Source: Persephonella marina EX-H1
Lineage (GTDB): Bacteria > Aquificota > Aquificia > Aquificales > Hydrogenothermaceae
Length of the DNA: 64,000 bases
NCBI RefSeq assembly: GCF_000021565.1
Contig: NC_012440.1
Coordinates: 1-64,000 of the forward strand
Direction: 5' to 3'
Shown: in pieces, positions 1 to 64,000 of the stretch
Layout of the letters: every line of letters starts with the position of its first letter
Numbering within the stretch: the first letter of the stretch is position 1
Position numbers and translations under genes: made by a program
The notes under the pieces: generated by a model
What the model was told of the DNA's origin: nothing
What the model saw: only the letters and a program-made list of their open reading frames with translations
Databases searched by the model: none

Positions 1-5
1 TTTTA

Positions 6-299
6 TTACTCTACAATAGCGAGAATATCGTCTTCTCTTAATACGATAAGCTCCTCACCATCAACAACAAACTCATTTCCGGCATACTTACTGTATATAA
101 CTTTATCACCAACCTTGACTTTTAATGGTGCTATCTCACCATTTTCAAGAAGTCTTCCTTCACCAACAGCCACAACTTCTCCTTCTGATGGTTTTTCCTT
201 TGCTGTATCAGGGATTATGATTCCTGAGGGTGTTTTTTCCTCAGCTTCTTCAGCTGGTTTTACAACGACTCTATCGTAGAGGGGTTTGATCTTTGCCAT
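6..299 (-). CDS. groES: Co-chaperonin GroES
   Basis: The 97-residue protein is the standard length for the 10-kDa co-chaperonin, which caps the GroEL folding chamber in the cytoplasm. The N-terminal [12 protein letters not shown] strand, the mobile loop ([17 protein letters not shown], about residues 22-38) and the DILAIVE C-terminus are all family hallmarks. A strong Shine-Dalgarno (AAGGAGGT) precedes the ATG. groEL would be expected downstream, beyond the left edge of the window. No CIRCE inverted repeat is visible upstream, so control by HrcA is not supported; a good sigma70-like promoter lies at 334-362. Confidence 0.97.
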
Positions 300-333
300 C
301 CTCTTTACCTCCTTTGTTATTTATTTATTAAAT

Positions 334-362
334 ATTATATAGCTCCAGACAAAAAAATGCAA
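334..362 (-). promoter_or_regulatory. Sigma70-type promoter for groES
   Basis: Read on the minus strand: -35 TTGCAT (362-357), a 17-bp spacer, and -10 TATAAT (339-334). It lies about 35 bp upstream of the groES start and downstream of the glnD stop, so groES has its own promoter. Confidence 0.7.
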
Positions 363-403
363 TAAGCTCGCATATAAAATATTAGCGTATCTCAGTCATA
401 TTT

Positions 404-3004
404 CTAAAACTCTTCCTGTCTCAGAACTTTGAGAAGCTCCTCCTTAACTTCCTTTATTATCAGCTCATCTGTCAGCTTTTCCTTATCAAAGGTCCTGACA
501 TAAAAGGCATCCCTTATTCTCTCACCCTGTGTTACAACCTTTGCTATATGGACAAACAGGTTGAACCTTGTGAAAACCCTGAATATATCAAACAGAAGAC
601 CTATCCTGTCCTCACCTGAAACATCAAATATTGTGTATATGTCTGATGTCTCGTTGTCCACCTTAACAAATGTAGGTGGTGGGACAGCTGCAGCTTTGAA
701 CCCCCTTTCAGACTTTCTTGACAGATCATCAAGTGTTATCTCTCCCTTTATATAACTGTTAAAAAGATCCTTAAACTGCTCAAATTTCTGGTCCTCAACA
801 ACCTCAAGTGTTGATGTTGATATCTGGAGATCAACGATAGTAGCTCCATCCTTCCTTCTGTAACTGTAAACGGAAAGTATGTTTATATTCATATAACTGA
901 GTATCCCAGTGACAACGAGGAGAGGATTTTCAACGGATCTGTCAACAGCTATAATAAGCTCTGAAGCTCCAATCCCATACTTTTTCTCAAAGTAAAACTG
1001 AGGTTTTTTTGTTCTGAACATTATCTCTTCCATCTTTATATGTCTGATAATATCATCAATCGGTGTTGATATAAGGTAATACTCTGAGAATCTGTTCATA
1101 TGGAATCTTGCCCTGTCCTCACCAAGATCTATCTCAAGCATAGCAAAAAGTCTTCTCTTCTTCTCCTCAAGTCTTCTCTTCTGGATCTCCTCAGCTGAGA
1201 GACCCTTTTCAAGAACCTCAAGTGCTTTAAAGTAAAGCTCCCACAGAAGAGCATTCTTCCACTCATTCCATATGTTTGGTCCTACAGCGTTTGCATCACA
1301 CCATGTGAGAACTGTAAGCATCTTTAAAAGCTCTTTATTCTTTATAACCTTAACAAAATCATTTATAACCTTGGGCTCATTCATATTTCTTCTCTGTGAT
1401 ATCTTTGCCATCTCAAGATGGTAAAGGACGAGATAACTGACTATATTTGCATCCCTCTGTGAGTATCCAAATCTTAGCATTATCTCCTTTGCCATTTTTG
1501 AACCTAAAACAGAATGGTCAGATTTATGACCTTTTCCTATATCGTGAAGAAAAACAGCCCATATAAGCAGATCCTTTCTTTCAATCTCCTTATAAAGCTC
1601 GTACATCATCTTTTTGTGTGGATGGTCAAGCTTTTTAAGGTTCTCAAGCTCCTCAACAGCCTTTATAGCGTGAGCATCAGTTGTGTACTTATGGTATGCA
1701 TCGTACTGGAAATGGCATCTCTGGTATCCAAACTCAGGTATAAGATCGTCTATAACGTAAAACTCCTGCATCTTCCTTATCGTTTTTGCGAGGTTGTTAA
1801 CATCACTGAATATTGTTCTCATAAGCTTTTTAACTTCCGGATCGTCCCTGTGTTCCCTCAGTTTTGACTCATTTTTCCTCAGGAGATACTCAAGCTGTGG
1901 CGAGAAATCAAGGTTGTACTGCTTAAAGTAAAGGAATGCCCTCAAAACATTCGTATGGTTTCTCTCAAACCTCTCTCTGTTCAGAACATCTATCTCAGTA
2001 GCTGTTCTTGAGAAAACAGCATCAATAGGCTCAAAAAGCTGGAACCCATCCTCTTCTGTGATGCCTTTAAGAATCCTTTTTGTTATAGTGTTTATAGACT
2101 TAGCATACAGATAGTAAAGTCTCATAAGCTTCTCAACGCTTTCCCTGAGTTTCTCTGAGTCGTAAGGCTTCTCAAGATAACCGAGCCTTTTAACAACCTC
2201 TTCCTGAAGAGGTCTCACAAGAACATCACATCTTTTGTTACATATAAGATGCATCTCATTTCTTATCTTGAGTAAGAAATCGTAAGCTCTCATAAGCTCC
2301 TGGTACTCTTCCTCAAGTATGATATTTTTCTCAACGAAGTAATGGTAGTTCGGGACATCATCCAGGACCCTTGCTATCCAGTAAACCTCATGGAAATCTC
2401 TCAGACCCCCCTCACCTTCCTTTATGTGAGGTTCCATCATGTATATCGTTGATCCTGTCCTCTGATATCTCATCTTTCTTGCTCTTAATGTTGCATTTAT
2501 ATATGCTGTTCTCTTTCCCCTTATAAGCTTCTTAAACTTTTTAATAAGATCATCGTATATATCCCTGTTACCTGTTATAAATCTTCCCTGAAGGAGAGAT
2601 GTTGCCACAGTTAGATCTTCCTCTGAAAGCTCAAGGAACGTTTTTATATCCCTTGGAGAAAAACCTATATCAACCTTAAGATCAAGTAATGAGTAGTAAA
2701 AGCTCTCAATACCCGCTTTAAGTGACTCAAAGTTATCAGACTTGAAAACAAGTGATATATCTATATCTGATTTGAAACATAGCTCCCTTCTTCCGTAACC
2801 ACCTAAAACGACTATACTGACCTCCTCAAGATCCGGAAATGAGATCTTTGCAAGATCCTTGATAGTCTCATCTGTTATATCTGAAAGCTCCCTTACAGTA
2901 TCAAGACCTTTTGCACCTGCCCTGTGCTTGTTAATTATCTCCTCCTTTTTTGAGAAGTATCTCTCAAGTATTCTCTTTTTCTCATCAATATAGAGCTTGT
3001 CCAT
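404..3004 (-). CDS. glnD: [Protein-PII] uridylyltransferase GlnD
   Basis: Bifunctional nitrogen sensor that uridylylates PII when glutamine is low and removes UMP when it is high. The 866 residues show the expected order: a nucleotidyltransferase domain with GGYGRRELCFKSDIDISLVF (residues about 68-87), a PII-uridylyltransferase helical region, an HD hydrolase domain with HDIGKGHKSDHS (about 490-500), and two C-terminal ACT domains that bind glutamine (one starts near LLVVTGILSYMNINILSVYS, the last near DRIGLLFDIFRVFTRF). The gene starts 4 bp after mutL ends, so the two are probably co-transcribed. No glnB or amt gene is in the window. Confidence 0.95.
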   Translation of the reverse strand: MDKLYIDEKKRILERYFSKKEEIINKHRAGAKGLDTVRELSDITDETIKDLAKISFPDLEEVSIVVLGGYGRRELCFKSDIDISLVFKSDNFESLKAGIESFYYSLLDLKVDIGFSPRDIKTFLELSEEDLTVATSLLQGRFITGNRDIYDDLIKKFKKLIRGKRTAYINATLRARKMRYQRTGSTIYMMEPHIKEGEGGLRDFHEVYWIARVLDDVPNYHYFVEKNIILEEEYQELMRAYDFLLKIRNEMHLICNKRCDVLVRPLQEEVVKRLGYLEKPYDSEKLRESVEKLMRLYYLYAKSINTITKRILKGITEEDGFQLFEPIDAVFSRTATEIDVLNRERFERNHTNVLRAFLYFKQYNLDFSPQLEYLLRKNESKLREHRDDPEVKKLMRTIFSDVNNLAKTIRKMQEFYVIDDLIPEFGYQRCHFQYDAYHKYTTDAHAIKAVEELENLKKLDHPHKKMMYELYKEIERKDLLIWAVFLHDIGKGHKSDHSVLGSKMAKEIMLRFGYSQRDANIVSYLVLYHLEMAKISQRRNMNEPKVINDFVKVIKNKELLKMLTVLTWCDANAVGPNIWNEWKNALLWELYFKALEVLEKGLSAEEIQKRRLEEKKRRLFAMLEIDLGEDRARFHMNRFSEYYLISTPIDDIIRHIKMEEIMFRTKKPQFYFEKKYGIGASELIIAVDRSVENPLLVVTGILSYMNINILSVYSYRRKDGATIVDLQISTSTLEVVEDQKFEQFKDLFNSYIKGEITLDDLSRKSERGFKAAAVPPPTFVKVDNETSDIYTIFDVSGEDRIGLLFDIFRVFTRFNLFVHIAKVVTQGERIRDAFYVRTFDKEKLTDELIIKEVKEELLKVLRQEEF

Positions 3005-3008
3005 ACCC

Positions 3009-4571
3009 CTAACCTCTTCCTATAGCTTTTTTTACATCATCTATTGAGACCTTATAGTAAACAGGTCTTCCATGTGGACATAAGTTAGGACTGTCCGTCT
3101 CAAACCATCTTTTAAGTATCAGTTTTGCCTTTTCATCAGATAGAATATCCCCTGACTTTACAGAAAGCTTACATGCTATCTCTCCTATCACATAATCAAC
3201 AGTTTCTGCATCTTCATCCATCAGTATCCTGAAAAATATATCCAGAGCCTGATCTTCAGAAACAAATACAGGTATCTCCTTTATAACAAGATTGTAACCG
3301 TCTATATCAAATGAAAAACCTGATCTCTCAAGTGTACCCTTTTTGTCCTCAATTAATGCCTTCTCAAGTTCGGATATACTGTGTGTTATATTCCTGTTTA
3401 AGATCTTTCTTTTTATAAAACCATCCTCCCTCAGATCTTCCATAAGTATCTCATAGTTTATCCTTTCATGGACAACATGCTGATCTATCAGGTAGATATC
3501 CCCATCGTAATAAACCACAATAAATGTGTTCTCAACCTGTCCAAGCAGATCAAACACTTTTTCTTTTCCGTAACTACCTTTTCTCTGGGAGACTGTGTAG
3601 TCAAATGTAACACCTTTCTTAAATGGAGTTTCTAAAGCCTTCAGTCCTTCTCTAACAAGATTTTTAACAGCCGTATCATTTTTGAACTTTACCTCTATCT
3701 TTGCAGGATGAACATTGTGGTCAACAAAGTATGGTGGAAGCTCTATAAAGAGAACATAAAACTTCTCAGAAATTAAAGATTTAATGATCTTTCTCAGCTC
3801 CCTGTTTTTTACAGGTCTTTTATTAACATAAACGATACCTTCCTTTTTAAATCTCTCATCTGTGGATATATAACCGTAGATCCTTCCTGTTTCATCTGTA
3901 TAATCAAGCTCAAGAAGTCTGCCTGAAAGCTCAGGATATATATATGTAATCCTTTTTTTAAGATCAGAAGGGGGAAGATTCATAAGCTCCCTTCCGTTGT
4001 GGTAAAGTCTAAAATGTATATCTGTGTTTACAACAGCGTAGTTTATGAAAGTTTTAAGACAGTGAACAAACTCCGTTCTCTCACTTTTTAAAAACTTTTT
4101 CCTAACAGGTGTGTTAAAGAATATATCCTTAACCCTTACCTTTGTTCCTACAGGAGCTCCTGTCTCAGTGAAAGATCTGAAAACACCACCTTCTATATAG
4201 AGCTCCTTCCCTACAGAAAGATCCTCAGGTCTTGATACAATACTGAACTTGGATACAGAAGAGATACTGTACAAAGCCTCTCCTCTAAAACCGTAGGAGC
4301 TTATACTGTAAAGATCATCTTCAGATGATATCTTACTTGTTGTGTACCTTTTTACACAGTCAAGCATATCATCAGGATGTATCCCTTCCCCATTATCAAC
4401 AACCTGTATCAATCTTTTTCCACCTTTTTCAATAAATATATCTATCCTGTCTGAGCCTGCATCTATTGCGTTCTCAATAAGCTCCTTTAAAACATTTGCA
4501 GGTCTTTCTACAACCTCACCTGCAGCGATTTTTCTTATCAGATCTTCAGAAAGGGGCTTTATTCTCCTCAT
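3009..4571 (-). CDS. mutL: DNA mismatch repair protein MutL (endonuclease type)
   Basis: GHKL-ATPase that couples MutS mismatch recognition to strand incision. N-terminal motifs are IAAGEVVERP, ENAIDAGSD, DNGEGI and GFRGEALYSI. The C-terminal part carries DQHVVHERINYE, which fits the metal-binding DQHAxxExxxxE endonuclease motif, and CPHGRP near the end; MutL should therefore nick DNA itself, as expected in bacteria without MutH. At 520 residues it is shorter than the roughly 600 of many MutLs because the linker between the two halves is short. It is the first gene of a likely mutL-glnD unit and is divergent from the DUF5335-type gene. Confidence 0.96.
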   Translation of the reverse strand: MRRIKPLSEDLIRKIAAGEVVERPANVLKELIENAIDAGSDRIDIFIEKGGKRLIQVVDNGEGIHPDDMLDCVKRYTTSKISSEDDLYSISSYGFRGEALYSISSVSKFSIVSRPEDLSVGKELYIEGGVFRSFTETGAPVGTKVRVKDIFFNTPVRKKFLKSERTEFVHCLKTFINYAVVNTDIHFRLYHNGRELMNLPPSDLKKRITYIYPELSGRLLELDYTDETGRIYGYISTDERFKKEGIVYVNKRPVKNRELRKIIKSLISEKFYVLFIELPPYFVDHNVHPAKIEVKFKNDTAVKNLVREGLKALETPFKKGVTFDYTVSQRKGSYGKEKVFDLLGQVENTFIVVYYDGDIYLIDQHVVHERINYEILMEDLREDGFIKRKILNRNITHSISELEKALIEDKKGTLERSGFSFDIDGYNLVIKEIPVFVSEDQALDIFFRILMDEDAETVDYVIGEIACKLSVKSGDILSDEKAKLILKRWFETDSPNLCPHGRPVYYKVSIDDVKKAIGRG

Positions 4572-4659
4572 CTACACTTGTCAACCTTTTTTATAAAAAT
4601 AAATTAAATAATGCATATATAAGATACAGAAAAAAGAAAAAACTACAAGGAGGGTTCAG

Positions 4660-4995
4660 ATGGCTATCAGAAAGTTAGAAAGATCAGAATGGGAAAGTTA
4701 TTTTGACCAGCTGTCAAAAAAATTAGGTGCGAAGGAAGTCCAGATCGAGATTATCAATGAGGATATAGGCGATCAGGTTGAGACATGGTGGCAGCCATTA
4801 ACAGGTTTATCTTACGATCCAAAGGATGATGAGTTTGAGGTTGCAGCTGAAAGACATGATCATCTCATACATAAACCTGTTGAGATATACGTTGATGAGG
4901 ATGTTGATGGTGTCAAGACTGTTGAGGTTATTCAGGAAGATGGAACAAAGCATATAATAAAGTTAAGATCTCCTGAAGCTTTACCTGAGAAGTAA
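4660..4995 (+). CDS. DUF5335-like small conserved protein
   Basis: A 111-residue acidic soluble protein with no signal peptide or membrane segment. The N-terminal RxLxRxEWxxYFDxLSK pattern and the later YDPKDDEFEVA and HLIHKPVEIYVDE segments match what I recall of the DUF5335 family, whose function is unknown. A strong SD (AAGGAGGG) lies 7 bp before the ATG. The gene is divergent from mutL and convergent with the ubiD-like gene; the stop codon lies inside a shared terminator hairpin. Confidence 0.8.
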   Translation: MAIRKLERSEWESYFDQLSKKLGAKEVQIEIINEDIGDQVETWWQPLTGLSYDPKDDEFEVAAERHDHLIHKPVEIYVDEDVDGVKTVEVIQEDGTKHIIKLRSPEALPEK

Positions 4996-5023
4996 GGGTC
5001 TTCCCTTACTTCAGGTATTTTTT
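4984..5023. terminator. Bidirectional terminator between DUF5335-like gene and ubiD
   Basis: A perfect 9-bp stem AAGTAAGGG / CCCTTACTT with a TCTT loop (4990-5011) is extended by CCTG/CAGG (4984-5015) across a 2-nt bulge. A T-run (5018-5023) follows on the plus strand. Both converging stop codons lie within the stem. Confidence 0.85.
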
Positions 5024-6517
5024 AGCCTTCTTAACTTCCTTATCAATAATACTTTTCATTATCTCCTTCATAACCCTGTTAACAACAGGCTTCATCCTTT
5101 CCTTAACGGACTCATCCATAACAGCAAGCTCAGGCCACTCCCTCTGGTAACCTTCACCTTTCCATTTTGTGGTTGCATCAATACCCATCTTTCCACCAAA
5201 ACCAACAAGATCTGTTGAGTGGTCAAGAACATCTATAACACCTTTTTTAATAACAACATCCCTTGCAGGATCAACATTATTTCCCCATATCCAGAGAACA
5301 TCATCTATACTCTGGACATCAACCCATTCATCAAACACAACTATATTCTTTGTGAACATCATCTGACCCATTCCCCAGAGTGCATCCATAACCTTGTATG
5401 CATGTCCGGGATACTGTTTTTTTATTGATACAAAACAGAAGTTGTGGAAGCATCCTGAAACAGGGAGGTTATAATCAACAACCTCAGGAAGATTGAACTT
5501 TATAAGAGGCAGGAATATCCTCTCTGTTGCCTTTCCCATCCAACCATCTTCCATAGGCGGTCTTCCAACTATCGTTGTCAGGTAAACAGGATCCTTTCTG
5601 TGTGTTACAGCTGTAACATGCATCATAGGATACTTCTCAACAGGTGTGTAAAAACCTGTGTGGTCTCCAAAAGGTCCCTCATCAACAAGAGGCTCTTCAG
5701 GATCTATATAACCTTCAATAATAATCTCAGCATCTGCAGGAACTTCAAGATCAACAGTTTCACACCTCACAAGCTCAACACCTTTACCTCTTATTATTCC
5801 AGCAAAAAGATACTCATCAACATCCTCAGGTAGAGGAGCAGAGGCGACATATGTAAGAACAGGATCTCCACCTATAGCGATAGCTACAGGTATCTTCTGT
5901 CCAAGCTTTTTATACTTCCAGTAATGTTTTGCTCCACCTTTATGTATCTGCCAGTGAACAGCAACTTTATCTCTGTCAAGGATCTGTATCCTGTACATAC
6001 CAACATTTCTCAGACCATTCTCAGGGTCTTTTGAGATCACCTGTGGGAGAGTTATAAACCTTCCCCCATCTTTAGGCCAGCATTTTAAAACAGGTATCTC
6101 AAAAAGATCTATATCATCACCTTTTTTTATGACTTCCTTTACACTGCCTGTTTTTACAGTTTTAGGAAGAGCATCATTCAGTTTCTTAAGTTCAGGTATC
6201 CTTTTAAGCTTATCTAAGAATGTGTGTGGAACTTCAGGTTTCAGTATCCTGTAAAGCTTCCAGCCAATATCTTCAAATCTTTCAACACCAAGTGCCATCT
6301 TCATTCTTTTTTCACTTCCAAAGGCATTTATAAGAACCGGCATATCAGATCCTTCAACATTCTCAAATAAAAGAGCCTTTCCGCCATCAGGCAGCTTCAT
6401 AACATTGTCTGCTATCTCTGTTATCTCAAGGACAGGACTGACCCTGTCTTTTATCCTGATGAGCTCTCCATTTTTATCAAGATCCTTTATAAACTCCCTT
6501 AAATCTCTGTAAGCCAT
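5006..6517 (-). CDS. UbiD-family prenylated-FMN decarboxylase
   Basis: A 503-residue protein of the UbiD/MenG-like non-oxidative decarboxylase family. Visible family segments are MAYRDLREFIKDLDKNGELIRI at the N-terminus, the INAFGSEKRMKMALG region, DEGPFGDHTGFY and the catalytic ExxxR-type region around EGYIDPEEPLVDEGPFGDH. In quinone-making bacteria the usual role is decarboxylation of a 4-hydroxybenzoate- or naphthoate-type intermediate, with UbiX supplying the prenyl-FMN. The aromatic substrate cannot be read from the sequence. A good SD (GAGAGGTAG) precedes the ATG. It is the last gene on the left flank of the replication origin. Confidence 0.9.
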   Translation of the reverse strand: MAYRDLREFIKDLDKNGELIRIKDRVSPVLEITEIADNVMKLPDGGKALLFENVEGSDMPVLINAFGSEKRMKMALGVERFEDIGWKLYRILKPEVPHTFLDKLKRIPELKKLNDALPKTVKTGSVKEVIKKGDDIDLFEIPVLKCWPKDGGRFITLPQVISKDPENGLRNVGMYRIQILDRDKVAVHWQIHKGGAKHYWKYKKLGQKIPVAIAIGGDPVLTYVASAPLPEDVDEYLFAGIIRGKGVELVRCETVDLEVPADAEIIIEGYIDPEEPLVDEGPFGDHTGFYTPVEKYPMMHVTAVTHRKDPVYLTTIVGRPPMEDGWMGKATERIFLPLIKFNLPEVVDYNLPVSGCFHNFCFVSIKKQYPGHAYKVMDALWGMGQMMFTKNIVVFDEWVDVQSIDDVLWIWGNNVDPARDVVIKKGVIDVLDHSTDLVGFGGKMGIDATTKWKGEGYQREWPELAVMDESVKERMKPVVNRVMKEIMKSIIDKEVKKAKKYLK

Positions 6518-6607
6518 AACTACCTCTCAATCTTTTATCTATAAAACTTTATAATACACCAAAAAGTTATCCACATTCCAAAAAGATATCCACAGAGCTA
6601 TCCACAT

Positions 6608-6902
6608 TGTAAGTTATTGATTTTTAAAGATTAATTGAGTTATCCACAGGTGGTTGTGGATAAGTTGTGGATAACTTCCATTTTCCTGTGGATAACTCAG
6701 GTAAAATTGTGGATAACTTGGAAAAAGCTGTGGATAACTCGGCAGGTGTCAAAAAGTTATCCACAGGTTTTCAGCCTTTAATATCAACGTTTTTGCATTT
6801 TTAAGAATCGTAAGTGTTCTAAATAAAGGATTTTTTCATTTTTGAGTTATCCACATACTATCCACAGGTTATCCACATTTTTTTCACGGTGTAAGTTATT
6901 GA
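6608..6902 (+). repeat. 13-bp direct repeat flanking the box array
   Basis: TGTAAGTTATTGA occurs at 6608-6620 and again at 6890-6902, 282 bp apart, just right of a DnaA-box cluster in each case. A partial echo (CGTAAGTG) lies near 6809. The role is unknown; it may be a binding site for an origin regulator. Confidence 0.6.
6655..6737 (-). repeat. Helically phased minus-strand DnaA-box array
   Basis: Five perfect TGTGGATAA boxes start at 6655, 6666, 6687, 6708 and 6729. The spacing is 11, 21, 21 and 21 bp, one and then two helical turns, so all boxes face the same side of the DNA. The flanking plus-strand boxes at 6640 and 6757 point toward the array. Confidence 0.9.
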
Positions 6903-6922
6903 AAAATATAAAAATTTTTGAG

Positions 6923-6962
6923 TTATCCACATATCCACAGCCTATTATTATTTTTATTATCT
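6923..6962 (+). promoter_or_regulatory. Basal origin unwinding module: tandem DnaA boxes plus DnaA-trios
   Basis: A perfect box (6923-6931) overlaps by one base a variant box (6931-6939). A short GC-containing GCC follows, then triplets CTA TTA TTA TTT TTA TTA (6942-6959). On the opposite strand these read 3'-GAT AAT AAT AAA AAT AAT-5', matching the 3'-[G/A]A[T/A]-5' DnaA-trio defined in Bacillus subtilis. The arrangement and polarity are those of the known module, which places strand opening to the right of 6942. Confidence 0.8.
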
Positions 6963-6978
6963 TTTATTCTGATAAAAT

Positions 6979-7012
6979 ATAAAGACAAAAAATAAAGATA
7001 AAGAGATAAAGA
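6979..7012 (+). repeat. Four ATAAAGA repeats at the origin edge
   Basis: ATAAAGA occurs at 6979-6985, 6992-6998, 6998-7004 and 7006-7012, the last running into the ATG of the Wzz-like gene. They form the purine-rich end of the A/T-rich unwinding region and also the 5' leader of that gene; no strong SD is present. Confidence 0.6.
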
Positions 7013-7878
7013 TGGAAAAGGATAAGAATATTCAGAAGCTGGAATCAAAAGATCTATCTGAAAAGGTTGTGTACTATGAGGAAGATGAGATAGACCTTTA
7101 TGAACTCTGGCTTACCTTAAAGAAAAGGTATAAACTGGTTTTATCTGTAACAGTTTTCTTTATATTATTATCAGCAGTTTATCTATTTTTAACAAAGCCT
7201 GTTTACAGGGCAGAATTTATTGTTAAACTTCCCCAGGGATTGACCTCACCGCAGGAGACTAAAAATATTATTGATAATCTTGAAAATCTTAGAAAAGAAA
7301 AACGTTATATGGAACTGTCTAACTTGTTAGGTATATCTCAAGAGAAAATTATGGATATTGACTCATTTTCAGCATCAGAAATTAGAAAGAACAAGAATCT
7401 AATAAAAGTAATACTGGATGTTTATGATCCAAATATTATAAGCAAGCTGAGTGTTTCTATACTTGAGCATCTAAACAATAACAGATTTGTAAAAGAGAGA
7501 ATAGAGATAAGAAAAGAAACTCTAAGATTCTCTATAGAAGAAACAAATGAAAAGATAAAAGAGATAGAATCAATTAAAGATCGTATATTGAATGATCTTA
7601 AAAATGGGAGGATTAAGGATTTAGGTTTTAATCCTGTTGATATGGACAGAACTGTTTTATCTCTTAAAGAGAAGGTCAAAAATCTTGAGAATCAGTTAAA
7701 ACTGTTGAGAGGTTATGAGATAGCTGTGGATCCTGTTGTTCCTGAGAAACCTTCAAAACCAAAGAAGGCTCTGATTCTGGCTGTTGCTTCTGTTTCAGGT
7801 CTGTTCTTGGGAGTTTTTCTTGCATTTTTTGCTGAATGGATTGAGAACGCCAGAAAAAGAAGGGAAGAGATTTTGTAG
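7012..7878 (+). CDS. Wzz/chain-length-determinant family inner-membrane protein
   Basis: A 288-residue protein with the layout of polysaccharide co-polymerases: a cytoplasmic N-terminus with IDLYELWLTLKKRYKLV, a first membrane helix (about residues 45-65), a large coiled-coil periplasmic domain with many Lys/Glu heptads, then a Pro-rich PVVPEKPSKPKK segment and a second membrane helix (about 250-275). Such proteins set the length of exported polysaccharide (O-antigen or capsule). There is no Tyr-kinase domain and no polymerase next to it. The start lies at the edge of oriC and the SD is weak. The gene converges on the Lon-like gene with a shared terminator. Confidence 0.85.
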   Translation: MEKDKNIQKLESKDLSEKVVYYEEDEIDLYELWLTLKKRYKLVLSVTVFFILLSAVYLFLTKPVYRAEFIVKLPQGLTSPQETKNIIDNLENLRKEKRYMELSNLLGISQEKIMDIDSFSASEIRKNKNLIKVILDVYDPNIISKLSVSILEHLNNNRFVKERIEIRKETLRFSIEETNEKIKEIESIKDRILNDLKNGRIKDLGFNPVDMDRTVLSLKEKVKNLENQLKLLRGYEIAVDPVVPEKPSKPKKALILAVASVSGLFLGVFLAFFAEWIENARKRREEIL

Positions 7879-7894
7879 TACTATTTCTTCCCTT
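7860..7894. terminator. Bidirectional terminator between wzz-like and lon-like genes
   Basis: A 9-bp perfect stem AAGGGAAGA (7860-7868) / TCTTCCCTT (7886-7894) is followed by TTTT on the plus strand and an A/G-rich (T-rich on minus) tract on the other side. Both stop codons lie in its 17-nt loop. Confidence 0.7.
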
Positions 7895-10199
7895 TTGATA
7901 CCTTTTCGTAAAACTGTACAAGTTCCTCTTTTACCTTCTGGTGGAACTCAAGGGGTTTCATCTCCGAGACAATCTGAATAACATCATCTATATGGTCAAC
8001 CGTGTATATATGAAAATCACCTTTTCCAATGCTTTCCAGTACATCATCATCAAGTATGATGTTGTCAAAATTTCTTGATGGAACTATAACACCCTGTCTT
8101 CCTGTAAGTCCTATAACTTTACATACCTTGTAAAATCCCTCTATCTTCTCTTTTATCCCACCAACAGGCTGTATATTTCCGTGCTGGTCAATAGATCCTG
8201 TTATGGCAAGATCCTGTCTGATCTGTATATCACCTATACTTGACAGGACAGCTATAAGCTCGGCTGCTGATGCACTATCACCCTCAACCTCTCCATACGA
8301 CTGTTCAAATGTTATGCTACAAGAAAGAGTTAAAGGTGTATCTTTACCATATCTGCTTCCTATATATCCTGATAGAATAAGAACACCTTTATCGTATATA
8401 GGACCGCTAAGTTCAACCTCCCTTTCTATAGAGATGATCCCTTTCTCACCGATATATGAACTTGCAGTTATTCTGCTGGGCTTTCCAAATCTGAAACTAC
8501 CAAGATCGTAAACTGTGAGACCGTTTACCTGACCAACCTTTTTACCTTCTATATCTATTATCAGTATCCCTTCCTTGAAAAGCTCTCTTATCTTCTCCTC
8601 TATAAGATTCTCCCTGAATATCTTTTCCTTTATTGTCCTTTTTATGTCATCACCTGTTATAAGATTTCCATCTGATGTGGAGTCTGCCTCCCTTATAATA
8701 TCGTTTATATGGGAGAAAATAACATTTATCTTTTTCCTGTTACCTGAGAGCTGGATACTGTACTTTATGAGCTGGGAGAGGGCATCTGCTGTAAGATCTT
8801 TCATACCTTCTTCTGTTATTATCTTTTTTACTATTTTTGGGAAGGATTCTATAACCTTATCTGTTAGCTTTATAACAGGATCAAACTCAGCCTTAACCTT
8901 GAAAAGTCTGTTAAACTCATAATCGTAAACTGAAAGAATGTTGTAAAGTCTGTTATCTCCAACAAGTATTATTGTCACATCAAAGGGAACTGGCTCAGGG
9001 AATATACCTACCTGAAATGGGAATACCTCTTCAACAGGATGCTGGGATATATAAACCTTTTTATGAAGTATGCTTCTTTTTAAAGCTTCCCACAGGAATG
9101 GGTTTTTTAGGATATCAACAGCTCTAAGGAGAAGATATCCGCCTCTCACTTTTAACAGACTTCCAGCTGTTATACTCATATGGTCAGCATAAAGAATACC
9201 CATTTCTGCCTTGTATGCTATATGACCGAAAACGGTCTTGAATGTTGGTATCTCTTCATACTTGTAAGGTGCCCCTTCCGTTTTTGAGTTGTCAACGATA
9301 ACATTCAGTCTGAAAAGGTTAAACTCCCTCTCAACAGTTCTCTGAAGGAAGAAATCACCTTCAAGTATCTTCCATCTGATAAAAAGATCTATCCTCTCTG
9401 CTATCTTCTCTTTTATGTATCTTATAAATCTTAATGCCTGTTTTATATCCCTGTACTTTTCCTCTATTCTGTAAAAAACATTTTCAACTATATACTCAGA
9501 TACCTTTTTCTTAAGCTCGTTAAGACTGTCTATCAGTGTATGGTCTATCTCCCTCAGCTCTCTGAGATATTTTCTGAATGTCTCATCAAAAAGCTCAACC
9601 TTCTTCTCAAACTCTGATTTTATCTCCGGTATTTTAAGGAATTCAGGTGATACCTTTCCCTGGACTATAGGAAGGAACTGGATACCTGCAGGTGTTATCA
9701 CAAGTGCAAGCCCGTAGCTTTCAGCTTCCTTTTTCAGCTGTTCAAGAATACTTTTTCTCTTTTCCTCAGCTTCCTTTATAAGCTTTACCCTTTCATCCTC
9801 AAACTCTTTACTCTCAAACTGTTTTACAACAGCCTCTTTTAGAGTGTCTATACTTCTGTCTAAATCCCTTGAAAGCTTCTTTCCGTATCCTGCAGGAAGA
9901 AGGAGGTATTTTGGTCTGTAAGGTTCTTCAAAGTTGTTGTAGTAACAGATATCTTCCGGTGTTTTTTTCTTTTTTGATACCTGCTTTATCTTGTGAAGAG
10001 AGTACGTTACCTTTCCTATTCCGTCCGGTCCTGCAACGTAAATGTTGTATCCTTCCTTTTCTGTGGATAGACCTATATTGAAAGCCTTTTCTACCCTTTC
10101 CTGTCCAGGAAATAGAGTTTCAGGCTTTACACCTTCTGTCCCTTCTTTTATGGAGACCGTTATCTTTATCTGGTCTGCTTTTATATGTTTTACAGCCAT
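7881..10199 (-). CDS. LonB-like ATP-dependent protease (AAA_32 family)
   Basis: A 772-residue protein of the Lon-like family that lacks the classic Lon N-domain. The N-terminal part contains a P-loop-like GPDGIGKVTY (about residues 56-65), where the usual Ser/Thr after the Lys is Val, and a long helical insert. The AAA_32 signature RGGYLLLRAVDILKNP is mid-protein. The C-terminal Lon protease domain has the catalytic Ser in EGDSASAAE and the catalytic Lys in VGGIKEKIEG, so the Ser-Lys dyad is intact. Its start codon overlaps the stop of the DUF2914 gene (TAATG), which implies translational coupling. The likely role is cytoplasmic or membrane-associated protein quality control. Confidence 0.9.
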   Translation of the reverse strand: MAVKHIKADQIKITVSIKEGTEGVKPETLFPGQERVEKAFNIGLSTEKEGYNIYVAGPDGIGKVTYSLHKIKQVSKKKKTPEDICYYNNFEEPYRPKYLLLPAGYGKKLSRDLDRSIDTLKEAVVKQFESKEFEDERVKLIKEAEEKRKSILEQLKKEAESYGLALVITPAGIQFLPIVQGKVSPEFLKIPEIKSEFEKKVELFDETFRKYLRELREIDHTLIDSLNELKKKVSEYIVENVFYRIEEKYRDIKQALRFIRYIKEKIAERIDLFIRWKILEGDFFLQRTVEREFNLFRLNVIVDNSKTEGAPYKYEEIPTFKTVFGHIAYKAEMGILYADHMSITAGSLLKVRGGYLLLRAVDILKNPFLWEALKRSILHKKVYISQHPVEEVFPFQVGIFPEPVPFDVTIILVGDNRLYNILSVYDYEFNRLFKVKAEFDPVIKLTDKVIESFPKIVKKIITEEGMKDLTADALSQLIKYSIQLSGNRKKINVIFSHINDIIREADSTSDGNLITGDDIKRTIKEKIFRENLIEEKIRELFKEGILIIDIEGKKVGQVNGLTVYDLGSFRFGKPSRITASSYIGEKGIISIEREVELSGPIYDKGVLILSGYIGSRYGKDTPLTLSCSITFEQSYGEVEGDSASAAELIAVLSSIGDIQIRQDLAITGSIDQHGNIQPVGGIKEKIEGFYKVCKVIGLTGRQGVIVPSRNFDNIILDDDVLESIGKGDFHIYTVDHIDDVIQIVSEMKPLEFHQKVKEELVQFYEKVSKGKK

Positions 10200-10585
10200 T
10201 ACTGCTTAATCTCAAATGTTTTTTCGTAAATGTTGTTTCCTTCCTCATCCTGTACAACGACCTTCCATTCTCCTGTCCACTGGGGAAGAATCGTTTTGTA
10301 GCTCCATGTTCTGAATACCGGATACCTTATCTCAAGTTCAACCTTTGCCATCTCTTTCTCATTGTAATACCAGACATGGTATATCTTTGTTGGGACTGTA
10401 TCGGCCTTTATCTTTGTCCAGCAGTAAACCCTTCCAATGTCTGGTGGAAATCTGTCTGATACATCAACAGGCTCTCTGTTTACAACATCTCTGGCGAATT
10501 TCATATCTATAACTTCTATCTGTGATGCTTTTGAGATTGTTATTATCATCAAAATTGAAAAAATCAGGGATGGTATCAGTCTCAT
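10199..10585 (-). CDS. Secreted DUF2914-domain protein
   Basis: A 128-residue protein with an N-terminal hydrophobic signal (LIPSLIFSILMIITISKA). The DUF2914 pattern follows: RVYCWTKI near residue 52, VWYYNEKEMAKVEL, and the Trp-rich RTWSYKTILPQWTGEWKV near the end. DUF2914 is a small beta-rich domain of unknown function, often exported. It is upstream of and translationally coupled to the Lon-like protease gene, which may indicate an envelope-stress link (inference). Confidence 0.8.
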   Translation of the reverse strand: MRLIPSLIFSILMIITISKASQIEVIDMKFARDVVNREPVDVSDRFPPDIGRVYCWTKIKADTVPTKIYHVWYYNEKEMAKVELEIRYPVFRTWSYKTILPQWTGEWKVVVQDEEGNNIYEKTFEIKQ

Positions 10586-10664
10586 CTCTCTCCTCTGGGT
10601 ATTAATTTTCTTTATTAAACTACTGATTTTTTATTATTAATTCAAGAATCAAGGATAAGTGATT

Positions 10665-11312
10665 TTAAAAATCCTCAAGTTCTGGATTTACAGGTAAACC
10701 ACCGTATTTTGCACCCTTAACAATAACATGTCTGTTTTTTACCTGAACCCTACCATCTGAAAGCCATTTTATAGCCTGGGGGTATATCCTGTGTTCATAA
10801 TGGAGTATCCGTTCTGAAAGAGTTTCCTCACTGTCATCAGGCATAACAGGAACGACAGCCTGAACAATTATAGGTCCGCTGTCAAGCTCCTTTGTTACGA
10901 AATGAACTGTACATCCAGTAAATTTTGCTCCAAACTCCAAAGCCTGTTTCTGGGCTTTTAATCCCTGGAATGCAGGTATAAGGGATGGATGTATATTTAT
11001 TATCCTGTTCTCAAAAGTATCAATAAATCCATCTGTTAGTATCCTCATATAACCTGCCAGAACAACAAGATCAGGGTTTTCCTTTTTAATTCTTTCCGCA
11101 AGTTTTAGATCATATTCCTCCCTTGTTTTATATAAAGATGGGTCTATAAATTCTGTTTTTATCCCGTATTTTTCTGCTATCTTAAGGCCTTTTGCGTCTT
11201 TTTTGTTTGAGATAACCAGGGATATCTTTCCTTTTATTTTTTTTGAGTTTATACCTCTGATTATCGCTTCTAAGTTTGTTCCTCTTCCTGATATAAGAAC
11301 TACTAGATTCAT
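10665..11312 (-). CDS. purN: Phosphoribosylglycinamide formyltransferase PurN
   Basis: Transfers formyl from 10-formyl-THF to GAR, the third step of de novo purine synthesis. The 215 residues show the N-terminal VLISGRGTNLEAII phosphate-binding loop, the catalytic NIHPSLIPAFQG (Asn and His) and the DSGPI Asp. Length and motifs are standard. It is the last gene of a minus-strand run purM - glycosidase - purN, with 37 bp from the glycosidase. Confidence 0.96.
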   Translation of the reverse strand: MNLVVLISGRGTNLEAIIRGINSKKIKGKISLVISNKKDAKGLKIAEKYGIKTEFIDPSLYKTREEYDLKLAERIKKENPDLVVLAGYMRILTDGFIDTFENRIINIHPSLIPAFQGLKAQKQALEFGAKFTGCTVHFVTKELDSGPIIVQAVVPVMPDDSEETLSERILHYEHRIYPQAIKWLSDGRVQVKNRHVIVKGAKYGGLPVNPELEDF

Positions 11313-11349
11313 TGGAAACCTTTATTTTTTGTGTAATTATACCACAGTA

Positions 11350-13422
11350 TCAACCGTTTAATGTCCAGTCGTAGAGGAGATATCTGATCTCTATATCATC
11401 CTCTTTTTCTAAAAATTCCTTTTTTATGTCATCTTTTACATACCTTTTTATGAACTTTATTATCTCTTCCTTATCTTTAAAGTAATCCTCATTCCACCTG
11501 AAAAGCTCAGATATGAGTACCTTTTTCTCTTCAGGTAGAATTATAACCTCTGGGCTTCTTATGAAATCTCTTGCTGCAGAATCAAGCTTGCTTCTTATAT
11601 TCCTCTTAGTGAAAAGTCTTAATGGAGGTGAGGAGTTTGTTCCCTTTACAAGAGCAAAAGGAACCCTTTTATCCTTAAATTTCTTCAGGATCTCCCTTAT
11701 ATCGTCAAGAGAGTAATCCTTCCCGTTTATCCTGTATTTTATATTTGTAAAGAAACCTTCTATCTCCTTTACAGAGCCCTGTATGTTAAGTCTTATTATC
11801 GCATCTATAACCATCATATTGTAAAGATTTATCCAGAATGCCATCTCTTCCTCTTTAGAGCTGAACCTGAGAATATCCTTGTTTGCAAATTTTGATACTG
11901 TGTTCTGTAAAAGCTTGTATTCTGGAGATAGTCGGATGGCATCATAATTAACAGTTCCATTTCTTGTGTATTTATCTATAATTTTTCCTGTGAGACAGAA
12001 AAAGTCCTTCTTTATCTCCTCAATATCCTCAACAGGTATATGTTCACCATTAACGTTAAGAATTACATCTCTTCCAAAACTTCTGGTCTCCCATCTTTTC
12101 TCATTTTTCTCATACATATCGTATGCGAGATCTATAAAAAGGGCTGCTGTCCATGAAAAATCTTTCGTTCCGTATCCTTTTCCTGTAAATGAGTCAAAGT
12201 ACTCATAAAATCCAAATCTCATTGGAAGTTCCATTATTGTTATCTCAAGATGTTCAGCCTTCTGTTTGAATTTGTACCTTAAAAGTCCCTGGTACAGCAT
12301 CCAGTTTATATTTATCCAGACAGGACCTCTCCAGTAGTTGTGTGGGCTGAAATCTTTTTTCCTCTTATCGTAGTTTGGTATGGCAAAACAGTTTTTCTCG
12401 CCAAGTCTGCAGAAGCTGAGAGAGTCAAGATGTTCGTATATCTTTAATGCCTGCTGTGTTGATGCTATGCCACCAAATAGAGGCATAAATCCTGCGGCTG
12501 TCTCAACCTCAATAAGTTCTTTCTGTACGTAGTCGTAGGCAAAAAATATCTTTTTCTCACTGCTGAAAAGGTTGTCCCTTACAGCTCTTGCTGTCATCAG
12601 GAACCATTCTTCAGGTTTTTTGTAGTCCTCCTTTATTATGTCTGCTATCTGGACCAGAGCCTCGTTTGATGCACACAGTATTGAGTTGAACAGAGGGTCT
12701 ATAACAATGAATGGACATTCCTCAAATATTCTCTTCTCATCGTATCTGTTCTTCCTGAATATATCAACAAGGTATATATACCTTTTGTAATCTATATCCT
12801 TAGGTCTCTGCTCTGGATCTATTATCTTGTTGTCCTTCCTCTCAAACTCAGGTATATCAACCTTATCTATATCTATTCTCTCAAGGACAGGATCCCACAT
12901 GGGAGAGTTATCCATACCTGACTCCCATGGATGCCTTATGTATATAAGGCCGTTATCATCTGGATTTCTCTCAAGGTAGAGATACTCGTGGAGCTTTATA
13001 AGCTTTGGGTATATAAATTTTAAAAATGGTATTAGTCTGTCCTTTTCCCTTGCGTTTTCATACATCTTCAGTACAGCATACCCATGTATAGGAGGCATTG
13101 TTATTCCAGATGTGAGTATATTATCAGGTGCATAAGGTGATAGGTCTGTTCTCCAGAAATCCGGTTCTGGAAAGTATCTTCCAAGGGCGTTTTTATTAAA
13201 TACAATCTGTGGGAGCATACCATTTTTCCACTGGGCTTCAAAGAGATGTAGTATCTCCCTTACAGCTCTTTCCATGTTGTATCTTGAGTATCCTATAGCT
13301 ATGAACCCAGAATCCCAGTTCCACTGGTGGGGGTATAAATGAACAGATGGGACCGTGTACTCACCCATCCAGTTTTTGTCTAAAACCTCTTTTGCTTTTT
13401 CTATATAATCCCTTAAGGGCAT
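11350..13422 (-). CDS. Glycoside hydrolase (GH63/trehalase-like) fused to DUF547
   Basis: A 690-residue two-part protein. Residues about 1-440 form an (alpha/alpha)6-barrel glycosidase of the GH63/GH37-like type, with HPWESGMDNSPMWD, PPIHGYAVLKMY and the catalytic-region motif NYWRGPVWININWM. The closest known activities I would expect are mannosylglycerate/glucosylglycerate hydrolase or an alpha-glucosidase. Residues about 455-690 match DUF547, with the diagnostic EMAFWINLYNMMVIDAI and the later RSPEVIILPEEKKVLIS. No signal peptide is visible, so it is cytoplasmic. It lies between purM and purN, probably in one transcript. Activity on compatible solutes is inferred and fits the GT20 synthase 4 kb away. 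Confidence 0.75.
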   Translation of the reverse strand: MPLRDYIEKAKEVLDKNWMGEYTVPSVHLYPHQWNWDSGFIAIGYSRYNMERAVREILHLFEAQWKNGMLPQIVFNKNALGRYFPEPDFWRTDLSPYAPDNILTSGITMPPIHGYAVLKMYENAREKDRLIPFLKFIYPKLIKLHEYLYLERNPDDNGLIYIRHPWESGMDNSPMWDPVLERIDIDKVDIPEFERKDNKIIDPEQRPKDIDYKRYIYLVDIFRKNRYDEKRIFEECPFIVIDPLFNSILCASNEALVQIADIIKEDYKKPEEWFLMTARAVRDNLFSSEKKIFFAYDYVQKELIEVETAAGFMPLFGGIASTQQALKIYEHLDSLSFCRLGEKNCFAIPNYDKRKKDFSPHNYWRGPVWININWMLYQGLLRYKFKQKAEHLEITIMELPMRFGFYEYFDSFTGKGYGTKDFSWTAALFIDLAYDMYEKNEKRWETRSFGRDVILNVNGEHIPVEDIEEIKKDFFCLTGKIIDKYTRNGTVNYDAIRLSPEYKLLQNTVSKFANKDILRFSSKEEEMAFWINLYNMMVIDAIIRLNIQGSVKEIEGFFTNIKYRINGKDYSLDDIREILKKFKDKRVPFALVKGTNSSPPLRLFTKRNIRSKLDSAARDFIRSPEVIILPEEKKVLISELFRWNEDYFKDKEEIIKFIKRYVKDDIKKEFLEKEDDIEIRYLLYDWTLNG

Positions 13423-13441
13423 ATTACTGCCTCTATGATTT

Positions 13442-14464
13442 TTAGATAATATTTACAGCCTTTTCACCTTTTTTAAGTTCACCGATTATGTATGCCTTTT
13501 CACCTGATTCAGATATGATCTTTAACGCCTTATCGGCCTCTTTTTCAGGAAGTGCAATTATCATTCCAAGTCCCATGTTGAATGTTCTGAACATCTCCTC
13601 ATCTGTTATATTCCCTTCCTTCTGTATCCATCTGAATACCGGTGGTATATCCCATCTTCCCCTCTCTATAACAGCTGTGAGACCTTCGTTTATTACCCTT
13701 ATAAGATTTCCCGGAATCCCTCCTCCTGTTATATGGGCAACGGAGTGTATGTTTACTTTATCGGCAAGTGAGAGGATCGTTTTTACGTAAATCTTTGTTG
13801 GTGTTAGAAGCTCCTCTCCTAAGGTCTTTCCAAACTCCTCTATTCTGTCTGTGTATCTGTATTTTTTTATCTCTACAATCTTCCTTACAAGTGAGTACCC
13901 GTTGCTGTGAACACCTGAAGAGGGTATTCCTATAAGGATGTCCCCCTCTTCTGTTTTTGAGCCGTCAAGCATATTTTCTCTTTCAACAATTCCTACAGCA
14001 AAACCTGCAAGATCGTACTCGCCATCCCTGTACATGCCTGGCATTTCTGCCGTCTCACCGCCAATCAGTGCACATTCTGACTGTTTACATCCTTCTGTAA
14101 TTCCTTTTACAACATCAACAGCGACATGTGGTTCAAGTTTTCCAGTTGCAAAGTAATCAAGGAAGAAGAGAGGCTTTGAGGTTGTTGTTACAAGATCGTT
14201 TACACACATAGCGACAAGATCTATTCCTATTGTGTCGTGTTTGTCAAGCTCCTGAGCTATTTTGAGCTTCGTTCCAACACCGTCTGTGGATGATGTTATC
14301 ACAGGATTTTTATACTTTGATATCTCAAGAAGGTATGCTGCTGCAAAACCTCCTATGGGGGTTATAACATTACTGTTGAATGTGCTTTTTACAAAGCCTT
14401 TTATCTGCTGGACAAATCTGTCTGCCTTCTCTATATCAACACCTGCATCTTTATACGAAATCAT
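13442..14464 (-). CDS. purM: Phosphoribosylformylglycinamidine cyclo-ligase PurM
   Basis: AIR synthetase, fifth step of purine synthesis, ATP-dependent closure of the imidazole ring. Family motifs include SYKDAGVDIEKADRFV, SSTDGVGTKLKIA, IGIDLVAMCVNDL, LIGGETAEMPGMY and HITGGGIPGNLIR. I place the start at 14464 (340 residues) because AAGGAG lies 5-6 bp upstream; an in-frame ATG at 14479 adds five residues without a good SD. It is the first gene of the purM-glycosidase-purN run and is divergent from the THEP1-like gene. Confidence 0.95.
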   Translation of the reverse strand: MISYKDAGVDIEKADRFVQQIKGFVKSTFNSNVITPIGGFAAAYLLEISKYKNPVITSSTDGVGTKLKIAQELDKHDTIGIDLVAMCVNDLVTTTSKPLFFLDYFATGKLEPHVAVDVVKGITEGCKQSECALIGGETAEMPGMYRDGEYDLAGFAVGIVERENMLDGSKTEEGDILIGIPSSGVHSNGYSLVRKIVEIKKYRYTDRIEEFGKTLGEELLTPTKIYVKTILSLADKVNIHSVAHITGGGIPGNLIRVINEGLTAVIERGRWDIPPVFRWIQKEGNITDEEMFRTFNMGLGMIIALPEKEADKALKIISESGEKAYIIGELKKGEKAVNII

Positions 14465-14529
14465 GCCTATCTCCTTCATTTTTTTGAACTAAAATATATT
14501 ATCAGATATTGATTTTTAAAGGTGATTTT

Positions 14530-15078
14530 ATGAAGATTCTTATCACAGGAAGGCCTGGCATAGGAAAGACAACAGTTATTAAAAAGGTTATACAGAAGAT
14601 CTCTGATAATGTTTGTGGTTTTTACACTGAGGATTACAGGGATAGTAAAGGTAAGAGAAAAGGTTTCAGAATTTTTACAACAGAAGGAAAAACAGAGATA
14701 CTCGCAGATAAAGAGCTTGTCTCCAAATACAGGGTTGGTTCTTACGGTGTTAATCTTGAAGGTTTTGAGAGATCTGTTATTCCTCTACTTGAGAGATGCT
14801 TAGAGGATAAAAACAGGATAATAGTTATTGATGAGATAGGGAAGATGGAGCTTTTCTCAGGTAAATTTGTTGATATTGTAAAAGATATATTTGAGGATGA
14901 AAATAGAACGGTTATAGCTACTATACCTTTAAAGGATGTTCATCCTGTTTTGAGATGGATAAAGGATCTTCCTGACAGTGTTGTTATAAATATCAGTCTG
15001 AAGAACAGGGATCTCATCCCTGACAGGATAGTTGAGATGGTTCAGAGATCCTCAAGCCAGCGTTTTGATAAGTCATGA
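14530..15078 (+). CDS. THEP1-family nucleoside-triphosphatase
   Basis: A 182-residue P-loop NTPase with Walker A GRPGIGKTTVIKKV at residues 7-20 and Walker B VIDEIGKMELFS near residue 100. This is the THEP1/NTPase_1 family, first characterised from Aquifex aeolicus, which hydrolyses NTPs slowly; its physiological role is unclear. I chose the ATG at 14530, which has AAAGGTG upstream, over an in-frame start 21 bp earlier. The 3' end overlaps the converging amidase gene by 37 bp. Confidence 0.9.
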   Translation: MKILITGRPGIGKTTVIKKVIQKISDNVCGFYTEDYRDSKGKRKGFRIFTTEGKTEILADKELVSKYRVGSYGVNLEGFERSVIPLLERCLEDKNRIIVIDEIGKMELFSGKFVDIVKDIFEDENRTVIATIPLKDVHPVLRWIKDLPDSVVINISLKNRDLIPDRIVEMVQRSSSQRFDKS

Positions 15079-15932
15079 TACGTTTCTATCCTTCTGTCCC
15101 TGAAGAAAGGCCATGTTATTCTGGTCTCATCTATTAATGATAGATCTATCTCATGTATGAGAACTTCCTCTTTTTCTCCAGAAGCTTTTTTTATAACATT
15201 TCCGTAAGGATCGGAGATAAAACTTCTCCCCCAGAACTCTATTCCGCCATTACCGTCAGGTGAAGGTTCAAAACCGACCCTGTTTACAGCTGCTATATAA
15301 CATCCGTTTGCTACAGCGTGACCTCTCTGGACAGTCTCCCATGCGTTGTACTGACTCTCTCCGTAATCTTCTTTCTCCTCAGGAAGCCAGCCTATAGCTG
15401 TTGGATAGAATATGATATCTGCCCCTTTCATAGCTGTAAGCCTTGCAGCTTCAGGAAACCACTGATCCCAGCATATAAGTGTTCCTACATTTGCGTATCT
15501 TGTTTTGAAAACCTTGTATCCAAGGTCTCCAGGTGTGAAGTAGAACTTTTCATAAAAGTGTGGATCATCAGGTATATGCATCTTTCTGTACTTCCCAAGA
15601 TAACTTCCGTCAGCATCTAAAACAGCTACAGTATTGTGATATAGACCTTCAGCCCTTTTTTCAAAAAGACTGAGGATGATAACTGATTGGGTATCTTTTG
15701 CTATCTTAGAGAATGCTTTTACCGTATCATTGTTCTGATCAATCACCTCAGCGTATCTGAAGTTATCCCAGTCTTCAGTCTGACAGAAGTATACTGTTTT
15801 GAAAAGCTCCTGTGTGCAGATTATATCTGCACCGGATTTTCCGGCTTCATAAACATACTCCAGTGTTTTTTCAAGATTCTCCTTTGTATCTTCAACCGAT
15901 CTGGTCTGTATAAGGGCTATATTTACCTTCAG
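15042..15932 (-). CDS. aguB: N-carbamoylputrescine amidase (nitrilase superfamily), apparent CTG start
   Basis: Converts N-carbamoylputrescine to putrescine, the last step of the arginine-agmatine route to polyamines. The Glu-Lys-Cys nitrilase triad is in CTQELFKTVYF, GKYRKMHIPDDP and GTLICWDQWFPEA. The first in-frame ATG (15746) would delete the N-terminal strand and the catalytic Glu. Reading upstream in the same frame gives KVNIALIQTRSVEDT, a normal family start. No ATG, GTG or TTG exists in that frame before a TAG inside yjbQ, but a CTG at 15932-15930 has GAGGGG 8 nt upstream. From there the protein is 296 residues, the family's usual length. Confidence 0.85.
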   Translation of the reverse strand: MKVNIALIQTRSVEDTKENLEKTLEYVYEAGKSGADIICTQELFKTVYFCQTEDWDNFRYAEVIDQNNDTVKAFSKIAKDTQSVIILSLFEKRAEGLYHNTVAVLDADGSYLGKYRKMHIPDDPHFYEKFYFTPGDLGYKVFKTRYANVGTLICWDQWFPEAARLTAMKGADIIFYPTAIGWLPEEKEDYGESQYNAWETVQRGHAVANGCYIAAVNRVGFEPSPDGNGGIEFWGRSFISDPYGNVIKKASGEKEEVLIHEIDLSLIDETRITWPFFRDRRIETYHDLSKRWLEDL

Positions 15933-15937
15933 TTTTT

Positions 15938-16336
15938 CTACCCCTCTAACACTTTTATTATTACCTTTCTATCCCTTGGCCCATCAAACTCAGCAAAGAA
16001 TATTCCCTGCCATGTTCCAAGTAAAAGTTTACCATTTTTCACAGGTATGTATAATGAGTTTCCTGTAAGGACGGACTTTATATGGGCAGCTGCATTTCCT
16101 TCCACGTGGCTGTACTGGTCTTCCCATGGTATGAGTTTATCAAGTGTTTTTTCTATATCCCATTTAACATCTGGATCAGCATTTTCGTTTATGAATACGC
16201 CTGCAGTTGTGTGTGGGACGTATACACAGCAGATCCCTTCATCTATACCGCTCTCATCAATAACCTCCTGCACTGCATCTGTTATATCCTCAAAATGCGT
16301 TCTCTTCTGTGTAACAACCTCTATATATTTAAGCAT
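15938..16336 (-). CDS. yjbQ: YjbQ/UPF0047 family protein
   Basis: A 132-residue protein of the YjbQ family, some members of which show weak thiamine-phosphate synthase activity. The invariant CVYVPHTTAGVFINENADPDV segment and the conserved EGNAAAHIKS and LLLGTWQGIFFAEFDGPRDR are all present; the three His of the metal site lie in PHTT, YSHVEGN and AAHIK. It has a strong SD (AGGAGG), overlaps the phosphoribosyltransferase by 8 bp upstream and ends 5 bp before the CTG of the amidase, so the three form one transcription unit. Confidence 0.9.
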   Translation of the reverse strand: MLKYIEVVTQKRTHFEDITDAVQEVIDESGIDEGICCVYVPHTTAGVFINENADPDVKWDIEKTLDKLIPWEDQYSHVEGNAAAHIKSVLTGNSLYIPVKNGKLLLGTWQGIFFAEFDGPRDRKVIIKVLEG

Positions 16337-17015
16337 CCTTCTCCTCCTTTTTTAGATAGTATAAAACATCCTGATCTGTAAGGTCATACCATTCCTTATA
16401 AGCATCAGCAACAGCGTAAGGGTATCCTGTTCTGTAGTTAAGGCAGACAACAGCGTCAGATTCGCTGATAATCCTGTCTACAGATGATTTTGAGCATGTT
16501 GGGACAGCCACTATGATCTTTTCTGGTTTTTTCCTCTTTACCATACTTATCGCTGCGAGCATTGTGTATCCTGATGCAAGGCCGTCATCCACTATAATTA
16601 CGGTTTTTCCCTTAAGATCAGGAAAAGGTCTGTTTTCTCTAAACTTTCTGTTCCTCTCCCTGAGAACATTTATAGTTTTCTCCTTCTGTTTTTTTATTAT
16701 ATCTTCCGTTATACCTGTCATTCTTACAGCTTCCTCATTTATGAATGTATCACCTTCAACTGTAACGGCACCAAACCCGGCTTCAGGATTCCATGGAAAT
16801 GTCAGTTTTTTAACAGGTATAAGATCAAACGGTATTTTCAGTTTTTCAGATATCTTTATACCGATTGGGACTCCACCTGATGGTATTGCAAGAACGATAC
16901 TGTTTTTATCAATAATATCTTTTAAAAATTCTGCAAGTTTCTCTCCTGCCTCGTCCCTGTTTTCAAAGACAAACTCCTTATCTCTCAAGCTTTTGTCTTC
17001 ATAAAATCTTCCCAT
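16329..17015 (-). CDS. Phosphoribosyltransferase-like protein
   Basis: A 228-residue type I PRTase-fold protein with the PRPP loop VIIVDDGLASGYTMLAA (about residues 120-136), an N-terminal GRFYEDKSLRD and the AIPSGGVPIGIKISEKL region. This matches the COG1926-type predicted phosphoribosyltransferases, whose substrate is unknown. It may start at the ATG (17015) or an adjacent GTG (17018). No SD is visible, and a TATTAT sits about 7 nt upstream, which would fit a leaderless message. It is divergent from dtd across about 40 bp. Confidence 0.82.
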   Translation of the reverse strand: MGRFYEDKSLRDKEFVFENRDEAGEKLAEFLKDIIDKNSIVLAIPSGGVPIGIKISEKLKIPFDLIPVKKLTFPWNPEAGFGAVTVEGDTFINEEAVRMTGITEDIIKKQKEKTINVLRERNRKFRENRPFPDLKGKTVIIVDDGLASGYTMLAAISMVKRKKPEKIIVAVPTCSKSSVDRIISESDAVVCLNYRTGYPYAVADAYKEWYDLTDQDVLYYLKKEEKDA

Positions 17016-17055
17016 CACATTTATAATATTAGTTATTAAACAAGAGAGGTGGTAG

Positions 17056-17499
17056 ATGATAGCTGTTATTCAGAGAGTAAACAGATCGTATGTGGAGGTT
17101 GATGGGAAGGTTGTAGGTGAGATAGGAAAGGGTCTCAACATACTTTTAGGTGTTGTAAAAGGTGATACTGAAGAGGATATAGATAAGTTAATCAAGAAAA
17201 TACCTTTTTTAAGGATATTTGAGGATGAGAACGGCAAAATGAATCTTTCTGTTATTGATATAAAAGGTGAGGCTCTTGTTATATCACAGTTTACACTTGC
17301 AGGTAGTGTTAAGAAGGGAAGAAGACCTTCCTTTGATAACGCTGAAGAGCCTGAAAGGGCTAAAGAGCTTTATCAGAGGTTTGTTGAAAGGCTTTCTGAG
17401 TATATTCCTGTAAAGACAGGTGTTTTTGCTGCTCATATGAAGGTTTTTATAGAGAATGATGGACCTGTTACATTTATTATTGACTCAAAAGCTCTTTGA
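17056..17499 (+). CDS. dtd: D-aminoacyl-tRNA deacylase
   Basis: Removes D-amino acids (and glycine from tRNA-Ala) from mischarged tRNAs. The 147 residues start with [26 protein letters not shown] and contain the cross-subunit [20 protein letters not shown] motif and the [12 protein letters not shown]-terminus with the Gly-Pro motif in place. The SD GAGAGGTGG is strong. The 3' end overlaps the convergent GT20 gene by 15 bp. Confidence 0.95.
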
Positions 17500-18951
17500 T
17501 AGCTCGTGCAGGGGAATATCTTCTTCAAGCTCCGGGAAGTCTATTATCTTCTTTCCAAATGCTGTCTCAAGCATAGTGTTTCCCCACCAGGAGATATCGT
17601 AATGCTTGATATGTTCTCTCATCCTTTGCATCTTCAACTCTTTTTTTGATGAATCTTTTGTAAGGACTCTGTACAGAGCATCTGCACAGCCTTCAATGTC
17701 ATAAGGATTAACGAGGCAGGCATGATCTCTAAGCTCAGCTGCTGCTCCTGTAAACTCGCTCAGCATGAGAGCTCCTTTATTCTCAATCTGACAGGCTATA
17801 TACTCCTTTGCTACAAGATTCATCCCATCTTTAATTGAGTTTACCCAGCATATATCTGAAAATCTGTAGTAGTTGATAAGATCCTCAAAGGGCATTCTTC
17901 TTGGATAGTAGTATATCGGTGTCCAGTCAGGGGTTCCAAATCTTCCATTTGTTTCACTTATGAGATGTTCAAGCTCAACCTTTAACTGGTCGTATTCAGG
18001 AAGTTTTTTTATGTTTGGAGCTACAGCCTGAACGAGAACAACCTTTTTATGGAACTCTGGATATTTCTCAAGAAACCTTTTGTAGGATCTTATCTTCTGT
18101 ATAAGTCCCTTTGTGTAGTCAAGTCTGTCAATACCGAGGATAACTTTCAGATCTTTAAAAGGGAATCTGCTCTTTTCTGATTTTTCTGAAAGGGAGCTGT
18201 AGTAGTTAAAATCAACACTTATCGGGAACACTCCTATCTTTATCTTTTTTCCCTCGTAAAGTATCTCTGTAACAGGTTCTGTTGACAGAATGTTAACACC
18301 TTCAACAAGCTCATCTATACAGTCAAGAAAGTTCTTTCTGTCTATAAATGTGTGGAAGCCTATAAGATCGTATCTCAGCATACCTTTTAGTATCTCAACC
18401 CTCCAGGGGATCTTAAAGAAAAGTTCTGGATTTGGGAAAGGTATATGAAGAAAAAATGCTGTCTTCCTTTTAAGTCCAAGATTTTCAATATACTGAGGAA
18501 GAAGGAAGAAATGGTAATCATGTACCCATACAAGATCCTTCTCTGTGGATATACTTTTTATATACCTTGCAAACTTTCTGTTAACCTCCTGGTAAGCCTT
18601 CCAGTATTCAGGTTCAAATCTGCAGAAATACTGGAATGTATGGAACATAGGCCATATTATCCCGTTTGAAAAACCGTTAAAAAAATGGTCTATCTCCCTT
18701 TCTGTCAGTGATATAGGGTATAAAAGAAATCCCTCCTTTTTACCTTCCTCAAATATAAGATTTTTCATCTTTGGGGTTATCTTCTCAGAACCTGCCCATC
18801 CTATCCAGAGTGCCTTCCTCTTGTGTAATACCTGTTTTAATGCTGTGACAAGCCCTCCAGGTGATATATGAACGGTATACCTTCCGTCCTCTTTTTTTAT
18901 ATGTATAGGCAGAACGGCAGATACAACTATAAGATTTGAGCCTTTTTCCAT
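17485..18951 (-). CDS. GT20 glycosyltransferase, trehalose-6-phosphate synthase-like
   Basis: A 488-residue retaining GT20 enzyme. Visible motifs are [49 protein letters not shown] and [14 protein letters not shown] with the [10 protein letters not shown] nucleotide-binding region. The family makes trehalose-6-phosphate from UDP/ADP-glucose and glucose-6-P, or glucosylglycerol-phosphate. The N-terminal motif, usually SNRLP with an acceptor-phosphate-binding Arg, reads SAVLPIH here, so the acceptor may differ. No OtsB-type phosphatase is in the window. It sits 43 bp downstream of der with its own SD (GGGAGGG). The role in osmotic or heat protection is inferred. Confidence 0.82.
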
Positions 18952-18994
18952 ACTTTCCCTCCCATTTTTAACTTATTTGTAATGAAAAGGAAAG

Positions 18995-20338
18995 TCAATC
19001 TCTCCTCTCTTCCTTCCCTCTAAGAAGAAGCTTTATAGGTGCCTTCTCAAAACCTAAGACAGTTCTAAGGTTGTTCTCAAGAAATCTGAGGAAATGCTCC
19101 TTGAATCCTTCAGGATGGTTAACAAAGAGGAGAAAACATGGAGGTTTTCCTTCAAGCTGTGTGGCGTAGTATATCTTTAGAGGTTTTCCATGGTAGGATG
19201 GAGGCTGTCTGAGGGAGAGTATCTGTTTTATAGCTCTGTTAAGCTGGCCTGTTCCAACCCTTTTCCAAGACTGGTTGTAAACGTCTGTTATCTCTTTTAA
19301 GAGCTGTTTTATTCCTTTTCTGTTCTTTGCAGATGTCATAACAATAGGTGCGTATGGTATGAAGTAGAGTCTCTCCCTTACCTGATTTTTTATTCTGTTT
19401 AGGACCTCGCTTTTTGGAGGAACAGTGTCTATCTTGTTTATGACTATAACGGCTGGTTTTGTGTATTTCTGTATGAGATGGGCTATCTTTGTGTCCTGTT
19501 CTGTTGCTCCCTGTTGTGCGTCAATAACATGAACGATAACATCAGCCTTTTTTATAGCATCAAGTGTTCTCCCAATACTGAAAAACTCTATCCCGTAATC
19601 AACCTTTGATTTCTTTCTAAGTCCTGCTGTATCAAGGAACAGAAATTTCTGGTCTTTCCACTCAAAAAGGGTGTCAACAACATCCCTTGTAGTTCCAGGT
19701 ATCTCTGAGACTACAGCCCTTTCCTCACCTAATATGGCGTTAAGAAGAGAAGATTTACCTGCATTTGGTTTTCCAACTATAGCCACCTTTATTACATCGG
19801 ACTTTTCTTCCTTTTCACCAACCTCTTTTGATGCTTCCCTTTCGTACTCAGGTATATCCTGAACAACAGCATCTAAAAGATCGGCAACGCCGTACTTCTG
19901 TATGGATGATACAGGGAAGACCTTTTCAAAACCAAGTTCATAAAACTCATAAATAGCCTTTTCCATCTCAGGATTGTCTATCTTGTTTACGGCAACATAA
20001 ACAGGTTTATCCGTTCTGTGCAGTATTCTTGCTATCTCCTTATCCGCAGGTGTAAGGCCTTCTTTACCGTCAACAACAAGTATAAACGCATCGGACAGTT
20101 CAAGCTCCTTTTCTATCTGTTTTCTTATGTATGGGGCAAAGGTGTCCTTATCACTTTCTATATAACCTCCAGTATCCACAACCTCAAATGTTACACCTCT
20201 CCATTCTGCTGTAGATACAATCCTGTCCCTTGTAACACCCGGGATATCCTCAACTATAGCCTTTCTCTTTCCTATAATTCTGTTAAAGAGGGAAGACTTT
20301 CCTACGTTAGGTCTCCCAACAATCGCAACCCTGTACAT
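18995..20338 (-). CDS. der: GTPase Der (EngA)
   Basis: Essential 50S ribosome-assembly GTPase. The 447 residues hold two tandem G domains: G1 motifs GRPNVGKSSLFNRI (residues 7-20) and GKPNAGKSSLLNAI (about 188-201), each with DTGG/DTAG and NKID motifs, followed by the C-terminal KH-like domain. SD AAAGGAG is upstream. It appears to head a two-gene unit with the GT20 enzyme. Confidence 0.97.
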   Translation of the reverse strand: MYRVAIVGRPNVGKSSLFNRIIGKRKAIVEDIPGVTRDRIVSTAEWRGVTFEVVDTGGYIESDKDTFAPYIRKQIEKELELSDAFILVVDGKEGLTPADKEIARILHRTDKPVYVAVNKIDNPEMEKAIYEFYELGFEKVFPVSSIQKYGVADLLDAVVQDIPEYEREASKEVGEKEEKSDVIKVAIVGKPNAGKSSLLNAILGEERAVVSEIPGTTRDVVDTLFEWKDQKFLFLDTAGLRKKSKVDYGIEFFSIGRTLDAIKKADVIVHVIDAQQGATEQDTKIAHLIQKYTKPAVIVINKIDTVPPKSEVLNRIKNQVRERLYFIPYAPIVMTSAKNRKGIKQLLKEITDVYNQSWKRVGTGQLNRAIKQILSLRQPPSYHGKPLKIYYATQLEGKPPCFLLFVNHPEGFKEHFLRFLENNLRTVLGFEKAPIKLLLRGKEERRD

Positions 20339-20419
20339 ACTTTCTCCTTTGAAATTTTTTTATTTTTATATAAAATTTAAAACTGTCAGAGATTTAATTA
20401 TAATATTAAGGGGTTTTAG

Positions 20420-20854
20420 ATGAGAAAGTTTAAGCTGTCCGTTTTTTACACAATTCTTATTTTCTCATTATCTTTCGCAAATCTAACTGGAGAATTAGAA
20501 TTTAAGCCAGAGAAAGAAATTATCAATAAAGATGAGAAGGTATGCTTTCATCTTGTGAACAACTCTGATAAGGCTGTCTACCTTCCATCTTCAGCACCAT
20601 GGGCTGTTTTTGAGGATGAGGACTTTGACAAGATAGTTTTCTCACCAATAGCAGCCCAGAGGATACTGGAGATAAAGCCTTATGAGGAGAAAAAATGGTG
20701 CTGGGATCTTAAGGATTTTCAGGGTGAGATAGTTCCATCTGGAGATTACGCTATAAGATTAACTGTGTTTAAAAATGGGGAGAGAGTTTTCCTTGTTTCT
20801 AAGATAAAGGTAAAACCTGGTGTTGCGGAAACATCAAAGAAAGAGGAAGAGTGA
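20420..20854 (+). CDS. Secreted protein with BsuPI-like/Ig-fold domain
   Basis: A 144-residue protein with a signal peptide (KLSVFYTILIFSLSFA, cleavage near residue 21). The mature part reads as one beta-sandwich with the spacing of the BsuPI (intracellular proteinase inhibitor) fold: VCFHLVNNSDKAVYLP, then KPYEEKKWCWDLKD and GEIVPSGDYAIRLTVFK. It has a highly charged C-terminal tail. It is located just upstream of murJ, probably co-transcribed. The function is unknown; the domain assignment is by eye. Confidence 0.6.
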   Translation: MRKFKLSVFYTILIFSLSFANLTGELEFKPEKEIINKDEKVCFHLVNNSDKAVYLPSSAPWAVFEDEDFDKIVFSPIAAQRILEIKPYEEKKWCWDLKDFQGEIVPSGDYAIRLTVFKNGERVFLVSKIKVKPGVAETSKKEEE

Positions 20855-20879
20855 TCTTTTACCCTTTCAGGTGGATTAG

Positions 20880-22394
20880 TTGAAGAGAGACAGGTTTGTC
20901 CTCAATACAGCCGTATTTTCTGCGGCCACATTTATCAGCAGAATCCTGGGTTATATAAGGGATGCTGTTATAGCATTCATTTTTGGAGCAAATCCTTTAA
21001 CAGATGCCTTTTTTGTTGCCTGGAGACTTCCAAACACATTGAGGCAGCTCATAGGAGAGGGAAGTTTTAACGCTGTATTTATTCCTATCTATACAGAGGA
21101 GAAAAAGATATCCGAGGAATCAGCAAATAGATACGCATCCTCACTTTTCACATATTACACACTGTTGATCTCCCTTATTACGGTTTTTGTAATACTGTTT
21201 GCTGACTTTTTTGTGAGAATAATAGCTCCCGGGTTTGTTGAGAAGGGGAATTTTGAGGAAGCTGTAAATCTTGTAAGGATGGTTTTTCCCTATCTTATTC
21301 TTGTTGGATGGGTTTCCTTTTTTATGGCACTTCTCAATATGAGGGACAGATTTTTTATACCTGCTGTTTCACCTGCTCTACTTAACCTGTCATTTATAAT
21401 CTCTGCTCTTTTTTTGTCCCAGTATTACGGTATATACGCACTTGCGATTGGAGCTATTTCAGGAGGTATCCTTCAGGTTTTGCTCCAGATTTTATTCGCT
21501 TACAGGGAGGGTATAAGGCTCGGCTTTTCTTTCAGATTCCATCAAAGGATAAAGGAAACTTTTAAAAGGATGATTCCTGCCTTCAGCTCATTTGGTGTGA
21601 GCCAGTTTGCATTTGTTATAGATACTGTTATCGCGTCATTTCTTGTGGGAGGTTCCGTCTCTTACCTTTACTATGGAAACAGGATATTCCAGCTTCCACT
21701 CGGTCTTTTTGCTATAGGTCTTGGGAATGCTCTTTTAGTATCTCTGTCAAGATACTTCTCGGAAAAAGATATGGATGGTTTTTACAGAGATCTTAACAAC
21801 GGTATCAAGCTTGCTATCTTTATATCAATTCCAGCTACTGTTGGAATGATCGTACTGGGAAAGGAGATCATACAGCTTCTTCTTATGAGAGGAGAGTTCA
21901 GAGAAAGCGATACCTTAATGACGTATTATGCTCTTGTTGGATACTCTATCGGTCTTACAGGTTATGCGTTGACCAGACCTTTTAAAAGTGCTTTTTTTGC
22001 TGTTGGAGATATGAAAACCCCGTTAAACTCAACTGTTTTTGGTCTTGGTGTGAGTATAATTTTTGCCGTTTTACTTGGGTTTCTTATGAAATGGGGCGTT
22101 TTTGGCCTTGCAACAGCCTCATCAATAGGTGGAATGGCTGGACTTTTTTACCTTTATAAAAGATCTGATTTTAAGATTAACAGAAATGATATTGTGATAA
22201 CGATGATAAAGGTTGTTACATCCTCACTTTTTATGGCCTTTGCTGTTTATATATTTAAAGAGGCTGTACCTTCTATCATCATTCAGGTTTTTGGAGGTGT
22301 TCTTGTAGGGATTGTCGTTTACTTTTTATCTTCTTACATTCTCAGGGAAAGCAGTTTTATCTTTTTTATTAAAACGATTGGAAAAAAACTTTAA
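20880..22394 (+). CDS. murJ: Lipid II flippase MurJ
   Basis: Moves lipid II across the inner membrane for peptidoglycan synthesis. The 504-residue multi-spanning protein (about 14 helices) begins with the MurJ-typical FISRILGYIRDAVIA and DAFFVAWRLPNTLRQLIGEG, which carries the conserved charged residues of the central cavity. The start codon is TTG at 20880, supported by AGGTGG 6-7 bp upstream. It is 25 bp downstream of the secreted Ig-like gene. Confidence 0.95.
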   Translation: MKRDRFVLNTAVFSAATFISRILGYIRDAVIAFIFGANPLTDAFFVAWRLPNTLRQLIGEGSFNAVFIPIYTEEKKISEESANRYASSLFTYYTLLISLITVFVILFADFFVRIIAPGFVEKGNFEEAVNLVRMVFPYLILVGWVSFFMALLNMRDRFFIPAVSPALLNLSFIISALFLSQYYGIYALAIGAISGGILQVLLQILFAYREGIRLGFSFRFHQRIKETFKRMIPAFSSFGVSQFAFVIDTVIASFLVGGSVSYLYYGNRIFQLPLGLFAIGLGNALLVSLSRYFSEKDMDGFYRDLNNGIKLAIFISIPATVGMIVLGKEIIQLLLMRGEFRESDTLMTYYALVGYSIGLTGYALTRPFKSAFFAVGDMKTPLNSTVFGLGVSIIFAVLLGFLMKWGVFGLATASSIGGMAGLFYLYKRSDFKINRNDIVITMIKVVTSSLFMAFAVYIFKEAVPSIIIQVFGGVLVGIVVYFLSSYILRESSFIFFIKTIGKKL

Positions 22395-22478
22395 TATTAA
22401 TTATCATTAATAGTTGAAACGAAATATTTTTATATACTACCGTAGAATAGAAAAATTTAAACTATAAACTGATTAATA

Positions 22479-23495
22479 ATGGGAAAGATATCCAAAAAAA
22501 TCTTTATTCTTATATTTGTTCTGATAGGTCTGATTCTCATAAATAATGTCTTTCTTTTTTTCATGATGAACAATATAAAAAAGTCAAGTGAGGTTATAAA
22601 TCTATCCGGAAAGATAAGGGGGAATATACAGAGAATAGTTAAACTTTCCTTAACGGAATCACCACCTGAAAAGCTGATAGATATAGTTGATTTTTATATG
22701 AGAAATCTTGTTGAGAAGGAGAAATATCTGTATCTTCCGTTCTCTTCAGGACATTCTGAGGCAGGTAAACTGAAGAAATGCTGGGAAGATGTTAAAGAGC
22801 TTATATATGATGGAGCTGATCCAGAGAGGTTGATAGGTGTTTCTGAGAGATGCTGGTATATGGCAAATGAGATTACGTATAGGTATCAGAAACTATCAGA
22901 GGAGAATATCAGTTATTTCATCGTGATCTTCAGTATAAACGGTATTATTACATTTCTTGTGCTGGGAATACTTGTCATTATCGCTAAAAAAGAGGTTAAA
23001 GGAAAGCTTGAGTTCCAGGCTCATTATGATCCACTTACAAAGGTACTTAACAGAAGATCATTTATAGCGATATACAACTCAATTATAAACAGAAATGATA
23101 TATTCCCTGCATCATTAATGATAATGGATATAGACGATTTTAAAAAGATAAATGACACGTACGGTCATAATGTTGGTGATAAGGTTCTAAAAAAGATAGT
23201 TGATGTTATAAAAAGCAATATCAGAAAAAAGGACCTTTTTGTAAGATGGGGTGGAGAGGAGTTTATAATATTTTTCCCTGAAACTGATATCGATCAGGCC
23301 AGGGTTGTTGCAGAAAAGATAAGAAGACTGATAGAGAATATAAAATTTGAGGAGAACTTTAATGTTACTGTAAGTATAGGAATAACAGAGCTGAAAAAAG
23401 GAGAGTTTCTTGTTGAGGTTATAAAAAGGGCCGATAGAGCCCTTTATAGAGCGAAGAAGAATAATAAAAACAGGGTTGAGATCGTTATTGACTGA
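22479..23495 (+). CDS. Membrane-bound diguanylate cyclase (GGDEF)
   Basis: A 338-residue signalling enzyme that makes cyclic di-GMP. Two membrane helices (about residues 8-30 and 147-168) bracket a periplasmic helical sensor of about 115 residues resembling the four-helix domains of chemoreceptors. The GGDEF domain (about 175-338) has the active GGEEF motif in RWGGEEFIIF. Five residues upstream lies RKKD, an intact RxxD product-inhibition site. No SD precedes the ATG; TATAAA lies 10 nt upstream, so the message may be leaderless. The 3' end overlaps the convergent pyk gene by 11 bp. Confidence 0.92.
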   Translation: MGKISKKIFILIFVLIGLILINNVFLFFMMNNIKKSSEVINLSGKIRGNIQRIVKLSLTESPPEKLIDIVDFYMRNLVEKEKYLYLPFSSGHSEAGKLKKCWEDVKELIYDGADPERLIGVSERCWYMANEITYRYQKLSEENISYFIVIFSINGIITFLVLGILVIIAKKEVKGKLEFQAHYDPLTKVLNRRSFIAIYNSIINRNDIFPASLMIMDIDDFKKINDTYGHNVGDKVLKKIVDVIKSNIRKKDLFVRWGGEEFIIFFPETDIDQARVVAEKIRRLIENIKFEENFNVTVSIGITELKKGEFLVEVIKRADRALYRAKKNNKNRVEIVID

Positions 23496-24924
23496 TTCTG
23501 CACTCTTTAAGCAGCTGTTTCACGTCACCTTCCATAAGTATCCTTATTATATTTGTTGAACCTGGTATGCTTCCAACATATCCTATTAGCGTTATAACTA
23601 TCTCATCAGTTCTGTAATCCTCTGTGTATGCCTTTCCTATGAACTCACACAGCATCCTGTCTGTATCTTTTTCCTCCTTAATTATCATATAGGGTTTTAC
23701 TCCCCAGACAATATTGAGTCTTCTGAGGGTTTTTTCGTCATGTGTTAGAGCAAGAACAGGACATTTAGGTCTGAACTTCGCTACATTTCTTACAGTTCTG
23801 CCTGTTTTTGTGAAAACGGCTATGGCTTTTCCGTTCAGATTTTTTGCAAGAGAGTTACTTGCGTAAGCTACAGAAAGAGAAGGGTCTGTAGGTGCATGCT
23901 CTTTTTCTGTAAAGAATGGATACACTTTTTCCGTTTCACAGATTGTTCTCTCCATAACTTTAACAGCCTCTAAAGGATACTTCCCTACTGTTGTTTCATC
24001 TGAGAGCATAACAGCATCTGTTCCATCAAGAACAGCATTTGCTATATCTGAAACCTCAGCCCTTGTAGGCCTTGGAGATGATACCATTGATGTCAGCATC
24101 TGTGTCGCCGTTATGACAGGTTTTCCCTTCTCGTTAGCTTTCTTTATTATCATCTTCTGGAGAACAGGAACCTTTTCCATATCTATCTCAACACCGAGGT
24201 CTCCCCTTGCCACCATTATTCCGTCTGCCTCTTCTATTATCCGGTCTATATTCTCAATAGCTTCATGCTTCTCTATCTTTGCAAATAAAGGTGTATCTCC
24301 TCCGTAGGATCTTATTATCTCCTTTGCCTGTATCACATCTTCAGCTGTTTTAACAAAAGATAGAGCTATAAGATCAATATCTTCCTCTATGGCAAACTTG
24401 ATATCCTTTTTGTCCTTTTCAGTTATTGATGGTATGTTAAGCCTTACATTTGGGAAGTTAACCCCTTTCTTTGAAGAAACCATCCCACCTACGATAACCT
24501 TTGCTGTTATTCCCTCATCGTCTTTGTCAACAACCTGAAGCCTTATTGATCCATCAGATATGTATATATAACTACCCTTCTCAAGCTGATCTAAAACCTC
24601 AGGATAGTTTATGCTTATTCTTTCTTTGTTTCCTATAACCTCTTCTTTTACTATCCTTATCCTGTCTTCAAAATGGAGGTAAAAAGGTTCCTCAACAACA
24701 CCAATTCTTATCTTTGGTCCTGAAAGATCCTGAAGAACAGCGATAGGTTTTCCAAGTTTTTCGGATATGCTCCTTACTTTTTTCAGATTCTGTAGATGTG
24801 TTTCGTGATCCCCATGTGAGAAGTTGAATCTGAAAACATCAACTCCAGAGAGGATAAGCTTCTCTATCATCTCTTCGGAGCTTGTTGCAGGACCGAGTGT
24901 GGCAACTATTTTTGTCCTTCTCAT
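23485..24924 (-). CDS. pyk: Pyruvate kinase
   Basis: Converts PEP and ADP to pyruvate and ATP. The 479 residues contain TKIVATLGPATSS at the N-terminus, DVFRFNFSHG, the catalytic-Lys loop LFAKIEKHEA, VARGDLGVE and the KPVITATQMLTSM signature, so all active-site segments are present. The C-terminal domain of about 120 residues is standard. SD GAGGTAAAGA. It is divergent from the Fur-family gene. Confidence 0.96.
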   Translation of the reverse strand: MRRTKIVATLGPATSSEEMIEKLILSGVDVFRFNFSHGDHETHLQNLKKVRSISEKLGKPIAVLQDLSGPKIRIGVVEEPFYLHFEDRIRIVKEEVIGNKERISINYPEVLDQLEKGSYIYISDGSIRLQVVDKDDEGITAKVIVGGMVSSKKGVNFPNVRLNIPSITEKDKKDIKFAIEEDIDLIALSFVKTAEDVIQAKEIIRSYGGDTPLFAKIEKHEAIENIDRIIEEADGIMVARGDLGVEIDMEKVPVLQKMIIKKANEKGKPVITATQMLTSMVSSPRPTRAEVSDIANAVLDGTDAVMLSDETTVGKYPLEAVKVMERTICETEKVYPFFTEKEHAPTDPSLSVAYASNSLAKNLNGKAIAVFTKTGRTVRNVAKFRPKCPVLALTHDEKTLRRLNIVWGVKPYMIIKEEKDTDRMLCEFIGKAYTEDYRTDEIVITLIGYVGSIPGSTNIIRILMEGDVKQLLKECRISQ

Positions 24925-24942
24925 TCTTTACCTCTTTATATG

Positions 24943-24974
24943 TTATTGAAAATATAACAATAATCATATATATT
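24943..24974 (+). promoter_or_regulatory. Promoter and dyad operator for the Fur-family gene
   Basis: -35 TTGAAA (24946-24951), 17-bp spacer, -10 TATATT (24969-24974). An inverted repeat TTATTG-N9-CAATAA (24943-24963) covers the -35, as expected of an autoregulatory Fur/PerR-type operator. The operator role is inferred. Confidence 0.5.
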
Positions 24975-25029
24975 CTTAATATTCGTCATTATATTTATAA
25001 CACAAAATAAACAAGGAGAGGTTGTTACA

Positions 25030-25422
25030 TTGCTTAAAAGCAATGATGTAAAAAGGAGAAATACTTACCAGAGGAAGATTATTCTTGATATCCTGAGATC
25101 TACAAACATTCATCCTACAGCAGACTGGATTTATGAGCAGGCCAGAAAGGAAATCCCTAATATAAGCCTCGGAACTGTATACAGAAATCTGAAGATACTT
25201 AAAGAGAGCGGACAGATTATTGAGATTAACGACGGAAAGCAGAGTAGATTTGATGGAAGGATTGATGAACACTATCACTTCAAGTGTATATCCTGCGAAA
25301 GGATCTTTGATGTTGAAAAGGAAGATATCTCAGGACTGAAAGTAAACAGCAAAAAGTTTACAGTTCATAGAATTGATATCCTCATAACAGGTGTATGTAA
25401 CCTGTGTAATGGAGACAACTGA
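25030..25422 (+). CDS. Fur/PerR-family metal-dependent repressor
   Basis: A 130-residue winged-helix regulator. The DNA-recognition helix SLGTVYRNLKIL is typical. The regulatory-metal region reads RFDGRIDEHYHF, and two CxxC pairs (CISC and CNLC) form the structural zinc site, so the PerR/Fur architecture is intact. Whether it senses iron, peroxide or another metal cannot be decided. The start is TTG at 25030 with AAGGAGAGG upstream. It is 3 bp from the next gene, so the regulator and the sulfite-oxidase-fold enzyme are co-transcribed. Confidence 0.88.
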   Translation: MLKSNDVKRRNTYQRKIILDILRSTNIHPTADWIYEQARKEIPNISLGTVYRNLKILKESGQIIEINDGKQSRFDGRIDEHYHFKCISCERIFDVEKEDISGLKVNSKKFTVHRIDILITGVCNLCNGDN

Positions 25423-25425
25423 TAG

Positions 25426-26016
25426 ATGAAAAAGATAGTCAGTCCTATAAACAGCAGGCCTGACAGACTTCCTCCTGGTCAGCACTGGACAAACAAGTTG
25501 CATGTCCTTGGCATATCAGACCCTCCTGATACAGATCTTTCACATTACAGACTGAGAATATTCGGTGAGGTTGAGGAAGAGATTGTTCTTACATGGGAAG
25601 ATATACTTGACCTTGAGAAAGTAAATCTTATAGCTGACTTTCACTGTGTGACAAGATGGAGCTGCCCTGATGTCTCATGGACAGGATTTCAGTCTTTAGA
25701 GATAAAAAAACTGGTAAAGATAAAAGATACAGCTAAGGCTGTTATGATACACTCACTGGACGGTTATACAACAAACATCCCTCTGGAATACTTTTTTGAT
25801 GAAGATGTTATATTTGCATACAGGCTTTTTGATAAACCTCTCCCTGCCGATCATGGATTTCCGCTGAGACTCGTTGTTCCGAAACTTTATGCATGGAAAA
25901 GTGCAAAACATGTTTCAGGAATAGAGTTTTTAAGTGAGAACAGACCTGGTTTCTGGGAACAGAGAGGATACCATATTCTTGGTGATCCATGGAAAGAACA
26001 GAGATACTCAGTTTGA
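25426..26016 (+). CDS. Sulfite-oxidase-fold molybdopterin oxidoreductase
   Basis: A 196-residue protein of the COG2041 sulfite oxidase/YedY superfamily. The Mo-ligand Cys is in DFHCVTRWSCPDVSW, and LVVPKLYAWKSAKHVSGIEF near the C-terminus is the usual cofactor-contact segment. It has no signal peptide, no heme domain and no dimerisation domain, so it is a minimal, apparently cytoplasmic single-domain member. The substrate is unknown. It follows the Fur-family gene closely, and the M20 gene begins inside its last 28 bp. Confidence 0.85.
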   Translation: MKKIVSPINSRPDRLPPGQHWTNKLHVLGISDPPDTDLSHYRLRIFGEVEEEIVLTWEDILDLEKVNLIADFHCVTRWSCPDVSWTGFQSLEIKKLVKIKDTAKAVMIHSLDGYTTNIPLEYFFDEDVIFAYRLFDKPLPADHGFPLRLVVPKLYAWKSAKHVSGIEFLSENRPGFWEQRGYHILGDPWKEQRYSV

Positions 26017-27074
26017 AAACTTTGGAAGCGGTAAAGGAAGAACTTTTTAATCTTATATCCATCCCAAGTCACAGAGAGTTCAGCAAGATCCTGGAATATC
26101 TTGAGAAAAGACTTGATTATATACAATTTGAGAAACAGCCTGTAAAGGATAAGGACTACAATCTTATAAGTATAGACCCATCAAGGCCGGTTCTTATAAA
26201 CACACATGTTGATACAGTTCCACCTATCAGGATGAAGAATCCTTTTAAACCTGTTGAGATAGATGGGAAGATATACGGGAGAGGTGCAGCTGATACAAAA
26301 GGTCTTATAGCTTCACTTATAGTGGCCCTTGATCTTTTCAGGGATAGATATCCGGATAGAGAGATACCTGTATCTTTGGCCTTTACTGTAGATGAAGAGC
26401 AGAACTCAGCCCTCGGTTCTGAAGTTCTTGTTAATAATCTGGAAGGTATTGATTATGCCGTAGTTCTTGAACCTACTTACGGAAAGATATGTGTAAAACA
26501 GATGGGAACTGTAGAGTTTAAGCTTAAAGTTAAGTCAGATTCATACCATGCATCTGAGTTTGAAAGGGCGGATAATCCCGTTAAAAAAGTATTTTCAGCC
26601 ATTAAGAGGATAGAATCAAGGCTTGGAAGAGAGGTAAATATACTCAGTTTCAGATCAGGATGGGAGCATTACGCAACACCGGATGAAGCTGAGGTTCTTG
26701 CTGAGATAAAGGTTTATGAAGGTGAAAAGGCAGATCAACTTGAAAAGTTAATAAAGGGAACTGTTGAAAAGGAACTTGATGTAAATTACAAAGGTATTGA
26801 TAAAGAAGACTTTATATCATTTCCAGAAGGGTTTATCTTCAGAAAGCTGTGTCAGGCGTACAGGGCAGTAATAGGAAAAGAGCCTCAAACAGGTGTTATG
26901 CCTTCCTGGACAGATGCTGCGAACTTCAAAAAAGCTGGGATAGAGTGTGTTATATTTGGATTTGGAAGCCTTGCTGACTGTCATACGGAAAGGGAATACA
27001 TAACGGTAGAGGAGCTTAAATCCAATACAGCTGTCCTTTACTCCCTTCTTACCATTCTCAGCCAGTCACGGTAG
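25989..27074 (+). CDS. M20-family deacylase/peptidase (DapE/ArgE/LysK-like)
   Basis: A 361-residue dinuclear-zinc hydrolase. Metal and catalytic residues are in LINTHVDTVPP, GRGAADTKG, FTVDEEQ (general-base Glu) and the late CHTEREY His. The dimerisation insert is present. Possible substrates are acetylornithine, acetyl-lysine or succinyl-diaminopimelate; the sequence alone does not decide. The gene overlaps the preceding one by 28 bp and the convergent GNAT gene by 37 bp. SD GGTGAT is inside the upstream gene. Confidence 0.85.
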   Translation: MERTEILSLKTLEAVKEELFNLISIPSHREFSKILEYLEKRLDYIQFEKQPVKDKDYNLISIDPSRPVLINTHVDTVPPIRMKNPFKPVEIDGKIYGRGAADTKGLIASLIVALDLFRDRYPDREIPVSLAFTVDEEQNSALGSEVLVNNLEGIDYAVVLEPTYGKICVKQMGTVEFKLKVKSDSYHASEFERADNPVKKVFSAIKRIESRLGREVNILSFRSGWEHYATPDEAEVLAEIKVYEGEKADQLEKLIKGTVEKELDVNYKGIDKEDFISFPEGFIFRKLCQAYRAVIGKEPQTGVMPSWTDAANFKKAGIECVIFGFGSLADCHTEREYITVEELKSNTAVLYSLLTILSQSR

Positions 27075-27526
27075 CTTTCCTCTATCTTGAAGCCGTATTT
27101 TTTGTAAAACTCTATAGCTTTCCTGTTTTTTCTTCCGACCCACAATCCTATCTCTTTTTTTCCTTTTTCTTTAAGATGTTTTAATGCCTCTTCAAGAAGA
27201 GTTTTTCCTATACCTTTTCCCCAGAACTTTTTTCTTACAGCAAGTTCGTGAATCTCTCCAACATCACGTCCGTAAAGATCTTTCCAGTTTGCATCTGCAA
27301 CAACAAATCCTGCGATCTCTCCGTTATAAAATGCAACTTTGAATAAGGTGGAATGGTTCTTAAGCCAGTTTATATACCTTTTGGCACTTTTATAAGATGG
27401 CTCTCCATACTCCGGTAGATCAAGATATGCCTCAAAAAGTGCATTTATAAGCTCTTTTTTATAACTGTCACTGTAATTTTTAAGCTTTACCTTATCTTTT
27501 TCTTGAAAATTTCCCTTTTTTTCCAT
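27038..27526 (-). CDS. GNAT-family N-acetyltransferase
   Basis: A 162-residue protein with the GNAT acetyl-CoA loop RKKFWGKGIGKTLLEEALKH (about residues 95-114) and the C-terminal NRKAIEFYKKYGFKIEESYR typical of RimI-like enzymes. The acceptor is unknown. Single gene, convergent with the M20 gene and divergent from the radical SAM gene. Confidence 0.88.
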   Translation of the reverse strand: MEKKGNFQEKDKVKLKNYSDSYKKELINALFEAYLDLPEYGEPSYKSAKRYINWLKNHSTLFKVAFYNGEIAGFVVADANWKDLYGRDVGEIHELAVRKKFWGKGIGKTLLEEALKHLKEKGKKEIGLWVGRKNRKAIEFYKKYGFKIEESYRDWLRMVRRE

Positions 27527-27560
27527 AATTTCTATTAATATTCGCTGTTTTTATATAAAT

Positions 27561-27589
27561 TTGCCTTTATACAGTATTTTTAATATAAT
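27561..27589 (+). promoter_or_regulatory. Sigma70-type promoter for the kamA-like gene and guaA
   Basis: -35 TTGCCT (27561-27566), exact 17-bp spacer, -10 TATAAT (27584-27589). Transcription from about 27596 gives an A/T-rich leader of about 90 nt before the AGGAGG site. Confidence 0.7.
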
Positions 27590-27685
27590 GATAACCTGAA
27601 TAATTCAACAATTTTATAAAAAATTCGCAAAAAATCAGAATAGCTCTAAATTTTCTAATAATTAGCTTTTTAGGAGGTAGTATAT

Positions 27686-29002
27686 ATGAGATATAGAAGC
27701 TATACGGTAAAAAATTTCAGAACAATACCCCAGGTTGAGAAATATCTAACGGAAAAACAGAAATTTGATATAGAGGTTGTAGGTCAGGTATTTCCTTTTA
27801 AGGTTAATAACTACGTGATAGATCAGCTTATAAACTGGGAGGATCCTCTGAACGATCCTATTTTCAGACTTACATTTCCTCAAAAGGATATGCTCTTCCC
27901 TGAACATTATGAACTGATAGCAAGACTTTTAAAAAATGGAGAGCCCCAGGAGAAGATCAGAGAAGAGGCAAACAGAATAAGAATGGAGCTTAATCCCCAT
28001 CCTGCAGGACAGAAGTATAACGTCCCAGAGGTTGATGGTATAAAACTACACGGAGCTCAGCACAAGTATAAAGAAACAATACTTTTCTTCCCAAAACAGG
28101 GACAGACCTGCCATGCTTACTGTTCATTCTGTTTCAGATGGCCACAGTTTGTAGGTATAAATGAGCTTAAGTTTGCTATGAAAGAGGTTGATGTTCTTAT
28201 TGAGTATATAAAGAGAAACCCTGAGATAACAGATATTCTTTTCACAGGTGGTGATCCTCTCATAATGAAAACATCAGTTCTGAAAAGCTATATACAGCCT
28301 GTTCTTGAGGCCAATATACCACATCTGAAGACGATAAGAATAGGGACAAAATCATTAGGATTCTGGCCTTACAGATTTACTGAGGATGAAGATGCCCAGG
28401 AACTTCTTGATCTCTTCAGACAGATAGTTGATAGGGGATACCATCTTGCATTTATGGCACATTTCAACCATTACAAGGAGCTCAGAACCGATGTTGTAAG
28501 GGAAGCTGTTGATAAAATTCTTGAAACAGGAGCTGTGATAAGAACTCAGTCTCCTGTTCTGAGACATATAAATGACAGCTCTGAAGTATGGGCTACAATG
28601 TGGAAAGAGCAGGTAAGTATGGGGATGATACCTTACTATATGTTTATGGCGAGGGATACAGGAGCCCAGCATTACTTTGGAGTACCACTTGTGAGAGCAT
28701 GGAATATATTTAGAGATGCATACAAGAAAACGAGCGGACTTGCAAGAACTGTTAAAGGACCTTCAATGTCTGCAACACCTGGGAAGGTGAGAATACTTGG
28801 TGTTTCTGAGATATTTGGTGAGAAGGTTATGGTTCTTGATTTCTTACAGGGTAGAAATCCTGACTGGGTAGGAAAGCCTTTCTTTGCAAAGTATGATGAG
28901 AACGCCATGTGGCTTGACGAACTTGAGCCAGTAGAAGGTGAGGAGTTTTTCTACGAGAAAGAGCTTAGAGAAATGTTAAAATTAGAAGAAGAAAAAGTTT
29001 AG
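27686..29002 (+). CDS. KamA-family radical SAM protein (lysine 2,3-aminomutase-like)
   Basis: A 438-residue radical SAM enzyme with the cluster motif CHAYCSFC (Cys142, Cys146, Cys149) followed by FRWPQF, and the family's FTGGDPL SAM-binding strand. Classic aminomutases bind PLP through Lys in a Gly-rich PGGGGK loop; here the corresponding region reads [12 protein letters not shown], so the Gly-rich loop is absent though a Lys remains. It may be a 2,3-aminomutase of another substrate or a divergent subfamily. SD AGGAGG. It is 13 bp upstream of guaA. Confidence 0.82.
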
Positions 29003-29015
29003 TAGAGGTAAGAAC

Positions 29016-30554
29016 TTGGAACATAGAGGAATTATAATCTTAGATTTTGGTTCACAGTACACACAGCTTATAGCAAGAAGGATAAGGGAGTTACATATAT
29101 TCAGTGAGATACTCCCTTTTAATGCATCTGTAGAAGAGATAATGAGTCATAATCCTAAAGGAATTATATTCTCAGGTGGTCCTGCATCTGTTTACCATCC
29201 TGACGCACCAAAACCTGATGAGAGGGTTTTTGATCTTGGACTTCCCATACTGGGAATATGCTACGGTCTACAGCTCATAACTCACCATTTTGGCGGTGAG
29301 GTTGTTAAGGCTGAGAGACACGAGTACGGAAGGGCTGAGCTTGAGATACTGGATCATTCTGATCTTTTCAAGGATATACCAAATGAGATACATGTCTGGA
29401 TGTCTCACGGTGATAGGGTTACAAAGCTCCCTGAAGGTTTTGAGCCTATAGCAAGAACCTATAACGCACCTTTTGCAGCTATAAGAAACAGAGAAAAGAA
29501 GATATGGGGTGTACAGTTCCATCCGGAGGTTGCACATACATACCTTGGTAAGGATATACTTAAAAATTTTGCTGTTCAGATCTGTGGTTGCAGTCAGGAC
29601 TGGACGATGGGAAGCTTCCTTATGGAAAAGGAAGTTGAGATAAGAAAGATGGTTGGAGATAAAAAGGCTATATGTGCCCTTTCGGGAGGAGTGGACTCAT
29701 CAGTCGCTGCAGTTCTTGTTCACAACGCAATAGGGGATAATCTCACATGTATCTTTGTTGATAACGGACTTTTAAGAAAAGGTGAGAGGGAAAAGGTAGA
29801 GAAAACATTCAGGGATCATTTCCATATTCCTCTTATCGTTGTTGATGCGAGGGAGAGATTTTTAGAGGCTTTAAAAGGTGTTACAGATCCTGAACAGAAA
29901 AGAAAGATAATAGGAAATCTTTTTATTGAGATATTTGAGGAAGAGGCAAAAAAGATACCTGATGTTGAGTTCCTCGTTCAGGGGACACTTTACCCTGATG
30001 TTATTGAGAGTGTTTCTGTAAAAGGTCCATCAGCAGTTATAAAGACACACCATAATGTAGGTGGACTTCCTGAAAAGATGAATCTGAAGCTTATTGAGCC
30101 TTTAAGAGAGCTTTTCAAGGATGAGGTTAGAGAGCTTGGTAAAGAGCTCGGTCTTCCAGATGAGATCATTTACAGACAGCCTTTCCCCGGACCTGGTCTT
30201 GCTATAAGGATAATAGGTGAGGTAAATAAGGAAGATCTTGAGATACTCAGGGAGGCTGATGCTATAGTTGTTGAGGAGGTTAAAAAGGCTGGTCTTTACA
30301 GACAGCTCTGGCAGTCATTTGCCGTTCTTCTCCCTGTTCTTACTGTTGGGGTTATGGGAGATTACAGAACGTATGAAAAGGTTATAGCTGTGAGAGCAGT
30401 CGAATCAACAGATGGTATGACAGCAGACTGGGCGAGACTTCCTTACGATCTCCTTGACAGAATTATGAGAAGAATTATAAATGAAGTAAAGGGTGTTAAC
30501 AGGGTTGTTTATGATATTACATCAAAGCCACCTGGAACTATAGAGTGGGAGTGA
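29016..30554 (+). CDS. guaA: GMP synthase (glutamine-hydrolysing)
   Basis: Aminates XMP to GMP. The 512 residues comprise a class I glutamine amidotransferase domain (nucleophile Cys in GICYGLQ, His-Glu in [11 protein letters not shown]), an ATP-pyrophosphatase domain ([10 protein letters not shown] loop) and the C-terminal dimerisation domain ending [10 protein letters not shown], the family-typical terminus. The start is TTG at 29016 with GAGGTAAG upstream. The stop codon overlaps the next gene's ATG. Confidence 0.97.
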
Positions 30555-30928
30555 TGAAAAGGGTTTTAAAGGGAAATATCAGGTTTACAAAGCCTGTTGT
30601 TGAGAAGCTTCTTGATATACATTATGTTGTTGAGAACGAGGGAAGGGAGATCTTAAAGCACAGATTTTTAATCCTCTCCTATGATGAGTTTGACAAAGAT
30701 CTAAAAAAGATAATAGATGAGATAGATGAGAATATAAAGCTTGCTGTTGTTGAACAGGTTGCCCTTGTTAACTTTGGTGATGAGGATATACACAGGAATC
30801 TTGAGACAGAGATATTTTATGATGATAAATGGATTGAGAAACACAATCCTGACTACATCAATTTTGAGGACTGGATCATCCAGTTTATAGACAGGGCTAT
30901 ATTTGAAGGAAAGAGATGTAAGGAATGA
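30554..30928 (+). CDS. Hypothetical protein of 124 residues
   Basis: I do not recognise this protein. It is soluble and acidic, without a signal or membrane segment, with EILKHRFLILSYDEFDKDLKK and a C-terminal FEDWIIQFIDRAIFEGKRC. The ATG at 30554 overlaps the guaA stop (TGATG) with GTGGGAG upstream; an in-frame GTG 9 bp earlier is less likely. It also overlaps the next gene by 4 bp, so it is translationally coupled on both sides and certainly expressed with guaA. Confidence 0.8.
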   Translation: MKRVLKGNIRFTKPVVEKLLDIHYVVENEGREILKHRFLILSYDEFDKDLKKIIDEIDENIKLAVVEQVALVNFGDEDIHRNLETEIFYDDKWIEKHNPDYINFEDWIIQFIDRAIFEGKRCKE

Positions 30929-31614
30929 ATCTGTTTATAACAGGTATAGGTTCAGGTCTCGGAAAAGCTTTAGTAAAGGTTTTTCTTGAAGAGGGATACA
31001 GTGTTTACGCCCTCAGCAGACATCTTCCTGAAGAGTTCAGAGGAAAGATAAGATTTTCATACTGCGATCTTCTCTCCCTTGAAAGTATCTATCCTGCTGT
31101 TGACAGTATATTAAATACTGTTAAAAGTATTGATTTTGTCATACTGAATGCAGGTCTTTTAACTGAGCTTAAGGATATACATGACACACCGATCTATGAG
31201 ATGAACCGGATGATGGATATTAATGTCTGGGCTAACAAGGTGATACTTGATTATTTCATAGATAAAAACATAAAAGTAAATCAGATTGTAGCAATATCCT
31301 CAGGAGCATCAGTTAACGGAAATAGAGGATGGCACGGCTACTCAATATCAAAGGCTGCTCTTAATATGCTTATAAAACTTTACTCAAGGGAGATGGAAGA
31401 GACACATCTTATATCACTTGCACCTGGGCTTATACTTACGCCAATGCTTGAAAAGTTTGTCCTTTCAGCAGATGAGAAAAAATTCCCATCAGTCAAAAGG
31501 ATAAAAGAGTCACCAAAGATGAGTCCTGAAGAGGCTGCTCACAGGATTTACAGACTTTTACCTGAACTCAGAAGGTTTCAGTCAGGTTCGTACATAGATA
31601 TCAGAAAGATATAG
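30925..31614 (+). CDS. Short-chain dehydrogenase/reductase
   Basis: A 229-residue Rossmann-fold SDR. The cofactor loop is TGIGSGLGKAL at residues 6-16, the NAG motif is in LNAGLL, and the catalytic Tyr-Lys is in YSISKAAL, with the Ser in ISSGASV. The Arg after the second strand (ALSRH) suggests NADP preference. It resembles sepiapterin-reductase-like SDRs in size, but the substrate is unknown. Overlaps the upstream gene by 4 bp (ATGA). Confidence 0.88.
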   Translation: MNLFITGIGSGLGKALVKVFLEEGYSVYALSRHLPEEFRGKIRFSYCDLLSLESIYPAVDSILNTVKSIDFVILNAGLLTELKDIHDTPIYEMNRMMDINVWANKVILDYFIDKNIKVNQIVAISSGASVNGNRGWHGYSISKAALNMLIKLYSREMEETHLISLAPGLILTPMLEKFVLSADEKKFPSVKRIKESPKMSPEEAAHRIYRLLPELRRFQSGSYIDIRKI

Positions 31615-31669
31615 CCCTTCTGGTCAAATCACTTCCTCACCCTATAATTAAAAATAAAGAGAGTACGGT

Positions 31670-31990
31670 ATGGAAGATATTACAGGGAAAATTTTAGAAA
31701 CAGACAGGGAAGCTTACAGGATTTTAAAGGAAGCTGAGGAAAAGTATGAGGAGATAGTTAAAAAGGCTGAGGAGGATAGTGAAAAGATACTCCAGAATTA
31801 CAGAAATAAGATAGAAAAACAGAAAACAGAGCTTGAAAAAAGGTTTTTAGAGGAGATAGAAAGGGAAAGATCGGAGAAAGAGAGGGAACTGGAGGGAAAA
31901 TTAAAGAAAATAAGAGAGGATTTTAAAAAAAACAGGGAGAAGATAGTATCAGAGATCCTTGGGATTATACAGGATGAGATATGCAGATAG
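31670..31990 (+). CDS. V/A-type ATPase peripheral-stalk subunit H (G-like)
   Basis: A 106-residue, almost wholly helical, Lys/Glu-rich protein (AEEKYEEIVKKAEEDSEK...) with the right-handed coiled-coil character of the A-ATPase H/G stalk subunit that pairs with subunit E. It is the first gene of the nine-gene ATPase operon. Recognition rests on composition and position rather than a sharp motif. It overlaps subunit C by 10 bp. Confidence 0.8.
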   Translation: MEDITGKILETDREAYRILKEAEEKYEEIVKKAEEDSEKILQNYRNKIEKQKTELEKRFLEEIERERSEKERELEGKLKKIREDFKKNREKIVSEILGIIQDEICR

Positions 31991-32823
31991 CTAAACTACA
32001 CAGATCTGTTTATATATCTTCAAAATCAAGAACATTAAAATCAAAGATACTCAGACCTGAATTTTTTGAACAGCTTTTAAGCTCAAAAACTGTTGGTGAT
32101 ATAAAAAGTTTCCTTCAGGGTACAGATTACGGAAGTTTTATCGGTGGTTTTGAGGATAGTGATATTTATGAAGGTCTTGAAGATTATTTTTATGATCTTT
32201 TCATAAAGGTTACAACAGGCTTAGGGAGGAGAGAGAAAGAACTTCTTTACCTTTTTTTTATAAAGAGGAGGGATATCATTAAACTGAAAGGTGAGATAAG
32301 AAAGGGAAAGGATTATGAGTTAAGATTGAGAAAGATAGATCTTTCCTATATAAAACAGCTAAAAGAGTCAGTAGGAAAGCTTCCAGTTTCAGAAAGGAGG
32401 GAGGCTAAATTTATTATTGGAAGCTTTTACGATTTACAGAATCTTATAACAGCTGTAAAACTGAGGATCATTTACAGATCACAGCCAGAGGATGTATATC
32501 CGTTTATACTTCCATTTGGTTATAAAACAGGATACAGACTGATATCTGAGATCCTATCATCAAGCTCTTTATCAGATGTATCACGTATACTGAAAGATAT
32601 AATCGGGGAGTTCTCAGACTTTGTCTCTTTTAGAAAGGCAGTTTACAGATACCATATAGATCAGATAAATAAAGTCTGGTATGGATATCCATTTAAGTTC
32701 TCAATTCCTTTCGCCCTTTTAAGACTTAAGGAGATAGAGATAAAAAATATAAAGGCTGTTTATGAGGGGAAAAAGTTCAGGATGCCAGATGAAGAGATAA
32801 AAAAGATGCTTGTAGGTGTGTAA
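31981..32823 (+). CDS. atpC: V/A-type ATPase subunit C
   Basis: A 280-residue helical protein corresponding to the A-ATPase C subunit (V-ATPase d), the socket between the central rotor and the c-ring. Features are the SSKTVGDIKSFLQGTDYG segment, the repeated helical-hairpin organisation and FIKRRDIIKLKGEIR; it is somewhat shorter than the 320-350 residues of many homologues. Position between H and I supports the call. Confidence 0.85.
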   Translation: MQIAKLHRSVYISSKSRTLKSKILRPEFFEQLLSSKTVGDIKSFLQGTDYGSFIGGFEDSDIYEGLEDYFYDLFIKVTTGLGRREKELLYLFFIKRRDIIKLKGEIRKGKDYELRLRKIDLSYIKQLKESVGKLPVSERREAKFIIGSFYDLQNLITAVKLRIIYRSQPEDVYPFILPFGYKTGYRLISEILSSSSLSDVSRILKDIIGEFSDFVSFRKAVYRYHIDQINKVWYGYPFKFSIPFALLRLKEIEIKNIKAVYEGKKFRMPDEEIKKMLVGV

Positions 32824-32825
32824 GT

Positions 32826-34613
32826 ATGCTTTTCCCTGAAAAAATGCTTTATGTAAGGGTTAAGATTCCAAAGGATAAGGTTGATGAGGAGATACAGAAT
32901 ATAGGGAAGGCTTCAGTTTTGCATATTGATCAGAGGAAGGGGAAGAGGGTTTATCTTGAGGAGGAGAAAAGGGTAAGTTACCTTTACAACCTTTCTGAGA
33001 AGTGTATAGATATACTCAGGCTAAAAAAGGAGGAGAAGGTAATTGTAAGCAGACCTTTATCACTGGAAGATATAGAAAGGGAGCTTATGGTCATAAGTTC
33101 TGAGATAGACACTATCTCAAATCTTGATAAGGAGGTTGGAAGGGAGATACAGATACTTGAAAAGGTCCGTATGGTTGAAAGATCTCTCTCAGATACTCTC
33201 AATCTGATAAAACTTGCACAGGAACTGAAGATCATAAAAATATCAGCCGGTATTATACCTGTTGAGAATCTTGAGCCTGCCGTTTTATCTGTTAAGGAGT
33301 ATGGAGGTTTTGCTGTATCAAAGGTAGTTTCTGAGGGTAGCTGTGTTATTGTTATTCTGTATACAGAGGATATAAAAGATCATATAGACAGAATCCTTGA
33401 TAAAAACAGGGTTGAGGTTCTTCCTGTAGAGTACTTCTCCAAGAAGAAGGAGGATGAGATATCTGGGAAGTTGAAGAAACTTGAGGAAAAAAGGAGGGTT
33501 ATCTCCCAGAAGTATGGAAGGGATATACTTGTTATAAATGCGGTCTTGAAAAGTCTTGAAAAGATTTACAGGGTTAAAGAGAGTCTGGATCTTGAGAATG
33601 AGTATTTCATACTTTATGGATGGATCCCTTACAGAAAGAGGGATCTTTTTTTAAGAGCTGTTAGATACTCAAAAGTTGATCTGTTCCCTGCGGGAGAAGA
33701 TGCACCAGTTCTTCTGAGAACACCTAAGATCTTTAAACCATTTGAGAGGCTTATTGAGAACTTTTCATATCCCAAGTATGGTGAGATAAATCCAACAATA
33801 CCTTTCGGTGTTACATTTCTTCTCCTCTTTGGGATAATGTTTGGTGATGTTGGACACGGCTTTACACTTTCAGCTGTTGGATATTTTCTCAGGAAGAGAT
33901 ATAAGGATGCCGGAGAGATATTCATACTTACAGGTTTCAGCTCTGCATTTTTTGGCTTTCTGTACGGCTCTTTTTTCGGTTTCCACGGAGTTATACCTTC
34001 AATTCTCTTTCCACCTATAGAGAACATAGAGAGGATACTCACACTGAGCATAGCTGTGGGAATTATGGTTATAACTGCAGGATTTATACTTAATATGATC
34101 TCTCTTGTAAAAAGGAAAAAGTTTATTGCCCTTATCACAGGTGAGGGAGGTCTTCTATGGTTTCTTATATACTGGTATCTGATAGGAATTTTTGTGAAAG
34201 GTCTTGTTTTTAATACTGATATTAAGTACGATCTTGTAGCACTTGGTTTTCTCCTTTTTATCTCATTTATCATCATACTTTACAGAACAAAAACAGTTAC
34301 AGGATCAATAATAGATACATTGAGAGAGCTTTTAGAGTACTTCACAAACACGATATCCTTTATAAGACTCGGTGCCTTTGCCCTTGCCCATTCAGCACTC
34401 TTTCTTGCTGTTTTTACAGTTGCAAAGCTTATAGAGACTGAGAGGGGAGGAGGGTTTCTGTACTGGCTTGTTATAGTTGGTGGGAATATCTTTATAATCG
34501 TTCTTGAAGGTATAATCGTTGCGATACAGACATTGAGACTTGAGTATTACGAGTTTTTTAAAAGGTTTTACGTTGGGGGAGGGATTCCATACAGACCTTT
34601 CTCTCTTCCTTGA
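32826..34613 (+). CDS. atpI: V/A-type ATPase subunit I (stator a subunit)
   Basis: A 595-residue protein: a soluble N-terminal half (about 1-300) with coiled coils, then about seven to eight membrane helices. The essential ion-channel Arg lies in SFIRLGAFALAHSAL, and GIMFGDVGHGF is the family signature after the first membrane helix. It carries ions to and from the c-ring. Its C-terminus (RLEYYEFFKRFYVGGG) is typical. It follows subunit C by 2 bp. Confidence 0.95.
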   Translation: MLFPEKMLYVRVKIPKDKVDEEIQNIGKASVLHIDQRKGKRVYLEEEKRVSYLYNLSEKCIDILRLKKEEKVIVSRPLSLEDIERELMVISSEIDTISNLDKEVGREIQILEKVRMVERSLSDTLNLIKLAQELKIIKISAGIIPVENLEPAVLSVKEYGGFAVSKVVSEGSCVIVILYTEDIKDHIDRILDKNRVEVLPVEYFSKKKEDEISGKLKKLEEKRRVISQKYGRDILVINAVLKSLEKIYRVKESLDLENEYFILYGWIPYRKRDLFLRAVRYSKVDLFPAGEDAPVLLRTPKIFKPFERLIENFSYPKYGEINPTIPFGVTFLLLFGIMFGDVGHGFTLSAVGYFLRKRYKDAGEIFILTGFSSAFFGFLYGSFFGFHGVIPSILFPPIENIERILTLSIAVGIMVITAGFILNMISLVKRKKFIALITGEGGLLWFLIYWYLIGIFVKGLVFNTDIKYDLVALGFLLFISFIIILYRTKTVTGSIIDTLRELLEYFTNTISFIRLGAFALAHSALFLAVFTVAKLIETERGGGFLYWLVIVGGNIFIIVLEGIIVAIQTLRLEYYEFFKRFYVGGGIPYRPFSLP

Positions 34614-34659
34614 CTTGTTTTGGTTTATGTAACTATCTTTATGATAGAAGGAGGATGAG

Positions 34660-34932
34660 GTGGGAAGATATCTGAAAATACTTTTTCTGGCTCTTTTACC
34701 TGCTTTTGCATTTGCAGATGAAGGTCTCGCTTATATAGCAGCAGCCCTTGCTGTTGGGCTTTCAAGTCTTGCTGCAGGAATAGCTGTTGGTCTTGTTGGT
34801 GCTGCAGCTATGGGAACAATAGGTGAGAAGCCTGAGCTTTCAGGGAGAGCCCTTATATTTATTGGACTTGCTGAAGGTATAGCGATATACGGTCTTATAA
34901 TAGCTATACTTATACTTGGAACGATAGAATGA
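34660..34932 (+). CDS. atpK: V/A-type ATPase rotor subunit K (c-ring)
   Basis: The 90 residues comprise an N-terminal hydrophobic signal-like segment (to about AFA-D, residue 19) followed by a single helical hairpin, so each c subunit has two membrane helices. The ion-binding Glu is in IGLAEGIAIYGL. The residues that usually coordinate Na+ (Gln in helix 1, Thr/Gln or Ser next to the Glu) are absent, so H+ coupling is most likely. The start is GTG at 34660 with AAGGAGG 5 bp upstream; an overlapping ATG at 34655 runs quickly into a stop. Confidence 0.92.
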   Translation: MGRYLKILFLALLPAFAFADEGLAYIAAALAVGLSSLAAGIAVGLVGAAAMGTIGEKPELSGRALIFIGLAEGIAIYGLIIAILILGTIE

Positions 34933-35231
34933 GGATTTTTGTTTTAGGAAATCAGGATGAGATTGTAGGTTTTTCACTTGCAGGTGTTGATACCCTTGAA
35001 GTAAGTGATGAAAAGGATTTTATTGAAAAGATGGACAGTCTGTTATCATCAGATGATGTTGGCATTATAGCCGTTGTAGACAGGTATTTTGATACTTTTC
35101 AGGATAACTTTTCAGAAAGGGTCAGAAAGAAGGCTGTTCCATCTGTAGTTTTTATACCTTCTATAGATGGCATTCACATAAAAAAAGATCTAAAAGGATT
35201 TTTGGCCGGTGTTCTCGGAATCAGACTTTGA
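34929..35231 (+). CDS. atpF: V/A-type ATPase subunit F
   Basis: The 100-residue central-shaft subunit F with its Rossmann-like fold: RIFVLGNQDEIVGFSLAGVD at the N-terminus and GIIAVVDRYFD mid-protein are typical. ATGA overlap with K; the last 23 bp overlap subunit E. Confidence 0.92.
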   Translation: MRIFVLGNQDEIVGFSLAGVDTLEVSDEKDFIEKMDSLLSSDDVGIIAVVDRYFDTFQDNFSERVRKKAVPSVVFIPSIDGIHIKKDLKGFLAGVLGIRL

Positions 35232-35745
35232 AAGCTTTTTGCAGACAGTTATCTATAAATCTAAACTACAGGCAGAAAAGAAGATAAAAAAGGCTGAGGA
35301 TGTATACAGGGAAAAGATAGAAGAGGCTCGCAGGGAGGGAGAAAAACTGTTTGAAAGTGAGATAGAGAGTTTCAAGGAGTATCTTGAAACTGAAAAAACA
35401 AGAAGGATCCTTGAGATACAGATGTTAGTAAGAAGGAGGGAAAATGAGGAGATAGGGAAGATAATACAGGAAGTGAAAAGGGATATCAGGAGTATTCTGG
35501 AAGAGAGATTTGAAGATTATCTGGTATGTTTCAGCAGATGGCTTAAAAAAAGATTTAAAGAAGGTACGGTGCACACTCCAGAAAGATGGTCTCATCTCTT
35601 TAAGGGTTTTGATCTGAGGATAGATGAGAAAGAGAAGGTTGTCTTTGAGAAAGACCAGGTTTATATCTCATTCTCAGCTGATGATATATTCAGAATGTAT
35701 GAGGAAAAGATAGATGCTTTAGTTCTTAAATACATTAAAGGATGA
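35209..35745 (+). CDS. atpE: V/A-type ATPase subunit E
   Basis: The 178-residue peripheral-stalk subunit E: a long N-terminal helix (AEKKIKKAEDVYREKIEEAR...) that pairs with H, and a C-terminal globular domain ending DALVLKYIKG. The start is GTG at 35209 inside subunit F. Sequence conservation in this family is low; the call rests on architecture and position. Confidence 0.88.
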   Translation: MFSESDFESFLQTVIYKSKLQAEKKIKKAEDVYREKIEEARREGEKLFESEIESFKEYLETEKTRRILEIQMLVRRRENEEIGKIIQEVKRDIRSILEERFEDYLVCFSRWLKKRFKEGTVHTPERWSHLFKGFDLRIDEKEKVVFEKDQVYISFSADDIFRMYEEKIDALVLKYIKG

Positions 35746-35748
35746 GTT

Positions 35749-37479
35749 ATGGCAAGGATATCTTACATCTCTGGATCGGTTGTTAAAGCAAAATTAGAGG
35801 GAGAGAGACCTTCACTTCTTGAGATGGTGTATGTTGGTAAGGATAAGCTTATTGGAGAGGTTATATCTGTCTCGGAAGATGAGGCTGTTGTTCAGGTTTA
35901 CGAGAATACAGAGGGAATCTCACTTGGTGAGGATATAACCTTTTCAGGTGAGATGCTCTCAGCTGTTTTATCTCCCGGACTGTTAGGAAAAGCCTTTGAT
36001 GGCATACAGAGACCTCTTAACAGACTTGGAAGAAAGATAAAAAAAGGGGAGAGGTATTTCCCTGTTGATAGGGATAAAAGATGGCGGTTTTTTCCTTCTG
36101 TAAAGGAAGGTGAGTATATATTTTACGGTCAGGAGATAGGCTATGTTGAGGAAGGATCTTTTATACACAGGATACTCTCAACAGGTGAAGGCAGGGCTGT
36201 TTATGTTGCTGGTGAAGGAGATTACACAGTTGAGGATACGGTTGTAAAGCTTGAGAACGGAACTGAGATAAAGATGTTAAGGGAGCATCCTTTAAGGGTT
36301 CCCCTGAGATTTAAAAAAAGGCTTAAGCCAGATATACCAATGATTACAGGACAGAGGATAATTGATTTCCTCTTTCCTATAGCAAAAGGTGGAACAGCAT
36401 CAATCCCTGGAGGTTTCGGGACAGGAAAGACGGTTTTGCAGCAGACACTTGCAAAATGGAGTGATGCTGATCTTATCGTTTATATAGGATGTGGGGAGAG
36501 GGGAAATGAGATGACGGAAGTTCTTAATGAGTTTCCACAGCTTGAGGATCCATATACCGGAAAAAAGCTCATTGAAAGGACAGTGCTCATAGCAAACACA
36601 TCAGATATGCCTGTTTCTGCAAGGGAGGCATCTATATACCTTGGTATAACAATAGCCGAGTATTTCAGGGATATGGGTTACCATGTAGCATTGATGGCAG
36701 ACTCAACATCAAGATGGGCTGAGGCTATAAGGGAGCTTTCTGCAAGAATAAATGAGATCCCTGCTGAGGAGGGATTTCCTGCAGATCTCGCCTCAAAGAT
36801 AGCTTCCGTTTATGAGAGGGCAGGATATGTTGAGGCATTTTCAGGAAAGAAGGGGTCAATAACAGTTATAGGTGCTGTATCTCCACCTGGTGGTGATTTT
36901 TCAGAGCCTGTTACAAGACATACAAGAAGATTTACGACTGTTTTCTGGGCTCTTGATAAGGAGCTTGCAAGCTCAAGATTTTATCCCGCTATAAACTATA
37001 TGCTCAGCTACAGTGGGTATGTTGATACTGTGAGAAGATGGTGGGAGGAGAGATCACCTGAATGGTTTGATCTCAGAGAATGGATGATAAAGATCCTTCA
37101 GGAGGATGATAAACTCCAGAGAATAGTAAAACTGCTTGGCTCTGAGTCACTCCCTGAGGATAAAAGGCTTGTTGTTGAGATAGCATATCTGATAAAAGAG
37201 ATCTTCCTGCAGCAGAATGCTTTTGATCCTGTTGATGCCCACTCATCACCTGAAAAACAGATAAAGATTGCAGAGATACTCAGGCTCGTTCATGATCTCT
37301 GGATAAAGGCTTTTGAAGAAAAAAAGATACCTGTAAAGATACTTAAGGATCAGCCTGAGATACAGGAGTTTTTAAGATCTAAGTATGAGGTAGGTAATGA
37401 CAGGATTGAAGAGTACGACAGACTGATGGAAAGGATAAAAGAGAGATACCACCATCTCATTCTCAGTTATGGAGAGTAG
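35749..37479 (+). CDS. atpA: V/A-type ATPase catalytic subunit A
   Basis: The 576-residue catalytic subunit. Walker A is GGFGTGKTVLQQ (about residues 219-230), the catalytic Glu is in GCGERGNEM, Walker B is VALMADSTSRWAEAIREL, and the non-homologous bulge region is present. The family-typical PGGDFSEPVTRHTRRF follows. The enzyme interconverts ATP hydrolysis/synthesis and ion transport. Spacing of 3 bp from E and 2 bp from B. Confidence 0.97.
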   Translation: MARISYISGSVVKAKLEGERPSLLEMVYVGKDKLIGEVISVSEDEAVVQVYENTEGISLGEDITFSGEMLSAVLSPGLLGKAFDGIQRPLNRLGRKIKKGERYFPVDRDKRWRFFPSVKEGEYIFYGQEIGYVEEGSFIHRILSTGEGRAVYVAGEGDYTVEDTVVKLENGTEIKMLREHPLRVPLRFKKRLKPDIPMITGQRIIDFLFPIAKGGTASIPGGFGTGKTVLQQTLAKWSDADLIVYIGCGERGNEMTEVLNEFPQLEDPYTGKKLIERTVLIANTSDMPVSAREASIYLGITIAEYFRDMGYHVALMADSTSRWAEAIRELSARINEIPAEEGFPADLASKIASVYERAGYVEAFSGKKGSITVIGAVSPPGGDFSEPVTRHTRRFTTVFWALDKELASSRFYPAINYMLSYSGYVDTVRRWWEERSPEWFDLREWMIKILQEDDKLQRIVKLLGSESLPEDKRLVVEIAYLIKEIFLQQNAFDPVDAHSSPEKQIKIAEILRLVHDLWIKAFEEKKIPVKILKDQPEIQEFLRSKYEVGNDRIEEYDRLMERIKERYHHLILSYGE

Positions 37480-37481
37480 AT

Positions 37482-38825
37482 ATGCTTATTGAGTATAAGG
37501 GAGGTATTTCCATTAAAGGAAATATCCTCTTTTTTAAGACTGTTGAAGGTGTAAGATATGGAGAAAAGGTTGTTATAAGAACTGATAATAGGGATATAAC
37601 AGGAAAGGTCTCGGTTTTGACAGAGGACATAACAGTTATAGAGATCTTAGGAGAGAGCTCCGGGATAAACCCACAGGATGTAAGGGTCAGATTTACAGGA
37701 GAGCCTTTCAAAATACCTGTTTCAGAAGGTATGCTCGGGAGGATACTTGATCCATTTGGAAACCCTTTAGATGAACTTGGAAGTATAATCCCTGAGGCAT
37801 TTCTTGATATATCCGGTGAGGCTTACAACCCTTCAAAAAGGTTATACCCTGAGGAGATAATCTACACGGGGATATCATCAATAGATGGTCTTAACACACT
37901 TGTTAAGGGACAGAAACTTCCCGTTTTTGCCGTTTCCGGTGTTCCTACAGATCAGCTTGTTGCCCAGATTGTCCGCCAGATAAAAACAGGTTCGGAAAAT
38001 AGAGCTACAGTCCTTTGTGCTGTTGGGGTTAAATACGAGACTGCAAACTATCTTATTGAGGATATAACGTCAGGAGGAAACTTTCCAAAAACGGCTGTTT
38101 TTTTAAATCTTGCTGATGAGCCGCCTGTAAACAGTCTTATATCCGTAAGATCAGCCCTTACACTGAGTGAGTTTCTCGCCTTTGAGAAAGGTTATGATGT
38201 TGTTGTTGTTATATACGATATGACAAATTACTGTGATGCTTTAAGGGAGATATCATCAAAAAGAGGTGAGATCCCCGGAAGAAAGGGATATCCGGGATAT
38301 ATGTACAGCGATCTTGCATCAATCTATGAGAGGGCAGGTGTTCTTAAGGGAATGAAAGGCTCTGTTACACAGATACCTGTTCTCACAATGCCTGATGATG
38401 ATATAACACACCCTATACCTGATCTTACAGGTTATATAACTGAAGGACAGATAGTTCTTGATAGAAGCCTGCACCAGAGAGGTGTTTACCCACCTGTAAA
38501 TGTACTCCCTTCACTTTCAAGGCTTATGAACAGGGCTGTTGATGATCTGCACAAAAGGTGGGCAAACCAGATATACTCAGCCTATGCTAAAGCTAAAAGG
38601 GTTGAGATGCTTGCCTCTATCGTTGGGGAAACAGAGATAAGCGAGATAGAGAGAACCTATCTTGATTTTGGAAGGAGATTTGAGGAGTTGTTTATAAAAC
38701 AGGGGAGATACGAGGATAGAACACTTGAAGAGACTTTAAGTATAGGATGGGATCTTCTTAAATTACTTCCTGAGTCAGAGCTTGTAAGACTCAAAAAGGA
38801 GGATATAGAGAGGTTTATAAAGTGA
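37482..38825 (+). CDS. atpB: V/A-type ATPase regulatory subunit B
   Basis: A 447-residue non-catalytic partner of subunit A. The P-loop position reads AVSGVPTDQLVAQI, without the Walker Lys, as expected of B subunits. The late HRRG-type region LDRSLHQRGVYPPVNVLPSLSRL is typical. Its stop overlaps the GTG start of subunit D. Confidence 0.96.
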   Translation: MLIEYKGGISIKGNILFFKTVEGVRYGEKVVIRTDNRDITGKVSVLTEDITVIEILGESSGINPQDVRVRFTGEPFKIPVSEGMLGRILDPFGNPLDELGSIIPEAFLDISGEAYNPSKRLYPEEIIYTGISSIDGLNTLVKGQKLPVFAVSGVPTDQLVAQIVRQIKTGSENRATVLCAVGVKYETANYLIEDITSGGNFPKTAVFLNLADEPPVNSLISVRSALTLSEFLAFEKGYDVVVVIYDMTNYCDALREISSKRGEIPGRKGYPGYMYSDLASIYERAGVLKGMKGSVTQIPVLTMPDDDITHPIPDLTGYITEGQIVLDRSLHQRGVYPPVNVLPSLSRLMNRAVDDLHKRWANQIYSAYAKAKRVEMLASIVGETEISEIERTYLDFGRRFEELFIKQGRYEDRTLEETLSIGWDLLKLLPESELVRLKKEDIERFIK

Positions 38826-39439
38826 TAAGGTACACAAAAAACAAGACTGATCTTCTTGAGCTTAAAAAGGAGCTATCAATAATAAAAGATGGGAAGGATA
38901 TACTGGAGCAGAAAAGGGATATCCTTCTGAAGGAGATACTCTCAATAATAGATCAGGTTGAGGCTTACAGAAAAAGGTTAAATGAGGTTGTTCAGAAAAG
39001 CTACAACCTTCTTATAAAGGCATATATGGAAGCCGGGAAGGATTATGTTCTCAGAGAATCAAAGATATCAGTTTTTAAAGGGGATCTTAAGATATATGAG
39101 AAGAGTTTTATGGGAATTCCCATTCCTGAGGTGAAGTATAAAGTTTACAGAGTAAAAACACCTCTTAACCCTGTGTCTGAGTATATATTTGTTGATCTTG
39201 CAAGGAACTCATTTATGGAAGCTGTAAGGCTTATACTTGAGGTTGCATCCACTGAGATAAAAGCGTGGAAGCTTGCAGAGGAGCTTAAAAAAACAGTTGT
39301 GAGGGTTAATGCCCTTGAACATTTTTATATACCTGAGTATGAGAAAGCTGTAAAGGAGATAAGTGATTCCCTTGAGGAAATGGAAAGGGAGCTTTTGATC
39401 CTGATAAAAAATTTAGGATCTGAGGAGTTAACATTTTAA
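38822..39439 (+). CDS. atpD: V/A-type ATPase subunit D (central shaft)
   Basis: A 205-residue antiparallel coiled-coil rotor subunit. The N-terminal helix contains LLELKKELSIIKDGKDILEQ and the C-terminal helix VVRVNALEHFYIPEYEKAV, the family's conserved RRVNALE-like motif. GTG start at 38822 overlapping the B stop. It ends the ATPase operon; no terminator hairpin is evident before rpsA. Confidence 0.94.
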   Translation: MIRYTKNKTDLLELKKELSIIKDGKDILEQKRDILLKEILSIIDQVEAYRKRLNEVVQKSYNLLIKAYMEAGKDYVLRESKISVFKGDLKIYEKSFMGIPIPEVKYKVYRVKTPLNPVSEYIFVDLARNSFMEAVRLILEVASTEIKAWKLAEELKKTVVRVNALEHFYIPEYEKAVKEISDSLEEMERELLILIKNLGSEELTF

Positions 39440-39511
39440 TAAATACTTCCTAAAAGGGTGTTAAAATATTATATTTAGTATTTGATTTTAATTATTAAGA
39501 GGTCTGTTGCT

Positions 39512-41164
39512 ATGGAAAATTTTCAGTCAGAGTTTGAGAAACTACTTGAAGAAAGTCAGGATATTCCATATTACTCAAAGGGTGAAAGAGTTACAGGTGT
39601 TATTGTAAGAATACAGGATGATTACGCCTTTGTTGATGTTGGACAGAAGACAGAGGTGGTGATAGATAAAAATGAGATAAACGGTCTTTCTGAAGGTGAT
39701 CAGATAACAGCTGTTTATCTTGGAAGGAGAAATAAAGACGGATATCTGGTTATATCAAGGAGACCTCTTATATTCTCTGAAGCTCTCCAGAGGGTTGAGG
39801 ATGCTTTCTCAAAGGGAGAGAAGATAGGAGCAAAACTTGATAAAAAGATAAATAAAGGTTTCCTTGTTGATTTAGGAGGGGTAAAAGCCTTCCTTCCATA
39901 TTCTGAGTCCGGGCTTAGAAGGGATGAGGAGCTACCACCACCTGAGTTTGATGTTTATATCCTCAGAATTGACAGGGATAGAAAGCCACCAGGCATAGTT
40001 GTATCAAGGAAAAAGGTTCTGGATGAGGAGATAAAGAGAAAGAGAGATGAGATATTCAGCCTGCTTGAGGAAGGAAAGCAGGTGAGGGGAAGGGTTGAGA
40101 AGGTTCAGGAAAATGGTGCTGTTCTCTCACTTGAAAGGATAGTTTTTGGATTTCTTCCAAGATCACTTTACTCATGGGACAGGGACAGAAGTATATCAGA
40201 GCTTTCTGTAGGTGATGAGATAGACCTGGTAGTAAAATCAATAGACAGGGAAAACCAGAAGATCATATTTTCAAAAAGGGATCTTGAGCCTGATCCATGG
40301 AAAACGTTTGATAAAGAGGTTGGCGATCAGATAGAGGTTGAGATAAAGGATATAAACGATTTTGGGCTTATCGTTAAAACGGGAGCTTTAGAAGGGTTTA
40401 TACACAAATCTGAGACATCCCATTTAAGACCTGAAAATTACAAAAACAGTTTCAGAAAAGGTCAGAAGGTAAAGGCAAAGATAATAGAGCTTGACAGGGA
40501 AAACAGAAGACTGAAGCTGAGTATAAAGGCTCTTCATCCTCATCCTGTTGATAAGTTTTTAGAGGAGAATCCCGAGGGCTCAGTTGTTGAAGGTAAGATA
40601 AAGGAGATAAGAAACAAGATAGCTTTTGTTGATCTTGGAAAGGATGTTGAAGGTGTGATACATCTTGAGGATGCAACGTGGAATCCTAAGATAAAAAATA
40701 TTGGACAGGTTCTGAAAGGGAAAAGGCTCAGAGAGTTCAAGGTTTTAGGAAGGGAAAAGGATAAGGTAAGACTCGGTATAAAGCAGTTCAGGGATAATCC
40801 ATGGGAAGAGTTTTTCAGCAAACATTCTGTCGGAGATGTAATAAAGGCAAAGGTGAAGAAGCTTATTGATAGAGGAGCATTTGTTGATATAAATGAGGAT
40901 GTTGAAGGTTTTATCCCATTATCTGAGATATCAAAGGAGAAGATAGAGATACCAAGTGATAAGCTCTCACTCGGACAGGAGATTGAGGCAAAGATAATAA
41001 AGATAAAAGGTCATGATATAATTCTCAGTATAAAAGCCCTTGAGAAGGACAAAGAGAAAAAAGAGATAGAAGAAGTTATGAGAAAGGTAAAACCAAAAGG
41101 GGAAGGGCTTGCAACCTTAGGTGAACTGTTGAAAGAGAAACTTAAGGGAGAAAATAAGGCTTGA
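39512..41164 (+). CDS. rpsA: Ribosomal protein S1 (six S1 domains)
   Basis: A 550-residue protein with six successive S1/OB-fold repeats; the most typical are VKTGALEGFIHKSE, VDLGKDVEGVIHLED and VDINEDVEGFIPLSEIS, and the first two are the divergent ribosome-binding repeats. It unfolds mRNA and docks it on the 30S subunit. The start at 39512 has AAGAGGT upstream and gives MENFQSEFEKLLEES; an in-frame TTG 30 bp earlier has no SD. The next gene starts within its stop codon. Confidence 0.93.
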   Translation: MENFQSEFEKLLEESQDIPYYSKGERVTGVIVRIQDDYAFVDVGQKTEVVIDKNEINGLSEGDQITAVYLGRRNKDGYLVISRRPLIFSEALQRVEDAFSKGEKIGAKLDKKINKGFLVDLGGVKAFLPYSESGLRRDEELPPPEFDVYILRIDRDRKPPGIVVSRKKVLDEEIKRKRDEIFSLLEEGKQVRGRVEKVQENGAVLSLERIVFGFLPRSLYSWDRDRSISELSVGDEIDLVVKSIDRENQKIIFSKRDLEPDPWKTFDKEVGDQIEVEIKDINDFGLIVKTGALEGFIHKSETSHLRPENYKNSFRKGQKVKAKIIELDRENRRLKLSIKALHPHPVDKFLEENPEGSVVEGKIKEIRNKIAFVDLGKDVEGVIHLEDATWNPKIKNIGQVLKGKRLREFKVLGREKDKVRLGIKQFRDNPWEEFFSKHSVGDVIKAKVKKLIDRGAFVDINEDVEGFIPLSEISKEKIEIPSDKLSLGQEIEAKIIKIKGHDIILSIKALEKDKEKKEIEEVMRKVKPKGEGLATLGELLKEKLKGENKA

Positions 41165-42159
41165 TATTAGATATACTCCTTCTCGTTCTGGGGCTGGGGA
41201 TAATCCTTGTAGCCGCAGAACTTTTCACAAATGGAATAGAAACGATAGGTCACAGACTCCAGTTCTCACAGAACTTTACTGGAAGTGTTCTTGCTGCTGT
41301 TGGAACAGCCCTTCCTGAATCTATACTTCCTGTTATAGCCATAATATTTTTTGCGGACAATGCAGGTCACGAGATAGGTATAGGTGCTATACTTGGAGCT
41401 CCTTTTATGCTCTCAACACTTGCCATCCCTCTGATAGGTCTGACAGTCCTTTTAAGATACTTTATTAAAAAGGGTGATCTATCACTAAACCTTGAAGAGG
41501 TAGGTCTGAGAAGGGATATCGTATTTTTCCTTTTTGCTTACTCTGTTGCGCTTTTTATAGTTCCTTATGAGATATACATACTGAAGGTTTTTACAGCTTT
41601 CTTCCTTCTTTCACTGTATGTTCTTTATGTTTATCTCACGTTGAGAGGTGAAAGTGAGGATATGGAGGAGACAGAACATCTATATTTCGCACCTAAGAAC
41701 CCACATCCACATATATTGATAGCTGTTGTCCAGTCAGTTTTTGCACTTGTTATAATGGTAATTGGAGCTCATCTTTTTGTTCATGGTATAGAACATATAA
41801 GTACAGCGTTTGGATTTTCTCCTTTGCTATTTTCACTTCTCCTTGCTCCAGTTGCAACAGAGCTTCCTGAGAAGGTAAACAGTGTTCTCTGGGTTTTCAG
41901 GGGAAAGGATACACTTGCAGTTGGGAATGTTAGCGGTGCTATGGTTTTCCAGAGTACAATCCCTGTGAGTTTTGGTATTATATTTACAGACTGGAATATT
42001 GAAGGGCTCGCACTTGTTTCGGGAGTTTTTGCTATTATCGCAGGATTTCTGGTTCTGGTTCTTTCGTACGTGAATAAAAAACTTGTACCTTTTGGATTTT
42101 CCCTTGGTATGATTTTTTATGTAACATACTTTTACCTAACTGTAACATCAATGGGGTAG
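41161..42159 (+). CDS. Na+/Ca2+ exchanger-family membrane protein
   Basis: A 332-residue protein with about ten membrane helices in two inverted halves. The alpha-repeat motifs are [13 protein letters not shown] in the first half and [14 protein letters not shown] in the second, with the ion-binding Glu in each. This is the CaCA superfamily; the transported ion is not certain. The TTG start at 41161 overlaps the rpsA stop, with GGGAG upstream. Confidence 0.88.
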
Positions 42160-42163
42160 GAAG

Positions 42164-43108
42164 ATGGATATAGACAAAGAGATACAGATCCTTTCAGATA
42201 AGATAAAGATTCTAAGGCAGGAGCTTAAGAAAGGCAACAGATCCGTTTTAAAAGAGCTTGTTGAAAGCAGAAAGAAGTTTAAGAAGCTGGCAAGAGAAAA
42301 ACAGAAAAAGCTTTCTGCATGGGAAAGGGTACAGCTTGCAAGACATCCGAAAAGACCTCACACGATAGATTATATAAAAAATATATTCACGGACTTTGTT
42401 GAGCTGCATGGGGATAGAAGGTTTGGTGATGATAAGGCGATAATAGCAGGTTTTGCGTTTTTTGAAGGGATACCTGTTGCTGTTATCGGACACGAGAAGG
42501 GGAAGGACACAAAGGAGAAGATAGAGAGAAACTTCGGTATGCCCCATCCTGAAGGTTACAGAAAAGCTATAAGGATAATGAAACTTGCTGAGAAGTTTAG
42601 AAGACCTGTTCTCACGTTTATAGATACGCCTGGAGCATATCCCGGTATAGGGGCTGAAGAGAGAGGTCAGTCTCAGGCTATAGCTGAGAGTATTATGGTA
42701 ATGGGTAGTCTGAAAACACCTATTATAGCAACTGTTATAGGGGAAGGTGGAAGTGGTGGAGCTCTTGCTTTAGGTGTTGCAGATAAGGTTCTGATGCTTG
42801 AGAACTCAATATACTCTGTTATATCACCTGAAGGATGTGCGGCTATACTTTTCAAATCGCAGGAAAAAGCTCCTGAAGCAGCTGAAAGTTTAAAGATAAC
42901 AGCTAAGGATCTTAAGGAGCTTGGTATTATAGACTGTATTGTTCCTGAGCCCCTTGGTGGAGCACATCTACAGCCTGAAAAGATGTACAGGCTTATGAAA
43001 AGGGCTATAAGATCTACACTCAGAATGTTGATGGATAAGGATCCTGAAAAGCTTGTTGAGGAGAGACAGTCTAAGTTTTACTCTATGGGTAAGTTTGTGG
43101 AAAAATGA
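42164..43108 (+). CDS. accA: Acetyl-CoA carboxylase carboxyltransferase subunit alpha
   Basis: The 314 residues are the standard size. With AccD it transfers CO2 from biotin to acetyl-CoA for fatty acid synthesis. Characteristic segments are [64 protein letters not shown] and the [10 protein letters not shown] oxyanion region. The ATG lies 5 bp after the exchanger gene and the stop overlaps the glycosyltransferase start. Confidence 0.97.
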
Positions 43109-44103
43109 AGATAGTTGTATGGCAGACAGCCTTTTTAGGTGATCTTATTCTGACTACGCCTCTCATAAAATCATTAAAAAATCTGTATCCGGAATCCCAG
43201 ATCCATCTTATATCAAAACCTTTTGGTAAGGATGTTTTTAAAGGAAATCCATACCTTGATGAGCTTATAGTATTTGATAAGAAGAGAGATTCAACGATCT
43301 CCCTTATAAAGAGATTGAGGAGAGAAGGTTACGATATAGCGATCTCACCTCACAGATCACACAGAGCATCCTATGTTCTTTTTTTATCAGGTATAAAAAA
43401 AAGGATAGGCTTTGATAGGGCTGGATTTTCTTTTCTGTACACAGATAAAGTTCCACACAGGTTTGATGGAACACATGAGATAAAGAGAAATCTTTCACTT
43501 TTAAAAAAGCTTGAAAGTTATGATAAAGGTAAGATAGACAGCTTACCTGAGCTTTTTCTCTCTGAGGAAGAGGACAGATTTTTTGAGAGTTTTGGACTTG
43601 AGGATAAAAAATATATAACGATTGCTCCAGGATCTAAATGGGAAACGAAAAGATGGACTGAAGAGGGCTTTTCAGAGCTTATAGATGAGCTTGTAAAGAT
43701 GGGAGAGAGCGTTGTTATAATAGGCGGTAAGGAGGATGTTCAGGTCTCAAAAAGGATAGTGGACAGATTAAGCCATAAGAGTAATGTTATTGATCTTACA
43801 GGAAGTACATCACTGAGGGAGAGCTTCTCTGTAGTCAAACACTCAAAACTGCTTATATCAAACGATTCAGCACCAGTTCATATAGCTGTCTCCTTTAATA
43901 CACCTGTTGTTGATATTTACGGTCCAACTGTAAGGGAGTTCGGTTTTTACCCCTACAGAAACGGGGTGGTGGTTGAGGCTGAAGGTGTGGTATGCAGACC
44001 TTGTGGACTTCACGGACACAGAAAATGTCCTACAGGAACATTTGAGTGTATGAAAAAGATAACCCCACAAAAAGTTTTAAAAGCTGTTAAAAGGTTTTTA
44101 TAG
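43105..44103 (+). CDS. Glycosyltransferase family 9 (heptosyltransferase-like)
   Basis: A 332-residue GT-B enzyme of the ADP-heptose:LPS heptosyltransferase family (WaaF/WaaC-like). Visible motifs are [19 protein letters not shown] at the N-terminus, [12 protein letters not shown] and the donor-binding [25 protein letters not shown] Cys-rich [19 protein letters not shown] near the C-terminus is common in this family. It implies a lipopolysaccharide core and so a Gram-negative envelope. ATGA overlap with accA; convergent with the CBS gene with 6-bp overlap. Confidence 0.9.
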
Positions 44104-44517
44104 GTTGGGAGCTTCCTTTTCTATAATGGTTGCTATATCCGACATCTCCTTACCTAAAAGGTAAACAAAATCATCAATAGTGACTATACCTGTCAGGTTT
44201 CCATCATTATCAACCACCGGAAATCTTCTCACACCAACATCTTTAACCCTTTCAAGAGCCTCAAATATACCTTCATCCTCTTTTAGTGTTACAGGATTTT
44301 CTGTCATTATGTTTTTGACAGGTATCTCAGCAGGCTGATCATTTCCAAGAACCCTTATAGCTATATCCCTGTCTGTTACAATACCAACAGGTCTGTTGTT
44401 CTCAACTATAACTACAGATCCAACATTCTTATCCCTCATAAGTTTTGCTACATCTTTTACAGGGGTGTCAGGTGATGCTGTAATGACCTCTTTTCTTGCA
44501 ACATTTTTTATACCCAT
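44098..44517 (-). CDS. Two-CBS-domain protein
   Basis: A 139-residue protein made of a CBS pair: TPVKDVAKLMRDKNVGSVVIV...GIVTDRDI (first) and DEGIFEALERVKDVGVRRFPVV...GIVTIDDF (second). CBS pairs bind adenine nucleotides and act as energy sensors; with no fused domain the partner is unknown. Single gene, SD GGAGG (reading GGAGGGAGGCAAAG). Confidence 0.9.
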   Translation of the reverse strand: MGIKNVARKEVITASPDTPVKDVAKLMRDKNVGSVVIVENNRPVGIVTDRDIAIRVLGNDQPAEIPVKNIMTENPVTLKEDEGIFEALERVKDVGVRRFPVVDNDGNLTGIVTIDDFVYLLGKEMSDIATIIEKEAPNL

Positions 44518-44590
44518 CTTTGCCTCCCTCCAGTTTTATACTTTTAATTTATAATATTTAAATCATTTAACAATCTATTTAAGGGATGAT

Positions 44591-45796
44591 ATGGGAGATA
44601 TTAAAGAAGAGATAAAAGATCTTGCAGAAAGTATAAAAGATCAGATTGTACAGTGGAGAAGACGGATACATATGTATCCTGAGATCTCATCTGAGGAGTA
44701 CAGAACTTCTGAGTTTGTAGCTGAAAAACTTGAGGAGTTTGGTGTTGATAAGGTTATAAGAAATTTCGGTGGTACAACGGCTGTTGTAGGTATCATAAAA
44801 GGTCAGGAAGATATAACGGTAGCTTTAAGGGCTGATATGGATGCTCTTCCTATGGAAGAGAAAACAGGTAAAGAGTACAGCTCAAAGATAAAAGGTGTTA
44901 TGCATTCATGTGGACATGATGCCCACACAGCCATGCTTCTCGGTGCTGCAAAAGTTCTTGTTCAGATTAAGGATAAGCTAAAAGGGAATGTAAAACTTAT
45001 ATTTCAGCCATGTGAGGAGAGACAGGACTGTAGGGGAGCGAGAACGCTTGTCCAGAAAGGTGTTTTAAAAGATCCTGATGTCTCTGCTATATTCGGTTTA
45101 CATGTTTTCCCTGAGCTTCCTGCAGGTGTTTTTGGTACGAAAGAGGGACATTTTTTAGCTTCTTCTGATGTTTTCAGGATAAAGATAATAGGAAAAGGAA
45201 CACACGCCTCAAGACCCCATAAAGGTGTTGATCCTGTTCTTGTATCGGCACAGGTTATAAATGCTCTTCACCATATTGTAAGCAGAAAGGTTGATCCCCT
45301 TCATCCTGCTGTTCTTACAATAGGTAAGATAAAAGGTGGCTTTGCTGAGAATATAATACCTGAAGTTGTTGAGATGGAAGGGACTGTTAGAACGTTAAGT
45401 CTTGATCTGAGGGATATGATCCCTGTTTGGATTGAGGATACTATAAAAGGTGTGACATCGGCTTATGGAGCAAGATATGAGTTTTCTTTTAAGGAAGGAA
45501 ACCCACCTGTTATAAATGACAGACTTACAACAAGATTTACATTTTCTATGCTTAAGGATCTTTTTGGTGATGATAGGGTTGTTGAGCTTGAAAATCCAAC
45601 AATGGGTGGTGAGGACTTCTCAGAGTATCTTATGAAAGTTCCCGGAACATTTATAAGGCTTGGTATAAGAAATGAGAAAAAAGGGATAACAGCACCACTT
45701 CACAGCCCTTTATTTGATGTTGATGAGGATGTTCTTCCTGATGGATCTTCCGCACTGGCCTATCTCGCTTATAGATGGCTTGAGGAACATTCTTAA
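44591..45796 (+). CDS. M20D-family amidohydrolase (hippurate hydrolase/IAA-amino acid hydrolase type)
   Basis: A 401-residue metalloamidase. The family motifs are RRRIHMYPEISSEEYRTS, LRADMDALPMEE, MHSCGHDAHTAMLLGAA, the catalytic Glu region QPCEERQDCRGA, and a late PTMGGEDFSEYL. Members cleave N-acyl amino acids; the physiological substrate here is not evident. It converges on the AAA ATPase gene with a 4-bp overlap. Confidence 0.92.
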   Translation: MGDIKEEIKDLAESIKDQIVQWRRRIHMYPEISSEEYRTSEFVAEKLEEFGVDKVIRNFGGTTAVVGIIKGQEDITVALRADMDALPMEEKTGKEYSSKIKGVMHSCGHDAHTAMLLGAAKVLVQIKDKLKGNVKLIFQPCEERQDCRGARTLVQKGVLKDPDVSAIFGLHVFPELPAGVFGTKEGHFLASSDVFRIKIIGKGTHASRPHKGVDPVLVSAQVINALHHIVSRKVDPLHPAVLTIGKIKGGFAENIIPEVVEMEGTVRTLSLDLRDMIPVWIEDTIKGVTSAYGARYEFSFKEGNPPVINDRLTTRFTFSMLKDLFGDDRVVELENPTMGGEDFSEYLMKVPGTFIRLGIRNEKKGITAPLHSPLFDVDEDVLPDGSSALAYLAYRWLEEHS

Positions 45797-47067
45797 TAAG
45801 ATAAAAGCCATTTCCAGAGAGGTTTTATATATATTTTGTAACCGTCTATTTCAATCTCTTTTTCTCTATCTGAGGTTACTAAATAGGCCTTTTTCAGGTT
45901 TAGATATCTCATACCTTCTATTAGTGAATTTATCTCTCTCTGAAATGTTTTCCTCTCAGATATATCATAGCTGACATTTATCAGAAGCCTTTCAGCAGGT
46001 ATATAAAAATCAACCTCTTTTTTCTCTTTAAAGTAGTATATCTCAGGATATTTTCTCCTCAGATGGAGAAAAACAGAGTTCTCATACAGTTTTGAGTAAT
46101 CGGGGGAAAAAGAGGTGTTGTATATATAATTAAATCCATTATCTATAATAAAAACCTTTTTAGGATTTCTCTGTTCTTCTTTTACAGAACTTCTAAATAT
46201 GGAAGTTGTAAAAAGAGTATAAGCATCACTTAAATATTCAAAATATTCAAATAAAGTATCTTTAGATAGTTTATAACCCATAGATTTAAAATCGTTGTAC
46301 AACTTGCTTATACTTATCAAAGTCGCCGGATTAGAGAAAATATATTTAATAAGCAGCTTTAGTAATGAAAGATTTTTGATACCATACCTTTCAATAACAT
46401 CCCTGTAAACGATCAGATCCACATAATCTCTTAAAGTTCTTACTATAACATCCTCATTTTCTTCCAGGGCGATTTCAGGAAAACCACCCTGAAGCAGATA
46501 GTTCTCAAGATTCTTCTTTATAAAGGAGATACTCTTTGATGAATAAAGATTTATCTGAATATCTCTGAATTTTAAATACTCTTTAAAACTCAATGGAAAT
46601 ATCTCATAGGTTATAGTTCTTCCTCTTAAAGAGGTTGCTATCTCTTTTGAAAGTAATTTAGATGAAGAGCCTGTTAAAAAGATATTTGCATTTAGGCTGT
46701 CATAGATTCTTCTAACAAACTTTTCCCAGTGTTTAACCTCTTGAATCTCATCAAAAAAGATATAGATCTTTTCATCCCTCTTTTCTGGGAAAAGCTCAAA
46801 GTAAGCCTCTATAATCTCATTTAGATTTCTGTAACTCAGTCCGGTAAGTCTTTCATCCTCAAAACTGATATAAATAATATTCCTGTTTAAACCTTTTTTT
46901 CTGAGTTTACTGATTATCTGATAAAGTATGTACGTCTTTCCACTTCTCCTTACTCCAATTAATGAGATTATTTTTTTTGAATTGATAGGAATGTTATAAT
47001 CCCTTTCTATAAAATTAAGATCCCTTTCCTGGAAGTCTGTTATCAGTTTTTTGAAAAGTTCTGTCAT
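45793..47067 (-). CDS. AAA_14/DUF4143 family ATPase
   Basis: A 424-residue ATPase of the widespread archaeal/bacterial AAA_14-DUF4143 group, of unknown role. Walker A is GVRRSGKTYIL, Walker B IFFDEIQEVKHW, sensor-like FLTGSSSKLLSKEIATSLRGR, followed by a winged-helix and the nuclease-like DUF4143 C-terminal region with YYFKEKKEVDFYIP. Such genes are scattered and often acquired horizontally. I chose the ATG at 47067 because AAGGATG is 6 bp upstream. Codon use is richer in AAA/TTA than in flanking genes. Confidence 0.85.
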   Translation of the reverse strand: MTELFKKLITDFQERDLNFIERDYNIPINSKKIISLIGVRRSGKTYILYQIISKLRKKGLNRNIIYISFEDERLTGLSYRNLNEIIEAYFELFPEKRDEKIYIFFDEIQEVKHWEKFVRRIYDSLNANIFLTGSSSKLLSKEIATSLRGRTITYEIFPLSFKEYLKFRDIQINLYSSKSISFIKKNLENYLLQGGFPEIALEENEDVIVRTLRDYVDLIVYRDVIERYGIKNLSLLKLLIKYIFSNPATLISISKLYNDFKSMGYKLSKDTLFEYFEYLSDAYTLFTTSIFRSSVKEEQRNPKKVFIIDNGFNYIYNTSFSPDYSKLYENSVFLHLRRKYPEIYYFKEKKEVDFYIPAERLLINVSYDISERKTFQREINSLIEGMRYLNLKKAYLVTSDREKEIEIDGYKIYIKPLWKWLLSY

Positions 47068-47073
47068 TTTATC

Positions 47074-47119
47074 ATCCTTCATAAGGATAAATATAAATAA
47101 TTTTATCCTTGTTAACAAG
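47074..47119 (-). promoter_or_regulatory. Palindromic operator-like sequences upstream of the AAA ATPase gene
   Basis: ATCCTT-CAT-AAGGAT (47074-47088) is immediately upstream of the start codon, followed by a further ATCCTT (47105-47110) and a perfect 12-bp palindrome CTTGTTAACAAG (47108-47119). They look like operator sites; no regulator gene is adjacent. Confidence 0.4.
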
Positions 47120-47247
47120 ACTAAAATCCAATCAAAAAGAAAAGATTTTTGGAAAGAATAATGCGGAATAATATAGATCAGTCTGTTATATATATTTAAC
47201 GGCCTTCTTAAATGGACTTATGTAAAGAGTTGATTTTTTTAAATATA

Positions 47248-47263
47248 ACCTTATCATTAAGGT
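47248..47263 (+). promoter_or_regulatory. Dyad upstream of the copper operon
   Basis: ACCTTA-TCAT-TAAGGT lies 30 bp before the Met-rich gene, just upstream of TACTAA (47267-47272), a possible -10. ACCTT/AAGGT dyads between -35 and -10 elements are typical of MerR/CueR-type metal regulators, though this dyad is shorter. The link to copper is inferred from the genes it precedes. Confidence 0.45.
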
Positions 47264-47293
47264 AAGTACTAAATTTTGTAGTAGGAGTTTAAG

Positions 47294-47662
47294 ATGAAAA
47301 GGAATTTGGTTGTGGCTGTTTTGTGTTTTTCTATTTATACAGGATTGTCTATGGCCCATGAAGATGTGGGCGACACAAATGAAATGGAAACTCAGATGCA
47401 TAAAAGTCATTTCTCACAAAAAGGGATGGGTATGCATGGAGGAATGGGAATGATGCAGATTATGATGATGGATCCTGAGATTAAAAAAATAATGATGAAA
47501 CATATGAGAGAATGTAAAAAGCAGGTCATGAAAAAAATGATGGGTGATCAAATGGTTTTAAAAAGAATGATAAGGATGCTTGTTATGAATAAAGATACAG
47601 AAAAAGAGATTCTGAAAGAAAATCCTGATCTAAAAGAAGAGATCAAAAGTATGCTGAAATAG
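47294..47662 (+). CDS. Periplasmic methionine-rich copper-binding protein
   Basis: A 122-residue exported protein with a signal peptide (residues 1-21, ending GLSMA before HED). The mature part has MGMHGG and MGMMQIMMMD clusters; 23 of the 122 residues are Met. Met/His clusters bind Cu(I) in periplasmic copper proteins. It heads the operon with the multicopper oxidase and CopB, so I infer a copper chaperone or sink. A small hairpin (ATAGAT-CAGG-ATCTAT, 47659-47674) overlaps its stop codon. Confidence 0.75.
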   Translation: MKRNLVVAVLCFSIYTGLSMAHEDVGDTNEMETQMHKSHFSQKGMGMHGGMGMMQIMMMDPEIKKIMMKHMRECKKQVMKKMMGDQMVLKRMIRMLVMNKDTEKEILKENPDLKEEIKSMLK

Positions 47663-47733
47663 ATCAGGATCTATAGATCTGTTTAAATGACGAAATAACC
47701 AGTATTTCCAAATAAAAGTTTAAGAGGTTTGCT

Positions 47734-49431
47734 ATGAGATTAAATAGAAGGGATCTATTAAAACTATCCGCTTCTTCTTTTGCACTTGGTTTATTAGGTA
47801 AACCGGTTCCTCTGTTTGCAGCAAGCAGAGGATTTCATATAGCTGATAGAAAGGAAACAGATACCACAGTGGAGTATGAGATAGTAATTAAAAAAGAAAG
47901 GATACCCATTGGAGATAAAAAAGGTACAGCATTTTTATTTAATGATAACTTCCCTGCACCATTAATAAGGTTAAAAGAGGGTAAACAGGCTGTTATAAAA
48001 GTATTTAATGAAACTGATGAATCCACATCAATACACTGGCATGGCTTAATATTACCTAACGATATGGATGGTGTTCCTGGTGTTACATACAGAGGAATTC
48101 TCCCTAAAAGCAGTTTTGTTTACAGCTTTCCTGTAATTCAGAGTGGTACATACTGGTACCACAGCCATACAGGTCTGCAAGAACAACAGGGACATTACGG
48201 CCCATTAATAATAGACCCTAAAGATCCGGAGCCGTTTGAATACGACAGGGATTATGTTGTTCAGCTTTCTGACTGGACATATGAGGATCCTGACGAAGTA
48301 TTACTTCATCTAAAAAAATGGGATGGATATTACAACTACCAGAAAAGAACTGTTTTTGATTTATATGAGGATATAAAGGAAAAAGGATTCCAGAATACAT
48401 TAAGAGAAAGGTTAATGTGGGCTAAAATGAGAATGAATCCAAGGGATATTTCTGATATTACAGCATCAACCTTCATTTATCTAATAAATGGTCTGACTAA
48501 GGAGGAAAATCCAACATTCATTTTTAAAAAAGGTGAGAGAGTAAGACTCAGATTTATAAATGCTGCAGCATCTACATATTTTGACGTGAGAATACCCGGT
48601 CTAAAGATGAGAGTTGTACAGGCAGATGGTCAGAGTATAGAGCCTGTTGATATTGATGAGTTTAGAATCGCTATCGCAGAGACATACGATGTCATAGTTC
48701 AGCCTGAAGAAAATATACCTTACACAATTTTTGCGGAAACAATGGATAGAAGTGGATATACAAGGGCAACACTCTCTCCGGATAGAGGACTTCAGGCTCC
48801 TATTCCTAAAAGAAGGCCTCCTTCCACAAGGGGAATGAAAGCGATGGGAATGTCACACAGTATGAAATCAAAGGGGTTGTGTGGTGAATGCGAACTGATC
48901 TCAGATCCTACAAGGGAGATATTTGGAGCAGATGCAGCCATGATACAGAAAAGTCCAATATGCAGAATTGATGATCCTGGAGTTGGATTTGAAGGTGTGG
49001 ATCATAAAGTTTTAACGTATGCAGATTTAAGAAGTATAGAACCATTTGAAAGGAGAAAACCAACAAGACAGATAGATATCCATCTTGTAGGAAATATGGA
49101 AAGATACATATGGAAGATGTACTCATACGACGGAAAAAGATGGAGTTCTGAGTTTCACCAACTGATTAAAGCAAGATATAACGAAAGGATTAGAATCGTT
49201 TTTATAAATCACACAATGATGGATCATCCCATCCATCTACACGGGATGTGGATGTATCTTCAGAATAACAGTGGGGAGTACAGCCCAAGAAAGCATACGG
49301 TAAATATAAAGCCTGCAGAAAAACTGTGTGTTGAGATAGATAATGATGCTTTAGGAAACTGGGCATTTCACTGTCATATTATGTATCACATGCACACAGG
49401 TATGTTTAGAGTTTTACAGGTGTGTAAATAG
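47734..49431 (+). CDS. copA: Multicopper oxidase, CopA-like, Tat-exported
   Basis: A 565-residue periplasmic copper oxidase. The N-terminus has a twin-arginine signal (NRRDLLKLSASS) followed by a hydrophobic segment to about residue 29. All four copper motifs are present: HWHGLI, YWYHSHTG, HPIHLHGMW and HCHIMYHMHTGMF, the last giving the type 1 Cys, His and axial Met ligands. A Met-rich loop (RGMKAMGMSHSMKSKG) in the last third is typical of Cu(I)-oxidising members. Probably oxidises Cu(I) to the less toxic Cu(II). The name copA here means the oxidase, not the P-type ATPase. Confidence 0.93.
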   Translation: MRLNRRDLLKLSASSFALGLLGKPVPLFAASRGFHIADRKETDTTVEYEIVIKKERIPIGDKKGTAFLFNDNFPAPLIRLKEGKQAVIKVFNETDESTSIHWHGLILPNDMDGVPGVTYRGILPKSSFVYSFPVIQSGTYWYHSHTGLQEQQGHYGPLIIDPKDPEPFEYDRDYVVQLSDWTYEDPDEVLLHLKKWDGYYNYQKRTVFDLYEDIKEKGFQNTLRERLMWAKMRMNPRDISDITASTFIYLINGLTKEENPTFIFKKGERVRLRFINAAASTYFDVRIPGLKMRVVQADGQSIEPVDIDEFRIAIAETYDVIVQPEENIPYTIFAETMDRSGYTRATLSPDRGLQAPIPKRRPPSTRGMKAMGMSHSMKSKGLCGECELISDPTREIFGADAAMIQKSPICRIDDPGVGFEGVDHKVLTYADLRSIEPFERRKPTRQIDIHLVGNMERYIWKMYSYDGKRWSSEFHQLIKARYNERIRIVFINHTMMDHPIHLHGMWMYLQNNSGEYSPRKHTVNIKPAEKLCVEIDNDALGNWAFHCHIMYHMHTGMFRVLQVCK

Positions 49432-49443
49432 TGGAGGATAAAA

Positions 49444-50175
49444 ATGTTTAAAAGATTATTAATATCAATAGGATTAATCTCTTTTTTATATGGAGTATCT
49501 AATGCAGAACCTTCAGAAGATTGCGACTTTTATCCTGTAAAAAAGATGAAGCCTTTGTACTATGGCCAGATATTATTTGACAGGCTTGAGTATGATGATA
49601 GTAAGAGATTAAACTATGAGGTTACATCGTGGTATGGCGGGGATTATCAAAGATTCTGGATAGAGGTTGAGGGAGAGAATAATTTTGAAAAAGAGGAAGG
49701 AGATTTAGAAAGATTAGATGTACTTTATGGAAAACTTTTTTCCCCTTTCTGGGATATTAGAGCAGGCGTAGGTTATAGAAGCTCTTACGGTGACGGAACA
49801 AAGGACAGAAAATCATTTGTTGTAGGGTTAAAAGGTCTTGCTCCTTACTGGTTTGAGGTGGATACAAACATGAGGTTTACAACTGAAGGTGAGCTTTATG
49901 GAGATGTTGAGGCGGAGTATGATCTTTTATTCACCCAGAGATTAGTTTTTCAACCACGAATAGATACGACATTCTCTTTTTCTGATATACCTGAGATAGG
50001 TGTTTATAATGGGATCAATAATATAAATTTAAGTTTCAGATTGAGATACGAACTGAAAAGGGAGTTTGCCCCTTACATAGGATTTTCTTACAACAGTTTT
50101 TTTGGAGACATTAAAGATAGAAATGGTAAAGATCATGATTTAACTGCGTTCTTCGGAGTGAGGGTCTGGTTTTAA
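49444..50175 (+). CDS. copB: Outer-membrane copper resistance protein CopB
   Basis: A 243-residue protein with a signal peptide (RLLISIGLISFLYGVSNA) and then a CopB-type beta-barrel. LYYGQILFDRLEY at the mature N-terminus, SWYGGDYQRFWIEVEGE and the repeated strands ending in an aromatic residue (FFGVRVWF C-terminus) match the family. It lacks the long Met-rich N-terminal extension of Pseudomonas CopB. It lies 12 bp after copA with a strong SD (GGAGG). No terminator is evident before the rplU promoter. Confidence 0.9.
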   Translation: MFKRLLISIGLISFLYGVSNAEPSEDCDFYPVKKMKPLYYGQILFDRLEYDDSKRLNYEVTSWYGGDYQRFWIEVEGENNFEKEEGDLERLDVLYGKLFSPFWDIRAGVGYRSSYGDGTKDRKSFVVGLKGLAPYWFEVDTNMRFTTEGELYGDVEAEYDLLFTQRLVFQPRIDTTFSFSDIPEIGVYNGINNINLSFRLRYELKREFAPYIGFSYNSFFGDIKDRNGKDHDLTAFFGVRVWF

Positions 50176-50200
50176 GGTTGTTTACTAATTTTACACACAA

Positions 50201-50228
50201 TTGAAAAACTCTCTTTTTGTGATAAAAT
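50201..50228 (+). promoter_or_regulatory. Promoter for rplU-rpmA
   Basis: -35 TTGAAA (50201-50206), 16-bp spacer, -10 TAAAAT (50223-50228), about 42 bp before the rplU start. Confidence 0.55.
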
Positions 50229-50270
50229 ATTATTTTGCATTTTATCCAGACAGATTAAGGAGGTAAAAGT

Positions 50271-50564
50271 ATGTTTGCGGTTATAAAAACAGGAGGAAAG
50301 CAGTACAGGGTTGAGCCTGGCATGCTTTTAAAGGTTGAGAAACTTCCAGCAGATGTTGGAGAAACTGTAGAGATAGAAGCATCCTTAATAAAGGATGATC
50401 AGGGGAATATCAAGACTGAAGGAAAGGTTGAGGCTGAAGTTGTAGAACATGGAAAACACAAAAAGGTTCTCGTATTCCATTTTAAGAGAAAGAAAAACTA
50501 CAAAAAGTTAAATGGACACAGACAGCCTTACACATTAATTAAGATTAAAGATATCAAGGCTTAA
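50271..50564 (+). CDS. rplU: 50S ribosomal protein L21
   Basis: A 97-residue L21 that opens FAVIKTGGKQYRVEPG and contains VLVFHFKRKKNYKKLNGHRQ near the end, both family signatures. SD AAGGAGG. Directly upstream of rpmA, the usual arrangement; obgE, often the third gene, is not here. Confidence 0.97.
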   Translation: MFAVIKTGGKQYRVEPGMLLKVEKLPADVGETVEIEASLIKDDQGNIKTEGKVEAEVVEHGKHKKVLVFHFKRKKNYKKLNGHRQPYTLIKIKDIKA

Positions 50565-50579
50565 AAGGAGGATTAAGAT

Positions 50580-50837
50580 ATGGCTTCAAAGAAAAGTGGT
50601 GGTTCAGCTAAGAACGGTAGGGATTCATTCAGTAAACGTCTTGGTGTGAAAAGGTATGACGGACAGGTTGTGAAAGCTGGAAATATACTTGTCAGACAGA
50701 GGGGAACAAAGATATACCCTGGAAAGAATGTTGGACTTGGTAATGACTACACACTTTTCGCACTTATAGACGGAAAGGTTAAGTTTGAAACATCTAAAGG
50801 AAAGAAAGTAGTAAGCGTATATCCACTTGATGCATAA
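50580..50837 (+). CDS. rpmA: 50S ribosomal protein L27
   Basis: The 85-residue L27: [21 protein letters not shown] and the IRQRGT-like [16 protein letters not shown] are diagnostic. The mature N-terminus reaches the peptidyl-transferase centre. There is no Firmicutes-type cleavable N-terminal extension. SD AAGGAGG. Confidence 0.97.
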
Positions 50838-50860
50838 AAAGCAGGCTTTTTGCCTGCTTT
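50838..50860. terminator. Bidirectional terminator between rpmA and rodA
   Basis: Perfect 9-bp stem AAAGCAGGC / GCCTGCTTT around a TTTTT loop, directly after the rpmA stop and overlapping the rodA stop. A/T tracts on both sides allow use in both directions. Confidence 0.85.
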
Positions 50861-51953
50861 AAAAATGTAATCTCTCCCTTTTATGTGTGTATATAACACT
50901 CAGTACAGTTCCAACTATCAGAGAAAAAGTAACGACAGAACTTCCCCCGTAACTTAAGAATGGGAGTGTTATCCCAACAACAGGTGCCAGACCTACAGTC
51001 ATGGCTATATTTATAAAAGCCTGAACAGTTATAAGACCTCCAGCTCCGTAACAGATATACTTACCACCGTAATACTTTATCTTACTTCCAAGGTACAGAA
51101 TCCTCAGTCCAAGAATAAGGTAGGCTGTAAGAATGGTTATAGATACGACAAATCCCCATTCCTCACCTATCGTTGCAAATATAAAATCTGTATGCTGCTC
51201 AGGCAGGAAGAAAAGCTTTGACTGTGTTCCCTGAAGGTATCCTTTCCCGAATATATAACCTGAACCTATCGCTATCTTTGACTGGAGTATATGGTATGCT
51301 GTTCCGAAAGGATCGGCTTCAGGATTTAGAAAGGCAAGTATCCTTTTTTTCTGGTAGTCCTTAAGATGTTCCCATATGAAAGGTGCGCTGAGTACCAGAA
51401 CGGAAAGTGTTGCGATTATATACTTCTTGTTCAGATTCGCAAGGAAAAGTATTATAACAACAGGTATAAGAACGGTTATCGCTGTTCCAAGATCAGGCTG
51501 TTTCAGAATGAGAATAAAAGGTATTGTAGATAGAACAAATATCTTCAGTCCTTCAATGAAAGAAACCCTCTTACTGTTTTCAAGTATGTAGGCAACCATC
51601 AGTATGATTATAAATTTCATCATCTCTGAAGGCTGGATCATAAAAAAACCAAGTTTTATCCATCTTTTTGCGCCCAGGATCGTTGTTCCAAAGAATATAA
51701 CAGCTATAAGGAGCAATATTCCGGTGATATAGAGGTAGGGAGCTGCATTGAGTAACTTTCTGTAGTCTAAAGAGGGAAATATTAGAATTATAAATGTACC
51801 TATTAAGGCGTAAACAGCCTGTTTTATATAAAGTGATGAGTACTCATGGAATGTGGCACTGTATATGTTTATAACACTCCATGTGAGGAGACCGAGGACT
51901 GTAAACAGTATAACAGGATCGTATCTGCTGAAAAATGTCTTAATGTTTTTCAT
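50859..51953 (-). CDS. rodA: Peptidoglycan polymerase RodA
   Basis: A 364-residue SEDS glycosyltransferase with about ten membrane helices that polymerises lipid II in the elongasome. Signature segments are FGTTILGAKRWIKLGFFMIQPSE, LKQPDLGTAI, the catalytic-loop region FLPEQHTDFIFATIGEEWGF and LPFLSYGGSS. Last gene of the mre operon; it overlaps mrdA by 14 bp. Confidence 0.95.
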   Translation of the reverse strand: MKNIKTFFSRYDPVILFTVLGLLTWSVINIYSATFHEYSSLYIKQAVYALIGTFIILIFPSLDYRKLLNAAPYLYITGILLLIAVIFFGTTILGAKRWIKLGFFMIQPSEMMKFIIILMVAYILENSKRVSFIEGLKIFVLSTIPFILILKQPDLGTAITVLIPVVIILFLANLNKKYIIATLSVLVLSAPFIWEHLKDYQKKRILAFLNPEADPFGTAYHILQSKIAIGSGYIFGKGYLQGTQSKLFFLPEQHTDFIFATIGEEWGFVVSITILTAYLILGLRILYLGSKIKYYGGKYICYGAGGLITVQAFINIAMTVGLAPVVGITLPFLSYGGSSVVTFSLIVGTVLSVIYTHKRERLHF

Positions 51954-53733
51954 TTATAAGTCCTTCTTTATAAAGTTTCATTATAATGGATTTTGTTATG
52001 GGAACCGCTGTTTTACTACCTCCTATACCATGTTCCACAAAAACAGAGAGGGCAAATCTTGGTTTTTTGTATGGAAAAAACGCAACATACCATGCGTGGT
52101 TCTGTAAATCCCATCTGTCTATCTTTTTGTTTTTTTCAGGCTTTCTGAAAACCTGTGCTGTTCCCGTTTTTCCTGCATTTTTTACAGGGAGATCTGACAG
52201 TTTTCTTGCCGTCCCTTTCTTCCCATAAACAACGAGATACAAACCCTTTTTTATGACTTTGATATAATCCTTCTTTATATCAAGAACCCTGATAAGTTCA
52301 GGCTTTGTTTCAACAAGTTCCTGAAGATCCATATCAAAATAACTTTTAAGAAGTTTTGGCTTATAGACCTTCCCGCCGTTGGCTATAGGTGATATGATCT
52401 TTATACCGTCAAAGGGTGTGATAGCGAGAAATCCCTGTCCTATACTGTAGTTTACAGTATCCCCAAGAAACCAGGGCTCTCCTATTGCAGACATCTTCCA
52501 TTCAGGAACGGGAACCCTTGATCTTCTCTTTTCAATCTCAGGATTTAGCTTCTCACCGAGTCCAAAAAGTGAGGCATAGTAGGATATCTTTGTAGCCCCA
52601 AGATCAAGACCTATCTGGTAAAAATATGTATCACACGACATCTCAAGAGCCTGTCTGACATCAATACTGCCACACCCTGAAGGATCCCAGTTTCTGTAAA
52701 CCCAGTTTCCTATCTCAAAGGATCCACCGCTGTATATTTTCTGGTATGGTGACACAACCCCTTCCTGAAGGGCTGCAAGGCCTACAATTATCTTAAATAT
52801 TGATCCTGGAGGGTATATACCGCTTAAAGCTTTATTGAATAATGGTTTATACTTGTTTTTAATTAGCTTATTCCACTCTTTTTTAGTCAGGCCGTCTGAG
52901 AACTTCTGTATGTTGTAAAGGGGATAACTTAGAAGGGCAAGAATCTCATAGTTCTGTGGATTTACAATAATCACAGCTCCAGATTTCTGTCCTGAGTTTT
53001 TAAAGGCCTCATAGGCTATCTTCTGTATTCTTGCATCAATTGTAAGATATATATCGTTACCCCTTTTTGGTTGTATCTCCCACAGAACCTTTTTCAGTCT
53101 TCCAAGTGCATCAACAACAACAGCTTTTACACCGTACTTACCTCTCAGATACCTGTCGTAGATCTTCTCAACACCCTGTTTTCCTATAAGCATATCAGGT
53201 GATAGTGATGGATCTTCCCTCAGATCCTTCTCAGATGGATAACCTACATAACCGAGTAGGTGGGGCATATACTTTGCGTACTCTGTGTAAACCCTTTTAG
53301 GCTGAACCTCAATAAAAAGACCATTAAATAGGTATGAGTAGTTAAAGAAAATCTTTATACTTTTTTCAGATAGATCTTTTTTTATTATAACCTTTCTGGC
53401 AAAGCCTTTTTTTATTCTCTCTTCGGTCTTTTCGTCTAAATCTATCCCGAGTATCTTCTTCAGATTCTTTTTCAGTTCAGGAAGATTCTTTTTTACTATG
53501 TATGGAAAGACATACAGGTTGTAGGAAGGCTCATCATAAGCAAGTAGAATACCGTTCCTGTCGTATATCTTTCCTCGTGGGGGATTTAATGTTATAAGTC
53601 TGAGATGGTTCTTTTCAGAAAGCTCCCTGTAGTATGTACCCTTAAGGATCTGCAGGTACACAAGTCTCCCTGCTAAGATCAGGAATACCAGTAAGAAAGC
53701 TATCACTAAAAGATTAAATCTGTCTATTCTCAT
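51940..53733 (-). CDS. mrdA: Penicillin-binding protein 2 (transpeptidase)
   Basis: A 597-residue class B PBP. It has one N-terminal membrane helix (residues 9-27), a PBP dimerisation domain (about 55-220) and a transpeptidase domain with active-site SxxK in YPPGSIFKI, SxN-equivalent in SCDTYFYQ and KTGTAQ. It crosslinks the side wall together with RodA. Its start overlaps the end of mreD by 20 bp. Confidence 0.95.
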   Translation of the reverse strand: MRIDRFNLLVIAFLLVFLILAGRLVYLQILKGTYYRELSEKNHLRLITLNPPRGKIYDRNGILLAYDEPSYNLYVFPYIVKKNLPELKKNLKKILGIDLDEKTEERIKKGFARKVIIKKDLSEKSIKIFFNYSYLFNGLFIEVQPKRVYTEYAKYMPHLLGYVGYPSEKDLREDPSLSPDMLIGKQGVEKIYDRYLRGKYGVKAVVVDALGRLKKVLWEIQPKRGNDIYLTIDARIQKIAYEAFKNSGQKSGAVIIVNPQNYEILALLSYPLYNIQKFSDGLTKKEWNKLIKNKYKPLFNKALSGIYPPGSIFKIIVGLAALQEGVVSPYQKIYSGGSFEIGNWVYRNWDPSGCGSIDVRQALEMSCDTYFYQIGLDLGATKISYYASLFGLGEKLNPEIEKRRSRVPVPEWKMSAIGEPWFLGDTVNYSIGQGFLAITPFDGIKIISPIANGGKVYKPKLLKSYFDMDLQELVETKPELIRVLDIKKDYIKVIKKGLYLVVYGKKGTARKLSDLPVKNAGKTGTAQVFRKPEKNKKIDRWDLQNHAWYVAFFPYKKPRFALSVFVEHGIGGSKTAVPITKSIIMKLYKEGLINEKH

Positions 53734-54169
53734 TTATTATCTGCACTATATAGAATATTAAGAAGTTTAAAAAAACATATGCAAAAAATGAGACATTTAT
53801 ATAAAAGATGCCAGTTTTCAGAAATGTCAGTAGTATTTTAACAGTTATATCCATAACGGATAACAGTATTATAAGTATAGATCTTATGAAAATATCACCA
53901 AGGAAAAATCTGTTCTTTACGCTAAATGTTGCCAGTGTTAAAAGAAGTTTACTGATAAGGTTAAAAGCTGTAGGAACGGGGTTTAACATATCCTGAAGGA
54001 TACCAACAAATATGGAAAACTTCAGTGAATCTTTCAGACCGTGGTTAAGTGTATAAAGGATTATGAGGATCACAAGAAAGTCAGGGGTAAAGTTCATAAC
54101 TGAGAGATTCTTTATAACTATAGAAGACTGAAGTATAAGCAGTACCAAAGCTAAGATGTATATTCTCAT
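53714..54169 (-). CDS. mreD: Rod-shape-determining protein MreD
   Basis: A 151-residue protein with five or so membrane helices and little conservation, as usual for MreD; NFTPDFLVILIILYTLNHG and the FVGILQDMLNP segment match the family. The position between mreC (4-bp overlap) and mrdA settles the call. Confidence 0.88.
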   Translation of the reverse strand: MRIYILALVLLILQSSIVIKNLSVMNFTPDFLVILIILYTLNHGLKDSLKFSIFVGILQDMLNPVPTAFNLISKLLLTLATFSVKNRFFLGDIFIRSILIILLSVMDITVKILLTFLKTGIFYINVSFFAYVFLNFLIFYIVQIINENRQI

Positions 54170-54981
54170 CTCTTTTTACTTTTTTCCCTCTTTGTTATAA
54201 CAACAACATACTCAACAGAAAGGGGATTTATATCAAGTTTTATATCAACATTTTTGAAGAAGTCACCTTCCTCGTAGTTTATACTTTTAATCTTTCCTAT
54301 AGGGATTCCGGGGGGATAGTTTTTACCTACATCTGTAGTCTCAATAATATCACCTATCCTTATATCCTGTTGAGGTTTGACGTACTTTAATACGCCTGAT
54401 TTGAGATCTTTACCCTGAAAAAAGACGAGCTCCCTTGTTTTCCTTGTTCTTGCAGGTATCCTGAAATTTTTGTCTGATACTAACAGAACGGAAGAGCTGA
54501 AAGGACCTACACTGTACACAATACCGAGAAGGTATCCGTCAGATACAACAAGATCACCTTTTTTTATACCGCTTTTCTTCCCAAGATTTATGATAAGAAA
54601 GTTTGACCAGTTATCAGGGGAAAAGCCTATAACTTTCCCTGTCAGTAGCCTGTATTTTTTAAATCTCTTTTTGAAATTTGCTATGGAGGAAAGCCTCTGG
54701 TTCTCAATCTCATACTGTTTTAAAAGTGTTATCTCACCTTTTAATCTTTCTATCTCTTTCTTCAGCTCTTTATTTTCTCTGTAAAGTCTGTAGTTATCCT
54801 CAACAGATCTTATAACAGAGGAGAATGTTTCATAAACGCCGTCTACAGCTTTCAGAAATGGATGAAAGACTGTGAGGACGGCCCCTTTGGAGTTTGGTAT
54901 AAGAAAAAGGTAAACAACGCTTATAGATAAAACAATAACAACAAAAAGGGTTACCCTTTTAAATCCTTTTTTTTTAAACAT
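54166..54981 (-). CDS. mreC: Rod-shape-determining protein MreC
   Basis: A 271-residue protein with one N-terminal membrane helix (about residues 10-30), a periplasmic coiled coil (NRLYRENKELKKEIERLKGE-type heptads, about 65-100) and the beta-sandwich domain with DNWSNFLIINLGKKSGIKKGD and VVSDGYLLGIVYSV. Scaffold that links MreB to PBP2 and RodA. Confidence 0.94.
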   Translation of the reverse strand: MFKKKGFKRVTLFVVIVLSISVVYLFLIPNSKGAVLTVFHPFLKAVDGVYETFSSVIRSVEDNYRLYRENKELKKEIERLKGEITLLKQYEIENQRLSSIANFKKRFKKYRLLTGKVIGFSPDNWSNFLIINLGKKSGIKKGDLVVSDGYLLGIVYSVGPFSSSVLLVSDKNFRIPARTRKTRELVFFQGKDLKSGVLKYVKPQQDIRIGDIIETTDVGKNYPPGIPIGKIKSINYEEGDFFKNVDIKLDINPLSVEYVVVITKREKSKKR

Positions 54982-54986
54982 CCTTT

Positions 54987-56027
54987 TTACTGGAATGATA
55001 CACGTTTAATAAGTTCAATATCGTTTAAGGCCTCACCAATACCCCTTGCAACAGCTGTTAGAGGGTCATCACAGTAGTAAACAGGAAGGTTTGTTTCTTC
55101 TTTAAGTCTTAGATCCATACCGTAAAGTAAAGATCCACCTCCAGCAAGTACAATCCCCCTTTCAACGATATCAGCGGCAAGCTCGGGAGGTGTTCTCTCA
55201 AGGGCATTTCTTACAGCATTTATAATACTTGTTATAACATCCTCTATAGCTATTCTTATCTCTTCCCCTGTTATTGTCACACTTCTCGGCATACCTGTCA
55301 TATCCCTTCCCCTTATCTCCATTGTCTCCTTGTCCCTTTCAGTTGGGTAGGCAGATCCTATCTGAACCTTAACCCTCTCCGCTGTCTGTTCACCTATAAG
55401 AATGTGATGAGATCTTTTAAGATGCTGAATTATAGCCTTGTTTACCTCATCCCCTGCTATTCTTATTGATGTTGAAAGAACAAGACCTGAAAGAGATATA
55501 ACTGCTATCTCTGAAGTTCCTCCACCTATATCAACGATCATATTTCCACCTGGGGCTGATATAGGAAGGCCTGCACCTATAGCTGCTGCCATAGGTTCTG
55601 CAATAAGGAAAACATCCCTTGCTCCAGCCTGTCTTGCTGCATCTATAACAGCTCTTTTTTCAACGGTTGTTATCCCGGACGGAACACCAACTATAATTCT
55701 TGGTCTCGGTTTTAAGAATTTTGTTAATGGAAGATTCTTATGAACTTTTCTTATAAAGTACTTGAGCATCTCCTGCGTAACATCAAAGTCAGCTATAACA
55801 CCATCTTTTAGAGGTCTTACAACTTCTATATTTTCAGGTGTTTTACCTATCATTGCCTTAGCTTCTTCACCAACGGCTATTACCTTTCCTGTTGTTTTCT
55901 CAATAGAGACTATAGAAGGTTCTGAGAAAACGATACCTTTTCCCTTGACAAAAACAAGGGTGTTTGCCGTCCCAAGATCAATTCCGATATCATTTGAGAA
56001 AAATCCAAGAATGGAATTTAGAAACAT
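54987..56027 (-). CDS. mreB: Rod-shape-determining actin homologue MreB
   Basis: The 346 residues are the family's usual size. Actin-fold nucleotide motifs are DIGIDLGTANTLVF (phosphate 1), MIVDIGGGTSEIAVISL (phosphate 2) and GIVLAGGGSLLYGMD (adenosine). It forms membrane-bound filaments that steer the elongation machinery. First gene of mreBCD-mrdA-rodA, divergent from dapA across an 81-bp A/T-rich gap. SD GGAGGGAA. Confidence 0.97.
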   Translation of the reverse strand: MFLNSILGFFSNDIGIDLGTANTLVFVKGKGIVFSEPSIVSIEKTTGKVIAVGEEAKAMIGKTPENIEVVRPLKDGVIADFDVTQEMLKYFIRKVHKNLPLTKFLKPRPRIIVGVPSGITTVEKRAVIDAARQAGARDVFLIAEPMAAAIGAGLPISAPGGNMIVDIGGGTSEIAVISLSGLVLSTSIRIAGDEVNKAIIQHLKRSHHILIGEQTAERVKVQIGSAYPTERDKETMEIRGRDMTGMPRSVTITGEEIRIAIEDVITSIINAVRNALERTPPELAADIVERGIVLAGGGSLLYGMDLRLKEETNLPVYYCDDPLTAVARGIGEALNDIELIKRVSFQ

Positions 56028-56108
56028 ATTCCCTCCAGTAAAAAAGATAAATTAGAAAATATATTATAAACTATTATTAAAAAGAATTTTCTCAAGATGG
56101 AGGTTAGT

Positions 56109-56990
56109 ATGTTTAAAGGCTCAATCGTTGCACTGATAACACCTTTTAAGGATGGTGCTATAGATAGGAAATCTCTTAAAAGACTTATAGATTTCCATGT
56201 TGAAAAGGGAACTGATGGGATTGTTATAGCAGGAACTACAGGTGAGTCGGCAACACTGACTTTCAGCGAACATGAAGATCTTATAAAGATGGCCGTTGAG
56301 TTTGCAGACAAAAGAATTCCGATAATTGCCGGAACAGGGGCAAATGCAACACATGAGGCTATTGCATTAACAAAATCGGCAGAAAAGGCAGGTGCGGATG
56401 GCTCTCTCCAGATAGTTCCCTATTACAACAAACCGACTCAGGAAGGAATTTACCAGCATTTTAAGGCGATAGCAGAAGAAACTTCCATTCCCCTTATACT
56501 TTACAACATACCTTCAAGGACAGGTGTTGATATGCTTCCTGAAACATTCGCAAGACTTTACTCAGACTTCCCAAATGTTATAGGTATAAAGGAGGCAACA
56601 GGTAATGTTGCAAGAGTTTCTGAGATGATATCGCTCACAAATCCTGATGTTGTTATTCTATCAGGTGATGATGCCCTGACGCTCCCTATGATGGCTGTTG
56701 GAGCTAAAGGTGTTATATCAGTTGCAAACAACCTTGTCCCTGAAGATATAGCAACAATGTGCAGACTTGCCCTTGAAGGAAGATTTGAGGAGGCAAGGCA
56801 GATACATGATAGATACTGGAAGCTCTTTAAGACATTATTTATTGAGACAAATCCTATACCTGTAAAAACTGCAGCCTACCTTATGGGGCTTATTGATGAT
56901 ATTGAGATGAGACTTCCCCTCTATTACATGAAACCTGAAAATGAGGAAAAGCTTAAATCGGTTCTAAAGGATTACGGTCTTATAAGGTAG
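56109..56990 (+). CDS. dapA: 4-hydroxy-tetrahydrodipicolinate synthase
   Basis: Condenses pyruvate and aspartate semialdehyde, the first committed step to lysine and diaminopimelate. The 293 residues have the TIM-barrel motifs GTTGESATLTFSEH, the proton-relay Tyr in LYNIPSRTGVD, and the Schiff-base Lys in GIKEATGN. I prefer the ATG at 56109 because GGAGGT lies just upstream; an earlier in-frame ATG at 56097 overlaps that SD. Divergent from mreB, so cell-wall precursor and elongation genes share an intergenic region. Confidence 0.95.
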   Translation: MFKGSIVALITPFKDGAIDRKSLKRLIDFHVEKGTDGIVIAGTTGESATLTFSEHEDLIKMAVEFADKRIPIIAGTGANATHEAIALTKSAEKAGADGSLQIVPYYNKPTQEGIYQHFKAIAEETSIPLILYNIPSRTGVDMLPETFARLYSDFPNVIGIKEATGNVARVSEMISLTNPDVVILSGDDALTLPMMAVGAKGVISVANNLVPEDIATMCRLALEGRFEEARQIHDRYWKLFKTLFIETNPIPVKTAAYLMGLIDDIEMRLPLYYMKPENEEKLKSVLKDYGLIR

Positions 56991-57111
56991 ATTTGCAAAA
57001 TTTCAAAAAATTTTTTAAAGAAAAGTTCTGAAACACCGGTACTTAAACCGTTTTCTTTGGTATAATTTTTGCTTTATATTTTCAGACTTAAAAATTTGCT
57101 GGAGGATTTTT

Positions 57112-57927
57112 TTGAGAGTAGGTATTGTTGGAACGGGAAATATGGGATCTAAGTATATTAAAAAATTTGAGATTCTCGGTTACGATGCTGTCCTTATAGA
57201 TAAAGAACAGTCAAGACTGAAAGATTTTCCTGAGAGATTCAAAAAGTATACAGATATAGATGAGGCATTAAAAAATGAGAATATAGATTTCCTCTTTGTT
57301 GCAACAGACCCTGTTTCTCACATACCGATAGCAAAAAAGGCACTTGAAAGGGGGATAAATGTTATGGTGGAAAAGCCCCCTTCAATAAAACCTTCAGAAC
57401 TTGAGGATGCTATAAATTTTGCATATAAGAACAACGCTGTTTTAGAGGTCTCGGAGATAGAGCTCAGATCAAACAGTATAAGAAATCTTGATATAGGGAG
57501 CTCTGTTGATCAGGTTCAGGCATACAGACTAAACCTTGGAAGAGGTTATATAAACCCATTTTACGATCTTGCGTGGCATGATCTTTATATATTCAGCTAT
57601 CTTTTTGGTGAGTTTAGTATAAAGAGTGTGAAAGATAAAGGAGATATCTTTGATATATATGGTGAGACTGAAGAGAATGAGTTCTTTCTTCAGGTTGCAT
57701 GGAGTCATGACTATCTAAGAAGAGAATGGATATTAAGATCAAAGGAAGGGGAGATAAAGCTCAACTTTGTTGAGGACAGGATAGAGTACCCTTCTGGAAA
57801 GGTAAAAGAGAAGGATAATATTGACAAGCTTGAGCTTATGATAAAACAGTTCGTCCAGAACCCATCTTTTGAAAGCTCTTTCAGAGCTTTAAACATCCTT
57901 AAGGAGTTTGACAAATTCAGAGTATAA
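57112..57927 (+). CDS. Gfo/Idh/MocA-family NAD(P)-dependent oxidoreductase
   Basis: A 271-residue protein, shorter than the usual 330-360. The Rossmann N-domain opens VGIVGTGNMGSKYIKKFEILGY and continues with FVATDPVSHIPIAKKALERGINVMVEKPP, where EKP is the family signature. The C-terminal domain is reduced. TTG start at 57112 with GGAGG. It is followed 11 bp later by a DegT-type aminotransferase, so the two likely act in sequence on a nucleotide sugar: oxidation, then amination (inference). TATAAT at 57061-57066 is a likely -10. Confidence 0.85.
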   Translation: MRVGIVGTGNMGSKYIKKFEILGYDAVLIDKEQSRLKDFPERFKKYTDIDEALKNENIDFLFVATDPVSHIPIAKKALERGINVMVEKPPSIKPSELEDAINFAYKNNAVLEVSEIELRSNSIRNLDIGSSVDQVQAYRLNLGRGYINPFYDLAWHDLYIFSYLFGEFSIKSVKDKGDIFDIYGETEENEFFLQVAWSHDYLRREWILRSKEGEIKLNFVEDRIEYPSGKVKEKDNIDKLELMIKQFVQNPSFESSFRALNILKEFDKFRV

Positions 57928-57938
57928 AGGAGAGAGCA

Positions 57939-58997
57939 TTGATCCCGATAATAAAGCCTGTTTTTGGGAAAGAGGAAGAAGATACAGTTCTTGAGATTAT
58001 GAAAAGCGGTCAGATAACCCGTGGAAGATGGACATTAAAGTTTAAGGAAAGTTTCAGCGATTATATAGGTTCAACATTCTGTCATCCTGTTTGCAGTGGT
58101 ACAGCGGCTCTTTATATTGCATTAAAAGCTGTTGGTGTAAGCAGCCCTGAAGATGTTGTTATAGTTCCGGCTATGAGCTTTATGGCAACGATAGATGCTG
58201 TTTTACTTGCAGGTGGAAAGCCTGTTGTTGTTGATGTTGGTGATGATTACTGTATGGATCCAGAGCAGCTAGAGGAAGCTGTTGAGAAATACAGACCAAA
58301 GGTTGTTATACCTGTTCATCTTTTTGGTCAGACAGCTGATATGGACAGGATAAAGGAGATCTGTAGAGAGAATGATGTGATAGTTCTTGAGGATGCAGCA
58401 CAGGCACACGGAGCTGAGTATAAAGGGAAAAAAGCTGGAAATCTTGGTGATCTGTCAGCCTTCAGCTTTTATGCCTCAAAGAATGTTGCAATGGGTGAAG
58501 GAGGAGCGATTTTAACATCAGATCCAGAGATAGATGAGAAGATATCAAACTGGATAGAGTTTGGAGACCATCCAGCACTGAACCTGAGAATTACAGAGTT
58601 TCAGGCCGGTATAGGTTACTGGCAGCTCCAGAAGCTTGATGATACAAATGAGAAAAGAAGAAAGATAGCAAAACTTTATAACAGAGAGTTTAGAGATCTT
58701 CCTGCCCTAAAGCTTCCTGAGGAGCTTGATGGAAGAAAACATGTGTTTCATATATACGCCCTCAGACATCCAAAAAGGGATCAGATACTTGAAAGACTGA
58801 TAGAAAAGGGGATAGGAGCAAGGGTCTATTACGATTACACACTCCACCAGCTTAGGAATGCTGAGCATTTAGATTGTGGTTTCTCTGAAAAGGTTGTTAA
58901 AGAGATATTTGCCATTCCCGTTCATGCAGCTTTAAAAGAGGATGAGATAGCATATATTGTAGATACTGTTAAAAAGGTTGTAAAAGATCTGTCCTGA
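57939..58997 (+). CDS. DegT/DnrJ/EryC1-family sugar aminotransferase
   Basis: A 352-residue PLP enzyme. The PLP Lys lies in FSFYASKNVAMGEGGA, with EDAAQAHGAEYKGK upstream and the MKSGQITRGRW N-terminal motif. Such enzymes aminate keto-sugars at C3 or C4 of nucleotide-linked sugars for LPS or glycan synthesis. TTG start at 57939 with AAAGGAGAG upstream. Pairs with the Gfo/Idh/MocA gene; the product sugar cannot be read from the sequence. Confidence 0.9.
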   Translation: MIPIIKPVFGKEEEDTVLEIMKSGQITRGRWTLKFKESFSDYIGSTFCHPVCSGTAALYIALKAVGVSSPEDVVIVPAMSFMATIDAVLLAGGKPVVVDVGDDYCMDPEQLEEAVEKYRPKVVIPVHLFGQTADMDRIKEICRENDVIVLEDAAQAHGAEYKGKKAGNLGDLSAFSFYASKNVAMGEGGAILTSDPEIDEKISNWIEFGDHPALNLRITEFQAGIGYWQLQKLDDTNEKRRKIAKLYNREFRDLPALKLPEELDGRKHVFHIYALRHPKRDQILERLIEKGIGARVYYDYTLHQLRNAEHLDCGFSEKVVKEIFAIPVHAALKEDEIAYIVDTVKKVVKDLS

Positions 58998-59040
58998 GGT
59001 TTAGTATAATACTATCAGAAATCTATTAAGGAGAAATCTG

Positions 59041-59505
59041 ATGACGGAGATAAACGGCAATCTATCGGCTGAAGGACTGAATTTCTGTATTGTTGTTGGA
59101 AGATTTAACGATCTTATAACAAACAAGCTTCTTGAAGGGGCGATAGACTGTATAGTCAGACATGGTGGCTCAGAGGATAATATCACTGTTGTCAGGGTTC
59201 CTGGATCATTTGAGATACCTCTTATAGCTAAAAAGGTGGCAAAGACAGGGAAGTATGATGCTGTAATATGTCTTGGTGCTGTGATAAGGGGATCAACACC
59301 ACATTTTGAGTATGTTGCAGCGGAGGTTACAAAAGGTATAGCCCTCGTTTCACTTGAGACAGAGATACCTGTATCTTACGGCATCCTTACAACAGATACT
59401 ATTGAACAGGCTGTTGAAAGGGCAGGAACAAAGATGGGGAATAAAGGTTTTGATGCTGCACTTTCAGCGATAGAGATGGCCAATCTTATAAAGGAAATCA
59501 GGTAA
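59041..59505 (+). CDS. ribH: 6,7-dimethyl-8-ribityllumazine synthase
   Basis: Penultimate enzyme of riboflavin synthesis; family members form 60-mer capsids in Aquifex. The 154 residues contain [28 protein letters not shown] and [15 protein letters not shown] with the catalytic His. SD AAGGAG. It lies directly upstream of nusB, a very common pairing. No FMN riboswitch is visible in the short upstream gap. Confidence 0.96.
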
Positions 59506-59933
59506 TGGGAAAGTACAGAAAGAAAGCAAGGGAGATCGTTTTCAGAACGCTATACACCTATGATATAAAAGGTGGAGATCTTTTTGAGATAATGGAGGAT
59601 CATATAAAGGATATCAGAGGAAAGCTATCTAAAAAGACTGTTGATTATATTTACTCAATACTTAAAGGTATAGATGAGCATCTCCCTGAGATAGATGATA
59701 TCTTAAGGGAGAACCTGAAAAACTGGAGGCTTGAGAGGCTCGGTTATCCTGAGAGAGCCCTTTTGAGACTTGGTGTTTATGAACTGCTTTTCTCAGATAT
59801 AGAGGACAAGGGTAGGGTTTTTATGGACATTCTTGATCTTACAAAATGCTATATAGATAATCCAGACACAGTCAAGTTTATAAATGGTGTTTTAAGTACA
59901 GTATACAAAAACAGGCAGAAAGTAAACCAATGA
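59505..59933 (+). CDS. nusB: Transcription antitermination factor NusB
   Basis: A 142-residue all-helical RNA-binding factor for rRNA antitermination. KYRKKAREIVFRTLYTYDI at the N-terminus and LENWRL-like LKNWRLERLGYPERALLRLGVYELLF are the family hallmarks. The ATG overlaps the ribH stop. Confidence 0.95.
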   Translation: MGKYRKKAREIVFRTLYTYDIKGGDLFEIMEDHIKDIRGKLSKKTVDYIYSILKGIDEHLPEIDDILRENLKNWRLERLGYPERALLRLGVYELLFSDIEDKGRVFMDILDLTKCYIDNPDTVKFINGVLSTVYKNRQKVNQ

Positions 59934-60658
59934 GAACAGCATATATATCTGATATACACGGAAATATCCACGCTGTTGAATCTCTTGAGAGAGATCTTAA
60001 AGATCAGGGTGTCGAGAGGATTATCTGTCTTGGAGATATACTGAATTTTGGGGCAAATCCTAAGGAAGTTCTTGAGTGGGTAAGGGAGAACTGTCATACA
60101 GTCCTGAGGGGAGAACATGATACATTTGTCTCACAGTGTGAGGATATATTTATAACAAATCCTGAAGCTATAAAGATGGCAGACTGGACCTACGATCAGA
60201 TAACAGATGAAGACAGGGAGTATATAGCGTCACTTCCAAAGGATGGTGAGGTAGAGGGTTTTATAATTACCCATGATGAACCATCTGTTCCAGGAAGTAT
60301 GTACTTTATAACATCTTTAAAGGATGCAAAGGATACATTCCCATGTTTTTCTGAGCAGATCTGTTTTTACGGCCATACACACATACCACTTATTTTTGTA
60401 AAGGATAAAGATAGTATAAAGCTTATTAGGGATGTTTCAGAGTGTCGTATAGAGGAGGGTAAACAGTATCTGATCAGTGTGGGGAGTGTAGGTCAGCCGA
60501 GGGATAGAGATCCAAGACTCTCTTATATAATCCATGATGAAGATAAAAAGAAGGTGTTAGTTAGAAGGGTGGAGTACGATTATGAGAAAGCGGCAAAAGA
60601 GATACTGAATAAAGGACTTCCCACTCTGTTCGCTGCGGCAATTACTAAGAAGCTTTAG
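59930..60658 (+). CDS. Calcineurin-like metallophosphoesterase
   Basis: A 242-residue protein with the phosphoesterase metal motifs DIHGNIHAVESL, GDILNFGANP, RGEHD (in place of GNHD), ITHDEP and FYGHTHIP. It resembles the YfcE/DR1281-like phosphodiesterases; the substrate is unknown. ATGA overlap with nusB; the 3' end overlaps the convergent small Cys protein gene by 14 bp. Confidence 0.88.
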   Translation: MRTAYISDIHGNIHAVESLERDLKDQGVERIICLGDILNFGANPKEVLEWVRENCHTVLRGEHDTFVSQCEDIFITNPEAIKMADWTYDQITDEDREYIASLPKDGEVEGFIITHDEPSVPGSMYFITSLKDAKDTFPCFSEQICFYGHTHIPLIFVKDKDSIKLIRDVSECRIEEGKQYLISVGSVGQPRDRDPRLSYIIHDEDKKKVLVRRVEYDYEKAAKEILNKGLPTLFAAAITKKL

Positions 60659-60827
60659 CTACATCTTCTATTTTGTCATTTTCTGGAGAGTTATCGATCT
60701 TTACAAAGTTTTCGCAGACAAGTTTCTCAAATGCGTTCTCAACCCTCCACCTGAGCTCATATCCCCCATCACACTTTCCAAATTCTGTGATGTTTGAGCA
60801 GTTTAAACACTGTTTAATGAGAAGCAT
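60645..60827 (-). CDS. Small four-cysteine protein of unknown function
   Basis: A 60-residue protein that starts MLLIKQCLNCSNITEFGKCDGG and has a fourth Cys in KLVCENFVKI; four Cys would be enough for one zinc. The ATG at 60827 has GAGGTGG 6 bp upstream, which is why I prefer it to an upstream in-frame ATG at 60875. I do not recognise a family. Single gene. Confidence 0.6.
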   Translation of the reverse strand: MLLIKQCLNCSNITEFGKCDGGYELRWRVENAFEKLVCENFVKIDNSPENDKIEDVAKAS

Positions 60828-60917
60828 ATCTTCCACCTCACAGTATATTAGTTTTATATATTGTATGGTTATCAATAATTAATAATAAATATTTGTTTTT
60901 AATAAGTCAATCCTGAT

Positions 60918-61211
60918 CTAATCTTTTTTCTCTTCTTCCTGGTAGTATGTTGATATTGCTGTTTTGAGAACCTTAATTATTGTTCCTTCTGATATTTTCA
61001 GGGAAACTGTTTTTTCATCTATAGATTTTATCTCACCTATTATTCCACCGGATGTTATAACCTTTTCACCTTTTTTAAGATTTTTTAGAAACTCCTCATG
61101 CTTCTTTCTCTGCTGTTGCTGTGGTCTGTACAGAAGGAAGTAGAATATTGCTATGAGAAGTACCATCCATATTATTGCACTGATAAGTCCGCCTACAGGA
61201 TCTCCTTGCAT
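60918..61211 (-). CDS. yajC: Preprotein translocase subunit YajC
   Basis: A 97-residue accessory Sec component with one N-terminal membrane helix (about residues 8-28) and then the signature YRPQQQQRKKHEEFLKNLKKGEKV, followed by VITSGGIIGEIKSI. Partner of SecD/SecF, which are not in the window. Divergent from the TPR-SPOR gene. Confidence 0.95.
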   Translation of the reverse strand: MQGDPVGGLISAIIWMVLLIAIFYFLLYRPQQQQRKKHEEFLKNLKKGEKVITSGGIIGEIKSIDEKTVSLKISEGTIIKVLKTAISTYYQEEEKKD

Positions 61212-61251
61212 TCTAACCTCCTTATTTTAGTCCTATATATATTAACATATC

Positions 61252-61280
61252 TTGCATCTTTATTTTTTATGTATTATATT
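61252..61280 (+). promoter_or_regulatory. Promoter for the leader of the TPR-SPOR gene
   Basis: -35 TTGCAT (61252-61257), exact 17-bp spacer, -10 TATATT (61275-61280). Transcription from about 61287 makes an 85-nt leader before the ATG. The -10 overlaps a minus-strand TATAAT (61278-61273) that may serve yajC. Confidence 0.6.
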
Positions 61281-61302
61281 AATAAGTAAGTTTTAACTAA
61301 CC

Positions 61303-61355
61303 GGCATCCCTAAAGCTACCTCCCTTCAAAAGGGGGTGCTTCCCCTTCTTTTTTT
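61303..61355 (+). promoter_or_regulatory. Attenuator-like leader with alternative hairpins
   Basis: Terminator form: AAGGGG (61330-61335) pairs with CCCCTT (61342-61347), followed by C and seven T. Competing form: GGCATCCC (61303-61310) pairs with GGGGTGCT (61333-61340), which would destroy the terminator. A third local hairpin CTCCCTT/AAGGGGG (61320-61336) competes with both. Such mutually exclusive folds are the mark of a regulated leader (riboswitch, protein- or ribosome-controlled). I do not recognise a known aptamer. Confidence 0.6.
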
Positions 61356-61371
61356 ATATAATAGATAATCA

Positions 61372-62529
61372 ATGGGAAAGATATTAATCATTCTGCTTAT
61401 TACTGTAGGTTTAAGTTTTGGTCTGACAGAGCAGGAGAAAGACCGTCTTCTTATGCTTATTCAGGGTCTTTATAAGGATAAGGTCTACTCACTGGCAGCT
61501 AAAAAAGCCCAGGAATACCTTGATAAAACAGATCCAGATGATCCTTACAGGGAGAAGGTTTTTATATTACAGCTTCAGGCTTATATAAAGGAAGGGAATA
61601 AGGAAAAAGTACTGTCTATGATAGACAGGGTAAACAGTTATAACTTCTCTGAGGAAACAAAAAAGAGGGTTTATGCTACAGTTTTAAGCTTTTTTGAGAA
61701 AAATCCGGATGAGAAAGCAGAGGTTCTTAAAAGAATTATAAGATACACAGAAGGTTACGAGAGAAAAAAGCTTCTTGAAAAACTGGCTGCTATTTACTAC
61801 AAGAACAAGAGATGGGCGAAGATCTTAGAACTTCCACCGGAGAAAGAACTTAATCTGTTGAAACTTATCGCCCTTTATAAAATGGGAAGGTATATGGATG
61901 TTATAAAAGAGACTGAGAGGATGGAAAAGTATCTTCCTGATCAGAAAGATGATGTTCTTTACTACAGGGCTCTTGCATTTTTCAAACTTGGGAGAGAGGA
62001 TAAGGCGGCTTCCTACATGGAGGCTATAACATTTAAAACCCCTGAGGTTATAAAATTTCTGTCAGGTTATTACTTTAAAAGGAAAAAGTATCTGATCGCA
62101 GAGAAGTATCTCAGGCTTCTCACCCTTGAGAAGGGATATAAGGATTACGCTTTTTATATGTTAGGTGTTATTGAGGATCAGGGAAAGAGATACAAAAAAG
62201 CTGCCGAGTATTACAAAAAAGCATCGGAGTTTAAGACAAGATACGGAGATCTTGCGAGAAAGAGGATACTACAGCTTAAGAAAGCAGGTGTTATAGATAC
62301 AGAAGGTAAAACCTATTACTCTGTAAGGGTTATCCTATTTTACTCTGAGAAAAGGGCTAAGAAATTTATAAAGAGATATGGTCTTGAAGAATGTTTTACA
62401 AAGCCTTACAAAAAGTATATAGCCGTTTACTGTGGGATGTATCAGACAAAGAAAGAGGCCGTAAAAGAGAAGAAAAGATTAATGGAGAAAGGTCTGAAGG
62501 ACGTTATAATTGAGAAGATAAAAATATAA
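61372..62529 (+). CDS. Exported TPR protein with C-terminal SPOR domain
   Basis: A 385-residue protein with a signal peptide (KILIILLITVGLSFG), then TPR-like helical repeats (for example YSLAAKKAQEYLDKTDPDD, and DYAFYMLGVIEDQGKRYKKA about 260-300), and a C-terminal domain from about residue 312 (YYSVRVILFYSEKRAKKFI to VIIEKIKI) with SPOR-like spacing, which in other proteins binds denuded septal peptidoglycan. The exact role is unknown. No SD precedes the ATG; TATAAT lies 9 nt upstream (61357-61362), so a second, leaderless transcript is possible. Confidence 0.72.
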   Translation: MGKILIILLITVGLSFGLTEQEKDRLLMLIQGLYKDKVYSLAAKKAQEYLDKTDPDDPYREKVFILQLQAYIKEGNKEKVLSMIDRVNSYNFSEETKKRVYATVLSFFEKNPDEKAEVLKRIIRYTEGYERKKLLEKLAAIYYKNKRWAKILELPPEKELNLLKLIALYKMGRYMDVIKETERMEKYLPDQKDDVLYYRALAFFKLGREDKAASYMEAITFKTPEVIKFLSGYYFKRKKYLIAEKYLRLLTLEKGYKDYAFYMLGVIEDQGKRYKKAAEYYKKASEFKTRYGDLARKRILQLKKAGVIDTEGKTYYSVRVILFYSEKRAKKFIKRYGLEECFTKPYKKYIAVYCGMYQTKKEAVKEKKRLMEKGLKDVIIEKIKI

Positions 62530-62596
62530 CCAAGATCATTTTTTTTCCTAATTTTTCAAAGTATCCTTTTTTAAAATCCAAAAGGAGGTATGTTGT

Positions 62597-62926
62597 ATGT
62601 CAGCTGAGTTTAAGCATGTTTTTGTCTGCCTTCAGAGAAAACCACCTGGAATGCCTAACTGTGGTGAGAAAGGTGCAGACATGATATTCCAGAAGTTTCA
62701 GGAAGAGCTTATGATGAAAAACCTGTTTGATAAAATGGCCGTTACACCAACTGGATGTATGGGTCCATGTATGATGGGTCCAACTGTTGTTGTGTATCCT
62801 GATGCTGTCTGGTACGGAAACGTAAAGCCTGAGGATGTTCCTGAGATTATTGAGAAACATATACTCGGTGGAGAGCCCGTAGAAAGACTCGTAACATCAA
62901 AAGGAAAACCACCTGCAACATTTTAG
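62597..62926 (+). CDS. [2Fe-2S] thioredoxin-like ferredoxin
   Basis: A 109-residue protein very like the thioredoxin-fold [2Fe-2S] ferredoxin of Aquifex aeolicus. The cluster Cys are in HVFVCLQ, MPNCGEK and GCMGPCMMGP, and the VVVYPDAVWYGNVKPEDV and GEPVERLVTSKGKPP segments match closely. The electron partner is unknown. Strong SD (AAAGGAGG). Convergent with metF. Confidence 0.93.
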   Translation: MSAEFKHVFVCLQRKPPGMPNCGEKGADMIFQKFQEELMMKNLFDKMAVTPTGCMGPCMMGPTVVVYPDAVWYGNVKPEDVPEIIEKHILGGEPVERLVTSKGKPPATF

Positions 62927-62930
62927 ATAT

Positions 62931-62949
62931 AAGGGGGATCTTCCCCCTT
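62931..62949. terminator. Bidirectional terminator between ferredoxin and metF genes
   Basis: Perfect 7-bp stem AAGGGGG / CCCCCTT with an ATCTT loop. It overlaps the metF stop codon and lies 4 bp after the ferredoxin stop. The T-tract is weak on the plus strand. Confidence 0.65.
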
Positions 62950-63829
62950 ACTTTATCAGATCTTTTATTCTCCTGTATATCTCAACAGTGGCCTTTGATT
63001 TATTTAATGTATAAAAATGCAGTCCTTTAACACCGTTTTTTAGAAGATCCTCACACTGCTCTGTTGCATAATCTATACCTATCTTTGCTACTTCCTCTGG
63101 ACTGTTCTCAACCTTCTCAAGTTTTTCAACAAGATCTTTAGGGATTGTTGCACCGCACATCACAGCAAACTTCTCAATCTGTCTGAAGTTAGTTATAGGC
63201 ATTATTCCCGGTATGACAGGAATGTTTATGCCTTCTTTACTTAACAGGTCCATATACCTGTAGAAATAGCTGTTATCAAAAAACATCTGTGTTATTGCAA
63301 ACTCAGCTCCGGCCTCAACCTTTTTTTTGAAGTAGTATATATCCTTCTCAAGTGATGGACTTTCAGGGTGACCTTCAGGATATGCAGCAACGCCTATACT
63401 GAAATAATCACCGAACTGTTCTCTTATAAATGATACAAGCTCATTTGCGTATCTGCATCCATCAGGTGGGAAGACAAAACTCTCTTCCTGCCCCTGTGGT
63501 ATATCTCCTCTTAATGCCAGTATGTTCTGTATTCCTATATCTTTGTAACCTTTAAGAATATCGTAGATCTCCTTTTTAGAATGTCCTATGCATGTTAGAT
63601 GGGCCATAACAGTAAGGTTACACTGCTCATGAATCCTTTTAACTACCCTTATGGTTCTCTCCCTTGTGCTTCCACCTGCACCGTACGTAACGGATACAAA
63701 TGTTGGATTCAGTTTTTCAAGATCTTTGATCGTTCTAAATAGCTGATCCTCACCTTCAGGTGTTTTTGGAGGAAAGAACTCAAATGATATGCTCGTATTG
63801 ATATGTTTTAATATCTCTCCTATCTTCAT
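62948..63829 (-). CDS. metF: 5,10-methylenetetrahydrofolate reductase
   Basis: A 293-residue FAD TIM-barrel enzyme that makes methyl-THF for methionine and, in some autotrophs, C1 metabolism. Motifs are [34 protein letters not shown] and [16 protein letters not shown]. The ATG has no SD; the -10 TATACT ends 6 nt upstream, so the message appears leaderless. Confidence 0.94.
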
Positions 63830-63835
63830 GGAAAT

Positions 63836-63864
63836 AGTATAGAGGTAAAAATCTGATTTTGCAA
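63836..63864 (-). promoter_or_regulatory. Promoter for metF
   Basis: On the minus strand: -35 TTGCAA (63864-63859), exact 17-bp spacer, -10 TATACT (63841-63836). The predicted start of transcription falls at or next to the metF ATG. Confidence 0.65.
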
Positions 63865-63877
63865 ATTATTTGCAAAA
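63857..63877. promoter_or_regulatory. Perfect palindrome over the metF -35 (candidate operator)
   Basis: Ten-base arms TTTTGCAAAT and ATTTGCAAAA flank a single T. The right-hand limit of the promoter (the -35) lies inside the metF-proximal arm, so a bound protein would block RNA polymerase. The regulator is unknown; no gene for it is adjacent. Confidence 0.6.
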
Positions 63878-63893
63878 AGGGGAAGAGATCCCC
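63874..63893 (-). terminator. Terminator of rny
   Basis: Stem GGGGA / TCCCC with a 5-nt loop, then five T on the minus strand, directly after the rny stop codon. It abuts the metF operator. Confidence 0.6.
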
Positions 63894-64000
63894 TATTTTG
63901 CAACCTCAATAAATCTTGATTCTCTTATTGTTGTTATCTTTATCTGACCCGGGAACTCAACCTCTTTTTCTATTCTCTTTGCTATCTCCTTTGTGAGCAT
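63893..64000 (-). CDS. rny: Ribonuclease Y, C-terminal end (partial)
   Basis: Only the last 35 codons are inside the window. They read [18 protein letters not shown] followed by [13 protein letters not shown] and a stop, which is the conserved C-terminus of the membrane-anchored RNase Y (usually ...[21 protein letters not shown]-like). RNase Y starts mRNA decay. The KH and HD domains would lie to the right of the window. Confidence 0.85.

Follow-up and report, generated by a model that had tools for sequence, protein, structure and literature searches.

The question raised by this locus is where replication of the Persephonella marina chromosome begins, and whether an unusually dense cluster of DnaA boxes in a stretch between two genes marks the site. 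The window, that is, the whole stretch of DNA that was analyzed, comprises bases 1-64000 of the 1,930,284-base contig C2 (the whole P. marina genome has 1,983,966 bases). The first-pass annotation of this window had proposed an origin at 6567-6939. Our analysis identified 6567-7001, which includes this interval and the sequence just beyond it, as the predicted chromosomal replication origin (oriC) of P. marina, an assignment that we regard as almost certain. The origin reading of the cluster is supported by a DnaA-trio tract and an unwinding element at the correct spacing, by a layout found throughout the family, and by the position of the minimum of the corrected strand skew. The elements of the locus and its two neighbors are as follows (coordinates are those of the window).

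5006-6517, minus strand: ubiD, left neighbor of the oriC gap
6567-7001, no strand: whole predicted oriC, comprising the DnaA-box cluster and the unwinding element, between the divergent ubiD and wzz
6567, 6640, 6757, 6847, 6869 and 6923, plus strand: exact TTATCCACA boxes (box search)
6655, 6666, 6687, 6708 and 6729, minus strand: exact TTATCCACA boxes (box search)
6586, 6598, 6858 and 6931, plus strand: the four one-mismatch boxes (box search)
6567-6606, plus strand: forward DnaA boxes at the left end, one exact (6567) and two with one mismatch (6586 and 6598)
6610-6622, minus strand: IHF-type site AATCAATAACTTA, exact to WATCAANNNNTTR (consensus match)
6640-6648, plus strand: exact DnaA box facing the reverse-strand array, position kept in relatives
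6655-6737, minus strand: five exact DnaA boxes (6655, 6666, 6687, 6708, 6729) forming the central array
6757-6765, plus strand: exact DnaA box preceding the box-free segment
6782-6794, plus strand: IHF-type site TATCAACGTTTTT, one mismatch to the consensus (consensus match)
6810-6836, plus strand: element GTAAGTGTTCTAAATAAAGGATTTTTT of the box-free segment, conserved in several genera
6847-6877, plus strand: tandem DnaA boxes on the right at 11-bp spacing, exact at 6847 and 6869 and with one mismatch at 6858
6892-6904, minus strand: IHF-type site TTTCAATAACTTA, one mismatch, with an exact TCAATAACTTA core (consensus match)
6923-6939, plus strand: exact box 6923 and one-mismatch box 6931, 8 bp apart, as the DnaA-box pair of the basal unwinding system
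6942-6962, minus strand: DnaA-trio tract, lower strand 3'-GAT AAT AAT AAA AAT AAT AGA-5' (criteria of PMC8287927)
6942-7001, no strand: predicted DNA unwinding element, 88% A+T (nearest-neighbor energies)
7012-7878, plus strand: wzz, right neighbor of the oriC gap

The two flanking genes had been read as a UbiD-family and a Wzz-like gene, and their products indeed match the UbiD (PF01977, E 4e-89) and Wzz (PF02706, E 6e-14) families. Neither is a classical origin gene, which we counted against the oriC reading. The gap itself (6518-7011) had been described as gene-free, in agreement with an ORF search that returned no ORF of at least 80 amino acids within it, and its G+C content is 29%, compared with 37.6% for the window. 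A search of the 64-kb window for parS returned just one site, with three mismatches, at 59,346, which is a chance-level match, and thus no parS-like site. It should be noted that base 1 of the public P. marina record lies only 6.5 kb from the box cluster; this closeness was not counted as evidence, since it may reflect the depositor's choice.

The cluster contains all eleven exact TTATCCACA boxes that had been reported for 6567-6939, lying within 6567-6931 (365 bp), where the chance expectation is 0.77 per 64 kb and none of 100 shuffles of the window reached 11 exact boxes. The four near matches reported alongside them are the one-mismatch boxes listed above. Within the central reverse-strand array, the boxes at 6666, 6687, 6708 and 6729 follow one another at exact 21-bp steps, equal to two helical turns, and a step of 54 bp, kept in relatives, leads from the last of the right tandem boxes (6869) to the box pair at 6923. 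Across the whole genome there are 44 exact boxes, 11 in the cluster and the other 33 scattered, and this genome-wide count revealed no second cluster of exact boxes. The box group that ranks second in density within the sampled DNA (C2:422,460-422,850) was rejected as an origin candidate; it consists of four one-mismatch boxes in about 390 bp, with no exact box. In the box-free segment, the element GTAAGTGTTCTAAATAAAGGATTTTTT is nearly unchanged across several genera; it is not a DnaA box, and it is not a good IHF site either.

The box pair is followed by GC and then by CTATTATTATTTTTATTATCT (6942-6962), the upper strand of the trio tract. This tract begins 10 nt past the exact box at 6923 (spacer 6932-6941), with the GAT trio nearest the DnaA boxes and six consecutive trios carrying a central A (GAT, AAT, AAT, AAA, AAT and AAT). 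The basal unwinding system (BUS) is defined by a DnaA box with at most two mismatches, a spacer of at most 16 nt and at least three trios with a central A (PMC8287927); in P. marina the box at 6923 is exact, the spacer has 10 nt and there are six trios. The spacer length fits the BUS model, as it falls within the reported 10-13 bp peak of box-to-trio spacers (PMC8287927). By nearest-neighbor energies, only one non-overlapping 60-bp window in the 64 kb is less stable than that at 6943. The interval first proposed for the origin was therefore right for the boxes and ended about 60 bp short, with the trio tract and unwinding element lying at 6942-7001. The locus thus combines an intergenic box cluster above chance and unique in the genome with an adjoining A+T-rich, meltable element.

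The single intact DnaA of P. marina, in which the DNA-binding motif (DHST) is conserved, is encoded far from this locus (C2:867.6-868.5 kb, minus strand), about 861 kb clockwise of the cluster or 45% of the way round the chromosome, as expected from the earlier proposal that the origin lies away from dnaA. The finding named in advance as contrary to that proposal, a denser group of boxes beside dnaA, was also looked for, and the 12 kb sampled around the gene held no denser cluster, only three scattered one-mismatch boxes. Origins apart from dnaA are common. Among the relatives, dnaA lies 724 kb (G024), 617 kb (G020) and 46 kb (G003) from the cluster. The first-pass annotation had added that a search by gene context would miss such an origin; this holds for dnaA-based searches and is overstated as a general claim, because methods that use box clusters and strand composition, e.g., Ori-Finder, should find it.

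Strand composition had been suggested as a check, and it gave a divided answer. Over the sampled stretches (under half of the P. marina chromosome and about a quarter of that of the relative G024), raw GC skew was a mosaic with no clear switch and marked no origin. Mosaic skew has been reported for Aquificae, and P. marina showed no significant strand bias in that study (PMC4070872). With coding-strand correction, an initial two-breakpoint fit gave an ambiguous result; the skew was informative only in a detrended cumulative form. In this form, which uses fourfold-degenerate sites only, removes the coding-strand effect and the mean, and accumulates G+T minus A+C (keto), the P. marina skew changes sign and has its minimum at 5,763, inside ubiD and about 1 kb from the cluster center, and its maximum at 902,484. 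For the GC component alone, the minimum is at 1,923,021 and the maximum at 868,169. In block bootstraps, 78% of the minima fell within 25 kb of the cluster, compared with 2.6% by chance. The amplitude of the corrected skew is modest (block-shuffle fraction 0.044 in P. marina and 0.136 in G024). In G024 the corrected minimum and the box cluster are 22 kb apart, with weaker bootstrap support (32% within 25 kb), while the minimum of the GC component alone is about 213 kb away. A strand switch at the predicted origin is thus seen only after coding-strand correction, and the corrected skew is supporting evidence for oriC that is not decisive by itself.

These results bear on whether the cluster might instead be a DnaA-titration or regulatory locus, similar to datA or DARS, with initiation taking place elsewhere. 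Box clusters that lack unwinding elements are generally known to serve such roles in E. coli; the P. marina cluster, however, has a DnaA-trio tract and a melting element, both correctly spaced, is the only one in the genome and coincides with the corrected skew minimum, and no alternative origin candidate was found in the 12 kb sampled near dnaA. We therefore consider a titration or regulatory locus very improbable, and the oriC reading is retained in what follows.

To place the locus in a comparative context, we searched 61 genomes (P. marina and relatives) for box triples and the 41 genomes of the family Hydrogenothermaceae (f1), 23 of them of high quality, from 10 genera, for box pairs. A regular box triple with steps of 17-25 bp was present in 15 of the 61 genomes and never with the reversed-pattern control. 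Box pairs were found in 29 of the 41 Hydrogenothermaceae genomes, 20 of the 23 high-quality ones and all 10 genera (the reversed-pattern control gave one match in all), and among the matches listed they occupied a single locus per genome, the exception being one isolated extra pair in G004. The strings describing box order, orientation and spacing are near identical across several genera (e.g., '>28>90-93>11>11>54>8'); the 21-22 bp spacing of the reverse array recurs in most members of the family, and in most relatives the box after the box-free segment lies 90-93 bp from the one before it. The strict box-plus-trio pattern has a single match in P. marina, located exactly at the cluster, and is found in 16 Hydrogenothermaceae genomes in all, with no control match; with looser spacing, nearly all clusters on contigs that extend far enough have a trio tract after their last box. 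In genera g6, g8 and g9 there are fewer exact boxes, and their versions of the origin are still recognizable. The P. marina cluster is thus conserved in relatives. Two box-plus-trio matches sharing one sequence in the neighboring family f2 were rejected; the one that was read (G043) lies in coding sequence and has no box cluster.

The genes around the cluster behave differently. In other genera its neighbors are SecA and an aminotransferase, a chemoreceptor, an SLBB polysaccharide export protein, a GGDEF protein, a YkuD L,D-transpeptidase or a GATase; wzz, which adjoins the cluster in P. marina, sits elsewhere in the relatives, and tracking the origin through Wzz failed for that reason. The internal sequence order of the origin is therefore kept while the surrounding genes change, and the turnover of neighbors between genera suggests frequent rearrangement at or near the origin. 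Such turnover would also be expected if the cluster were not the chromosomal origin but that of an integrated plasmid or prophage, since plasmid origins have DnaA-box clusters as well and adjacent genes that vary from genus to genus are typical of a mobile element. Against this, the cluster is present in much the same form in all 10 genera, usually once per genome among the matches listed, and coincides with the minimum of the corrected chromosomal skew. Moreover, the neighbors examined are ordinary housekeeping or surface genes, with no replication-initiator, integrase or phage gene among them. We regard an origin of an integrated element as exceedingly improbable, and the cluster as almost certainly that of the chromosome.

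Apart from DnaA boxes, the alignment of these chromosomal origins revealed the motif TAAGTNATTGA adjoining the box arrays. There are two copies in the P. marina oriC (6610 and 6892) and only seven in the whole genome. We rejected a reading of TAAGTNATTGA as a second trio tract, since relatives do not preserve the frame. Its reverse complement, TCAATNACTTA, preceded by an A+T-rich 5' flank, agrees with the IHF consensus WATCAANNNNTTR, which was tried after the motif had been noticed. The 21 origins of the family contain 32 exact WATCAANNNNTTR sites, compared with 1.5 expected from shuffles, a count that overstates independence since the origins are related. P. marina has four HU/IHF-family genes, at C2:644,270, 1,308,315, 1,546,397 and 1,728,585; three of the four proteins score best to IHF beta models, and all fall below the equivalog cut-offs. 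The protein encoded at C2:644,270 has VEIRG where IHF beta of E. coli has IEIRG, and the one at C2:1,308,315 has QISG at the site of the serine of IHF alpha. In the origin of genus g10 (G009:C22, around 13,380), about eight TCAATAACTTA copies are interleaved with eight DnaA boxes, far above the number in other genera.

It is possible, at somewhat less than an even chance, that an IHF-like protein of the HU family bends the origins of Hydrogenothermaceae, at about eight sites in one genus and at two to four otherwise, alongside the DnaA-trio system. An IHF-like function at these origins is a lead and not a demonstration. Another possibility that we take seriously, without favoring it, is that TCAATNACTTA is the site of a lineage-specific origin-binding protein and not an IHF-type site. 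The conservation of TCAATNACTTA exceeds the IHF consensus, since the second half of the N4 gap is also conserved, as A and C; the base ahead of TCAA may be A or T and is not a fixed A; the motif spacing in genus g9 is off by one base; and the HU/IHF matches of P. marina lie below the IHF cut-offs. On the other hand, TCAA-N4-TTA preceded by an A+T-rich flank corresponds to the layout of IHF sites, exact WATCAANNNNTTR sites exceed expectation (32 against 1.5), and P. marina encodes paralogues resembling both IHF beta (VEIRG) and IHF alpha (QISG). Should the IHF-like reading hold, sequence-specific bending of oriC would not be confined to proteobacteria and nitrospirae and would also occur in a deep-branching thermophile phylum.

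Comparison with known systems shows that the P. marina origin shares parts with several of them. As in the BUS of Bacillus subtilis (DnaA-boxes 6/7 plus DnaA-trios), a close box pair and a short G+C spacer lead through trios of the 3'-GAT-5' type into an A+T-rich element (PMC8287927). Unlike in B. subtilis, the P. marina oriC is away from dnaA and is one continuous locus rather than two lobes around dnaA, the boxes of the pair are 8 bp apart and overlap by one base, and the distal trios are mostly AAT and not GAT. Similarly to the oriC of Escherichia coli, it is apart from dnaA and has arrays in both orientations with an IHF-type site inside an array (PMC10316083). The differences from E. coli, which we draw in part from general knowledge, are that the P. 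marina boxes are nearly all perfect 9-mers where E. coli has mainly weak sites, that the reverse array is phased at 21 bp, that there are up to three IHF-type sites, and that dnaA, nearby in E. coli, is almost half a chromosome away. In Thermotoga maritima, another deep-branching thermophile, a DnaA-box region likewise flanks an A+T-rich unwinding element (PMC10316083); that origin has five boxes and a two-module unwinding element, whereas P. marina has 15 boxes (TTATCCACA or one mismatch) and a trio tract.

Our literature search found no paper describing an origin of Aquificota experimentally, nor any on a Persephonella origin, and the P. marina site is probably already in origin databases as a predicted origin. 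The strand composition of Aquificota is too mosaic for easy origin prediction, and the locus provides a well-defined, family-conserved origin with a DnaA-trio tract, a melting element and IHF-type sites that is testable with heat-stable proteins. Aquificota, through Aquifex aeolicus, are a source of reference structures for DnaA. The oriC itself is of known type and the IHF-like part is a new lead; in addition, the P. marina-type origin shows that internal sequence can be conserved where the gene neighborhood is not.

From the computed elements, spacing, conservation and skew minimum, we infer the following course of protein binding, unwinding and helicase loading, with an IHF-like role in it. 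DnaA would fill the exact boxes first, that is, the 21-bp-phased central reverse array and the flanking forward boxes, some of them in 11-bp tandem. A protein of the HU/IHF family may bend the DNA at up to three IHF-type sites (6610, 6782 and 6892), probably folding the box arrays together. ATP-DnaA would then assemble from the pair 6923/6931 onto the lower-strand trios at 6942-6962 and stretch that strand, so that the A+T-rich stretch 6942-7001 would open and the replicative helicase could be loaded there. A helicase loader of the DnaC/DnaI type is plausible, since a domesticated loader gene has been reported in Aquificae (PMC5109545). As a separate observation, the second P. marina contig (G000:C1, 53.7 kb, presumably a plasmid) carries a weak DnaA-family AAA+ match (29 bits) at 6507-6932, which is possibly a helicase loader of the DnaC/IstB type.
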